A stretch of 64,000 nt of DNA, taken from the NCBI GenBank assembly GCA_947172415.1, contig OX359195.1, positions 7,619,001 through 7,683,000 on the forward strand, written 5' to 3'. The notes under the pieces were generated by a model, which saw only the letters and a program-made list of their open reading frames with translations, was not told the DNA's origin and did no database searches. Origin of the DNA: Chondrosia reniformis. Its lineage: Eukaryota; Porifera; Demospongiae; Chondrillida; Chondrillidae. The translations under genes were made by a program, and so were the position numbers. Below, one piece after another: positions 1 to 64,000 of the stretch (position 1 is the first letter of the stretch; the number at the start of each line of letters is the position of its first letter).

Positions 1-803
1 ATTCGTGCAGTAATATACCTAATAATATGTCAAAGAACTGTTTGTAATCAACATACAATATCCTATATATATGCAAGTCCTTAGTTACCACAAATTTTAT
101 GACATGTATGATCATATATGAAAAGTAGCATGACTATATGATAACTATGGTGTTTTAGATAATTCTTATATATCAAACAATGTTAGACTGTAATGTAATA
201 AATGTTTTCCACACTACAGTTAGGCAGTGATTGATAGGACTCCAAATGTCCAATCAGTAAATGTTAAAGGAAGCTACACAAGATGTGTATAAAGCAAAGG
301 CAGTTGTGAGAGGTTAAGTGTATTCACGAGTTTTAAGTGTTCTCTAAACAAACAGGCACAGCACACATCTTAAAGCAACACTCCCAACAACAACTCATTA
401 AGGGCAGACTGATGGCAAAATAAATCTCATTAGGGAGTGGAGCTAGACATCAGTAACCAATTAAAATGTTTAAGCAGGAGTCATTACATACTCTCTTGGT
501 TGCCTTCACTAATTAAACACAGTTAGAGCTAGACTAAGCTTGACCTTATAAGACACTCTTCAATTATAATTTATCCATCTCTTTTTAACATCACCTACAG
601 ACTATCTCAGAGCTACAGTTACTATGATTAAGTTTAGGTGTGATAATCAATTCAGAATGTAAAGTATAATACTCCCTAATTCCTTATGGGGCAAAGCATC
701 CATTGGGTTACCATGGTTACCCTATCACATGTCATTACACTTCCTAACCCCCCACATATGTGCAGCAAAGAATAGAGTGTTCAGTATATTCCAGTATTCT
801 CAC
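1..803. other. left-edge non-coding stretch / intron of the coiled-coil gene
   Basis: AT-rich sequence without a credible coding exon on either strand. Because the adjacent minus-strand exon ends at a good splice donor (GTGAGA read on the minus strand at 803-798), this stretch is probably intron of that gene, with the 3' exons outside the window. No RNA gene or repeat was recognised. Confidence 0.4.
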
Positions 804-2186
804 CTTCTTATCATTGTGGAAGCTGCTACTCCTACCCAGGGACATGAGGGAGGTGGAGGAGGGACCCCTCCACAAAGACGTGGCACTTCCCATTACACTG
901 TCTCTTCGTCTTCTCTGGTTCTCCTCTTCTCTGGCAATCTGCTCATCTTCTTCCCTCATCTTGAGCTGGAGACGCAGGCGACGATTCTCGGCTTTCAGCT
1001 GCTGTGTTTGCTTCTCTAAATCTCTCCACTGGGGTTCCGAGATGGTTTGCTCAGATGTAGTAGCGGCTGCTTCAGTTTGAGTTCCAGTGGTGCAGTGTTC
1101 AAGGACTAAAGGTTTGGCTGCCTCCACAAGTTTGGTCTCCAGGTCGACACACCTCATCTCTGCCGACTGCTTTCCCTGTTCCAGCTCCTTGCATTTGGCA
1201 AGTAACCTCTCAATGTGGCCTTCCAGTTCCTCAATTTTGCTACATTTGCATTCAGCGACTTTCTTTTTCAGTTCTTTATTGTGTCCTTCTAAAGCTCCGA
1301 CTTTCACAAGAATGCTATCATTTTCTGACTTTGCAGCTCTCACGTCTAAAGACAACTCTTGAACTTTCCTGCGCATTTCTTCTTCGGACTTCTCCAGTTG
1401 CTGGCGGGACTCTTGTTCCTTTTGACGCGCATCTGCAATTTCGCCTCGGAGCTGCTCCAACTGAGTATAGACCCCGGCGGTGAAGGTTGTGGACGGAGCG
1501 ATGCTAGAGATAGTGGAATAGTCATCTAAATCGCTTTTTCCGCACCAGCTGTCTAAACTTTCAATACTGTTGGCTGGAGAAACTGAAGACCAACAACCGC
1601 TATCGTAGTCGCTCCCTCCAGTAATGGATCCTGCGTGCGAGAGGTGCCCTTGTAGAGTGCTGATTGAATGACGAGGCAGTGCCACAGGTCTACGTGGACT
1701 CGCGCTCAGCTCTTCCAGCTGATTTATTCTTCTCTTCAACCTCTGGTTGGCCCTCTTCAAGGTTTCCATCTCTATGTTCAATGTAGCACTCTCCAGGGAA
1801 TGCCGCTTCATCACTTGTTCACTGCCCATTCTCTTCACTTGACGCTCTAGACGGCTGACGTCAAGCTTAAGCTCCAAGCGCGAGTTTTCTGCAGTATCCA
1901 GCTTTCCACGTAAATCTTTTACTCTCTGTTTGGCTCTGAGAAGACTCTCTTTGACTGTTTTCAGCTCCACTTGGAGCATCTGCTTCTCAACATCGTTCTC
2001 CATGGACGAAATCTTGGCTACGGTACTACTCATTTGCAATTGGTTTTCCAGCAATTTTAACCTCAGACGCTCTCCCGCTGCTTTTCTGCCTAGCTGTCTG
2101 TCCTTATCTAATCCAATCTTGAATAATAAACAGTTTCCGTTTTTATAGGCCTGTCTGCGTCGCCTCCCACGTGGAACGGTGACCAC
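804..2186 (-). CDS. coiled-coil protein, large first exon (partial, runs off left edge)
   Basis: About 460 codons are open without interruption. The translation is rich in E, K, Q, R and L with heptad-like spacing in two blocks (roughly residues 25-155 and 240-350, plus a short one near 385-420). Between them is a Ser/Asp/Gly-rich linker (about residues 160-235). A T-Q-T-rich segment (CTTGTQTEAAA) resembles the TQT core bound by dynein light chain LC8. Reading continues to a stop at 744, but a donor at 803 after a KK codon pair suggests the last ~20 codons are intron and the C-terminus lies off the window. The first Met is at 2186; an internal Met at 2033 (MSSTVAK) is an alternative start. 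The start is only 11 bases from the divergent PREP start. I do not recognise the family; a centrosomal or cytoskeletal scaffold is possible. Confidence 0.6.
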
Positions 2187-2197
2187 AGGGGACTAAA
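2187..2197. promoter_or_regulatory. minimal gap between two divergent start codons
   Basis: Only 11 bases separate the minus-strand coiled-coil ATG (2186) from the plus-strand PREP ATG (2198). If both starts are right, the two 5' UTRs must overlap and each core promoter lies inside the other gene's first exon. The alternative is that the coiled-coil protein starts at 2033. Confidence 0.35.
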
Positions 2198-5100
2198 ATG
2201 GCCGAGCCGAAGTGGAAATATCCCGTTTGCAAGAAAGATGACGCTTTGGTGGATGAGTATACTGAGAAGAAAATCAAGGTTGCTGATCCTTATCGTTGCT
2301 TGGAGGATCCAGATGGAAAAGAGACGATAGCGTTCGTAGAGGCTCAGAATGCGATCAGCCGACCTTACCTTGATGCTATTCCAGAAAGAAAGACGTTTCA
2401 TGCTCGGTACGTCATTGTTCTGTCGAACTTAGCGGCCACTCTAGTAGGTGGGACCATGCGTACCACGTGCTAGGTGTACCAATGTGTCAGATTTGCTGAA
2501 TCAGCTGTAGCTACATAATGTATCATGATGCAATGTTCCCGGCTGAGTTAGCTTACTATTAGAATCTTAGCGGAATTAACTTGCTGTTTACATAAACATT
2601 TGTTTCACTTTGGAAAATTGCACATTCACTTTATACAAGTTTTTGTTTGTAAAAATCCTTGTCATAAATAAATGGGGATCTATTGTCCATTGTGCAATGC
2701 CTGTGCAAGAGCTGTAATGTAAAGATAGATAACCATAAAGAGGGGTATTATGTCAAACCATTCGAAGTGACCCTTAATTGCCAGCAATATTAAGGAGTTG
2801 CCATTTCCTTGAATGTTGCAAAACTGCATTTTATAGATGCCATTCCCATGAAACAATGAAATAAAAAATAAAACCAATATGAGTTGCAATTTATATGTAA
2901 ATATACATAACAGAGTCTTATTACCTTATGTTCTGAAGTTTTATATTTCTATCTTTCAACTTTAGTAAGTACTGGTACAGGTATTATATTATATACGCAT
3001 ATGTAAAATATTGGTAGTGTTGCAGTGTGTCAGTAAGCTGTGTCTCACTTGTGGTGTGTTATCTCACTTTAGAATGACTGAACTGTACAATTACCAGAAG
3101 TATACTACTCCATTCAAAAGAGGAAGCCGATATTTTTATTTCTACAACAGCGGATTGCAAAACCAAAAGTGAGTTGAACCTGATAATGTTTTGAGTTCAG
3201 CCTTACATATAACTTGTATGAATGCTTCAGTGTTTAGTTATTAATTCTAGATGAGGAGACAAAATTGGAGGAATTTATTGTAGCACTGCTGCTGGAAGCA
3301 TAAGAACATTCCTTATATAGAGTATTACATATATTGATATGAAGCAACACCCAATGAGACTTGCACAATAGTTTATTATTGAAGGAGTAATTTAACTAAT
3401 AGGTTACTATGAAGAAATTTTGAATGGTTGTCATGTTGATATAATCACCTGTGTATATACCAATAGGCGTACTATTAAAAGTAATGTGGTCTTCAATTAG
3501 CTAATTGAGGATATGTAAAACAATTAGGGTATGGGAGATCCTTATAGAGCTTTACTGTGTCTTGTCTGAAGCCACAGGTTTCAATATTCTGCAGTTTATA
3601 CAATTCCCTAAATACTTGGTTCATGTTGACATGAACTGCACATGGTGTGATGATTCCAAATAAGGGAATAATGGTACACACTTGACTCTTATCTATATAG
3701 TTGGTTGGGCAATACTCTGAAGAGATTAGGCAATACTTGTAAATGCATGCTATTATGCATATCATCTATGTACATGTCTATGGATGGAACAGCTACTGTA
3801 AAATGTAGACTTTTTGCCAAATGCCAACCTCTGCTAAATTAATGGAATTTGATAACTATTTAATCTACTCCTTGAAGGGCCTTATTGGTTGTACTTCAGG
3901 TGAGTGCGTGGTTCGACTGCCCACACACTCCAAGCTAGGCGAGATTCCTAGCACCTATAAATTAGTGCATTTGCGTATGGTAAGATGTTTATGGTCCAGA
4001 AATCTGACCCCCTGTAGCCACCCACGCTTTAATCATCTGACACCGCTGGATCCACTATACCAGTCCATGTGCTAAAGTTATTTGATATGTGCAAACTGTT
4101 TTAAGCTTAAGTGTATTGATTAAAACTTGCATTCCATGGGATGAACAATACTAACCTCTAATTGTTTCATATTGTAACTTTTATCGGCAGCCATTGTTAC
4201 GTGACCACTAAATGGGCCTTCCAGCTGTTCAATGATAGCCACACTCCTGATCAGCTACAAAAAGGTGGGTCCTCACTGCATGGTGATCTGAGGCTCTGTT
4301 GGTAGTACATGGCTGTACAGATGTGCAGTAGTATATAACTGGTGCCCATAAGACCAGTGTGATACGGATACTCACAGGTGGTTTAACATATGATAACAGT
4401 ACAGCTATTCTCTTCCTTAGATTATGTGCTTTAAAATTCTGAAGATTCTCTCCTTGAATTCCTCTCTTCAAGGCTTCACTTGTGACCTCGCAGCTTGCAT
4501 TCCAACCTTCCATCTACTCATTATGGCATGAAAGGACTCTAATTAGTATGCCAGTATGAGGCTTGTTGTTGCTATAGTAACAGGATTCCTTGAAGGCTTC
4601 TTGAAAATACCGTCCTCTCCCACTTGCCATCTTATTTAGTGTGTGGAAATGTTTCTGGAAACACAGTTTTCACAAGTCAATTACACAAGCTATGTGGCCG
4701 ACATGGGAACTACACAATTCAGATAATTGGTGTGCTTAATACGGAGAAGCTAATGTACATAAAGTTTGTCTATTAGAACCATCTCTTGAAATCTGACAAA
4801 CACAACTGTTTAAATTACCTATAACGAAGGAGAATGCCATCTATGCTATGGAGTTCTAATTTAGACCAGGAACCTCTTAGCGTGGCCTCAAGAAATCACA
4901 TGCCCAGCATGGAATGGCTTTGTATAATATAACATTATACAATGTACCAAATTCCTCTTAGCTCTATTGTGAAGTGTGTATTGAATACATGGCAACTGTA
5001 TATTTAAAAAAGAGTTTCAAAGTTTACTTTAAATATTTTTGTATAATGCCCTATTGAAGTAAACTTTCACTAACAAATCAAAAGTAACAATTTTATTGCG

Positions 5101-8100
5101 TGTTTGTTTATAACAACATTCAATCCTGCACCATGAGATGCATATTTTTCATAAAAAGGTTTCTTCAGAATTCCTTTTCCTGAAACAGAGAGCATGTTTG
5201 GGATATTTTTAAGTGTTAAATGCATCAACACTCTAATGAGGAATACAATAAAGGATCCATATGGAATTGAGAGCCTCCCGGTGGGAGTAATGCGTGGGAT
5301 AGATATACAGATTTATCTTATCTGTATATATACCTACATGGACTGTATTAACTGTAAGTGACTATTGCTTGTACCTTCTCATAATACTTTAAAAGTACAG
5401 AATATCTTAACCTGTTAACTATCAGCCTACCAAATGCGTAAAATTACATTTGGGTTACCGAATTGAAAGTGTGGCTTAAGGTTGTCTGAATTGTTCAAGT
5501 TACTCACAGTTTATTCATGTTTGACGTATATCATGTCTGTATAGCTAGCTGATTAACACAAGCAGAAATTTGAGAAAAGTGTTAAAAACCAATTTCTAAT
5601 GTTACAGTGCCATATGGATATGACATATCTTCAGGCTGTTCATCAACCCGCAAACCTGACTGCATACAATCTGGACATTGTCTTAAATAGCTATGTTTGT
5701 ATTGACAGAGTGTATGTTGTTGGTTTATTGCGTCAATAGAGGACTTGTATGCATTAGTACAAGGAGAATTGAGATAATTACACTCGATCCGGGTCCAATG
5801 TGTGAATTTAGCCCTGTCTTTGCCTAATTAATAATCCAGTAAGTAACTGCTCCTCCAATCAGTAATACTGATTTGATTGTTATTTGTATCTTTGACTGAC
5901 AGTTTTTTTTGTTAAGTGAAAATACTTACATATTTGGCATGTGCTGGATTAACGAGTTTGTGCCCATTCAAATGTAGTTCATGTGTATATGTATGTAAAA
6001 CCAATTAACATAGCTCAGCAGTTTGAATCTCACTACAGTCATGTCACTGTTGCAGTGGTGTATGCACGAGTATCCTGTAGTTAGCATTGCGGTAGCAGTT
6101 CTTGGGTAAAGTTATGATTACACTGCCTCTCTCATTTTCATTTGGTTGCCATGGTAGCATGTTCTTGGGTAAAGTTATGATTACACTGCCTCTCTCATTT
6201 TCATTTGATTGCCATAGTGCTTGTCTCATTTGTAGTATCATGATGACCTTAGGAGTAACCACTAGCTGGACAGTATAGCACCTCAGTGATTTCATCAGGG
6301 GTCAGGGTGTTTATATTAAGTCATTAGATATGAGCTGGATAGGGAAACCTAGATTGTGCATTGCTATGAAGTCACCTATTTCACAAAAACTGCTCCAGTG
6401 GGAGTTTCAGATTCTTTATTGCCTCAGCTAATGTAAAACAACAAAGCAGTTTAAATTGCAACTATACAATTTGGTTATTTGTGACAATTTGGGACAGATT
6501 TGAGAAGACTGCCATGTCTACTATCCTGTTAAATAAGGAAAGAATAGTTTTCAGTGTGACACCCTGTTCTGCTGTTTATAAAGGACTATATGAATACACC
6601 TCTATTGTGAATTACTGTGAAAATGTACTTTCTTGGTTCTGTGGTTAGGGAGTGAGGAAAACCACCTACTTGTACCTTTACATTTGGTTAGGAGCGTGTG
6701 ACAATGTTATTGGAGACACAAAGACAATGAATCAAAAGGAGTGAATTCCTTTTTGAGGCCATTGTGCCATTCAGTACATATGTCAGCTGCTGATCTGTAT
6801 ATAACCTTGACCTCTAATCACCAGCTGCTATTACCATCTTGAACATACATTTCACAGGTACTAGAAATATACGTTAATATAATAATTATGTATTTTATAC
6901 CAAATTTCTCAATTACCTTGGTTAGTAAGTAAATCTTTCACTCAGTCGGTGTTTTATAATGTGTGTTTCTAGATTTCTCCAATGAATCATGATCATTATA
7001 ATTGTAATGCCTACATCTTCTGCATGGTTGGTGTCGCCTGAAATGTTTACAAGTCTATGGAAAGTACTTCTGATGGATTTTGGATTGTGCACTTGTCATT
7101 ACAAACAGGGTGATGGTCAATTATTGACCATAAAAGGTGACTCTGCTGGTTTGTGATTTGACTACCACTAATTGCTAATCCTTTGATGTAATACTGCAAG
7201 TCCAAGCTTCTCCTATTAAATACTCCAAGGGTTAAAAGCTCATTGAAGTAATCAGATTTGGAGAATTTAGGAGGTGTGCATTAATTAGTCTACTGGTCCA
7301 GACTGGTACACTAGAGTCACACATATAGGGCATGTGTAATTTAGACATACCTGAAAAGCAGTTTTTCTAGTGACAGCTGCTGGGAGTGTGTTGTAAGGTT
7401 GATAGCTTGTTAATCTGGCCTGTTGCAGCTGTGATGTAGACACTTCAATAAGTAGATCAGTTGTTTCAATTGTCTGTAGATGCTTGTGTAACATTTTTTG
7501 CAAGTTGAAATCTATAGTTGAAAACTAGTCCAAGTCATATCAAATAACCACAGATATTTGATGGTCTTGGCTATGACAAATATAGAAGTGCCACATACAC
7601 AGTTAACACTGTTTAGCATGGAGTGATGTGTGTAAAACATACAGTACCTATAGCAATTATGTATCTAGCAACAAAGTCTTCAGGTAATTGCTTTTTAAAA
7701 TTTACCTTCCCTTATGTACGTATATGTTTACAGTATTTTAAAGGTTTCGACATAATTAAATTCCACAGTCTTCAGGTAATTAAATTCCACACTGCAAAGC
7801 TAAATGTGTACATGTTCCGTCTTATGGTGTCCTTTTAGGCTATTATAGTGTTTGTGTTCCATTGGCCTCCAGAGCTCTTATGCTTGACGGTATTACTAAA
7901 ACGCGGAATACGGAATAGCGGAATAACGGAATAACGGAATAGCGGAATAACGGAATAGCGGAATAACGGAATACGGAGAGGAAGTAATAAGACGAAGAAA
8001 AATGGCCGCTCCACGGGCGCGGCTCCATTTCGACGTAAAATACGAACGTGAAAGCGAAAGTCGAACGAAACGGAACGTGTAAGGGTTAGAGATCATCTAC

Positions 8101-11100
8101 AAGCGGCCTATATCTCCATCACACGGCTACGCGAACGGTTTAGGCCAACGAATTGGCCAAGCGTGCATAGCTAGCCAGCTACCTACTTGGAACATAGCTA
8201 GATAGCTAAATGGCTTGATTTTGCGTGTCCTTCATGAATTGTAGCTAAGACATTTGTTGAATAGTTACATAGCTAGCTAACATGTTATGCCTAGGTTTGC
8301 AAAGAGCAGGTGCTTATGTTCGGGCTGTAGTTTTGCCATGATGCCAGGGTCAATGACAAGTTCATTCCCTTTGAAGTCTGGCCAGTTGACTCTGAGGCAA
8401 GGCAGGTATACATGGTAGTAAGCATTGCCTGCTCTGCTTGTCGGCATGCCTGTGATTGGGCTATTGAACTGCCTTTCTTCCATGTGCTGAATGGCTATAT
8501 TATATGGTGGAGCAGCATAGCAACCAGAAGGCATCCTGGGGAACTTCTGTCTGCATCCATTACACATGCTGAGAAAATATGTATTAGTCATTGCGAAGTA
8601 GCCTAAGCCGTTACGCGTAGCCGTGTGATGGAGATATAGGCCGCTTGTAGATGATCTCTAACCCTTACACGTTCCGTTTCGTTCGACTTTCGCTTTCACG
8701 TTCGTATTTTACGTCGAAATGGAGCCGCGCCCGTGGAGCGGCCATTTTTCTTCGTCTTATTACTTCCTCTCCGTATTCCGTTATTCCGCTATTCCGCTAT
8801 TCCGTTATTCCGCTATTCCGTATTCCGCGTTTTAGTAATACCGTATGCTTGATAACCATATATAGGAAATTGGTGATTTAGCTTATTCATGAATGAAGGC
8901 ATGAATGGAGCATTGCTGTGGCAATTGTAGCTCAATAATAGAGCACTGGTGGTCCTAACCAGCTGTCTTGAGTCCAATTTCTTTTATCCCACTTTATGAT
9001 ATTAATTTTGTCTGTAATTACTTGTGGTTTCATTATCACTTCAATTTATCAAGGCAAAAGGTTTAACTAATTTTAGTTACTAGGTAATTTGTTGGACTTG
9101 CTGTGTAGTACTACACAAACAACAGTAATCCTATATTTCCTGAGGACTCTGAAACACAAGGATGGTCTAGTTATAATGTAAGACGATCTAGATTATCCTT
9201 ACATAAATAATTTCTAAATTGGCTCTCTGTCTCCTAATTTAGATACTGTGGTTTCTATGAATGCTGAATACTTTATGTGTTAGTACGTTTTACAATAATA
9301 TCTTAAAATGATTAAATTTGTTACAAGAATGCTGATATTAGCTGATGGACGATTCTGTGAAAATGTTTACTATACAGAGGACTATAATAATGCTTCCCCA
9401 TATTTGCATATCTCAGGGATTGACTCATTTTGTGCACAGAAGCTATTGCTAGCTATGTAGCTGTATAATTTTCACCCAAGGTCATGTAATTGGAAAGAGT
9501 GTATTGAGTGTTTGGTTTCAGTAATGTATAGTTGCCTACCACAAATGTGTGTACGTATGTGTTGAGTAAGGTTATACGTACATTTCTAGGCTTACAGTTG
9601 AGTCTGATTTCCATGTAATTGTGTTAACAGTCTCAACATACTGATGATGTAATCGCAGACATAGGGCTGGCCAGTATACATTTGAACATATCCCTGTTAC
9701 TTAAAATAGACATGCCATATTTGGGCACTAAACTCCTCCTACTCCTATTCATGTGATTAAATTGATTATATTGCTCTTGCTCCCCCAACCACTAGGCTCT
9801 GTTTTGTCTAACTGTGATGACTTAATGTGATCAACTGAATATGCCTGACCATAAGGGTGTAACCATGGCAATTGTTTACAAACAAACCCTCCTGTGGTTA
9901 AGGTCCTTTTACAAATTTATCATTTTATCATGGTCTCAAGGTAAAAATTAATATTGACAATGCACTTTATCAATTATTATGACTTCTGTCCTTGAGATAA
10001 TGAATGTTGATTACTGGTGTTGAATATATGGAGCATTTGATTATACAAGGCCAGTCTGAAATTCAAAAACTACCACAGCTCAATAAAAACATTGACTGGT
10101 TCCATGGTTACCAGAGCTTAAAGGTGACAGGGGGTTCATTTACAGTTTACATAGTGTTGTTTGGTTAGGTAAGCTCCCAGCCCACGACTGGTTGCCAAGC
10201 ATTTTACATGTACTTTGCAAAAACATTTTTTATTGTTGTGTGCCTGTTATGTTATTCTTTTAATAATGTTCTTAATGTTCTAGAAACTTCTAAACTTGCC
10301 TACTGTGATGTTTTTAATTGTAATATGTGTATAAAATATTGTCAATAAAGCGTATTTGTATAAAATATTGGTTAATAAAATATAGTTTTCCAACAAACAT
10401 GAGATGACTTGTATCTCTCCTCTTGATACTTAAATAAAATTCCTCTCACTATGAGCTATGATTGTATTGGTTGTAGCAATTGAAGTGTTTGTTGTGGTTG
10501 TGGTTTGCTTATCACTTCCTCCTGTGTACCCTAACCTCTCCATACTGCTCCACTTAGTGTGATGCTGGTACAGGACAGTCTAGAGGGTGCTGCAAGGACC
10601 TTTATTGACCCAAACACGTGGTCAGAGGATGGCACCGTAGCACTGGGAGGATACTCCTTCTCAGAGGATGGAGAATGGTTTGCCTATCAGAAGAGTGAGA
10701 GTGGATCAGACTGGAAAACTATTCAGGTTTGTGGCTCAATCTCTATACAGTTGTCTGATGTACATCTTAATTTTGCATGTCATGAATCACTAGCATTCAC
10801 TGGCACTCAAACTATTCAAACTATTCATTTACTAAACAGGTTGTATTTACAGTGGCATATAGTCTGCAGAATATGTATCTCCACGTATCCTGCTTATATT
10901 ATGCAAATTAGTTGTTCTTGGCTGTTGTGTGTGTGTTAGATTATGAATGTGTCAAGTGGAGAGTTGCTTCCAGAGGTTTTGAAAATGGTTAAATTTTCCA
11001 GTATTGCCTGGACACATGACCACAGGGGATTTTTCTACCAAGTTAGCTGGCTTCTGTTGTGCATTGCTAGTGCATATACTTAGGGGATTATCCCATCTAC

Positions 11101-14100
11101 ATGACAGACGTACAGCTCTTAGAATGACGACCTTGCATATTTAAAACTGTTTACCTCGGCTCTTAGAGATATCCTGAAGTGACTGAGAGATCAGATGGAA
11201 CTGAAACCAAGCAAGTGAAGTTCCATAAGGTATGTTCATCCACCCATCCACCCATCCACCCATCCACCCATCCACCCATCCACCCATCCACCCATCCACC
11301 CATCCAGCCACCAATCCATCCACCCATCCACCCATCCACCCACCCATCCACCCATCCATCCATCCATCCAGCCACCAATCCAGCCATCCATCCATCCACC
11401 CATCCACCCATCCATCCACCCATTCACCCATCCATCCACCCATCCATCCACCCATCCACCCATCCATCCATCCACCCATCCACCCACCCATCCACCCATC
11501 CACCCACCCATCCACCCATCCATCCATCCACCCATCCACCCACCCATCCACCCATCCACCCATCCATCCACCCATCCAGCCACCAATCCAGCCACCAATC
11601 CAGCCACCAATCCAGCCACCAATCCATGCATGTTTTGTATTTAGTGTTACTATCACAAGTTGAGTACTGATCAGGCAAAAGATGTTCTCTGTTGTGAGTT
11701 CAATGATGAACCTGATTGGATTCTGTAAGTGTCTATTCTGTTAAAGGTTGAAAACTTGACTGTTAGTAGAATAAAACTGTTCTTATTGCTATGCGATGCT
11801 TTCAATGCTTGTTTCTGTAGAGGTACTGAAGTGAGTGATTGCGGTAACTATGTCATCCTCTACATCTCAAGAGGAGCTGAACCTAAGAACCTGCTGTATT
11901 TCTATGATCTAAGAAACCTTCCAAATAAGGAAATTACTGGTAGGCATATACATACCTGTAGTGTGAAATGCATCTGATTGTCACATGATAATTCTCACAT
12001 CAGAGAGGATTGATGATAAATATTAGTCTTACACGTCAGCAGCATGTAGTTACATATATGTAAATGATGATGATTTCATGATGATAATTGTTCGTTTACA
12101 TGTACAGTTCAAATACACAAAGTGTGTTTACAGAAGCCTTATGTACTAATATATATGTGTGTATTGTATTAAGTGCAGATAGGGCATCAGTTTGTATTGT
12201 AATTAGTGTAACATGGTGTGTGTATTAACTCTGTAATGTAAATTAGCTTAATAAGAAAAGCATGACAATTTTTTATGGGTGATTGTCCTCTAACAAAGTG
12301 TACATGTACGTATGTACATCCTTTTGTGTATGTAGCGATAATGTTGTATTGATAATGTTTTAATTAGGTAAACTTGATTGGACCACAATTGTTAATGAAT
12401 TTGATGCTTCGTATGATGTAAGTATATACGTTCAAAATCTCAAATCTCAACATTTCAGACTATCCTGTGCTTTATATGCTAATTTGTACAGTATATGTGC
12501 CAGTGCATGTATGTATATTCATCACATGACTTATGTGCACATGTTCAGATGGTTTGCAATGAAGGGACCGTCCTCACACTGAAGACAAACTACGGAGCTC
12601 CAAACTACCGTGTGATGAATGTTGATTTGAACAAACCTGAAAGAGTGAGTAATTTTGTTATATTGACATTATCTATATAATATAGATATATAGATATACG
12701 TATACATTATACATGCATATGTACTATATGAACGTATGTAGAATATGTGTTGCAATGGGACAGTCCATATGATAGATATTTAAAATGGCCGCACTCTTTT
12801 ATTACATGCTTGGTCAATTCTATAGGAACACTGGACTGTAGTTATTCCAGAGAGCGAGAAAGATGTTTTAGATTGGGTTGCTTGTGTTAATCAAAATAAA
12901 CTTGTGGTTTGTTATCTCCAAGATGTCAAGGTAAATTTCTTTAGTACAATGTCTCAATGTAGTGGATATACTTAATTGGAACATTATAGTCATGTAATTT
13001 AAAGTATTATTTTAAGTGTAGATGTGTAAGACTGTTTATTTTGCCCATGTTGAGAAAATTTAAGCATCTATACCTAATTTACATACAGCAGATACAATGA
13101 AACTATTTGTGAAATTTGGTAGAGGATTGTGCAAATCTTGAGAATTGGTAGATTAATTAGATTAGTAGCTGTAAAGTCTTAGTATAGACAACCAATCCTT
13201 CAAATTGGCATCTCTGCCAATATTTCTAAATGCACAATTCCTTTCTTTTGTTTTTTTAGAATATTCTAAAGTTATTTGATCTGAATGGTGCATTCGTAAT
13301 GGACATCCCACTTGATGTTGGTTGTGTTGGTGGCTACAGTGGACGAAGGAAGGATACAGAGGTCCTCACTCAGTGTATAGCACCATAGTGTATACACATG
13401 AATATTACAGGCACACTTATGTGACATGTACAGACGTACATACAATACGGAGATAATATACATAAAAGAGCTCGCATTTGAAGGAAATATAAAATAAGTC
13501 ATGTACTATGTACGTATACATAGCTGATGGCTGGAATAATGTGAACCTGTTCCTCTATTTTCCAGATTTTTTACAAGTTTGAGTCCTTTTTGTCTCCCGG
13601 GATCATATTCAGAATGGACCTGACCAAAGAGCCTTACCATCCAGTAGTGGGTAGAATGATGCATTTGTTGTTATACAGAACCTTGTACTTGTATAGTGTA
13701 GTACCGCAAAATGTTGGTAGTGAAATGAAACCAGTGGACAGCAGTGACGGCTACGTAACCGTGTGTGTACTCGGTCTCTTAGGTCTTTAGGGAAATCATT
13801 GTGATAGGATTTGATTCCTCTCAGTTCACAACTGAACAGGTGTTCTATCTGAGCAAGGATGGCACAAAGATACCAATGTTTATTGTGAAGAGGAAGGTGA
13901 GAGATGTAACTTGTGTTTTGGTTGTTATCTACATGTGCTGTGGAATAACTAACTAAAATGGCGGCTAGCCACTGTTTTTAGGTTTTGGATGATGATTGAT
14001 TATTTGCATTTGATTTGAGACTTGTTTTATCAACTGATTAGTCTTATCACATGGTTCACTAACCTTGTCCATCCATGATGTAATGAACTTTGTTTTCATT

Positions 14101-16077
14101 GTGTGTAGGGCATATCTTTGGATGGCAGCCATCCAACTCTTCTCTATGGATACGGTGGATTTGATGTTTCAATTACTCCTTACTTTAGCTGCTCGAGAGT
14201 AATCTTTCTGCAACACTTACATGGCATATTTGCAATAGCCAACATCAGAGGAGGAGGGTAAGTGTCATGTGATCATAGGGGGAGGGTAAGTGTCATGGTT
14301 TGACCATGCTACCTGACTAGGAATATTCGCATCATGTTAAGTTTATGTACATTACTTTAGTGTGGGAATTAAGTTTGTTTGTTGATGGCATATTTGGGGT
14401 CCGTACTAGTAATAGTGATATGCGTAATTATGATACTGATGATGATTATGATGATAATGAGGTGTACCTTGTGACATACAGTGAATATGGTCAGAAATGG
14501 CATGAAAGTGGAATTAAGGAAAAGAAACAAAATGTGTTTGATGACTTTCAGCATGCTACTGACTACCTGATCAGTCAGAAGTATACGTGTCCGGATAAGC
14601 TGGTAATTCAAGGTGGATCCAATGGTGGACTGCTGGTGTGTGCATGTGCCAACCAGCGACCTGACCTGTACAAGTGTGTCATCTCTCAAGTCGGGTTAGT
14701 AAACAATGGCCAATGTGTGAACAAATCAATATACAGTATTTGTATTGAAGTCCTTTATCTCTTTTGCAGTGTTTTGGACATGCTTAGATTCAACAAGTTT
14801 ACAATTGGTCATGCATGGTACGTATGTCTAAAAGTCCAATTTACAATATGTCAAAAATACATATCTTTTTATTATAGGATGACAGATTATGGCAATCCTG
14901 ATACCTCCCCTGATTTCGACTGGCTCTACAAGTATATAATAACCGTTTGGTTCTCCCTCACTGACTGCATAAACATCTAACACACCACTTTTCAGCAAAT
15001 ATATATGTGTATATATCCTAACTGTGCTTTATTTATGCATAATAAATGGTATGTGTATGTGTATAAATTTATCTAATGTACGTAGTTGTGTAGTTTATAT
15101 GTCAAGTAAAGAGTTTCTTCAATGTATACATCCTATTCCTAGCTCTGTAGTGTATGAGTAAATTATGGTTGCATTTAATTAGGTTCTTTACTCCTATATG
15201 CTTAGGTACTCCCCTTTGCACAATATACCTGATCTTACTGCAAAAGAGCAATACCCTTCAACTCTATTGCTGACAGCAGACCATGATGACAGGGTTGTAC
15301 CCTTGCACTCACTAAAGTTCATAGCGACACTGCAGGAAAAGTTAGGTCACAAACAGTGCCAGGTCAACCCTCTGATGGCTAGGATAGAGCAGAAGGCCGG
15401 ACACGGAGCTGGAAAGCCAACTTCTAAAATAGTAATTCTTAGCATCCAACCATGGCATTGCATAGATTATGGTATAGGTAGAGAGGTCCCAAGCTTTGGA
15501 TAGGGTTGCTTTTTGGTATATACACATAAAAAATCTAACACACCATTTTCCTACATGCTATGCCTACTCTGTAAAAAGCCTATAGAGAACTAAACCTGGA
15601 AAGAGCTTTGGATTAAGACACAGGAGTCTTCTCTTCTTCTTTTTGCTCCACTGGGCCAGACAGCTGTTTCTGGGAATTCCACCCTTCATCAGGGACCCTG
15701 GGAATCTTAGTCTTCTTGTTGGTCTTTTGTGTATCCTTGGCATGTTGGTCAAGCCTTTGATTGACACAGTTCATATATTGACACAGCAACTGTTATACAC
15801 CAGTAAGGCCATTATGTACGTATATACATATATGCCTTTTATTTTTCTAATTAATATAAACACAGAGCTACGTATATCTCTTCGGATTATATTAATTGAG
15901 GCCAATACTACAATTAAAATATATATGCAAAAATTATTATTGCACATTAACTATATAGTCATGATCTGATTACATGTCTGATGTCTATAGCTAATTATTC
16001 ATTTTCTGTAGATTGATGAAATTGCGGATGTCTATGCATTTATAGCAGCTAACCTTAACATACAGTGGTCTCAATAA
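2198..16077 (+). CDS. PREP: prolyl oligopeptidase (prolyl endopeptidase, S9A)
   Basis: Cytosolic serine peptidase that cleaves short peptides after proline. I trace 19 in-phase exons: 2198-2406, 3073-3168, 10558-10726, 10940-11041, 11167-11229, 11645-11724, 11821-11939, 12368-12417, 12549-12644, 12826-12930, 13260-13361, 13566-13646, 13783-13896, 14109-14257, 14482-14694, 14770-14817, 14878-14931, 15206-15431, 16012-16077. They total 2142 nt, giving 713 residues against about 710 for the family. The N-terminal part matches the PREP start and propeller ([24 protein letters not shown]). The catalytic Ser is in GGSNGG (about residue 558), Asp in ADHDDRVV (about 645) and His in AGHGAGKP (about 683). 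All three are present, so an active enzyme is expected. One weak point is the donor after exon 11 (GTCCTC). Intron 2 is 7.4 kb and hosts a transposon; intron 5 hosts a CCATCCACC minisatellite. Confidence 0.96.
6092..6217. repeat. 63 bp tandem duplication in PREP intron 2
   Basis: Two almost identical copies of a 63 bp segment beginning GTTCTTGGGTAAAGTTATGA start at 6098 and 6161. A small minus-strand ORF across them simply translates the duplication and is not a gene. Confidence 0.85.
7888..8843. mobile_element. Mutator-like (MULE) non-autonomous element with long TIRs
   Basis: The 956 bp element begins CGGTATTACTAAAACGCGGA and ends with its reverse complement. The arms run inward for about 245-265 bp (7888 to about 8154, and about 8600 to 8843). 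They include a short run of CGGAATA-type units that differs in copy number between the arms. The flanks carry a perfect 9 bp direct repeat, TATGCTTGA, at 7879-7887 and 8844-8852. Long TIRs with a 9 bp target duplication are the hallmark of Mutator-like elements. No transposase is present, so it would need help in trans. It sits in intron 2 of PREP. The near identity of the arms suggests recent insertion. Confidence 0.85.
8277..8591 (-). CDS. small ORF inside the MULE, possible zinc-binding fragment
   Basis: The ORF has 104 codons and lies entirely between the two TIRs on the minus strand. It contains a C-x2-C pair (MCNGC) and, about 55 residues later, an H-x4-C pair (YYHVYLPC), so a C2HC-type zinc site is possible. 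I recall a similar layout (CxxC, then PPY, then a YH...C segment) in uncharacterised transposon-associated invertebrate proteins, but I cannot verify this. It could be a remnant of the parent element's protein or a captured host fragment. There is no evidence of expression. Confidence 0.35.
   Translation of the reverse strand: MTNTYFLSMCNGCRQKFPRMPSGCYAAPPYNIAIQHMEERQFNSPITGMPTSRAGNAYYHVYLPCLRVNWPDFKGNELVIDPGIMAKLQPEHKHLLFANLGITC
11234..11626. repeat. CCATCCACC-type minisatellite in PREP intron 5
   Basis: About 390 bp of 4-base-phase CCATCCAC/CCAC units, with CCAGCCACCAAT variants at intervals and at the 3' end. It begins right behind the donor of PREP exon 5 and stops just before exon 6. 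Long ORFs in both strands (Thr-His-Pro or Trp-Gly-Gly repeats) are artefacts of the repeat. Confidence 0.95.
15529..15750 (+). repeat. interspersed repeat, family R1 copy 1 (PREP last intron)
   Basis: This segment is shared, diverged, with 46196-46445 (opposite strand) and 58415-58540. Shared blocks include CCATTTTCCTACATGCTAT, then the CCTATAG...GAACTAAACCT block, then AGGAGTCTTCT, then GGGAATTCCACCCTTCATCA. A shorter match to the last block is near 30915-30945. There is no coding potential beyond short ORFs; it is probably a non-autonomous mobile element. Confidence 0.7.
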
Positions 16078-16815
16078 ACATTTACAAGAGAATACCTTTT
16101 GCAACTTAATTGGATATTATTGATCATACTTACAATTATATTTAATCTCCACAATCATGAATCATATGTATAAAGTTAAATAAAAACATTCAAAAATGGC
16201 ACTAGGGATTAGGGAGACTTAATTAAAACATGGCGTCCGAGAAGACCACAATTTTCGCTTTTCACAATTAATATGCTTCTTATAGAGCGAATTCAGATTT
16301 AGGGCTGTCTATTCCCTAGTTCGGAAATATTTATGACGATTTATAACTTGTACGTTCCCGCATAAGTTCGCATATTAGTGTTAGTCTATTCAATAAAAGA
16401 AGAAAATGAATTTTGGAAATGGGTTTATTCCTGGTTAGCCACTTTTTGAGCGCTGTAGAGCGTGTAGAGCGTCGAAGCATGTTTTGGCATTTAGGGAAGC
16501 GTGCAATTAATGGCTGCAAATAACCGAAAATCGCTTCGTTGGTGATTTATGAGGTGTTGATTGCTAATACATTGAATAGGGCGGCCATTTTTTTCGGGCC
16601 ATTCCTACTTAGAGAGTACTACCGTACTCTCTGATAGTTAGCTATATGAACTAACTGAAAATGTCAAAAATATAGATTCTAATTTTAAATGTTGTACAGT
16701 ATAAAGTATATCCCTAAAAATGCTTCAAGAAACAAATTGCATAAGCAATTATTAAATGTCGCATTGCCTTTGTGCATCTGCCTTTCTCCCTTCAATCTCC
16801 CTAATCCATGTACTC
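16078..16815. other. intergenic region between convergent PREP and HDC genes
   Basis: AT-rich spacer between two convergent genes, probably holding both 3' UTRs and polyadenylation sites (AATAAA-like runs are present, for example near 16180). The few short ORFs are unremarkable. No RNA gene or repeat was recognised. Confidence 0.6.
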
Positions 16816-18035
16816 CTAGTAGCTAATACTTGAGATTTTCCTTTTTGGGTTTTTCTCCTCCATTTCCATGATCCATTCATCCAGATTCATTGTAGCCAGG
16901 TGTTGCTCTGATGTTTTATCAGGAGTTGCGGCTGGATAAGCACCACTTGCAAGGAGGACATAGGGAGCATAAGCTATAGCTGTTCCATAGTACTCAGGTG
17001 GGCAGTACTTGAAGACATAACCGGTAAAGATTTCCTTGTAGTCCACCTTCTGGTTTTGTCCACATAACAGAACGCTTTCTACTACCTTGTGGCGCTTGCC
17101 ATCAAGATACTGTGTTATGATGGCATCATCTTGCTCTGGTAATGGATAGTATCCACAGTCTTCAACGAACAGACTTGAATCATTAGCCCGGTCCTTTGCT
17201 ATGGCAAGTGCTATGTACGACCAGATATATCCAGCAATTGGTCTTCCGTATTGGTCAAGCTGGGAATTGGCTGATTTGGCTGCAGCCGTGACATGGGCGC
17301 CAGGCAGTGGAGGAAACCACTCTTTCCTGTTTTCCGCGTTACCAAATAATGCTTTGGTGGCATCAAGAAGAGGCTGTATGTCATACACATCTACTACATG
17401 TGGTAGAATTATCTCCTTTTTGCCAAATTTAAGTGTTTTAAACTCATATAGCCTTTTTCTTCTGAGATGAGGACTTTTGGCAAAATCGTATCCCCAGACC
17501 CCACTGCGTGGTCCAGTGAAGGAAGACACAGTTATGGCATTAATTTGGCCTATATAGGCACCATTCTTTTGAGCGCTGTCATAAGAAACTATGCCAGGTA
17601 ACACTTCATCTTCCATGACAGCATTGCCAACATAGGTCAGGCCACATTCCAGCTTCATGGTAGAAAGGTAGTATCCAGTTGAATCTGTGTTCATATACCC
17701 ATAGCAATTATTTACCTCAGGTGACCTGAAGTTTCTGGCTACCTCAACAGGATCATAAACTGCAATTGAATATTAAAGTATCACAAAATCTCTATATAGA
17801 TAATATATATATACAGTGATCGAAATTTAATCATTTCAGGCACTGCAATGGCTAGCTTGAATTCAAATTTAATTTGATTATATGAAATGCAAGTATAATT
17901 AAATATCAAACCAATTTTACCTTTCTGTTTAGCTGCTTCTGCAGTATGATTAATCATAGCCACTTGAATGGCCATCAATATCAAATTGAGTTGTAAGCTT
18001 TGTTGGGATGGTCTATATATATCCTCAGATGACAT
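16816..18035 (-). CDS. pyruvoyl-dependent histidine decarboxylase proenzyme (bacterial type)
   Basis: This family converts histidine to histamine using a pyruvoyl group made by self-cleavage between two serines; it is known from Lactobacillus, Clostridium and Micrococcus. Two exons, complement 17921-18035 and 16816-17759, join in phase 1 to give 352 residues (bacterial proenzyme about 310). Conserved stretches as I recall the Lactobacillus enzyme are GIVSYD (residues 94-99, active-site Tyr and Asp), AYIGQIN, SSFTG (Ser117-Ser118, the cleavage pair, codons 17521-17526), GYDFAKSP, SSLFVEDCG (Phe236, Glu238, the proton donor) and YLDGKRHKV...CGQ. Nothing catalytic is missing. The N-terminus is extended by about 35 residues, mostly in exon 1. 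The gene has a spliceosomal intron and lies between PREP and CEP97, so it is not contamination. Horizontal transfer is inferred. It is unrelated to the PLP-dependent animal HDC. Confidence 0.88.
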
Positions 18036-18283
18036 AAGTAATAAACTATATAGAGGTACTATAGCCTAGCTGTTATATACAAGGGTACAACTGTTTGTGA
18101 TCAGATACTGGTACTACCTGTTACTGTCATGAGAAAAAAATACTATTTAACTGCATCAGCAACATGCATATGCAACTGAATCAGATTTACAAACAGTATG
18201 TTAAAGCCACTACAACAAAATGCTCTGACTACTAGGATAGCTACAATCAAATTTAAACATTAAATAATACAAGTCCTATATTG

Positions 18284-21200
18284 TCACTGAGTAGGTGATG
18301 CAAGAGGTTTGACAATCTTGAAAGTTTCAGGTGAAGATGTAGTGGGTGAAAACCCTGGTATGTCATCCCAGTTCAATGTTAATGAACGTGAACTACTAAC
18401 TACAGTATCATTCTCATCAGCACCATCACTTTGCAGGGGCAAATCTGGAGGGAGACATGTCTCTGGAATGGCTCTGTTTGAAGGATCCATTTTCTCCCTC
18501 CATTTTTGTAATGATTCAACCTCACCAAGAAGGCAGTGGATTGTCTCTTCTTGTAGCTGTATAACTTGAGTGCAGTGTGCAAGCTCTTGTTGACATCCTT
18601 TAACTTGTTGGAGGAGATGCAGAATATATTGTTCTGCCTTCCTTTGTCTAATGATGTTCTGTGTGTTGATGACATCAGGATCAGTCTTCCTAGCTTTATA
18701 ACTCCGCCAGGCAGACTGGATAGTCTTAGCAGCACGCCGTTTCTTCAGAAAATTGTTAAAATTTTGTTTCATAAGCCATCTCCTCCAAAATGCTTGGATT
18801 TTTGAAGCAGAGGCCTGGAGAATTGATTCATCAATCCCTTCAGTAGTGTCTGAAGTCTCATCATCTAAAGATGCAGAATTAGTGGAATCAGAGTCACACT
18901 CTAGCAGAGATGAGTCTTCCCCTACTGTCAAAAGTGTTTCTATTCCCACTTTCTTCCTGTGCTCCGTAATTACATTGTTCAGATGCTTCAAGATTTTTAA
19001 TTTTGTCCGTGGTCGTGTATGTAGGTTAGAAACCATTTTCTTGCTGTGTGGTTTGGTCACTTTCACATCATCCATACAATTATTAACCTCTAATGTACAA
19101 TCTATTAAAACACTTTCCACAGGGTTAGTGGTCTGGGACACAGTATTTTCTGGTGAGTCCAGCTCATCAGCTGTTACCTGGCCATCCTCTCTACAGCTGC
19201 TGTTACCACTGAGGGGTGTGGCATCAAGGGGTGTGGTTGATAGGGAATGATCAGAATCTCCCTGGAAGGACCCTTCAGGCCATTTCTTGTGTGGCTGAAG
19301 TGAAGAGGGATCATCTAGTTCTGGAATTCCTTGAAACATTTTCTGCAAATGGGGCATAACTTGATTCAAGTACTTTACCAGTTTTGAGTGCTGTCCAAGT
19401 TTAAATGGATAACAGGCTGACTCAGGAAACAGATACTGAGCAGCAATTCTAGTAAAAAAGAAAATGTATTTGTCAGCATAATGTAATAAATTCTCCATTG
19501 TTGTTAATGTTATACTGTAAATCCCTTATTATTAGCGTGCTATTAAATTTAGTTACGTATATTGGCGATTTGACATTTACCGCTAAAATTAGAGTTCATT
19601 AAATATAGCACTAGTACTAGTACTATACTGTAATTATTTATTACTCTATTACTGTAATTAAGTAACAAAACTTCAATGCATCTTGCAATTGTAAGTCACT
19701 AATATTAAATTCCGTTATGTAGGGGTAAAATCCAGTTTCGCTAACTTTTGGTTCCTCTTGAATAAAGGGATTTACAGTATTAAAGGGGGTGACCCCTCCA
19801 GCACAAGGCTGGCAAATGGGGGGCAAGGTCATCATCCCTCATTAATCTGAACAGTTCATTAAACTGGTGCTTTCAAACAATGAGAAAAAGGCTTTGAGAG
19901 CTGTGAATGTTTGGCCAGCAAATATACATTTTCCAAGGCAAATAAAGAAAGACTTACCTTTCGTAATCAGACAGTTCTATATCATCCAACATTTTGATGG
20001 TCTTGCACCAGTAATATATAAATATTCTGTAGTCAACAACACTGTACCAGAAGACACAAAACAAGACATTGTTATGTATAAGCACTAGCCATCTCACACT
20101 GTAACCAGGTAACCAGGTAAGAGGCTTGTTTATTTAGCTAACAGCTCTAGGCTCTAGGTAGCGCAAGTGGTAAAGTTGACCTTCACTTGTCTGATGTATA
20201 ATTGTAAATGCAAATTGCGAGAAATGAAAACCATCTAGAAGCAGTAACACTCTATACAGTTACTTTCTTACTTCTCCTTCCAAACCAAACAAGGATTTCC
20301 AGCCACCACAGTTTCTTCCATATTTGGTAACTCTGAGAGATAGGCAAATTGATTAAGATCTGTTACACTGTTGTTTCCTAAGGTCAGCTTCTTCAGGCCA
20401 GTCGGAAGGGTGCCTCCTATGGTTGCTAGGGAGTGGATGGCGTTGTCATGCAGAAGCAGGGTTACCAAATTGGACAGGCTTGAGAGAGGTGGTAGAGAAG
20501 TGATGCAGTTGCCTGAGAGGTCTAGGTAGGTCAACATTTTGTTACCTCTTAAGGACGAACACTCCTGCATAGAAACACAACATATCATGATTTATTAAAA
20601 TTTCAGTGACAACTACATATAAACATATGAATGGTTGGTTGGATATGATTTGAGCATCAGCAACACTTATTATTAATCAAGGAATTAGGACGTTTTGACC
20701 CGTAGGTCTTCTTCAGCAATAAATGGGGAAGAAAGCGTATGAATGTATGTTATCATGTTACTGTTTGTTTGTATATGTACATGAGATTGATAGTCATTAT
20801 AATAAATCAGATAACACAAGTAAAAGGTGCGTTTAGGAAATTAAGCTCAAAGCACCTTGATACTGTTTCCATGGAGACTGAGCCATTGCAGTTTTCTTAG
20901 AGTTTCAATACCTGTTACATCAGTCAAAGAGTTGTCTTGAAAGTTGGCCAATGCCAGATCAGGGAGATGGGAGAGCCCTTTGACACAAACCAGTCTATTA
21001 CAACATACTGACAACTACAAAACCAAAGTCAAAAATTGGCGCTAAGGTCATCATATTATAGAAAAAAACATTACATCTACATTCTAAATAAGTTTACACA
21101 TTACGTTACTGGAGATAGTTCATTAATTATTAAAACTTACTTGCACTAAGTTGTTATATTTTTCGATTCCGTTTAAAGATGGCAAACGGTTGTTGTCTAA

Positions 21201-21335
21201 TGTTAACAAAAGGACTTCATTAGTCTTGAAAGACGAGCTCCCCGGAATTTGTGACAACCTCGCTAAATTTAAATCTGGAAGCAACGATAGATTATTGAAG
21301 AGAGTGTCTAAAACATTTTGACCATTGAACTGTAC
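18284..21335 (-). CDS. CEP97: CEP97-like centrosomal LRR/IQ protein (5' end unresolved)
   Basis: CEP97 partners CP110 at the distal centriole and restrains cilium assembly. Exons on the minus strand, 5' to 3': about 21141-21335, 20856-21014, 20272-20564, 19958-20026, 18284-19448. They encode leucine-rich repeats (LLTLDNNRLPSL, LSVCCNRLV, LSLHGNSIK, LTYLDLSGNCITSLP, LTLGNNSVTDL), then a WCKTIKMLDD segment like the CEP97 LRR cap. A low-complexity middle follows, then two IQ-like motifs (KIQAFWRRWL, TIQSAWRSYKARK) and a coiled coil. The model gives about 627 residues, shorter than human (about 865). In the frame that matches the LRRs there is no ATG before a stop near 21365. Either an upstream exon is missed or there is a one-base frameshift: an ATG at about 21364 (MTTGQAVDLSG) is in another frame. 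A donor near 21435 (GTAAGT on the minus strand) hints at a non-coding or further exon. Confidence 0.85.
20645..20725. repeat. interspersed hairpin-type repeat (family R2) in CEP97 intron
   Basis: Contains GAGCATCAGCAACACTTAT and, further on, GACCCGTAGGTCTTCTTCAG. The same two blocks occur near 36845-36925, and the second block occurs at 27335-27385 and 29065-29090. This marks a dispersed family. Confidence 0.6.
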
Positions 21336-21565
21336 CTGAGAGATCGACTGCCTGGCCTGTAGTCATTGGAAACTGCGAACCTTCGCGCCTTTAGGAAATG
21401 AAAAGGGGACTCCCCTATCTGATGAAATCTTACTTACGCAATATTTCTGTGGCTGTAATTACATTCCACCAATTATTGCGTAACCATATGGTCTGATTTC
21501 ATCAGACCTGAAAAAAATAAAATGGCTGTTGGCATCGATGTCTTAAAATTGCATTGACAGTAAGC
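21336..21565. promoter_or_regulatory. bidirectional promoter region, CEP97 / EFG1
   Basis: This is the ~230 bp between the divergent CEP97 coding exons and the EFG1-like ATG. It also holds a splice-like donor and a T-rich acceptor on the minus strand (about 21435 and 21507), which may bound an untranslated CEP97 exon. Confidence 0.4.
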
Positions 21566-22210
21566 ATGGGAAGAAACTCTAAAAAGCGCGCAAAGTTGCT
21601 TAAAGTGAAGATTAGGGAATGCAAAATGACTCTGGAAAATAGGAATTTATCCGCAGACGTCAGACAGACCCGAGAACGGATCCTAAAGGCTTTGACGATG
21701 GACCTCTCCGGTGACTGCATGGCCGAGCCTTCTAAGCGTGCTAGCCTCAATTCAAAGGCCTCCAAAAGGTACAAAAAGATACGTTTCTTTGAACGAAGAA
21801 AACTTATAAGGAAATTGAAGCAGGTCCGGAGGAATTTAAAAAAAATTTCTAAAGGTGATCTTTCAGATAGAGATGTCTTAGAAAGTTCTTTACTCGACAT
21901 AAGAAAAAGAATCAATTACACAATTTACTTCCCCGAGGATCAGAAATATTTATCATTGTTTCCCAATTCTCAGTCTACTGATATGAAAGCATGCAAAAGG
22001 AGAACTGAACTGATTGACTCGATTTGGGAGCAAGTCTTGAGTGGTGAATTGAAGGATGGAACTGAAGGTGAACTGGAGAAATCAGAATCATCAGAAATTG
22101 GAAAGAATTCTGAATCAGAAGATGGTGATGGGTCTGGCACTGACACTGAGGAGATGGATGAAGAGTACCAACAAACTGATAATTTATCAAAGGATGACTT
22201 TTTTATTTAG
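21566..22210 (+). CDS. EFG1-type rRNA-processing protein, single exon
   Basis: The ATG at 21566 gives 214 residues. The protein is very basic in its first 120 residues and acidic at the C-terminus (Glu/Asp/Ser from about 165). The block SKRYKKIRFFERRKLIRKLK (about residues 66-85) and the later INYTIYFPEDQKYLSLFP match my recollection of the Efg1 family. These are nucleolar proteins of the small-subunit processome needed for 18S rRNA maturation. The coiled-coil N-terminus is also typical. The gene has no introns. AATAAA at about 22254 is a plausible poly(A) signal. The family call rests on motif memory, so it should be checked by profile search. Confidence 0.78.
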   Translation: MGRNSKKRAKLLKVKIRECKMTLENRNLSADVRQTRERILKALTMDLSGDCMAEPSKRASLNSKASKRYKKIRFFERRKLIRKLKQVRRNLKKISKGDLSDRDVLESSLLDIRKRINYTIYFPEDQKYLSLFPNSQSTDMKACKRRTELIDSIWEQVLSGELKDGTEGELEKSESSEIGKNSESEDGDGSGTDTEEMDEEYQQTDNLSKDDFFI

Positions 22211-22593
22211 CAGCACTTTTAATTTTTGGGTCAGCTCTACTTGTAATGATTAAATAAAATGATTTCTTTACGTCACATGTGCAATATATTAGAATGTACG
22301 TATGGCTAGACCTATTCTTGTTAATTTTGTAAAAATTTTGAATCATTCAATTCTGTATATACGTACATATACATGATAGAGAGGTGATCAAAACCAGCTG
22401 TTCAATTCCCATGCAGCATTTCCTTCTTTTATGCTTTTTGGCCTTCATGATGTTAATTACACTTGTGGTTTGGTTATCAGTTTCACTCTTCAGATATAAT
22501 ACAAATATATTACAAAAGCATAATACTATTTACATATATAAAATAGATAAAGACACTCAACAGCTTTTCTGCACACATGCAAACGTCAGTTTA

Positions 22594-25355
22594 TCATTGT
22601 TTTGGGGTGTACACATTGTATGCCTGGATGGTGTATTTCAATGGGTCCATGAGGACAGTGAGGGAGGTATAGTTGTTCTGTATTGGCCACTCTGTCAACA
22701 CTTTAAACAGTCCATTCAAGGTTGCCCCATCCTTTAGACCTAGACGTTCCATGTATAGGTTGCCATAGTAACGTCTATTATCATATGGATCTACCTTCTT
22801 CCAGTGATCCTACAGTGGAAACATACAAGCTTCTTCACCTACTAATTGTAGGTGTCTCAACCCATTAGAATACTCCTATAGCATCAGATTTCGAGATATC
22901 ATTAAATAGTTATCTCCCACCTGTAAAATATTTTCTTTAGAGGGGGTTAAACTAATATTAAAGCGGTGTGGCTTACATAGAAGGGTGTGGCTTACATAGA
23001 AGGGTGTGGCTTACATAAAAGGGTGTGGCTTACATAGAAGGGTGTGGCTTACATAAAAGGGTGTGGCTTACATAGAAGGGTGTGGCTTACATAGAAGGGG
23101 GAGGGACTCACATAGTTAGTCTGTAGTCTGTACCAATCAGCGGGCGTGGAGGTGGGGCTAAGGGTCCACATGTCTCGGAGGAAGTTCCTGTCTCTAGTGA
23201 GAACTGTACCACACCCAGGAGCCTTGCCAGCTGTAATGTAGTACACGGGAGCAGTGACCTTCTCCTTTGAGAGCATCTGGAGAGACTGGTCATAGTTGGC
23301 CGCAGTCTCAAAAGTCTAAGAGGAGAGGAGAAGCCTTTAAGATAGGACTTCACCTTGATGGTTGCCTAACATTGCATACGCCTACTGGACAGGTAACTCT
23401 ACCATACAATTCACAGAATGGTAGTGTGAGTGAACTAGTAATTATTAGCTCAATTATAAAAACAGAAAATTAGGCACCACCTGTCATTAGCTGTACACAG
23501 CTAATGTGTTCCCATAGCAATAAATGTCAGGTGAGCTTCATGTAGTCAGAGCTTATAAAGGAAGAACTCTAACCTTTCTGACAAGATGGGTGGGACTCCA
23601 TGCCCCTTCTAGAACACCTTCCAGGAAGTCAATGACTACCTCTCCACCAAGGTCTCTTTCATTGATAGATATGGAGTAACCATCTGGATGAATGCCGGTG
23701 AGAATGCCCTAATAAGGTAATATGCCATTCACAGTTCACTATACCACATCTAGCTCCATAGGATTAGCTATCAACTAGTTTGTAGGCATAGCACATACCA
23801 CAAATCCAGCTGTCACCACTCCAGTGTACAAAACCTTGCCGCTCCTGATAAATTCAACCTAATTAAAACAGAGCAAGAGAATACTGTCATTACATATGTC
23901 ATTTTGTCAAAGGTCAAAGGTTATTGAACATGCAACACAAAATACAAATAAACAAACTGCACATATTATCAATACTGCACACACACATATTACAAATATA
24001 TAAATGGAAGATATCAGGCCAGGATTTAACATACATATTACAATACACACATAATGTATCTAATATCAACATATTCTTAGACTAACTGCAGGCCTTGGAA
24101 AATGATAACTCACACACTACTATTAAGCAAGTACTTCAATATGTGTGTATTTGAGAGAGAACCTGGACTGTGAGGTTTCTAAGATCATTCGGTATACTCC
24201 AATCAAGATTTCTTCCATGGTAAACATGGCCGCCACTGTCCTGCGCTACAATGGAGGTGCAAGCTGAGGGTCTGTACTGTGGAGGATTGGGCTCACTTCC
24301 ATTTGTGATGTTGGGATGTCCCCCACCCAGCTATATAAGTACACAATGACAAGAGAATTTCACTGGCTGAAACTATATCTTTCTACAATTACATACACAC
24401 CATTTGATTCACAATACACAATAGGAATTGAATACAATAGATATTTTTAATTGGGAAAACCTCAACACTGTATGTATACAAGATGTAGGATTAGATTAGA
24501 ACACAATACAATATACTGTAGTATAGTTATAAGAATAAGCAACTCAAGCGATGGTAAGTTTACTTTAAAATTGATTAAAATGTAAATTTAGAGAACTTCT
24601 CCTGCAGAAACACACTTTAGACTTGAAAGAGATCAAATAGTATTCTTATGTTATTAGTATTACTATAGCAATTGATTATTCAAATATATAATAAATTATG
24701 TAATACGAGAATGTGGAACTTACCCTTCTAAATTCATAGGCAAAATTCAGTCCAACAATAATCCCCAGGTCAATAGTCCAATAATCTGCAATCGCCTTCA
24801 TCTCCTGACCATACTCTCCAAGGTATTTGTCAAGGTCTGCCATTATCTTCTCCAGCACTTCCTGCTCCATCTTAGAGGGAACCTTGGGAGATGGGACAGC
24901 GAGGAAGGAGACACCTTTAGGTTCACAGCTTGAGTGGATCTACCTACTTTATCATACAGTCATACTGGCACTGCATATAATACCCTAAAAGTGTGCAGTA
25001 GCTAAGAGGTGCATCATTAGGTGTATGTACACCAGTTACGGTATAGTCTTATTGTTGGCCAAATATATTCATTTATTCGTATAACTTGCAGATTTAGTAA
25101 TACCTAATATAAATCTCTAAATATTAGAATTGGACGGCTGAAGCCATATAAACGTACAAATTGTTGGAAGTAGTCGACCACCAGAGGAGCAGACGACTTG
25201 AAGTGTTCCAAAAGAGGTATCCACCTCCTATCAGGGGACACATCTAGGTCGATTTGATACTTGCTCATTGGCACTAGAGTTGCACTGCCGCCCAAAGTGT
25301 AGTGGACGAAGGACAGGAACAGGGCTACCAGTAGGTAATACGGAACCGCAGCCAT
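22594..25355 (-). CDS. NAAA: N-acylethanolamine acid amidase / acid ceramidase-like hydrolase
   Basis: Lysosomal N-terminal nucleophile hydrolase that cleaves fatty acid amides. Seven exons on the minus strand, all phase 0: 25158-25355, 24724-24882, 24163-24330, 23799-23858, 23574-23708, 23112-23315, 22594-22809, giving 379 residues. The first ~25 residues ([17 protein letters not shown]) form a signal peptide. The catalytic and autocleavage Cys is in [10 protein letters not shown] (about residue 143), followed by [30 protein letters not shown] and RLQTNYDHWKK match NAAA better than ASAH1. An extra ~20 residues ([13 protein letters not shown]...) precede the Cys compared with human NAAA. Intron 6 holds a 19 bp tandem repeat. 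It is divergent with ADA. Confidence 0.92.
22965..23095. repeat. 19 bp tandem repeat in NAAA intron 6
   Basis: About seven copies of AGAAGGGTGTGGCTTACAT with A/G changes. They end next to the donor of NAAA exon 6. Confidence 0.9.
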
Positions 25356-25506
25356 TTTCAGGGATGGACGAGGAGGTCGCACCATATCTGAAAAGGTTGT
25401 GGTTGCTGAATTAATTAAAATGCGATAGCTCATGTTCGGAAGATGGATGTTTAGGAAGTCCGTTGAAACATACATTGGACACGTAAAACCTCGGGTCATC
25501 ACTTTA
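25356..25506. promoter_or_regulatory. bidirectional promoter region, NAAA / ADA
   Basis: 151 bp between the divergent NAAA and ADA start codons. No TATA-like box stands out. The shared gap implies a common promoter region. Confidence 0.45.
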
Positions 25507-28166
25507 ATGAGAAACATGAGCACCATTCCGGAGCTGCAAGATTATTATAAACGTTTTCCAAAAGTCAGTTAAACAATGAGAAACTCTGGTTTAGATTGTT
25601 TCCTTTTTTCAACATCATATTATGTCCTAATGAGTGGACATTTGCATGATCCCTTTCAGGTGGAGCTTCATGTTCATTTGGACGGGTCCTGTAGACACAA
25701 GACGCTTCAAGAATTATCCAAGTAAGTGAAAATGATATAGTCTTCTTCCAATTTGTCTTCTCTGTATTTGTTACTGTCCAGTATATCTTATGTATTATAT
25801 ACTGTAGATTTAAAACAGGTGTACTTGTTCTTTGCAGGAAACATGAATGTGACTTTCCTCACGATGATGAAAATAAATTTAAGGATTTAGTGTCATTGAA
25901 GTGTCCCCAGAATTCCCTGAATGACTTTCTAAAGCCATTTCATAATGTTACTAAACTCATGAGGTAATTATGTACGCTAACATACACAATAGGAGATAGC
26001 ATATATATTTACAGGGCAAATGTGATAAGAAATTCTCTAACTTTAGAATCTAATTTTGAGTTCTAGCATGCTAAGACCATGAGTTAATAGTAGATTCAAC
26101 TAATTGCTATATCAAATGTCACTTGCATGGAGTAATGTACTGTGATAATAATATATTGTACTATATCTATTATACCTCATACATACATTGGTATCATATA
26201 TTATATAGCACTTCACTAGAGGCGATTAAAAGATTTGCCTTTGAGTTTGTAGAGGACAGCTATCAGCACAATGTTCTGTACACAGAGGTCAGGTTCTCCC
26301 CACACCTGTTGCAAGCCAATGGAAAGCATTCAGCAAGAAATGTTGTTAGAGCTGTTCTTGACGGACTTGATGAAGGGCAGCGGAAATTTGATGTCCAAGC
26401 AAGGTGTATACTCTGTGCTATTAAAGGGGAATTACCCGAGGGTATGTTCACATTTGAATCCTATCTTATGTCAAGTCAGTCAAGTTATCAAAAAATCCTT
26501 ATTCTAGGATTTAATTATTAAAGAAATTGATTCTGATAGTGTTATAAAGCCTGATTAACTTAATCTGTTTACACATTTGTGTAAGCTGCCGGAAAATACC
26601 AAATTTTATGTAACAACCTTAGCTTCTCAGCTTACTGAGATTAATCCCTTAAAGGTCAGTGTAAGACCAGCATGATGGTGGTACTTGTTCTTCTTCTTCA
26701 GACCACATCAAAGAGGTTGTAGCACTGGCAGTCGAGTTCAAGGACAAGGGAGTAGTAGGGATTGACATTGCCGGTCCAGAAGACCATCTGTTTGACCCTT
26801 TTATTGAACATTTCCAGGTAGCTCTACAGTCACCTGTCTAGGACAGCCACCTACCTGAGTGGTCACCTGTCTAAGACAGCCACCTACCTGTCTCATGTTT
26901 TGTATGCACATACGTACATATACATATAAAGTTTTCTCTCTTTGACAAGTGTTTTAGATTGAGCACACTTGTGGTTTCCTTATCACCTTGATGTTTTTCC
27001 TAGAATGCTGCATCACAAGGTATTCACATCACTGTACATGCAGGAGAATCAGGTCCGGCTGAGAACGTCCAAAAGGTTAGCGATATGGTCCATCTACTGT
27101 TGCACCAATATAAGTCTCTTTGTGAAGTGTTAACAATAATGTAATGTATATTATATAGTATGTTTTATTCTTTTTATTTACTATCTTACCCATTATCCAT
27201 TTAGTATCAATCACATTTATGGAATAAGGATTTCTTCTAACTGGGTTGAACTTATCTTTGTAAAGGTTCATCTTTCGACTTTTAGAGCATCTAGAGACGC
27301 AGTTTTTTGGATTCTTCTGTCTGCCAAAGGTTTTGACCCTGGGGGTCTTCTTCAGTGACTGTCACTGAAGAAGACCCCCAGGGTCTTGACCAGAAAGCCT
27401 TTAACTTTCTAACTATTTTTCATGTGTTAGTTTGTGTTATTGTATAGATGCTGGCTAAATAGTGTGGTCTGGTTCTAGTTCAATCCACTTTATTCACAGG
27501 CAATAGTTGATCTAAAGGCCAGTAGAATAGGCCATGGATACAATTCTGTGACTGATAAAGCTGTAATGGACTTAATCAGGACACGTAATGTGCATTTGGA
27601 GGTAAACTTTTAACAGAACTGCAGTGTTATCTAGACACATAATACAAAGTAAGTGTATTGCAATGATAGTGTGTTACCTGTGCAGGGTTGTCCAATATCA
27701 AGTATTTACACCTCAGCCAACTCAAGGGATGCATTTAGAAAGTGAGAAATTGGAATTGATTCTGTTACACTGTGTATGGCAAGGCTTAGGTTAAGTATTC
27801 CATGAATCAGTACAGAGGTGATTGGTGTTTGTGAATAAAGTACCCCATGTACCAGGTATGTTCATGTGTGCAGATATGTGGAGGAAGGAGTGTCCTTTTC
27901 GCTCAACAGCGATGACCCAGGCATCATGCGAACTACTCTATCACACGACTACCAAAAGGCCGTAGAGTACTTTGGAATAGCTAAAGATTACCTTCCGACT
28001 ATTGTGAGTATTCTGTCTGCCCTTCTACGATACCTGGGTTAGATATTATTGTTTCTTTCTGATTTGGTAGGTGAGAAACGCAGCTAAAGCAAGCTTCCTT
28101 CCTCAAGCTGAAAGGGATAGATTGCTTGAAAAGGTGGAAGTAGAATTAAAGAAATTTAATCAATAG
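25507..28166 (+). CDS. ADA: adenosine deaminase
   Basis: Zinc hydrolase that turns adenosine into inosine. Ten exons: 25507-25563, 25660-25721, 25838-25963, 26209-26441, 26702-26817, 27004-27075, 27500-27601, 27686-27741, 27874-28003, 28071-28166. They join in phase to give 349 residues (human 363). The metal and active-site motifs are all there: HVHLDG (His23, His25), HAGE (His210, Glu213), RIGHGY (His234) and LNSDDP (Asp288, Asp289). There is no signal peptide, so it is the cytosolic ADA1 type rather than secreted ADA2. An alternative start at the second Met (codon 4) would trim three residues. A perfect 25 bp palindrome lies in intron 6. Confidence 0.96.
27335..27385. repeat. perfect 25 bp inverted repeat with 1-base spacer (family R2)
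   Basis: The arms 27335-27359 and 27361-27385 are exact reverse complements (core GGGGGTCTTCTTCAGTGAC) around a single T. In ADA intron 6. The core is the GGTCTTCTTCAG block shared with other hairpin-type repeats in the window. Confidence 0.95.
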
Positions 28167-28577
28167 TTTATATAACATTAAGGATGCAACAAAACTATTT
28201 TATTTATTATGGTCACGATACTAGGATTTTTGCAGATATATATGATAGGTCAGTTATTGTAGTGTTGCAACTAGAAGTTTTAATTAAAGGGAAAATACAT
28301 TAATTTACAGTGCAAGCCAAAAAATTGAGAAATGACTCTATTTAAAGCACCATGCAATGTATATATGTATGTCGTTGTCAATTCTCTAAACACACAACCG
28401 TTGATGGGAAATGATGTCTTTCCCACAGCTCGACAGCTGAAATGCGACAAATTAGCGTTATTTTAGTGTTAGCCAATCAAATCACCGTATTGTCACCTGA
28501 TGGCTGATCCGTCAGGTCAGGCTACCGCATGATCACGCGGACCGCAGCTCAGCCATACGCCGCAGACCTAGAGCAGC
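28167..28577. other. intergenic region ADA - NPC2
   Basis: About 410 bp between two plus-strand genes. It should contain the ADA 3' UTR and the NPC2 promoter. The part next to the NPC2 ATG (28480-28577) is GC-rich for this window. No other feature was recognised. Confidence 0.5.
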
Positions 28578-29721
28578 ATGAAGCAGCTTCTAATTTTGTT
28601 TATTGTGTTTTTCGGAGTTACCTCTGTGACTATACCATCTTTTAAACTGGTAAAGGCTTTTCCCGGAAAGGCTCACAAGAATTACGGAACTCCGTTCAAA
28701 ACCTGTGGTAAGTCGTTGATTATTGGGTCGCGCTTTGTATGTGTATCTATTCTCTTGTTATGCAGAGGATCCCAAATCAAAGATAAACAATGTAACAATA
28801 GCAGGCTGCAATGAAAAGATATGTCCGGTGACGAAGGGACAGACTTATAATATTAGCATAGGGTTTACTCCAAGTGAGGCAGTACAAGGTTCTGTGTATT
28901 AAGGTTGCATCATTTAGAGTTACTTCAGAATGATTTACGACTGGCAAGCTGTACTGTACATACCTATGCATGTATAAATGATAAGGGTTGTTTGTTGCAT
29001 TCATAATAATAATAATATTGGAATAATGAGACTCGGCAACACAATTTTTCACAGAAATGAACGTTTCGACCCAGAGGTCTTCTTCAGCAATGAAGTGAAA
29101 AATTGTGTTGTCAAGTCTAATTATTCCAATATTATTACCTATGCATGTATGTTGTATATTCTTTTCAGCTAAATCCATCACTTGAATTATTTTAACAGTG
29201 ACCATAAAATGCATTTTTAATCAGAGGGTTAGTTTCATGAGTCCTTTTCACTGTTTGGTGTACCCTGCTAAATGATGATGATAAATGATTGTACAGGCCA
29301 GGATCAGATGCATTTTGTGAATATTTGATTTTGTGTGTTTTATGGTATTTCCATTAGGTGGGGATATTGACAAGCTTACAGCCAAAGTGTATGCTGAGAT
29401 CGATGGCATCTCGGTCCCTTTTAAAATTGCCCAACCCGATGCCTGTGCCAATTCAAATCTAAAATGTCCCCTGAAAGCGGGCATGTCTGTCCTCTATAAG
29501 TCAAATGTTACAATACCTGAAATAGCACCTTCGGGAGTGAGTTAAACATCCATACATATATGTGTATGTAACAACCTCAGTGTGATTGTTATATTTGAAT
29601 TAAGACACTTTGCCAATTTTGCATGTTTAATTTGTAGATAACCACGCTAGTGAAGTGGGAATTGCTTGATGGAAATGGCACATATCAAGTTTGCATTGAG
29701 TTTGGAGCTAAAGTGCAGTGA
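28578..29721 (+). CDS. NPC2: NPC2-like ML-domain sterol/lipid-binding protein
   Basis: Small secreted or lysosomal lipid carrier. Four exons, 28578-28707, 28766-28888, 29358-29536, 29638-29721, give 171 residues. A signal peptide (MKQLLILFIVFFGVTSVT) is followed by the ML fold with paired cysteines (KTC near residue 43, AGC, KIC, DAC, LKC, QVC). Matching segments are CPVTKGQTYNISIGF, the VPFKIAQPDAC block, CPLKAGMSVLY, and VKWELLDGNGTYQVCIE. The N-terminal half has an extra ~20 residues before the first Cys. Other ML proteins are possible, but the CP-x-KGQ and P-x-PDxC pattern favours NPC2. Intron 2 carries a hairpin repeat. Confidence 0.9.
29014..29134. repeat. hairpin element (family R2) in NPC2 intron 2
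   Basis: Imperfect ~38 bp arms (29014-29054 and 29095-29134; AATATTGGAATAATGAGACT versus its complement) flank a loop with ACGTTTCGACCCAGAGGTCT and TTCTTCAG. This is a foldback/MITE-like layout. Confidence 0.75.
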
Positions 29722-30318
29722 TGCAGTATACAGGAAACATGCACATGAGCTGTGTAGCATTAAGACTAGACATTTGAAACTATTTTGTACAAATACTCTG
29801 CTATACCCTTGCTGTTTTGTATTACGGGTATATAATTAGTGATCATTTCCTAATGCAATGAATAGCTTAAGATTTTCAAATTGTTTCATCGCAAATAGCC
29901 TTTCGGATCCTTCCCATTGTTGAAGGATGAATGTTTGTTTTTCCCTCTCAATGTTGTTTCTGACCATAAACCGTCAACAAGTGTTTTGACCAGCTGGATT
30001 GGAAACATTCTTATTTTTAGACTGCACAGGGTATATCTAGTAATTAGACTTTTGCATGCTTGAAACATAATTATATACATGCAGCTTTTTCAAGTGGAAA
30101 AAATGCATATAGTGTAACTTGCACAGATAAAATTAATACTTAGCCTCAATGTAATAACATACATTGCTTTTAATTTTGAATATATCTTAATCAGCTGTAC
30201 ATGTTAAATTATACAAGAAATATGTTGATTTACTATATGTACACGAGATAATCTACAACAACCAGAAAGTCACTTAAAGTAGTGATATAAAAAAATCTTT
30301 AAGTTGAACTTGAAATAT
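29722..30318. other. intergenic region between convergent NPC2 and ADAM17
   Basis: About 600 bp of AT-rich sequence. It holds the two 3' UTRs and nothing else that I can support. Confidence 0.55.
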
Positions 30319-33300
30319 TTACAATTGAGTAGCTTGCATACGACTTCCATCATATGCTAATAAATGTTCTTCTGAAGATTCTGAAGAGTTATCTAAAAGT
30401 CTTCTAAAATCAGCAGTAGCAGAATCAGTTTGAAGGTGTCCTCGACTTGGTGGTACAGGGGATTTTGATCTTGACTTGTTCCTCCTTCTTTTAAGAAAAG
30501 TTCTTCTTTTCTTTCCCTGTAAACAAATTTAGAGAGGACAGATTTCTGAAGTGATCATTCCTGGTGAAAGACACTGCAGGCCATCCAGAGTTAGAATGGA
30601 CACATGCAAAAATGAGACAATCACGACAACAGCACATTGCATGGAGTGCTTCACAGATCTCACTGTCAAAATCTTCTTGTTGTTTAGTTCAATTTTTTGT
30701 TTAATTTTGCTATAATACCGCCTGTCAACCTATATTAACATAATGGGAATGTTTGTCACCTGGAAACCTGGGAAGAGCAGGAACTACTATAAACAGACAA
30801 GGACCTTTCACATACAAATGAGCTACATTGTCATTCAAAACTGAAAGCATTAACTATAAAAAGTGGACAGAGCTTAGGTCTAGGAAGAGAGGAGAAGAGA
30901 AGATAAAGATTCACAGGGTCACTGACGAAGGGTGGAATTTCCATATAAGGTTTCTATGTACTATAAGAGGTTTCTGGGAAAACAGTCTATTTCTAAGTAT
31001 TTTCCTTTTAGCTCCATGTTGATGTCAACCATGTATTTAGGAAGATATTAGATCATTCCAATGGATGATGCTTACCAACAGATGCAGGGCACAGCTAGGT
31101 ATTAAGAAGATGATGAATGTGAAGAAGGCTATAGTTCCAACTATGTTGGAAGCAATAAATTCTCCTAACGAGGCAGTCACAGTGGCTCCAGATCTACTTC
31201 CTCCCGGGATGATTTGATCTGAAATCAACCGACAGATACCCTATATAGTGAATATTATTTATATGGATTGTATAGTAAAGTAATATACATTGCAAGTACA
31301 TTTAGAGTACACACTTCAGAAGGATCACATTTAAAACGTATAGTATGATCATAACATATCAGATCTTCAGGACACTACAAGATCACATGCAAAGCACACG
31401 TACCATATCACAAGTTCCTGTGACAATGGGGTTTGTTTGGAATATACACTGATATCCATCTGATCGGTTGGTGGTAGGAGTTTGAGCTTGACAGGTTGAA
31501 TTACCCCCACTAGAGCAGCACACTCTACAAGCATTTACACCATCTAATTGATTGGAAGTATAAACATAATACAACATGACTTGTCTATTAATCATAGCTT
31601 CCATTATTGAAAAACCTTCACTTCTATAACAAACTTTATCTCAAAAGTACAAATTCAGGAACTACAGAGAATGTTAGGCAGCTAAATACATTACTGCTGA
31701 GTTTCACCTTCACATTTGCAATCCTTTAAGTCCTCCAACTCACACTGACTGATACAATTACCATTCAAACAAACACCACTAGATTGGAGAACAGAAGTAG
31801 GTATATGACTGAATGGGTGGGTGGGTGGATGGGTGGATGGGTGGGTGGACGGGTGGATGGGTGGGTGGGTGGATGGGTGGGTGGATGGGTGGGTGGACGG
31901 GTGGATGGGTGGGTGGACGGGTGGATGGGTGGGTGGACGGGTGGGTGAGAGGACTAACCCAATGCACTGAGTTAAATTAGGAGATACTGGAAAGTTGTCA
32001 GGACAAGTACTGTTTAGACCGCTATAAAGAAAGGAAACAGTAACATTATTCATAAGTGTGTAATACCCTAGTTAGTTAACACGTACTTGCACATTGTGGG
32101 TTCTTTGCAGGGAAGAGCAAAGCCAGTGATACTCCTACAAACTGTACTGCCACTGGCATAAGAGCAGTTGTGGCAACACTCCTCATTAGCATCACTGCAT
32201 TGCGTACCATCTTGAAATCTGCAATTGCTAGTACAGCAAACATCTCCTTTAGCCCCAGAATCACACTGTTCTTCACGCCTAGTCTGAACCAGATGATCAC
32301 CACAGAAGCCATCACTTTCACGCACTAAGGATTCAGAGCAAGGGACAAACTGACAAACTGACCAGTGCTTACAGCTTCAAACACCATCATACCTTTAAAG
32401 CATCCCATGTTTGTCTCTAGCACTGCACCAATGGAGCTCTTACTACAGTCAGAAAACTGGTTATGACTTGTTTCCGTGCCATCCAGCGAGCTAGGGTACA
32501 TTAGATAGGGACCTCCACTTGCACATCCAATATTATTGCCGGGGTCATGCTGAGCACCCCAATTATGGCCCACCTCTAGGAGGATGGTTGTAAATAGAAT
32601 GGAGGCAGATAAATAAGAGCAGTGACAGATACACACATATTTACAAACAAACACATTATTATAAATAGAAAACAATTAGACTACATTTTCTTGAAAACCA
32701 TTTGTATAAACATATATATACATATGTTAACATTCTCTTCTTTTTCTTAAGATCATTCTGAAAGAACTTCAATCTTTCTATTTAGAGCAAATTCATACAT
32801 GTAAACTTTCCAGTTTTAAGATCCACACAAGCTTTGCATATGATAGAGAAGGCTCATGTATACCGTACCATGGGCAAACGAGTGCAATTCTTCCAGTTGC
32901 CCAATTAATCTACCACTGGGGGCCCGTGTGCTTGTGAATCCCGTATTGAAGCTAATCATCCTGCCATTAGTTCGCCTGCCTACACACAGTCAAGGGAACG
33001 ATGCAAAGGGTGTTATTAGTAATAGTTATACACTCAGCCCTCAGCAAGTTTTTAGGCGTTTAATGAGATATCGCATTGTATAACTATAATAAGAGGCCAA
33101 AGTGCCTGTTATTATAGTTATACAATGGTTGTGGAATATAATTTGCCATGGTTGCCCCAGCAACAGGGTGGGGTATATATGTTACAAATTGTAGCACTAA
33201 TACAGGCATTAGTAGGACAGACTTACTACGTGTTTGGGAGCAGATTCCTCCCGGGTTATTGGGCTCCGCTATGTAAGCCAGACCCAACCTGCTGTCAGAA

Positions 33301-36300
33301 AAGCTGGTATATGTGAAGAGGTGGGCTAGACAGGTGGTGCTCCAATCTTCGTAAGAGAATGCCTGTCCGCAAAGATAAGAGATTGTCAGTTATTATGGAG
33401 TATGTTGTCTATTTACATCCAAAGGTTCATTACTTTAACTACAAACCTACTTACTTTCATCTAAGAGCCCACCTCATTACAGCTAAGAGCACACTATTCT
33501 CATCTAAGGGCCCATCTACTAAGATTACACTGCTCTATCTAAGGGCCTACTTATATTCACATCTAAGAGCCCATCTACTAAAATTACACTGCTCTATCTA
33601 AGGGCCTACTTATATTCACATCTAAGAGCCCACCTACTAAAATTACACTGCTCTATCTAAGAACCTACTTATACTCACATCTAAGAGCCCACCTACTAAG
33701 AGTACACTGCTTACATCTAAGAGCCTACTTATACTCACATCTAAGAGCCCACCTACTAAAATTACACTGCTCTATCTAAGAGCCTACTTATACTCACATC
33801 TAAGAGCCCACCTACTAAAATTACACTGCTCTATCTAAGAGCCTACTTATACTCACATCTAAGAGCTCATCACTACCAAAGGCTTCAATCCGATTATAAT
33901 GGCTGTCATCATTCATGGTTGGTTCAGTATGAACTATGACCTGAAGAGATCCAATGTACACATGAACAGTAGACAAAAGAATAAGTGGAGGGGGAGGGGT
34001 ACATGGAGGGGGAGGGGTACATGGAGGGGGAGGGGTACATGGAGGGGGAGGGGTACATCACATACATACCTCAACACTGTATAACATGTTGATTAAGATA
34101 CACTTACATTATCTACCTGCAGCCCAAGATTACTGAATGTCTGTGACCCGGATCTGAAGATGGTTGAAGAGTATATATCATCTGCATCCAACAACGTCCT
34201 CACCTAACCACATTCCAGATAACTCATTAATGTCATCAAATGTATTCAATTACAACATATGAATATGCTTTTATTTCTTTTGAATGCTCCCATCAATTAT
34301 CTTCTATTCAAACAAACAAATTGAATAAGGATATCTTCTAACTGTACGTACATGGAACTTTTTTACTATTTTTATTTTTCTATTTTTAGCATGAAACTTA
34401 TCCTTTGAATGGTTCATCTTTCAATGTAAGAACGTCTTAGCAAGCCACTTAAAATACCCTCAGGATCAAACGTTTGACACTGTGTTTTAGATGCTTGAAT
34501 TTGAAAGATCACCCATTCAAAAGATAAACAGATGCTATGACAATTACTTACAACTAAATAGGACATGTTAATTCAAGGGGATAAGGGTATTCAGAACTGT
34601 GCATTGGAATGTGAGTTTAATAACATCTAAAGTATGCAATCCCATGGTAACCATGGTAACAACAGACCATGAGTGCAGCTGCCAATGAAGGATTCCTTGC
34701 ATAGTCCCTAAAGTACTTGTGGTCTGCTACAAGTGTCATCCCACAGACCATGTCACTTGATCCCACTGTCTGTCTCCTCAGGCGGTCTCTCACAGTATAG
34801 GCAACGTCAAAAGGCTTCTGGTAGCTATGCACATTTAGAGGGAATACCCAACAAGATTATCTACCTACTACAGAGTTTCATTCAGGGAGGGGCAAGGTGG
34901 GGCCCCCATTGCTGAAGGATAGCCCCCTTGCTGAAGGGTAGCCCCCCCTTGCTGAAGGGTAGCCCCCCTTGCTGAAGGGTAGCCCCCCCTTGCTGAAGGG
35001 TAGCCCCCCCTGGATTTAGGTTGCCAGTTCACGATTTTATCAAGGTATGACGCTGCCCCTGCAAAAATTTTAAAAGTCAATTTTTGCCCCCCCTACAAAA
35101 CTTTCCGGGTGAAACCCTGCATACAACTATGTATATACAATGTAATCCATTGAAACCTCACACACAAGTGATAATCATTGCCATAGCAACACTATAAAAG
35201 ATTGCTGTAAGCGTACCACTATACAATGATTAAAATGTTGAGCTAATGATAGGGGACTTACTCTAACTGAAAACTGCCACTGGCCACTTTAACATCTGAT
35301 TCATGATATGAGATCATGTGAAAGTCATGTGATTGCTTTATATAAAGATGGGATCTCTAAATGAAGACCATCAAACATGTACTCAAGTACTTGTAATTAA
35401 GATTCAGAGGTGCAGTATAAAATCCACAAGTCTTCAATCATTAATAGAGAGATATTGTATGTACGTATGTGTATATTTGTTTGAATACAATAATATGCTA
35501 TAGACTACAGGTTTCAATGTGCTTAGAGCAAAAAGTGACTTAAGCACCAGCAATCTTTTGTATAAGAGAATCATGGGACAATTAATAGGCACCTAGATAC
35601 TCATATCTTTAAATACACATCTAACACATTATGCACTGTATATATGTACATAATTACAAAATACAAATATGTCTTTGAGATCAGTAAATCCACAGCACAC
35701 ACATGTGACTGAGCACGCTCACTTCAATGTGATAGGACCCCTCCTCTTTAAATCTCAGTGTGGCTGTTAGTATTCCATCATCTGGGAGGTATGCTACTAC
35801 AGAAGAACCAGGGTGATCTGGGGAGATGTGGGGAACAGCTAAGATTTAATACATATTGGACAGTAATACTGTATGTGTCATCCACTCTATACCATATACT
35901 AGATGTAATATACTTACTCAAAACTCTGCCTTTGTAAAAATGACCTGGGTTAACTTGCAATGGAGTTCTAATTCCAGTGCTATTCTCAACAAAAGCTTTA
36001 AAATCAGCACTCCAAATATTAGGATGTGAGGTAATGTACAGACTAAATTTTCTGTTGAAATGTTACACCAAAAGAGCTCACATTTGAAGGAAATACAATA
36101 ATGTACAGAAGTACTGAAATGCCATATTACACGAAGGTAGCTATATACAAATATATGTACTCTTATATAGGGAATACACATTCAATGAAATGACTTTCTA
36201 ATGTCTTTCACATGCATACATACAAATGTATTACAATACATAAGCTATACTGTGACATGAGAGGTATACAGTTTGACATACGTACTTGCTGTGGGTGTTC

Positions 36301-37257
36301 AGGTGAATAACAATTTTGGTAGGGTCATGCTGACCTCCTGAAAGTAGAATTTGACTGGTCAATTCATCCTTGTGAATACGTTCATAGTATCTCAGATTAT
36401 TTAGCATACTACTGTCATCTACACGGGAAAAATGGGAAATGGATTGAAAGTAATAGTAGGGGACAGTAGACTAATATAATAGAACAGAGACATGGTTAAC
36501 TCTACTAATTCAACTAACAGCAACAACACTCAATATGATATTCAGTTCAATTTGTAGATCAAGAAACACTAGAAGAACACTGTGTTCACTTTATAGAATA
36601 GGTAGCATGCACAATAGAGCTGTCATGCTATTCTTCCTATTACATGTACAGTTGTAAGATATGACATAACATATTTATTAGTTTAACTAGTGATGACTTT
36701 GATAGACTGAATTTTCAGGAATGTAATATTCACATTGTATACTATACTCGTTGACCTGGCAACTAAAGAGGACCACAGAACTAGACTATATGCTATAGTC
36801 TGCAGCTATTCTACATTGCTCATGAAAAGGTAGGTATAATATCTGAACCCACAGATCTTCTTCAGTAATGAAACGTTCAAATCTCTGTTTCTCGAATATA
36901 AGTGTTGCTGATGCTCAAGGCTACCTTTTCATTATGAATTATGAATACAACAAATATTGTTTCATTCTACACTGTTTACATCCAACAAACATATTATATG
37001 ATGGAGATACATAGCCTATTCGTCGTACAATAATAGGTAACGTCTGAATAAGTTTTAACGGATACAGTAGCACTGATATGAATAACACTACAGTCATCGA
37101 AAAGCCGTTACTTTAATATTCTTTCCTAATTCTAGGCCTATTGTTATCAACATAGCACTACACATTTACTAATCGTTAGGCAACCTAAAATCTGATCCGC
37201 CTGTCCTACTGGTAAGACACACAGAAGACCCGCGACAATGAAGATAAAAGAATTCAT
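30319..37257 (-). CDS. ADAM17: ADAM17 (TACE)-type membrane metalloprotease
   Basis: Sheddase of the adamalysin family. I trace 17 in-phase exons on the minus strand: 37185-37257, 36286-36418, 35918-36051, 35723-35838, 35262-35335, 34668-34824, 34108-34203, 33857-33940, 33227-33362, 32869-32979, 32393-32575, 32087-32324, 31959-32021, 31708-31778, 31404-31543, 31076-31240, 30319-30516. They give 723 residues (human 824). In order: signal peptide ([17 protein letters not shown]), prodomain, furin-type site RDRLRR (about 189-194) and metalloprotease domain. The zinc motif [11 protein letters not shown] (371-381) is split by an intron. Next come a Cys-rich disintegrin region ([22 protein letters not shown]) and a membrane-proximal region. 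One TM segment (about 636-656, [18 protein letters not shown], strongly ADAM17-like) and a basic, Ser-rich tail of about 65 residues follow. ADAM10 is the alternative but fits the disintegrin and TM parts less well. Several introns hold tandem repeats. Confidence 0.92.
31815..31945. repeat. GGGTGGATGGGTGG-type minisatellite in ADAM17 intron
   Basis: About 130 bp of GGGTGGATGGGT/GGGTGGACGGGT units between the exons ending at 31959 and starting at 31778. It is the opposite-strand counterpart of the CCACCCAT repeats at 11234 and 55720. Confidence 0.93.
33455..33865. repeat. ~59 bp tandem repeat in ADAM17 intron
   Basis: About six copies of a unit that starts ATCTAAGAGCCCACCTACTA and includes TTACACTGCTCTATCTAAG. 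It abuts the 3' end of the exon at 33857-33940. Confidence 0.9.
33986..34062. repeat. 18 bp G-rich tandem repeat
   Basis: Four copies of GGAGGGGGAGGGGTACAT in an ADAM17 intron. The G runs could form G-quadruplexes on the plus strand. Confidence 0.9.
34905..35010. repeat. 21 bp C-rich tandem repeat
   Basis: About five copies of GCTGAAGGGTAGCCCCCCCTT with C-run length changes, in an ADAM17 intron. The minus-strand G7 runs make G-quadruplex formation conceivable. Confidence 0.9.
36820..36935. repeat. family R2 hairpin-type repeat, ADAM17 intron 1
   Basis: Short inverted ends (GAAAAGGTAG near 36823 and CTACCTTTTC near 36923) enclose GATCTTCTTCAGTAATGAAA and AAGTGTTGCTGATGCTCAAG. The latter is the reverse complement of the block at 20652. 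Confidence 0.6.
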
Positions 37258-37310
37258 CTTAATCTTGCCGTGATGTTAGGGGAACTTGCTGATGTCTGAT
37301 TTGGATAAAA
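37258..37310. promoter_or_regulatory. 53 bp bidirectional gap, ADAM17 / TAMM41
   Basis: The divergent start codons at 37257 (-) and 37311 (+) are 53 bases apart, so both genes must share promoter sequence or extend into each other's first exon. Confidence 0.45.
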
Positions 37311-39221
37311 ATGGCGGCACGTTCTATTGCTGACTACTATTTTGCTATTCGAAATCTACTACCAGCCAGTCGAATTGCATTTGCATACGGCTCGGCCGCT
37401 TACCAACAGCAAGGAAAGGCATTAGTACGTCCTACTGTGATGTTCACTATGAACATACCACAGATTTGTGAATCTTGATTTTTAGGGGAAAATGTTGGAC
37501 TTTGTGTTTATAGTGGACGACTCCAAGCTATGGCACGGGGAAAACCTTGCAATGAATGGACATCACTACTCCAGTTTGAAGTATCTAGGAGCGGATGTTG
37601 TGTCTGAGGTACAACGCTGGGCGGCAGGGGTCTACTTCAACCCTCTGGTAGACATGGAGGGGCGGGTGAGGACGTGGAACTAGACTAACTGGATATCCGA
37701 CTAACTACGTACTTTACAAATCTTGTTGAGACAACTGTAACTGAAAAAATTAGTAAATAAGACTTTTGTTAAATATTTTGTTATCCTCTGCCGTATACCT
37801 GTATAACACTAATAATAGAACATCTTCCCTTTGAATTTAAATGGATATAGCAAGATTCATGAAAATATGATAATTACTGGAATTATTCTTGTTACGTTTA
37901 TTCATATTTTCATCATATCCTTTGCACCAGCTTTGTGCAATTAACTCGTATCTTCATAGCAACTCATGTTCACCTATGGCAACCATAGCTATAAATCTCA
38001 TTACAGTTAATTAAATACGGTGTCATTGACTATGACACTTGCTGCCGAGATATGCTGGAGTGGAATACGCTATACATCAGTGGTAGATTGCACAAACCGG
38101 TGAGTTGAGTATAGACACAAACTCAGCCGTGACTGTAGCTTTATAACTATCTAGCACAAGCATGATCGAGAGGCCATAATATATTCCATATTTCCAGTCA
38201 ATGCCCCTTGATATATACATGGATTACATTAAAGAAATGTCTCTACATTTAACTACAAATTCTCACTTTCCAGGTGATATTGTTGGAAGGAGATAAAGAT
38301 GAAGGATTTAGGATAGCTTATCAGAAAAACTTGAAATATGCTCTCCATGCATCACTCCTTACTCTACCAGAGACCTTCACACACGAGGATCTCTATCTTA
38401 CCATATCTGGACTTTCCTACCTTGGTAAGCCACTTTTGTGTGTACATACATTCGTATAGGGTTGAGCTGATTTCAGGCCACACTCACTGACCACATGCGA
38501 TATAGGATCCAACCAGAATTAGTCATAGAATAAGGATTTCTTCTAACTGCGTTGAACTTATTTTTATCAGAATTAGTCAGTGTCTTTGTTTCTTCTTAGG
38601 AGACTTTCGTATGACGTTTGGTGAAGACAGGAATAAACTACAAAACATTGTTCTACCTCATGTGGATACATTTAGGGAAATGTATGATCACAGCATTCAA
38701 GAGCTGTCCAACGTGCTTTGTATAAATGGAGGAAGATTGCAGCAGGTAACCATGGGAACCCAAATTTATACAGCACTCTATACAATGTGATTCCCATATT
38801 ATATAACTGTACAGGATACCAGTTTAGAGACATCCCAGTTTCATCTTAAGCAGTTGCCAAAGCATATGTGGGACTGCTACAGAGAGGCAAGCAAAGGAGA
38901 TCCAGAACACGATACTGAAAGGAAAAGTATCCAGTCAAATGTTAGAGCATGTAAGTCTCAAGCGACAGAAAGTTCTCCCATTAAATGATAAAGTGTTTTC
39001 TATATAATTTTAATAAAAAATAAACTAGACTAACTATTCAATAAGTGAATATATTTATGATTCTCTTTGCTTACTCTGTTGTGACAGGTTTAGTGTCAAT
39101 TGTCAAATCATCTAGCTATGTTCAAAGTTTAAAAGGAGTGTTAACTGCTGGGGTGGGTAGATCAACAGTATATGCTGCAGACAAGGTGAAGAAGATGATT
39201 AGAAGCATCATAGGCATGTAG
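37311..39221 (+). CDS. TAMM41: TAM41 mitochondrial CDP-diacylglycerol synthase
   Basis: Mitochondrial inner-membrane phosphatidate cytidylyltransferase that supplies CDP-DAG for cardiolipin. Seven exons, 37311-37424, 37486-37665, 38007-38099, 38274-38424, 38600-38745, 38815-38950, 39088-39221, give 317 residues (human about 316). Family segments seen are the [13 protein letters not shown] block (nucleotidyltransferase GS loop), [10 protein letters not shown] (acidic metal site), [32 protein letters not shown], [21 protein letters not shown] and the C-terminal SSIVKSS-like and [16 protein letters not shown] segments. The first ~25 residues are modestly basic and may be the targeting signal. 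All splice phases close. Confidence 0.93.
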
Positions 39222-39777
39222 GAAGGGACTTGTATTACTGTATTTGAGTATGCAATTCAGTCTCTTAGAACATTTTTATCAAACTTTTTTTATTTAATTC
39301 ATTTGATGACAAAAGATATTTATAATTATACATTAATATTGGTATACAAAATTAATGTATGGTGAGAGATAGGGCAAGTGTAAAGATTTATAACAATTTC
39401 AAATTCTCGTTAGAAATTTTCTATACATGTCTGTGAATGCTGACAACAAGTTTTAGCTTCATGTATTTCCATTTGACAGAGTTAGAGCACCAAATGTACA
39501 TTATTTTATACAGTGCAAATTACAATGTTTATGACTACAATATTTCACATATATGCAAGCCCTTTATATGGAGGGTCATAGAGACTGTCACACCTAATAT
39601 GATCAGATGATAAGAACCTTCCAGGAATAATTGTAGCCTCTTGATTCTAATTAATAACATACCCTTGTGTGAATTGCAATAATAAATAATTAAATGGATT
39701 TAGCAACACATATTTTGTTGCATCAAGCAACCTTTATCATAATTATGAACATGTGACAGCTAAATAAACTAACAAAA
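39222..39777. other. intergenic region between convergent TAMM41 and the 39778 gene
   Basis: About 550 bp of AT-rich sequence with two 3' ends. No coding exon, RNA or repeat was recognised. Confidence 0.55.
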
Positions 39778-40650
39778 TCAGCTAGTTTTTAGTTTTAATT
39801 CTCCAAAGTCTTCATCAAGTCCTTTAATAGTACGAGAAGTGATAGGTTTGGCTGCTCCAAAGTCTTGCAGCTGCACACTAGGTAAGCAGACAGGTACTGT
39901 TGGCTCTTCTCGATCTCCCAGCTTCAGCTGGACAATTACTGGTCTTCCCCCAAATACTCGTAAAGCAGTAGTACAGTTTGTCAACTTGTGGTTAGCAAAG
40001 TTGTGTCGCAACTGCTCAATGATGGCATCATCAACAAGAGCACACTCCTGTTCACCCACATCACAGTAGCCCACCACAGACTGCAAGTGAGGGACTGGGA
40101 GGCGTGGAAGGAAATTGAGCAAGACACTCTGATCTGTCAGTCGCTTATTTTCAGTGTAATAGGCAAACACAAAATGAGGAAAAATCTTCTTTGCTGGCGG
40201 AAAGGCCACATCTCGTGATACCTTCTCTAGAAATTGATTCCAGTGGAATTTATCTCCACCTAGGAGCTCCTTAGAAGGAAGTTTAAGAAATAGTTCATCT
40301 CTCCCCACTGCTTTATTCCATCTGGTAGTAAACTTTTTAAAACTGCTTAACAGTTCCTTAATGTCATCTTCCCTGCTGGTTTGGCTACTGACACCCAGAC
40401 GAACAACACTGAAAGATGATGATGTATGCTCCAAGTTGACTTTAACAGGAATAGTGTGCATGTAAACAAACCCAGGTCCTTCATCAGATCCCTTAAGTGG
40501 CCTACCTGAAATTAAACAAAATGTACTATTAAACAATACATTTTTGGGTACCTAGCAACAAGTACACAACATACCTTTAGGAAGTAGACTAGGGATTCGT
40601 TTTATAGACCCGGATGGCTGTAAGCTATCTGAATACACGACTTCTGCCAT
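39778..40650 (-). CDS. unrecognised conserved-looking protein, two exons
   Basis: Exons complement 40575-40650 and 39778-40505 join in phase 1 to give 267 residues starting MAEVVYSDSLQPSG. There is no signal peptide, TM segment, repeat or obvious catalytic motif. The composition is that of a normal globular protein (for example HFVFAYYTENKRL, VGYCDVGEQECALVDDAIIEQL, RVFGGRPVIVQLKLGDREEP). It ends in an acidic DEDFGELKLKTS. The intron and clean frame make it a real gene. I could not place it in a family. It is head to head with RIOK3, with starts at most 246 bp apart. Confidence 0.75.
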
Positions 40651-40896
40651 TTCAGCACACCCCCACACTTGATGACGCCCACTAGTCAGTATTACGTCAT
40701 TCCAAATATAGTACCACTGGATGTACACAGAATTGTGCAATCCTCACAACGAAGATTTCGTATAAAAGAAGAGAAAGGCTCCGAACGCCACCATCAAGTA
40801 CTCAGGTCCCCTGTTAGTACTAAGACTTTACCAACCATTACAAGAGTCCCAAGTATCCATCTTTTAGAGGAGAAGACTAACATTAGTGTCTTACCA
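40651..40896. promoter_or_regulatory. bidirectional promoter / 5' leader, unknown gene and RIOK3
   Basis: Gap between divergent starts at 40650 (-) and 40897 (+). An in-frame ATG at 40669 would extend RIOK3 N-terminally by 76 codons, but that segment has no match to the RIOK3 start that I can see, so 40897 is preferred. Confidence 0.4.
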
Positions 40897-43800
40897 ATGG
40901 AGTCAGCCGCCACAATTGTCAAGAGAAATCCTTGGGGTAGCCTGCCCGCTCCCGCCACGCAACCGTGTTCATTCAGCTCGCTGATGGACGAAGACCTAGC
41001 CAGAAAGCTGCAAGTTGAGGAGGGTGGTATTGCCGAGCCCCCCGGTCCCACTGTGGCCCCGGAAGAGCAGACAGTGGTAGATGATCTTCTACTGGCCCAA
41101 ACGTTACAGCACGAGTTTGATAAGGAGAACGACATTTACTTGGCTGCGAAAGAGAAGCACATTAATGGAAATAGCAAAGGTGGGAATGTGTACAATTTGA
41201 AGGTCATTGCTGCTGCTATTTATATGCTTTGTTCTTCAAATATTTATTTATGACTGTTCAGATTGATAAACATGTTGACACAAGCTAGAACCACTCTCTA
41301 AACAGTACAAAATATGTTTGATACGATAATAGATGTGGTATTGCACAATACTTATCATGTACTCGTTGTCTTTCTCCAGTCGGAATAACTTTCCTCAAGT
41401 ACAAGTCTGTTCACCCAACCATAGCAGACGATGAAGAGGAACCAAACCCGTACGACTTGCTAGAGGATGTGAAGGAGAGTAAGTAAACTGTAGTTTATTT
41501 ATTGTATACATCCATAGTAAGTACGTAGAATAGTCTGCAGGTATGTATAGCATATACCTTTCCACTTACTACATATCAGTATCCTATTTTGAGATGCATC
41601 AACCACAAGTATTTTATTTCAGTGCCCTTTCACCTGTAGAACCTCAAAGTGGTGTATCACATGGAGGGACCAAGTCTCGTCGCCACCGCAGATCAAAGAA
41701 CACTGCCGACCAACCCACAAAGCATGACCTGGTAGCCTGTGGCAGAAAAAATGTGCAAAATATTGAACGAGTGAGTACAGCAGACAATGTTACATTCATA
41801 ACATACATCAGAGGTACATGTAATGTGTGCTGTTGGAGTAACAGACTAATATAGTATAGCCGTCTCTACTGTTGGCTGTATATATTATGTGCTCCAGTGC
41901 ACTCTGGTCAGCTCTCTATTTCCTTACTTCCTGTTCCTGTAGCAATTCCCAGTTGGCTTCCAAGCTGGAGATGTGGCTGATGAGAGAAGTTTCTACAGAC
42001 TCTCAAACCCGGTGTACAACTCACTGAAGGCTCATGCAGAGTCTGAAGAGCACAAGTCAAAACGCTTGCATGAAAAAAAGGAACATTCTACTCATGTAAG
42101 TCACATGACACTTGCTTGTAAGTCACATGACACTTATGTGTAAGTCACATGGCACTTGTGTGTAAGTCACATGACACTTGCGTGTAAGTCACATGACACT
42201 TGCGTGTAAGTCACATGACATTTCCATGTAAGTCACATGACACATACAGTACAATATTCAGGATGAAGGATGTGTAGATTTGTGCTCTCTGACTCGTACT
42301 GTGTTGTGTTGTCTGATGTGTAGGACAAGGCTTTGGATGAGAAGACTCGTTTGGTACTCTTCAAGTTGGTCAACAATGGTCTCCTCGAGGAGATCAACGG
42401 AACAATCAGCACTGGGAAGGAGGCGTGTGTGTACCACGCCTTTGGAGGTAAGACTGCAGAGGAGGCAGTGCCAAAAGAGGTTGCACTGAAGGTCTACAAG
42501 ACTACTTTGAATGAGTTCAAGACACGCGACAAGTACATCAAAGATGACCACAGATTTAAAGCAAGGTTCAAGAAGCAGAACCCTCGTAAGGTTATTCACT
42601 TGTGGGCAGAGAAGGAGATGAGGAATTTGAAGAGGTTAGTACTCTTTCAGAGCATGTAATACATCAGGAGTAGATCCCTGTTATATAAAACTGTGGTACC
42701 ACCCTCCAGTATTGTTGTACTGTAGTAAAGTATGTATTATAGCAGTTCAGCACCTTTGTACGTATGCACAGTTGTACATATTTGTTCTCTGGTTCACTGT
42801 TCTACAGACTCTCTGATGGTGGAGTTCCATGTCCAGCTGTTGTGCAACTGAAGAAGCATGTCCTGGTGATGCAGTTCATTGGCAAAGATGGCTGCCCAGC
42901 CCCAAAGCTTAATCAAGTGGAGTTATCAGAACATGAGCTCGGGAATGCATATCGACAAGTTGTTGCAGTAAGTATGTACACACATCAGTATACGTTGCCT
43001 ACTAACTGCTTAGACTCATTCAGTAGTATATAGAGCCGTTTGTGTCTAACTGCTTAGACTCATTCAGTAGTATATAGAGCCGTTTGTGTCTAACTGCTTA
43101 GACTCATTCAGTAGTATATAGAGCCGTTTGTGTCTAACTGCTTAGACTCATTCAGTAGTATATAGAGCCGTTTGTGTCTAACTGCTTAGACTCATTCAGT
43201 AGTATATAGAGCCATTTGTGTCTAACTGCTTAGACTCATTCAGTAGTATATAGAGCCATTTGTGTCTAACTGCTTAGACTCATTCAGTAGTATATAGAGC
43301 CGTTTGTGTCTAACTGCTTAGACTCATTCAGTAGTATATAGAGCCATTTGTGTCTAACTGCTTAGACTCATTCAGTAGTATATAGAGCCGTTTGTGTCTA
43401 ACTGCTTAGACTCATTCAGTAGTATATAGAGCCATTTGTGTCTAACTGCTTAGACTCATTCAGTAGTATATAGAGCCATTTGTGTCTAACTGCTTAGACT
43501 CATTCAGTAGTATATAGAGCCATTTGTGTTTATAGGACATACTTATGTATTCCAAACTAATGAATTCACATGAATGAGAATTGCTTTTAACTTCAATTTT
43601 CATTTCTATGCAATTCTTCATTGACTGAAAAGGTATAGAAACAGATATGTCCCAGTGCTTAAGTAACAGTATATTGATTTGTTATATTAAGCTTTGTATG
43701 CAATACATTCGTACATGTGTGTGTGCATGTTTAATGCAACAGGGAATGAAGAAGATGTTCAAGAGGTGTCGACTGGTCCATTCTGATCTGAGTCCATACA

Positions 43801-44461
43801 ACATCTTGTGGTACAATGGAGAGGCCGTCTTCATTGATGTTGGTCAGGCAGTGGATGCCACACATCCACACTCCATGGACTTCTTGTTAAGGGATTGCAC
43901 AAAAATATCAGATTTCTTTTCCAAGCACTTCTTGCCCGAAGTGGGTTCTCCCCATGAGCTGTTTAACGATATCACAGGTCTGACCATTCAAGCTACATCA
44001 GATCAAGAATTCTTGGTCAAGGTATGCAAATTGGGTGCACATTCTGACATTCACAGATTTCTAGGATGGAAACTTACAGAAATAAGGTTTATGTACATAT
44101 ATGTACGTATGTATAATTAAGGAGTAAGATGTACGTATGTAGAGCTATAGGTATAGATATACGTAGACTTACATAAGTACGTGCAGTAGAGACCAACTAA
44201 TCCAGTTGCTATGGGACTAAAGTCATTGGCAAAGGAGTTAGGAATACTATAAATAAGTTTAGCTTATTTTTTGTTGTTTTGCAGGCTAGGAGTTTCCAAA
44301 AAGATTTTTCAGGAAATGAACACACAAAAACTGAACCTGACAGTTATGGTTTTGACTATTATTTTGAGTTATCAAGAGAGGAGAGTTTGAGTGATGAAGA
44401 CAGTGAAAGCGATAATCTTGTGGACAGTGGTGCTGAGGACAATAGTAATGAAAAACTGTAG
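40897..44461 (+). CDS. RIOK3: RIO-type atypical protein kinase 3
   Basis: Atypical kinase acting in 40S ribosome maturation. Eight exons, 40897-41179, 41380-41478, 41640-41770, 41943-42095, 42324-42634, 42808-42967, 43743-44021, 44285-44461, give 530 residues (human 519). Family blocks: SLMDEDLARKLQVEE near the N-terminus, TKHDLVACGRKN, ISTGKEACVYHAFGG (RIO P-loop), TTLNEFKTRDKYIKDDHRF, WAEKEMRNLKR, catalytic VHSDLSPYNILW (Asp about 394) and metal-binding FIDVGQAVD. The C-terminal acidic tail is partly copied at 48775-48864. Intron 4 carries a 21 bp repeat containing the donor motif; intron 6 carries a 44 bp repeat. Confidence 0.95.
42094..42242. repeat. 21 bp tandem repeat containing the 5' splice-site sequence
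   Basis: About seven copies of GTAAGTCACATGACACTTGC with small changes. The first GTAAGT is the donor of RIOK3 exon 4, so the intron begins with an array of potential donors. Confidence 0.9.
42995..43530. repeat. 44 bp tandem repeat in RIOK3 intron 6
   Basis: About twelve nearly identical copies of a 44 bp unit (core TGTCTAACTGCTTAGACTCA), differing mainly at one C/T base (GAGCCGTTT versus GAGCCATTT). Head to tail, no spacers. Confidence 0.95.
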
Positions 44462-44922
44462 AACAGTAGCTCAGAAGGGGAATAACACCTACATGCATAT
44501 CCTAACTTGTTCACTTTTCATTTTCTCTAATCATTTTGTATCATGCATGTATGTCAGTAATGGGTTAGAAGTAAAATAAATTAATATATTAATATTAAAA
44601 TTGCAGAGGCTAGAGTGCTGGTACCGCTAACGGAACGTATTGCGTTAAAGTACCGGTACCGGTGTCACAGGATATTTTATCTGCCTGGCTACTTTAACAC
44701 AGCTATGTGTACGGAGTTTGTAAGCTGGTGCTTATCGATGTATCGATATATTTATATAAATGTAATATAATTCTTGACAGTGCTTAACCACTTTTGTATA
44801 TAAATTCTATGAATTAAAGATTTTCATGGTTGACGCTAATGTGAGAATAAGGAAAAATGCATACAGAATAGACATATATATACGTATATACATGCAATTG
44901 TCACCCTTGAACTTTAAATGAT

Positions 44923-47750
44923 CTAAGCTATAGTACAACTAGTTCTTTTATATTTTGAAGCTGATTCAGTGGCACCCAAATGAACTATCTGTCCCTTATC
45001 TTGATCTCCAATCTCCACCATCTAATAACATTAACATGATTTAACAAATTTAAACATGCAGGCAGACTGCAAGTGCTTTTAATGATTAATTGTTCTGCTC
45101 AAGAATCTATCAAAGCCACTCACAGATCTAGATAGTTCTTACCTGTGTTACTAAAAATTTAAAAGCTTCATTGATTCCTATATCTTCTTTGGCTGAGGTT
45201 GGGAAATAGGACAGAAAATTATTTTCCTTGCAAAAGTCTTCCATTTGAGATGTATTGAAGGAATCAGTAGCACCAGGTAGGTCACACTGAATGCAATAAG
45301 GAGAGAGGACACAGAGAAGATCACATGACTGTATGCAGCTATAGATAGTTCGGTTCAACACTGGTTGCATGGTGAAGATATAGGCTCTTGTCCAACATAT
45401 AGGGGACTGAAGTTAAACATGACTGGTATTTTCAAGTGGCTAAGGGGAGACTCTGGTTCCCATTAAGTGAATTTTGGTTCCGCCCATTAGCTCATTGTGC
45501 TCCTCAGGAGACATGAGTGGGTGAGGTAAATCCAGAGTCAAATGATGAGACATCTCAACTAAAGATCAGCTTTTGATCTTAAAGTCCCCTATTTGTCATG
45601 ACTTATACCGTATGTACCTTATTTCCGAGAAGAATTGCTGGTATGGTGGATCCATGCATTGAAAGACAGGTGTTATCAAGATGTTTCTTTCGTAGATTTG
45701 CTTCATCAAGTTTAGGGTTACTCAAATCAAAGACCACAATAGCTCCATTGGCAAATTTAAAAAAAGCGGCATTAATATTAAACAATTGCCGCAAACCTAG
45801 AGTGGGAAATATATATTATCAGTAAATTTATCAATAAAATGTAAGTATCTGTAAATTGTTCTGTCTAAATATTTAAAATGTGACAGCTAAAAATTATTAG
45901 AAAATAGATAAATTACGTACTTTATCTTCAAAAATCAATTAAATGTAAACATTCACGTAGATAGAAATGTCACTGTAATTGTACAAACCGTTTAACTCCC
46001 AGATATTTAGTGTCACAATTGTGTTGGCATCCAAGTTTAACTTCTTAACTATCCAACAACAGCCAATCTATCATTAACTGTTAAAGAATATAATAGGTAC
46101 ACACATTAAAGTTTGGTAAGTAGAAGTTATATCAAACTGTAATATTGTCAAATCAAATAAATAAAGTAAATCTAAAGGTAGACGTTTTAATTCATGTTTT
46201 ACAAGGATTCACAGAAGATCAAGATAAAGAAAAAGACAAAGACTCCCAGGATCACTGATGAAGGGTGGAATTCCCAGAAACGGCTGTCTGACCCAGTGGA
46301 GAAGAAGATGAAAGAAGGGAAAAGAAGGAAGAAAAGACTCCTGTATCTTCATCTAAAGCTCTCTTTAGGTTTAGTTCCCCTATAGGCTCTTTTTACAGAA
46401 TAGGCATATAGCATGTAGGAAAATGGTATCTTAGATTTTTTATAGGAAATTGAAACAAATTAAAGGTTGTGAATCAACAAATATTATGTATACGTACTCC
46501 ATATACTGTTGTATCTAAATTCAAAGGATAGAGTAAAACAAGGGTTAGAATTAAAGTAAATACTTAACACTTATTCACAAAATGGTCTGAATTTCTGCAT
46601 ATTTCAATTGTATAATTTATCATGTGTTACTTATCCTCAATTAAATGTTTGCCTATATTCATATGCATGTATACACTTTGGTACTGTTGTGTATAAAGGA
46701 TACAGTAGGCGGAGGATTATTCCTGAAGTTAGCATTGACATATCTGTCTATGATGCAAGTCCTTCCTACAGCTGTATCCCCAATAACAACAATCTGAAAG
46801 GTATATTCTCTCTTTTGAGAAGGATGAGGTATAGCTTGATGAACTCTATTATAAGCTGATGACTTAGGTCTAGGAAGAGCAGAGTGAATCCGTTTCATTT
46901 CTGAGACAATCTCTGCACTGCTCGGACGTGAATCAGCACTATTAGCCAAACACCTTTTGATAAGATCCAAAAACAAGCTCCTTTCTTCATCACTCATTTG
47001 ATCAATCTGACTCTTTCTGCGTTCATACTCTGTTACAGCTACTAATCTGTCTCCATCTTGAACAGTTTGGTAAGAAGGGTCTGGCCATTCGTGGGTCAAT
47101 GTGGTCACAATGCAGTTGCCGTAGGAGAACACATCCAACTTCTCATTGTGGTGAAGAGGCTCTTCAAAAGCTTCTGGAGGCATAAACACTGGAGTTCCCT
47201 TCACAGATGACTGTCGGGTTGACAGATTAATGGCACGGGTCATGCCAAAGTCTGTCAGCTTGGTCTGAAGTGAACTTTCATTCAGCAAAATATTATTTGG
47301 ACTCAAGTCGTGATGGACTAGAGGTGGATCATGATCGTGAAGGTGGCACAGTCCTTTAGCTACTTGAAGAAGGATGTGAACCTTGTCTTGAAGGAGGAAC
47401 ACAGCTTTGCTGTGATTATCCAGATAGTGACGAAGTGAGGTGTCCATCTTCTCCAATAAGAACACAGGCACACGTACACGGCTTTTGGGAGGATAGTAAA
47501 TTCCCAGCAGATTAACAATATTAGGATGTTTCAGATCAAGCCACGTTTGCCATTCCCTTTCGAAATCTTTGACCATTTTGTCTATTTGTGGCTTCGGAAT
47601 ACCAGTAAGAAAGATTTCATGCATTCTCTTCGCTGCATACAACTTTCCTTGCCACTTGACCTCGATAACTTGGCCGAAAGATCCGCGACCGAGTATCTTA
47701 CCAGTTGGGCGAATCTCCTTAGGCTTCAAGTGAAATTCTTTAGTCGCCAT
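44923..47750 (-). CDS. protein kinase fused to a degenerate Rab32-type GTPase domain, copy A
   Basis: Exons complement 46704-47750, 45989-46040, 45618-45796, 45143-45286, 44923-45021 give 506 residues. Residues 15-290 form a TKL-like kinase: glycine loop GRGSFG (21-26), Lys41, HHD catalytic loop (Asp148, VHHDLSPNNIL), DFG (167-169) and MPPE. From about 312 the protein is Rab32-like (YTFQIVVIGDTAVGRT), but the P-loop Lys is Arg330. The switch I/strand segment is shortened and DIAGQE is replaced by WELNG. The NKCD and SAKED base-binding motifs are kept. The C-terminus SCTIA is a CaaX-like prenylation box, unlike the CC tails of the neighbouring Rabs. The intron positions in the Rab part are those of the intact Rab genes. 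The start ATG follows 5 bases after an in-frame-free leader. A pseudo-GTPase regulatory domain is inferred. Exon 2 acceptor is the weakest junction. Confidence 0.85.
46196..46445 (-). repeat. interspersed repeat R1, copy 2, in intron 1 of kinase-Rab A
   Basis: Reverse-complement match to 15529-15750 over most of its length (blocks CCACTGGG, GGAATTCCACCCTTCATCA, AGAGCCTATAGGGGAACTAA, CATTTTCCTACATGCTAT). It is absent from the corresponding intron of copy B, so it inserted after the duplication or was lost from B. Confidence 0.75.
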
Positions 47751-48020
47751 TGCACTACTTTACAGAACGCAATTGTAATGCAAAATAACGCGCAAGGGGA
47801 TTACGTCAGCTCGAGTGGTCTTAGCAATCAACTATATATTTATGCACCAACCTGGTGTCAAACTGAACATGATTACATGTCTGTACTTACTAACACTGAA
47901 TGCAATAAGGAGAGAGGACACAGAGAAGATAACATGACTGTATGCAGCTATGTTCAGCTTGAACTGTCCCCCCCAGGGTGATCATACATGTTGATGTAGT
48001 TAGCTTATTGCTAAGAGCAC

Positions 48021-48559
48021 CTTGTTTCCAAGGAGAACAGCTGGTATTGGGGACCCATCCGTCTGGAAGCACTTGTTATCGAGGTCTTTCTTCCACAGCT
48101 TTACTGCATCAAATGTTGATGTTCTCTGCAAGTCAAACACCACAAAAGCTCCAACGGCTTCCTTGTAATACACTCTAGTCATATTGTCATATCTCTCCTG
48201 GCCTGGAGCAGGAAATAAGAATCATCTACAATCATTCCCTTAAAATAAAATATGTGTAGCTAATAGAATAGAATTGTTATATAATTGAGTAGTAGCTAAA
48301 TGAAATGTTATACAACTAATTAAACTAATATTAGGAGCACAATGTTTGGGACATTAGTTAAACATAAACAGATTACATGATTTACATAATTCAAGTAATT
48401 TGAGGAAATCACAAATGTCATCTAGCATCAGAGTAGTAGGAAAATGGCTGCCAATTGTAGAAGCATATACATATACCAACCTGCTATGTCCCATAACTGT
48501 AGTCTCACTATAGTGCTCGCATCCCAATTTAACACTTTAAGAGCAAAGTCAACACCAAT
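48021..48559 (-). pseudogene. Rab32-like gene remnant (exons 3 and 4 of 6 only)
   Basis: Two exons are preserved, complement 48481-48559 (IGVDFALKVLNWD...WDIAG) and 48021-48202 (GQERYDNMTRVYYKEAV...LLGNK), nearly identical to those of the intact gene at 52656-54543. The exons with the start codon and P-loop are outside the duplicated unit. The last two exons are missing because of a deletion ending at about 47890, where the acceptor TTGCATTCAG is followed by TGTTAG instead of the TGTGAC exon. It cannot encode a GTPase. Confidence 0.9.
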
Positions 48560-48774
48560 CTTGCAGTTGTATTAAGGATTAAATATGCAGCTGTAGTGAT
48601 GTAAATGTGCCATATTAAGCAACTGGTCAAAGCTTTCAGACTTTCAGAGTGGCTTTAAATCTTAAAGTCCCCTATTTTTCAAGATGAAGCAATACATACC
48701 ACCTTGCTAATACTGAGTAGCTAAGTCAGCAGGAGATGTGCCAACAAGGTGAAACTGAAAGGCCAAAATACCTG

Positions 48775-48864
48775 TCAAGAGAAGAGAGTTCGACTGATGA
48801 AGACAGTGAAAGTGATAATCTTGTGGACAGTGATGCTGAGGACAATAGTAATGAAAAACTGTAG
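48775..48864 (+). pseudogene. duplicated tail of RIOK3 last exon
   Basis: Matches 44372-44461 closely, including the acidic codons and the stop, but has no upstream exon. A by-product of the tandem duplication; the RIOK3 gene at 40897-44461 stays intact. Confidence 0.92.
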
Positions 48865-49338
48865 AACAGTAGCTCAGAAGGAGAATAACACCTACATGCA
48901 TATCCTAACTTGTTCACTTTTCATTTTCTCTAATCATTTTGCATGTATGTATGTCAGTAATGGGTTTAAACTTAGAAGTAAAATAAATTAATATATTAAT
49001 ATTAAAATTGCAGTGACTAGAGTGCTGGTACCGGTAACGGAATGTATTGCGTTAAAGTACCGGTACCGGTGTCACAGGATATTTTATCCGCCCAGCTACT
49101 TTAACACAGCTATGTGTACGGAGTTTGTAAGCTGGTGCTTATCGATGTATCATTATACTTATATTATATTTATATAAATGTAATATAATTCTTGACAGTG
49201 CTTAACCACTTTTGTATATAAGTTCTATGAATTAAAGATTTTCATGATTGACACTAATGTGAGAATAAGGAAAAATGCATACAGAATAGACATATACATG
49301 TATATACATGCAATTGTCACCCTTGAACTTTAAATGAT

Positions 49339-51978
49339 CTAAGCTATAGTACAACTAGTTCTTTTATCTACTGAAGATGATTCTGTGGCACCCAAATGAA
49401 CTCCCTGGTTGATGGTATCCTTGTGATAATTCTGTCCCTTCTGTTGATCTTCAATTTCCACCAACTAACAACATTAACATGATTTAACAAATTTAAACAT
49501 GCAGGCGGACTGCAAGTGCTTTTAATGATTAATTGTTCAGCTCAAAGATATAAGAATCTATCAAAGCCACTCACAGATCTAGATAGTTCTTACCTGTGTT
49601 ACTAAAAATTTAAAAGCTTCATTGATTCCTATATCTTCTTTGGCTGAGGTTGGGAAATAGGACAGAAAATTATTTTTCTTGCAAAAGTCTTCCATTTGAG
49701 ATGTATTGAAGGAATCAGTAGCACCTGGACGGTCACACTGAATGCAATAAGGAGAGAGGACACAGAGAGAATCACATGACTATACATGCAGCTATAGATA
49801 CGTTCAGTTCAACACTGGTTGCATTGTGAAGATATAGGCTCTTATCCAACATATAGGGGACTGAAGTTCAACATGACTATGTGTATTTTCAAGTGGCTGG
49901 GGGAGACTCTGGTTCCCATTAAGTGAATTTTGGTTCAGTCCATTAGCTCATTGTGCTCCTCAGGAGACATGAGTGGGTGAGGTAAATCCAGAGTCAAATG
50001 ATGAGACATCTAGCTAAAGATCAGCTTTTGATCTTAAAGTCCCCTATTTTTTCCATGACTTATACGTACCTTATTTCCCAGAAGAATTGCTGGTATGGTG
50101 GATCCATACATCGAAAGACAGGTGTTATCAAGATGTTTCTTTCGTAGTTTTGCTTCATAAAGTTTAGGGTTACTCAAATCAAACACCACAATAGCTCCAT
50201 TGGCAAATTTAAAATAACTGGCATTAGATCTCTGCAAACCTAGAGTGGGAAATATATATTATCAGTAAATTTATCAATAAAATGAAAATGTAAGTATATG
50301 TAAATGGTTCTGTCTAGCTAATTATTTAAAATGTAACAGCTAAAAAATATTAGAAAATAGATAAATTACGTACTTTATCTTTAAAAATCAATTAAATGTA
50401 AACATTCATGTAGATAGAAATGTCACTGTAATTGTACAAACCATTTAACTCCCAGATATTTAGTGTCACAATTGTGTTGGCATCCAAGTTTAACTTCGTT
50501 ATTGCAAAAGAAAGAAGAATCTATCATTAACTGTTAAAGAATATAATAGGTATACACATTAAAGTTTGGTAAGGTATTTTCAATAGAAGATGTAATATTG
50601 TCGAATCAAATAAAGTAAATCTAAAGGTAGACGTTTTAATTCATGTTTTACATAGGAAATTGAAACAAAGGTTGTGAATCAACAAATATTATGTATACGT
50701 ACTCCATATACTGTATACTCTGTACTGTTGTATCTAAATTCAAATGATACAGTAAAACAAGGATTAGAATTAATGTGATTATTTAACACTTATTCACAAA
50801 ATGGTCTGAATTAATTTTCTGCATTTTTCAATTTGTATAATTTATTATGTGTTACTTAATATGCTCAATTAAATATTCATATGCATGTATATATACACTT
50901 TGGTACTGTTGTATATATATATATATATAAAGGATACAGTAGCCATAGGATTACTCCTGAAGTTAGCATTGACATATCTGTCTATGATGCAGGTCCTTCC
51001 TACTGCTGTATCCCCAATAACAACAATCTGAAAGGTATATTCTCTCTTTTGAGAAGGATGAGATATAGCTTGATGAACCCTATTATAAGCTGGCGGCTTA
51101 GGTCTAGGAAGAGTAGAGTGAATCAGTTTCATTTCTGAGACAATCTCTGCACTGCTCGGACGTGAATCAGCACTATTAGCCAAACACCTTTTGATAAGAT
51201 CCAAAAACAATCTCCTTTCTCTATCACTCATTTGATCAATCTGACTCTTTCTGCGTTCATACTCTGTTACAGCTACTAATCTGTCTCCATCTTGAACAGT
51301 TTGGTAAGAAGGGTCTGGCCATTCGTGGGTCAATGTGGTCACAATGCAGTTGCCATAGGAGAACACATCCAACTTCTCATTGTAGTGAAGAGGCTCTTCA
51401 AAAGCTTCTGGAGGCATAAACACTGGAGTTCCCTTCACAGATGACTGTCGGGTTGACAGATTGATGGCACGGGTCATGCCAAAGTCTGTCAGCTTGGTCT
51501 GAAGTGAATTTTCATTCAGCAAAATATTATTTGGACTCAAGTCGTGATGGACTAGAGGTGGATCATGATCGTGAAGGTGGCACAGTCCTTCAGCTACTTG
51601 AAGAAGGATGTGAACCTTGTCTTGAAGGAGGAACACAGCTTTGCTGTGATTATCCAGATAGTGACGAAGTGAGGTGTCCATCTTCTCCAATAAGAACACA
51701 GGCACACTGCTTTTGGGAGGATAGTAAATTCCCAGCAGATTAACAATATTAGGATGTTTCAGATCAAGCCATGTTTGCCATTCCCTTTCGAAATCTTTGA
51801 CCATTTTGTCTATTTGTGGCTTCGGAATACCAGTAAGAAAGATTTCATGCATTCTCTTCGCTGCATACAACTTTCCTTGCCACTTGACCTCGATAACTTC
51901 GCCGAAAGATCCGCGACCGAGTATCTTACCAGTTGGGCGAATCTCCTTAGGCTTCAAGTGAAATTCTTTAGTCGCCAT
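49339..51978 (-). CDS. protein kinase fused to a degenerate Rab32-type GTPase domain, copy B
   Basis: Exons complement 50938-51978, 50442-50493, 50070-50239, 49594-49737, 49339-49464 give 510 residues. The kinase half is about 97% identical to copy A, with all key motifs (GRGSFG, Lys41, HHD, DFG, MPPE) and a two-residue deletion after PPKS. The Rab-like half again has GDTAVGRT (P-loop Lys to Arg), a shortened switch I, WELNG in place of DIAGQ, GNK, CDRPG, SAKED and the same SCTIA C-terminus. Exon 3 has changed more (LQRSNASYFKF versus LRQLFNINAAFFKF). The last exon is 9 codons longer. That both copies stay open over 500 codons while the adjacent Rab copy decayed suggests the fusion is functional. 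Confidence 0.85.
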
Positions 51979-52655
51979 TGCACTACTTTACAGAACGCAA
52001 TTGTAATTAGCTCTGGATTGCTGGTTTTGCAATATATTCCTCCTGCTGCGTATAATCTGGCCGATATAAGGACCATGCCCTCATGAGGCGTACGTATATA
52101 CACATAAAGTGCATTAATACATCCATTATGATGTAAGTGGTGTTAGCACTTAGTGATTTTAGCTCCAATTTATGACAATAATAGAGTAAGGATTCCTTCT
52201 AACTGCGTCGAATTTATCTTTATAGAAAGGTCATCTTTCGACTTTTAGAGCGTCTAACGCTTCGAAAGATGACCCTTTCTAAAGATATATATTTAGGCAC
52301 CAAAACTGAACACATAATTACATGTCTGTACTCACAGCCTTGCCAGGTACTGTACAAGTTTTTCACTCTTTAAAAATGATTTTCCCGCGGCCGTGGCTTA
52401 TCATTTTTGTATCACTCATACCAATAATGAAGTGTTTCCCCCTTACCAATGGCTATGCTACATATAACATACTCTGTAGGTTCGTATACTTTGTTTCTTT
52501 CTTTTTATTAGAATGGTTGAAATATATTAATTGCTGAATTCATTTAGTACAAGCAATTAAATGATTTAACAAAAAGCCTCTAAATAGTTTACATAAAACA
52601 ATTCTGTAGCAAATATTAAAGTTCTAGCAAGTGTTTCTGAGACCTTCAGTGAGCA
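51979..52655. other. spacer between kinase-Rab B and the intact Rab32-like gene, with hairpin repeat
   Basis: Mostly AT-rich. At 52184-52295 is a member of another dispersed repeat (R3): AAGGATTCCTTCTAACTGCG, then CATCTTTCGACTTTTAGAGC, then the inverted copy GCTTCGAAAGATGACC. Related sequence is at 27222-27300, 34323-34520 and 38528-38570. Much of this stretch has no counterpart in unit 1. Confidence 0.6.
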
Positions 52656-54543
52656 TCAGCAACATTTCTTAGTCTGTTTTGGTGGTTGTCTTAAATCAAG
52701 TACTTCTCTATCTCCATTTTCCACTCCTTTTAACGAATCTTCCTTCTTCAATATCTAAAGCAAAATTGAACAACAGCTGGACAGTGTGGCTTATATAATA
52801 AACTTCACATATTAAGTAAGCTATTTTGCAAATACGTACGTATCTAACTCTTACCTGTGCTACTAATGAATTAGCAGCTTCATTGATTCCTATATCTTCT
52901 TTGGCTGAGGTTGGGAAATAGGACAGAAAATTATTTTCCTTGCAAAAGTCTTCCATTTGAGATGTATTGAAGGAATCAGTAGCACCAGGTAGGTCACACT
53001 GAATGCAATAAGGAGAGAGGACACAAAGAGGATCACATGACTGTATGCAGCTACGTTCAGCTTGAACTGTCCCCCCCCAAGGTGATCATACATGTTGATG
53101 TAGTTAGCTTATTGCTAAGAGCACCTTGTTTCCGAGGAGAACAGCTGGTATTGGGGACCCATCCGTCTGGAAGCACTTGTTATCGAGGTCTTTCTTCCAC
53201 AGCTTTACTGCATCAAATGTTGATGTTCTCTGCAAGTCAAACACCACAAAAGCTCCAACGGCTTCCTTGTAATACACTCTAGTCATATTGCCATATCTCT
53301 CCTGGCCTGGAGCAGGAAATAAGAATCATCTACAATCATTCCTTTAAAATAAAATATGTGTAGCTAATAGAATAGAATAGTTATATAATTGAGTAGTAGC
53401 TAAATGAAATGTTATACAACTAATTAAACTAATATTAGGAGCACAATGTTTGGGACATTTGTTATACATAAACAGATTACAAGATTTACATAATTCAAGT
53501 AATTTGAGGAAATCACAAATCTAGCATCACAGAGTAGTAGGAAAATGGCTGCCAATTGTACAAAGCATATACATATACCAACCTGCTATGTCCCATAACT
53601 GTAGTCTCACTATAGTGCTCGCATCCCAATTTAACACTTTAAGAGCAAAGTCAACACCAATCTTGCAGTTGTATTAAGGATTAAATATGCTCAACTATAT
53701 ATCAATATTGCAATTGGAAAGGCTGTGGTGATGTAAATGTGCCATATAAGCATAAGCAACTAACTAACTATATAAGCAACTGGTCAAAGCTTTCAGACTG
53801 GCTTTAAATCTTAAAGTCCCCTATTTTTCAAGATGAAGCAATATATATCACCTCGCTAATACTAAGTAGCTGAGTCAGCAGGAGATGTGATCTGTTTATA
53901 TATGGTAGAACTAACTAGCTGTGACAAGGTGAAACTGAAAGGCCAAAATACCACCTCCAACAGACATTTCCCTTATTTGCATATTATGAATATTCTTAGC
54001 AAAATAACTTGCTGGTTTAATCCAGCAGTGAACTATAACTGCCCAACACCAGTAAAGAATCACTGTTAATTAAATGAAAGACTAGTTAATCTACGAGGGT
54101 TGTGGCGTTGTAGAAACATCGCCGACTGCAACAAGTGTAGGATACAGTGGTTTTGTAGTGAGCTGAAAAGCACTGGTGGACGTATCTCTTTATGATGGAT
54201 GTCTTGCCCGCGCCCTGGTCTCCAATCACGAGCACCTTATATAGCCTCTCTTTTGGAGCAATTGATGACTGTAAAAATAAAGATGACTCACTCAGTATCC
54301 GCAAAAAGCTATCATTAGTATGAATAAATTGCTATACAATCAATTAGGCAATCGAAAATGTTTGTATCGACATAGTTCAATTAGTTTTGTCGAGCTAAAC
54401 AAGCAATTAAGTTTGAGAATTACAGGATGCACAATTATTTCCTAATTTTGATAATGTAACATATTGAATAAGGCTAAACTTTCCAGGTAATATATATGTG
54501 AATAATTGTAGTTCTGGAGAAGGGTGGTTCGAAAACTTACCAT
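52656..54543 (-). CDS. Rab32/Rab38-like small GTPase (intact)
   Basis: Six exons on the minus strand: 54541-54543 (the ATG alone), 54146-54268, 53583-53661, 53125-53306, 52855-52998, 52656-52754, giving 209 residues. P-loop GDQGAGKTS (17-25), FALKVLNWD and [25 protein letters not shown] are diagnostic of Rab32/38, which direct traffic to lysosome-related organelles. GNK-CDLPG and SAKED complete the nucleotide pocket, and KKCC ends the protein for double geranylgeranylation. The start codon is the last codon of exon 1 (AAAATG|GTAAGT). The 3' exons lie inside duplication unit 2. Head to head with NMD3. Confidence 0.92.
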
Positions 54544-54701
54544 TTTCTACAAAGACAAATTCTTCTTTCCCGACTATTCTTCTCCAGATCGCACGGAACA
54601 GCCACTGTATTCGCTATGCGAGCGGAGTCATATGACTTTCGTAAATTCTTCCGTAAACTAATTGAAATAAATATTACGCAATCGACTTCCACGTGATCAA
54701 A
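54544..54701. promoter_or_regulatory. bidirectional promoter region, Rab32-like / NMD3
   Basis: 158 bp between divergent starts at 54543 (-) and 54702 (+). Confidence 0.45.
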
Positions 54702-57557
54702 ATGGAGTACATGGAAGAAGGGGAATGTAGAACTGCCTCAAAAATGTAAGAGAAAGCCTTAATGCGAAGTGAAAGCTAACAAACTATAAATTTGTCCATT
54801 TTTCAGTCTTTGTTGTCAGTGTGCGGTGCCGATTGAACCTAACCCAGCGAACACGTGTGTCGCATGTCTGAGAACTCAAGTCGATATAACGGAAGGGATT
54901 CCCAAACACGGGCAACTGTACTTCTGTAAATTCTGCGAGAGGTAAATGCGTTTGATCTGCCCTATAGTGTACGCTCGCCATTTTGTTTTCAGGTGCAGCT
55001 ACACGAGACATGTACGGGCTATAGTTTAGTTGTGTCTATGTAGGTACCTACAGCCGCCCAACACGTGGCTGACTTGCGCTCTGGAGTCCAGGGAGCTCCT
55101 GAGCTTGTGTATGAAGAAGATAAAAGGATTAAATCTGGTGCGGCTGGTGGATGCAGGATTTGTGTGGACAGAACCTCACTCTAAGAGGATAAAAGTTAAA
55201 CTGACCATTCAGAAAGAGGTATGTCCCCAAACTGGGGATTCCCCTGATGACTCTGTCATCCCTATGGTGACTGATAGTGTGGGGTTGTGACTGCAGGTGA
55301 ATGGAGGTGCAATACTACAACAGACATTTGTAGTGGAATTTACTGTAAACAACCAAATGTGTGATACGTGTAGGAGAAGAGAAGCTAAAGACTTTTGGAA
55401 GGCAGTTGTACAAGTCCGTCAAAAGGTACTGTTTTAGTAGGTGTATGCTAAGGGAGTATACAGTGAGAGATTATTAGGGTAACATATGTAATGACTTTTG
55501 GCACTGAATTTTCTATAGTTTATCATCATCTCTCTCTTTGTTAGATATCACACAAAAAGACCTTTTTGTATTTAGAACAAATAATTCTAAAGCATGGTGC
55601 TCACACCAAGACGGTGAGGATTAAGGAACATCCCGAAGGAGTAGACTTCTATTTTGCTAATAAATCTGATGCTAAAAAGCTTGTAGAATTTATTGTTGCA
55701 ATGGTACCATGCAAGTGAGTCCACCCATCCATCCACCCATCCACCTATCCACCCACCCATCCACCCACCCATCCACCCACCCATCCACCCACCCATCCAT
55801 CCATCCACCCACTCATCCCCACCCCTCCATTCTATCAGGTATAAAACTTCACAGGAGCTGATATCCCATGATACTCACAGTAACACGTACAATTACAAGT
55901 ACACTTTCTCTGTGGAGATTGTTCCTATTTGTAAAGACAACATTGTCTGCCTCCCTCGTAAGCTCTCTCAGCAGTTAGGCAACATGGGACCTCTGGCAGT
56001 GTGCTTCAGAGTAACTGGGTCAGTCCAGCTTGTAGACCCCAGCAATTTGAAAGGTTAGCTACAGTAGAACTGGTCAGTAAATGTTCCCACAGACGGAATA
56101 ACAAAGCTGCCATTGTGCAATTAAATGATGTGATAAATTACTAATGTCCACTTGAGTCCTGATAAGTTTCCATCACCCACCAATACTACTAGTATGTAAG
56201 GAAGTTAACTGATCTGTAAGGTATTACTATATATAGACTTGTTGTAGTAGTGTAGAGCTGATATACATATATACTAATCCAAAAGGCCACAGTTGGTGAC
56301 AAGTGTATCAAAATGGCAGACAAGACTGAATGGTGATAGTATAAGAAACAATTGAAATATTTACAAACTGTCATGATGTGCACAAAGGCACAAATGTAAT
56401 TTAAACCATCCTAGTCAGTAGTGACTAATATTGTAATACACTACATGTATAATTAGCGATCTGGATTAGCGAGACCTTCCTATTATATGAAGGCCTTTTC
56501 ACACTGAATATGCATCAATGTGCATTAACATTGCCAATGTGAAGGGGCCTTTATTTATCATGTATGCATCTCTATTCGCCTCTCAATTCCTGTAGTTGCC
56601 GAGATCTCTTCCAATCTCTTTTGGAGGTCTCCCTTTCAATCCCTCTGCACTCCCTCCCAGTTAAGGGAGTTCTTTATTCTACAAGTGGAATTGGCAGATA
56701 GCAAAGATGCATCTAGCTCTGAGAAGTTTCTCTTGGCTGATGTGTGGGTTGCCAAGGTGAAAGAGGTTGGGATATCTGACCAGCAGATACACACTAAAAC
56801 CCACCTCGGCCATCTCCTCAATCCTGGAGACACAGCTCTTGGGTTAGATCCTCTTGTAATGGTCCATGTTTCAGCTTGTACACTTTATACCTCTGATTGG
56901 CTTGCATACTAATTAGCTATAACATTGTAAGTATCTGTTGTCTACAGTATAAATACATACATAACCAGAGTGTTTTATGGAAGCTTTTGATAAATTATGC
57001 AGATTTGACTTTACAGTAGCCAATGTGAATGACAGCAACTTTGAGAAGCTGAAACCTGCAGATCTACCAGATGTGGTATGTGTAGTACTCCAGTTGTGGT
57101 GTGGTTTGACTTTGTGTGAAGTAATTGCATTTGAACCAGAATCATACCGTATAATATCCTGTCATACAGATCCTTGTCAAAAAGGTGTATGCTGATCGTA
57201 AAAAGAGAAGCAAACATCGAAACTGGAAACTTAAGAAACTGAATCGAGAAACAGCAGAAAATGTTTCCAGTTGCACTGATGGGTTAGTGAAGATAATATA
57301 ATGTCTCCCCACTTAAATGATATAAGCTCACATGATCTCCCTCTTATGTCATCACTAGAGACTTTGGTGACTTCATGGAAGATTTAGAAGAAGACAAAGT
57401 GCTAAGGAAGCACGTCAATGTATACTTCAACCCGCCTTCCTCGGGCCAGGCCAAAGAGGAACTCGAGGACGGAGTCCCTAGAATTGCTCTTGAAGAAATG
57501 CTGCAAAATTTAGATCTAGAATCAGACCCCGAAGCTGGTGCTATGGCAATGGATTGA
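54702..57557 (+). CDS. NMD3: NMD3 60S ribosome export adapter
   Basis: Carries pre-60S subunits to CRM1 for nuclear export. Ten exons, 54702-54745, 54807-54941, 55044-55218, 55297-55425, 55545-55714, 55839-56053, 56596-56842, 57003-57075, 57170-57282, 57359-57557, give 499 residues (human 503). N-terminal CxxC zinc pairs (LCCQC, CVAC, FCKFC), [73 protein letters not shown] and [18 protein letters not shown] all match. The acidic C-terminus should hold the leucine-rich export signal ([11 protein letters not shown]). Intron 5 is only 124 bp and is almost entirely minisatellite. Confidence 0.96.
55720..55817. repeat. CCACCCATCCAC minisatellite filling NMD3 intron 5
   Basis: About 98 of the 124 intron bases are CCACCCAT/CCATCCAC units, between the donor at 55715 and the acceptor at 55838. 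Confidence 0.93.
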
Positions 57558-57854
57558 ACGCATGTATTATTTATGTATTCAGACTTATCATTCTTTTATA
57601 GCTTGTTATTTTCACGATAATAACACTGTTTTGACAAATTTGTCCTGAAAATCTGAGTTTTTGCTTTAGTTTATTAAATTTAAAAAAGAGATTAATCATG
57701 TATTGTATAATGTTTAAATTGATATCTGTATTACGTAATTATTCGGAACCATATATAGCGTATATATTCCGTCCGACGCGTGAAGAAGTAGATATCTTAT
57801 ACAAGTAATCGACTGAGGAAGAGAAAGCTTGTGTTGGCGAATGTTGAAGACGAA
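57558..57854. promoter_or_regulatory. NMD3 3' end and promoter of second Rab32-like gene
   Basis: About 300 bp between two plus-strand genes. Candidate poly(A)-type AT-rich runs lie near 57680; no other element was recognised. Confidence 0.35.
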
Positions 57855-60048
57855 ATGGTGAATTATTCGCATAGCCAAGTAACCGTTAGTCATATTTTGC
57901 CAGTGCCCTTCGCTCTTATAGCAGCGCATGATTCCTAATGTAGTGCCTACGCCTGTGTACATATGCGAAAATATATACGTACATACGTACATTAGAGTTT
58001 CATGATACAAAAATGTATACAAATTAGTGGATTCGAATTCGATTCTTTTCTATACATATATACTTAAAAATTGTATCCAGCTCGCTTGTGTGATCAATTC
58101 CTGATATATTACCAATTATATAATCAATGCCTTTGCCATCATGTGTGCATGTATATATGCAGTCATCTGCAAAAGAGAAGCTCTTCAAGATTCTTGTCAT
58201 CGGTGACAAAGCTACTGGCAAGACTTCAATTATTAAGCGATACGTTCATCAACGTTTTTCTGAGCTCTATAAAACTACTGTATCCTGCCTATATACAATA
58301 TATATACAGAATATTTTATGTGAATGTCTGTGTGTGCCTGTATATGATTATATGGCAAGTCCATACGTAGGTGTATGTAAACATTAAACTGATCAACATG
58401 ACCCTATAAACAACGTATGAAAAATCTAAGATACCATTTTCCTACATGCTATATGCCTATTCTGTAAAAGAGCCTATAGGGGAACTAAACCTGAAGAGAT
58501 CTTTTGGATGAGGAAACAGGAGTCTTTTCTTCCTTCATGTATGCATGGTTGAATGTTAATTTTTATTATTAAGCTAATCCTTAACGGTACATATGCTTTA
58601 AAGGTTGGAGTTGACTTTGCACTCAAAGTATTGAAGTGGGATGTTACAACTATTGTGAGACTGCAGCTATGGGACATAGCAGGTTTGTATAAAACTTTCA
58701 CTATTTGTTCAGCATCTGTTTCCTCTTTATAGCCTCACAATTATAATCTTGTGATTTCCTTAAATGACTCTTAGTTATTCATAGTTACAAGGTCTTACGT
58801 CTGATATATGTAAGACAACATATTTTAAAGGTAGCTATAGGACAAATATAATGTGTGTGCCAAACACACTTTATATAACTACAAGCTTTGTCCACACATA
58901 TATAATTTATATATAAAATTTGATCTACATATCTACGTAGCTGGTCACCTATATATATATATAGGAAATATCAAAAGTAAATGACTATGCATCAAAGATG
59001 CAATAGGAAACAGCACATGGCCTATTATCTATATATGTGTAATAATAAGAATTATATAGCAGTTTGATCATTTATGTACATTTGTATATATATTACAATA
59101 ATGGATCTTTCTCTCTAGCTATCATACGTATATCATGCATATTTGAGTTATGCTGTTTTAGATTATTCATATATTATTACAATATGAGGAACAATTTGTG
59201 TATATTTATCAATATACTAGGACCATGCAAAGTGATTGGTATATAAATGGCCCTTTGTGCATCTTGGTATATTATAACTATTAAATTTGTAATAAGCCAT
59301 CAGGTTTACTACAGGTACATATGCCATATAGGCCAGGAGAGATATGACAATATGACTAGAGTGTATTTCAAGGAAGCCGTTGGAGCTTTTGTGGTGTTTG
59401 ACTTGCAGAGAACATCAACATTTGATGCAGTAAAGCTGTGGAAGAAAGACCTCGATAACAAGTGCTTCCAGACGGATGGGTCCCCAATACCAGCTGTTCT
59501 CCTTGGAAACAAGGTGCTCTTAGCAATAAGCTAACTACATCAACATGTATGATCACCTTGGGGGGGACAGTTCAAGCTGAACGTAGCTGCATACAGTCAT
59601 GTGATCCTCTCTGTGTCCTCTCTCCTTATTACATTCAGTGTGACCTACCTGGTGCTACTGATTCCTTCAATACATCTCAAATGGAAGACTTTTGCAAGGA
59701 AAATAATTTTCTATCCTATTTCCCAACCTCAGCCAAAGAAGATATAGGAATCAATGAAGCTGCTAATTCATTAGTAGCACAGGTATATAAGTATATATAA
59801 TGCAAAGTAGCTTGACATGTATTATATAGTATCCATAAAGGCAGTTATGTATATATAACTCATATTTATATGATTTAGTAGCTACTCAATTAATAAGTGA
59901 CTTAATGCCATGTCATATCAATATGTTATCTGGTTATCTTTAGATATTGCAATTTGAGGGATCAAACTCATTGAAGACAACAGATCTAGACAAAGACTTA
60001 ATTGACATGACACTGCAACCAAAATCTAAAGGATGCTGCAAGCGTTAG
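57855..60048 (+). CDS. second Rab32/Rab38-like small GTPase (intact)
   Basis: Exons 57855-57857 (ATG alone), 58163-58279, 58604-58682, 59332-59513, 59639-59782 and 59944-60048 give 209 residues. P-loop [55 protein letters not shown] and SAKED are present. The end is KGCCKR, a less common CCxx geranylgeranylation signal. Exon order, phases and the ATG-only first exon equal those of the gene at 52656-54543; exons 4 and 5 are nearly identical in sequence. The N-terminal and C-terminal exons have diverged. Intron 2 holds repeat R1 copy 3. Confidence 0.92.
58415..58540 (+). repeat. interspersed repeat R1, copy 3 (truncated)
   Basis: Matches the left part of 15529-15750 (CCATTTTCCTACATGCTAT, AAAGAGCCTATAGGGGAACT, CAGGAGTCTTTTCTTCC), then stops. 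Confidence 0.75.
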
Positions 60049-60129
60049 GTATATAACATTATGGATTAATAATTTTAAAATATAAATATACATATTTAAT
60101 TTAATATAATATTTAAGTATACCCTGTTA

Positions 60130-63100
60130 CATTATTTAAATGTAATTAATTTGGAATACCAGTATATTAATATACATTTGGTGCTCTAACCCTGTCAAAT
60201 GGAAAGATATGAAGCTCAAACCTGCTGTCAGTATTCACAGACATGTATGAAACATTTCCAACGACAATTTGAAATTTTCATAAATCTTTACATTTGCCCT
60301 ATCTCTCACTATACATTAATTTGGTATACCAGTATATAAATGTACATTTGGTGCTCTAATTCTGTCAAATGGAAAGATATGAAGCTCAAACTTGGTGTCA
60401 GCATTCACAGACATGTATGAAACATTTCCAAGAAGAATTTGAAACTTTCATAAATCTTGACATTTGCACTATCTCTCACTATACATTAATTTGGTATTCC
60501 AGTCTTTTAATGTACATTTGGTGCTCTAACTCTGTCAAATGGAAAGATATGAAGCTCAAACTTGGTGTCAGCATTCACAGACATGTAAGAAACATTTCCA
60601 ATGAGAATTTGAAGTTTTTATAAATATTTACATTTGCCCTATCTCTCACTATACATTAATTTAGTATACCAGTATATAAATGTACATTTGGTGCTCTAAT
60701 TCTGTCAAATGGAAAGATATGAAGCTCAAACTTGGTGTCAGCATTCACAGACATGTATGAAACATTTCCAAGAAGAATTTGAAATTTTCATAAATCTTTA
60801 TATTTGCCCTATCTCTCACCATATATTAATTTTGTATTCCAGTCTATTAATGTACATTTGGTGCTCTAACTCTGTCAAATGGAAAGATATGAAGCTCAAA
60901 CTTGGTGTCAGCATTCACAGACATGTATGAAACATTTCCAATGAGAATTTGAAATTTTCATAAATCTTTACATTTGCCCTATCTCTCACCATACATTAAA
61001 TTGGTATTCCAGTCAATTAATGTACATTTGGTGCTCTAACTCTGTCAAATGGAAAGATATGAAGCTCAAACTTGGTGTCAGCATTCACAGACATGTATGA
61101 AACATTTCCAATGAGAATTTGAAATTTTCATAAATTTTAACATTTGCTCTATCTCTCACTATACATTAATTTAGTATACCAGTATATAAATGTACATTTG
61201 GTGCTCTAACTCTGTCAATAGGAAAGATATGAAGCTCAAACTTGGTGTCAGCATTCACAGACATGTATGAAACATTTCCAAGAAGAATTTGAAATTTTCA
61301 TAAATCTTTACATTTGCCCTATCTCTCACTACGTATACATTAATTTGGTATACCAGTATATAAATGTACATTTGGTGCTCTAACTCTGTCAATTGGAAAG
61401 ATATGAAGCTCAAACTTGGTGTCATCATTCACAGACATGTATGAAACATTTCCAATGAGAATTTGAAATCTTTACATTTGCCCTATCTCTCACCATACAT
61501 TAATTTGGTATACGAGTACGTATATAAATGCACATTTGGTGCTCTAACTCTGTCAAATGGAAAGATATGAAGCTCAAACTTGGTGTCAGCATTCACAGAC
61601 ATGTATGAAACATTTCCAAGAAGAATTTGAAATTTTCATAAATCTTTACATTTGCCCTATCTCTCACTATACATTAATTTGGTATTCCAGTCTTTTAATG
61701 TACATTTGGTGCTCTAACTCTGTCAAGTGGAAAGATATGAAGCTCAAACTTGGTGTCATCATTCACAGACATGTATGAAACATTTCCAATGAGAATTTGA
61801 AATCTTTACATTTGCCCTATCTCTCACCATACATTAATTTGGTATACGAGTACGTATATAAATGCACATTTGGTGCTCTAACTCTGTCAAATGGAAAGAT
61901 ATGAAGCTCAAACTTGGTGTCAGCATTCACAGACATGTATGAAACATTTCCAAGAAGAATTTGAAATTTTCATAAATCTTTACATTTGCCCTATCTCTCA
62001 CTATACATTAATTTGGTATTCCAGTCTTTTAATGTACATTTGGTGCTCTAACTCTGTCAAGTGGAAAGATATGAAGCTCAAACTTGGTGTCAGCATTCAC
62101 AGACATGTATGAAACATTTCCAATGAGAATTTGAAATCTTTACATTTGCCCTATCTCTCACCATACATTAATTTGGTATACGAGTACGTATATAAATGCA
62201 CATTTGGTGCTCTAACTCTGTCAAATGGAAAGATATGAAGCTCAAACTTGGTGTCAGCATTCACAGACATGTATGAAACATTTCCAAGAAGAATTTGAAA
62301 TTTTCATAAATCTTTACATTTGCCCTATCTCTCACTATACATTAATTTGGTATTCCAGTCTTTTAATGTACATTTGGTGCTCTAACTCTGTCAAGTGGAA
62401 AGATATGAAGCTCAAACTTGGTGTCAGCATTCACAGACATGTATGAAACATTTCCAATGAGAATTTGAAATCTTTACATTTGCCCTATCTCTCACCATAC
62501 ATTAATTTGGTATACGAGTACGTATATAAATGCACATTTGGTGCTCTAACTCTGTCAAATGGAAAGATATGAAGCTCAAACTTGGTGTCAGCATTCACAG
62601 ACATGTATGAAACATTTCCAAGAAGAATTTGAAATTTTCATAAATCTTTACATTTGCCCTATCTCTCACTATACATTAATTTGGTATTCCAGTCTTTTAA
62701 TGTACATTTGGTGCTCTAACTCTGTCAAGTGGAAAGATATGAAGCTCAAACTTGGTGTCATCATTCACAGACATGTATGAAACATTTCCAATGAGAATTT
62801 GAAATCTTTACATTTGCCCTATCTCTCACCATACATTAATTTGGTATACGAGTACGTATATAAATGCACATTTGGTGCTCTAACTCTGTCAAATGGAAAG
62901 ATATGAAGCTCAAACTTGGTGTCAGCATTCACAGACATGTATGAAACATTTCCAAGAAGAATTTGAAATTTTCATAAATCTTTACATTTGCCCTATCTCT
63001 CACTATACATTAATTTGGTATTCCAGTCTTTTAATGTACATTTGGTGCTCTAACTCTGTCAAGTGGAAAGATATGAAGCTCAAACTTGGTGTCAGCATTC

Positions 63101-63300
63101 ACAGACATGTATGAAACATTTCCAATGAGAATTTGAAATTTTCATAAATCTTTACATTTGCCCTATCTCTCACCATACATTAACGTAAATGTACATTTAG
63201 TGCTGTAACTCTGTCAAATCCGTAAATACGAAGCTTAAACTTGGTATCTACATTCACACACATGTATGACACATTTCCAAACAGTTTTAGAAATTTTGAT
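60130..63300. repeat. satellite array, 170 bp monomers with 334 bp dimeric higher-order repeat
   Basis: About 18-19 head-to-tail monomers. The marker TACATTTGGTGCTCTAA recurs at 60173, 60343, 60513, 60683, 60853, 61023 and 61193, exactly every 170 bp. From about 61500 the period becomes 334 bp: five copies start their GGAAAGATATG box at 61557, 61891, 62225, 62559 and 62893. They combine a 170 bp and a 164 bp monomer, the latter lacking TTTTCATAAA and carrying GAGTACGTATATAAATGCAC. The ~73-codon ORFs seen in each copy are by-products. The last monomers (63180-63300) are degenerate. Confidence 0.95.
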
Positions 63301-64000
63301 TTGTAGATAAATATACCTTATCTCTCATCATACATTAACTAAACTCAAATTGCGTAATACTATAAATGGCCGACCTATAGTAGGTGTAAGAGTGAAAATG
63401 CGGTACTGTATATATTTCTAAAAAAATAGAACTCTTTGAAAAATTTCTTATACACATGGATATGCACTGTGTAGTACTTGATTGTTGTTGAAGCAGTATC
63501 TATCGACATATATTATATGGATGTCGTTAAAGTGAAATTTTGCCGATCGACGGCCAACGAAACTCCAAAGAAAAAAAGTTGGACCATACCGAACGCTACC
63601 ATCCACGACGCTCAGAGGCCGGGATCGGTGGTAACGCTCTGCCGAGTTGAGCTTTGGGTGTCACTTGCGTGAGAAGAACCAGTTCTTCTCGATATGGCCG
63701 ACTCATATGAATCCTAAGATATCAGATGCCAATCCCACATTACGTGGAACCCCCCCGAAATCCGGATTATTGGTGAGCACGTCTCTATGGCACCAACCGA
63801 TTAGGAGACAGCTTCAGAGTCTAAGCGCTACCAACCCCTATGGGAACCGCTACCACCATAGAGATGTGTCCAGGTAGGCCTACTTTATAAGGTTTTTTGT
63901 CTCTATTTAAACCACAAAATTTCGAAAGAAAACGGTTGTGGTTGGCGCAATTCCATACTTAAGAATAGGGTATTTGCGAGAAAAATGTAGTCAAATTATA
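63301..64000. other. right-edge region, possible 5' exon of a gene leaving the window
   Basis: 63519-63895 is much richer in GC and CG dinucleotides than its surroundings. It begins with an ATG (63519; MDVVKVKFCRSTANETPKKK) that stays open to 63672. An overlapping frame is open from about 63620 to a good-looking donor (CAG|GTAGGC near 63873). The two frames do not join without an intron or frameshift that I can find. No family was recognised. The last 100 bases show nothing further. Confidence 0.3.

Follow-up and report, generated by a model that had tools for sequence, protein, structure and literature searches.

Two adjacent genes on the minus strand of the 64,000-nucleotide stretch of DNA analysed here (the window; coordinates are positions within it, position 1 being its first letter) join a full protein kinase domain to a Rab32-type domain. 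The fusion in these genes, designated A and B, is real at the DNA level, and it is apparently local and lineage-specific. Both genes were found where the original prediction had placed them, and its claim that a single exon without an intron leads from the kinase start to the Rab P-loop was confirmed by the open reading frame listing. For the locus as a whole, we regard it as probable, though by no means assured, that a lineage-specific kinase carries a non-switching Rab-like module and that genes A and B are tandem copies of one chimeric gene. This explanation is supported by the open frames at 46659-47759 (gene A) and 50869-51987 (gene B), both of which continue uninterrupted from the kinase into the P-loop. 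In gene A, Rab homology starts at about residue 311, and the P-loop GDTAVGRT lies at residue 324 (Table 1).

The kinase part has the features of the TKL-like superfamily, as the glycine loop, the lysine, the catalytic aspartate and DFG are all present, and the Pfam Pkinase model matches the spliced gene B protein over profile positions 4-259 of 263 (5.4e-39). HHD replaces HRD, which is likewise the case in five of six aligned paralogues. With its catalytic motifs kept, the kinase is probably active. Its relatives among the 60 shown of 3027 PDB matches are EGFR, CTR1, TNNI3K, TAK1, WNK, B-Raf and BRI1. Within this genome, it belongs to a large family with varied C-termini, and its best 14 non-self matches (L003-L016, for example L003, L005 and L007) are 60-67% identical to it over the kinase. 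The residues that follow the kinase in these paralogues are the same as in the fusion for about 25 positions, but the sequence C-terminal to the kinase in the aligned paralogues is coiled-coil-like. Among 120 listed related kinases, NHL domains were found in four, ankyrin in one and a Ras domain in none (the NHL and ankyrin calls were rechecked for P0002 and P0024).

Descent of the Rab-like part from the Rab32 lineage is evident from the exon structure that it shares with D, E and F, three intact genes of the Rab32 type, and from the best sequence match: its best PDB matches are Rab32 (1.8e-33), and the Pfam Ras model covers profile positions 2-159 of 162 in the spliced gene B protein (1.4e-19). 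Unlike Rab32 and Rab38 GTPases, it has no start codon of its own, is preceded by a kinase and differs at the P-loop lysine, at DxxGQ and at FALK. The P-loop motif of GTPases is GxxxxGK[ST], and the switch II motif of Rabs is DxxGQ. Both copies read GDTAVGRT, with arginine in place of lysine, and ELNGL (within WELNGL), with glutamate for aspartate and leucine for glutamine (ExxGL), so that the predicted loss of both motifs was borne out. Because of these substitutions, the Rab-like domain probably does not cycle between GTP and GDP, and, together with the intact kinase motifs, they fit the earlier description of a kinase with a built-in pseudo-Rab. Rab proteins carry a double-cysteine prenylation signal at the C-terminus, as gene D does (KKCC); the fusions end in SCTIA if the doubtful last exon is used or, with read-through of exon 4, in VTQVRTI. 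According to an excerpt of PMC4728774, a FALK stretch is common to Rab7L1, Rab32LO and Rab32/38; it is present in genes D and E, and the corresponding residues are WIVK in A, FAIT in B and FSEK in F, which thus also lacks the motif.

The favoured explanation is further supported by splice features common to all five genes (A, B, D, E and F), namely the exon 1 donor GTATCC, the length of 79 nt for exon 2 and the length of 144 nt for exon 4. Exon 3 comprises 182 nt in D, E and F versus 179 nt in A and 170 nt in B, differences of whole codons, and the exons of neither copy contain a stop. The partial loss of switch I that had also been proposed is probably an artefact of the gene model, in which a poor splice acceptor was chosen. 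The rejected acceptor, AAG/TTAAAC, yields an exon 2 of 52 nt and the apparent loss, whereas the ATAG acceptor (AACAGTTAATGATAG) yields the 79 nt of D, E and F. With the latter, the switch I residues would be present but changed (TIGCCWIVKKLNLD in A and TILLSFAITKLNLD in B versus TIGVDFALKVLNWD in D), and this effector-facing segment has strongly diverged between the copies (IGCCWIVKK in A versus ILLSFAITK in B), while the DNA of Rab exons 1, 3 and 4 is 92-97% alike in A and B. It should be noted that the 52-nt model underlies the Pfam, PDB and related-protein searches, the A-B divergence and indel counts and the stop expectation, and that the 79-nt model underlies the exon identities to the Rab32 genes and the omega values of the Rab part.

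NKxD and SAK are the base-binding motifs of such domains, and their predicted retention stands in so far as both copies have NKCD and TSAK. However, they are carried by exon 4, the DNA of which is 92-96% identical to that of the neighbouring Rab32 genes (A-D 96%, B-D 93%), as opposed to 48-65% for exons 1-3. Because its identity is so far above that of the other exons, exon 4 has probably been refreshed by gene conversion from these neighbours, and the view that the two motifs were kept out of need was rejected. The putative last exon is doubtful, because its acceptor is purine-rich and weak, neither AATAAA nor ATTAAA occurs in the adjoining downstream DNA (463 bases in A, 439 in B), and it has diverged more between the copies (6 of 66 positions, 9.1%) than intron 4 (8 of 154, 5.2%). 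Alternatively, the frame may stop just past exon 4, directly after VTQVRTI; intron 4 has an ATTAAA in each copy, at 45078 in A and at 49521 in B. The terminus of putative exon 5, CTIA, is CAAX-like.

Table 1. Features of the kinase-Rab32 locus (positions within the window)
Feature	Position	Strand	Remarks
Gene A exon 1	46704-47750	minus	full kinase domain and first Rab exon with P-loop
Gene A exon 1, kinase part and linker (residues 1-306)	46833-47750	minus	ATG at 47750
Gene A exon 1, linker end and Rab part	46704-46832	minus	donor GTATCC
Gene A exon 2 (79 nt)	45989-46067	minus	acceptor ATAG; switch I and WELNG; length as in D, E, F
Gene A exon 3 (179 nt)	45618-45796	minus	ends LLGNK
Gene A exon 4 (144 nt)	45143-45286	minus	CDLPG...TSAK; DNA 96% identical to gene D exon 4
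Gene A putative exon 5	44923-44988	minus	...KRTSCTIA, stop; doubtful
Gene B exon 1	50938-51978	minus	full kinase domain and first Rab exon with P-loop
Gene B exon 1, kinase part and linker (residues 1-304)	51067-51978	minus	open reading frame and Pfam
Gene B exon 1, linker end and Rab part	50938-51066	minus	P-loop at residue 322; donor GTATCC
Gene B exon 2 (79 nt)	50442-50520	minus	splice-site comparison with D, E, F
Gene B exon 3 (170 nt)	50070-50239	minus	splice-site comparison with D, E, F
Gene B exon 4 (144 nt)	49594-49737	minus	splice-site and exon-identity comparison
Gene B putative exon 5	49339-49431	minus	doubtful
Duplicated block, left copy	44372-47768		RIOK1-like gene 3' end and gene A
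Duplicated block, right copy	48775-51996		remnant of RIOK1-like 3' end and gene B
Rab32 remnant C	47893-48740	minus	flanked by the two fusion genes; exons 2 and 3, almost identical to D
Intact Rab32-type gene D	52656-54543	minus	Ras 2.9e-42 (Pfam); C-terminus KKCC
Intact Rab32-type gene E	57855-60048	plus	exon structure as D; C-terminus GCCKR

Both fusion genes lie in a duplicated block that also contains the 3' end of a gene that we take to be RIOK1-like. The Rab32 remnant C is 99% identical to gene D over 300 nt and 100% identical over 128 nt, and none of its exons other than 2 and 3 were found. In gene D, the first coding exon consists of the start codon alone and is followed by five exons. 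The same kinase-Rab junction as in A and B is present in P0001, a cluster of five members that probably stems from another assembly than the window's, as its contig has 3,115,576 bases and that of the window 8,459,200, in further support of the favoured explanation. P0001 was the sole match in the junction search, which found no orthologue elsewhere among relatives sharing short words, a point against that explanation. Rab domains within longer chains are known from Rab-44-like, EF-hand calcium-binding domain-containing protein 4B and ras and EF-hand domain-containing proteins, but, in contrast to the fusion, the Pfam families of the 120 such long Rab32-like proteins listed (of 514) do not include a kinase. 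A kinase-Rab fusion was also not described among the open-access papers listed, in agreement with the earlier statement that no family with this layout is known.

Coupling of kinases and Rabs usually means the binding of separate proteins, the known case being LRRK2 with Rab29/32/38. LRRK2 and other Roco proteins do combine a Ras-like domain and a kinase on one chain, with the Roc-COR module N-terminal to the kinase. In the fusion, this order is reversed, the Ras-like part is of the Rab32 type, and COR is not among the Pfam matches of the protein; the Pfam Roc model matches its Rab part with 7.8e-11, and the plain Rab of gene D with 2.9e-29. The kinase itself is not close to LRRK2, which is absent from the 60 shown of 3027 PDB matches. 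Kinship with LRRK2 is thus not supported, and the parallel drawn in the original prediction is a loose one. This also applies to the proposed analogy with Rab32 as an LRRK2 substrate, as Rab32 and Rab38 are described in an excerpt of PMC10551901 as binding LRRK2 while missing its phosphorylation site, with no evidence there that they are substrates.

According to the explanation that we favour, a member of the large kinase family, with unbroken kinase frames, continues in frame, about 25 residues past the kinase domain, into what was the first large coding exon of a gene of the Rab32 type. As can be read from the sequence, the start-codon exon and the first intron of the Rab gene were bypassed, and the Rab module occupies the place of the coiled-coil-like, NHL or ankyrin C-termini of related kinases. 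A single mRNA would then encode the kinase and the Rab-like domain. If the fused protein is made, the latter may act as a fixed C-terminal adaptor, either bringing the kinase close to partners of the Rab32 type or competing for these partners, a role that we regard as somewhat short of probable. It appears improbable that a non-cycling Rab32-like domain, tied permanently to the kinase, occupies Rab32 effectors or membranes, which would result in constitutive kinase activity at Rab32-marked compartments.

Constraint before the split of A and B was clear on the kinase and weak on the Rab part. For the kinase, the stem omega is 0.30, and omega = 1 was rejected (2dlnL 13.5, p 0.0002) in a test on A, B, L003, L005 and L007, taken from eight aligned sequences; for the Rab part, it is 0.48 (p 0.05 against 1). 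Both values are in line with the favoured explanation, but they span pre-fusion time as well. Since the split, both parts look near-neutral, with omega values of 0.99-1.01 for the kinase (5 synonymous and 12 nonsynonymous changes) and of 0.96 for Rab exons 1-3, and this counts against that explanation, as does the intron-like divergence of Rab exons 1 and 3 (5.4% and 7.6% versus 3.7-5.2% in introns 2-4). A chance fusion that is dying or functionless, with frames still open and with local duplication and gene conversion keeping it in place, would account for these values, for the difference between kinase tips and background (p 0.005), for the visible conversion of exon 4 and for the decay nearby in remnant C. 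We nevertheless consider such a fusion rather unlikely in view of the kinase stem omega, the open frames of both copies and the low A-B difference in the kinase exon (1.9%, whereas introns 2-4 and the 3' flank differ by 3.7-6.0%); should the genes still be transcribed, this reading may overlap with the favoured one. The lack of stops in A and B is itself weak evidence (2.1 expected, P 0.12). The A-B indels support the favoured explanation, as all three exonic ones, including one at the margin of the doubtful exon 5, are multiples of three, versus 8 of 29 in non-coding DNA.

A truncated product is possible, because the exon 1 frame closes only 14 (A) or 22 (B) codons beyond the donor and intron 1 contains poly(A)-like signals (ATTAAA at 46186 in A; ATTAAA at 50635 and AATAAA at 50841 in B), both of which speak against the favoured explanation. 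In that case, only a kinase ending in a short Rab-derived tail would be made, with intron 1 retained or polyadenylated and the downstream Rab exons left as relics, which would also agree with the recent near-neutrality of Rab exons 1-3. This is unlikely, however, as splice sites and whole-codon exon lengths have been kept in both copies, exons 2-4 are free of stops, exonic indels are in frame, and short signals of this kind are expected by chance in A+T-rich introns. A separate matter, independent of all other readings, is whether A and B are haplotypes of one fusion gene that were misjoined by the assembler, as the repetition of the RIOK1-like 3' end and of part of Rab32 in the order of a false join could indicate. 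The 99% identity of P0001 to B, compared with 96% between A and B, the above divergence of introns 2-4 and the 3' flank, with intron 1 and the 5' flank diverging even more, and the 29 non-coding indels make this quite unlikely. Least credible is a self-contained LRRK2-like switch, in which the Rab-like domain would bind nucleotide or be the substrate of its own kinase: the intact NKCD and TSAK and a switch I threonine in place are compatible with it, but the former lie in the probably converted exon, and the altered P-loop and ExxGL, the absence of LRRK2 from the 60 PDB matches shown and the phosphosite missing from Rab32/38 in the excerpt cited above render it very improbable.

If expressed, the covalent kinase-Rab32 chimera would test, by a natural example, how a kinase is served by a Rab surface that has lost nucleotide switching. 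In addition, the locus illustrates how a kinase family that is large and variable at the C-terminus can acquire a small-GTPase exon in the neighbourhood of the donor genes.

At the DNA level, the pair of genes A and B is genuinely chimeric, each joining a kinase to a Rab32-type domain. As predicted, the kinase and the Rab P-loop lie in one open reading frame in both genes, and each frame is uninterrupted from the kinase start to the P-loop. In the spliced B protein (first gene model), Pfam detected Pkinase (5.4e-39, profile positions 4-259 of 263) and Ras (1.4e-19, positions 2-159 of 162), and Rab32 was the top PDB match (1.8e-33). The related Pfam model Roc matches both the Rab part of B (7.8e-11) and D, a plain Rab (2.9e-29).

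Positions of the features in the window
Feature	Position	Strand	Remarks
Left block	44372-47768		RIOK1-like 3' end and gene A
Gene A, open frame	46659-47759	minus	exon 1 46704-47750; exon 2 45989-46067
Rab32 remnant C	47893-48740		
Right block	48775-51996		same unit with gene B
Gene B, open frame	50869-51987	minus	exon 1 50938-51978; exon 2 50442-50520
Rab32-type gene D	52656-54543	minus	intact
Rab32-type gene E	57855-60048	plus	intact
Rab32-type gene F (L036)	about 1.36 Mb from the window genes, same contig		intact
Repeat	11237-11626		CATCCACC-type; several frames open, both strands
Tandem repeat	43002-43529		44-bp unit x 12, 98% matches; presumed intron of the RIOK1-like gene
239-nt insertion	46203-46441		intron 1 of A; absent from B
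Dispersed repeat	49886-50056		part of intron 3 of B; genomic copies 82-88% identical, some as inverted pairs
Tandem repeat	60145-63183		170-bp unit x about 18, higher-order period 334 bp; directly downstream of E

This kinase is one of many in the genome (117.4 Mb, 15 contigs), where its large family has at least 118 matches (117 of 328 candidates scored). Among these, A and B alone align to the end of the query (residues 346 and 347 of 347); no other match extends beyond residue 327. Six aligned paralogues have about 25 residues in common with A and B after the point where the Pfam kinase domain ends (B residue 281); their sequence then becomes coiled-coil-like, whereas A and B change to Rab sequence (at about residue 311 in A, 309 in B). 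The C-termini among the 120 kinase relatives listed in the protein database include four NHL and one ankyrin; domains were rechecked in two of seven of these relatives (P0002 and P0024).

The claim that this layout is undescribed held within protein searches by junction, whole fusion and Rab32 domain, searches blind to intron-split fusions in unannotated genomes and to relatives without shared short words. Among 5.8 billion proteins, the junction region matched only P0001, a database protein 99% identical to B (two candidates); the whole fusion gave 862 matches, with the P-loop in P0001 only among the 120 listed; and no kinase family appeared in the Pfam column for the 120 listed of 514 Rab32-domain proteins of 284-905 aa.

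Local duplication is evident. The recurrence of the blocks and the remnant between them are probably due to tandem duplication of a segment holding the RIOK1 end, the fusion gene and Rab32, followed by partial deletion. The neighbouring genes that we take to be RIOK1 and NMD3, like the Rab32 genes, are in keeping with an animal genome. It is possible that A and B are instead haplotypes falsely joined by the assembly; against this, identity to B is 99% for P0001, which lies on a contig of different length and hence probably in another assembly, but 96% for A. The 239-nt insertion in A has at least 39 further near-complete genomic copies, all listed as 100% identical (40 of 1317 candidates scored), and is a short mobile element that spread very recently; a fragment was seen by eye, outside the scored matches, in an intron of E (near 58430-58550).

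The exon model of A and B was guided by the intact genes D, E and F, in which a short first exon ends in the start codon and is followed by a phase 0 intron. Splice sites are conserved: in all five genes exon 2 has 79 nt, exon 4 has 144 nt and the exon 1 donor is GTATCC, while exon 3 has 182 nt in D, E and F versus 179 nt in A and 170 nt in B. Part of switch I had been thought lost, probably because an exon 2 acceptor 27 nt further in had been chosen; with the conserved acceptor, which gives the 79 nt of D, E and F, all positions are present, although the residues are changed (A TIGCCWIVKKLNLD, B TILLSFAITKLNLD, D TIGVDFALKVLNWD). Divergence between A and B is strong in the first nine codons of exon 2, which encode switch I, whereas Rab exons 1, 3 and 4 share 92-97% DNA identity. 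The C-terminal exon is doubtful; readthrough past exon 4 yields ...VTQVRTI and a stop, with ATTAAA shortly below in both genes.

The nucleotide-binding motifs are altered as predicted, the P-loop Lys being replaced by Arg and DxxGQ by ExxGL in both A and B. NKCD and TSAK are present, but their retention need not reflect selection on the fusion. DNA identity of A and B to D and E is 48-65% in exons 1-3 but 92-96% in exon 4; between D and E it reaches 98-99% in exons 3 and 4, versus 71% in exon 1 and 83% in exon 2. Such a mosaic is indicative of gene conversion between neighbouring Rab32-type genes, which would have shaped exon 4 of A and B; exon 4 of the distant F is just 67-72% like the others. 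D (52855-53306) and E (59332-59782), in opposite orientation, are probable conversion partners in exons 3-4. A FALK stretch has been described in Rab7L1, Rab32LO and Rab32/38 (PMC4728774); it occurs in D and E and is absent from A, B and F.

Codon models were fitted to the Rab part (exons 1-3, 128 columns; A, B, D, E, F) and the kinase (302 columns; A, B and the paralogues L003, L005 and L007). Omega was 0.21 in the Rab background, 0.48 on the fusion stem (p 0.05 against 1) and 0.96 at the A/B tips; the kinase gave 0.22, 0.30 (p 0.0002 against 1) and 1.01 (p 0.005 against background), both stem values also covering time before the fusion. No amino-acid constraint after the A/B split was detectable in either part, few changes being available. 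A-B divergence in the kinase exon (1.9%) is below that of introns 2-4 (3.7-5.2%) and the 3' flank (6.0%); that of Rab exons 1 (5.4%) and 3 (7.6%) is not. Counted against decay are the absence of stops (0 versus 2.1 expected, P 0.12) and the in-frame indels (3 of 3 exonic, one of them at the border of exon 5, itself doubtful, versus 8 of 29 non-exonic).

The suggested parallel with LRRK2 stands as a general precedent only. Rab32/38 bind the LRRK2 ARM domain, require GTP to do so and lack the LRRK2 phosphorylation site (PMC10551901); LRRK2 was also absent among the best 60 of 3027 PDB matches to the B protein, where the kinase relatives were EGFR, CTR1, TNNI3K, TAK1, WNK, B-Raf and BRI1. Binding of the Rab32/38-LRRK2 kind may not occur at all in a Rab-like part lacking GTP. 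In the working that we propose, one mRNA would carry the kinase and Rab exons, the kinase domain would be active, and the Rab-like part would be non-cycling, serving as a fixed adaptor.
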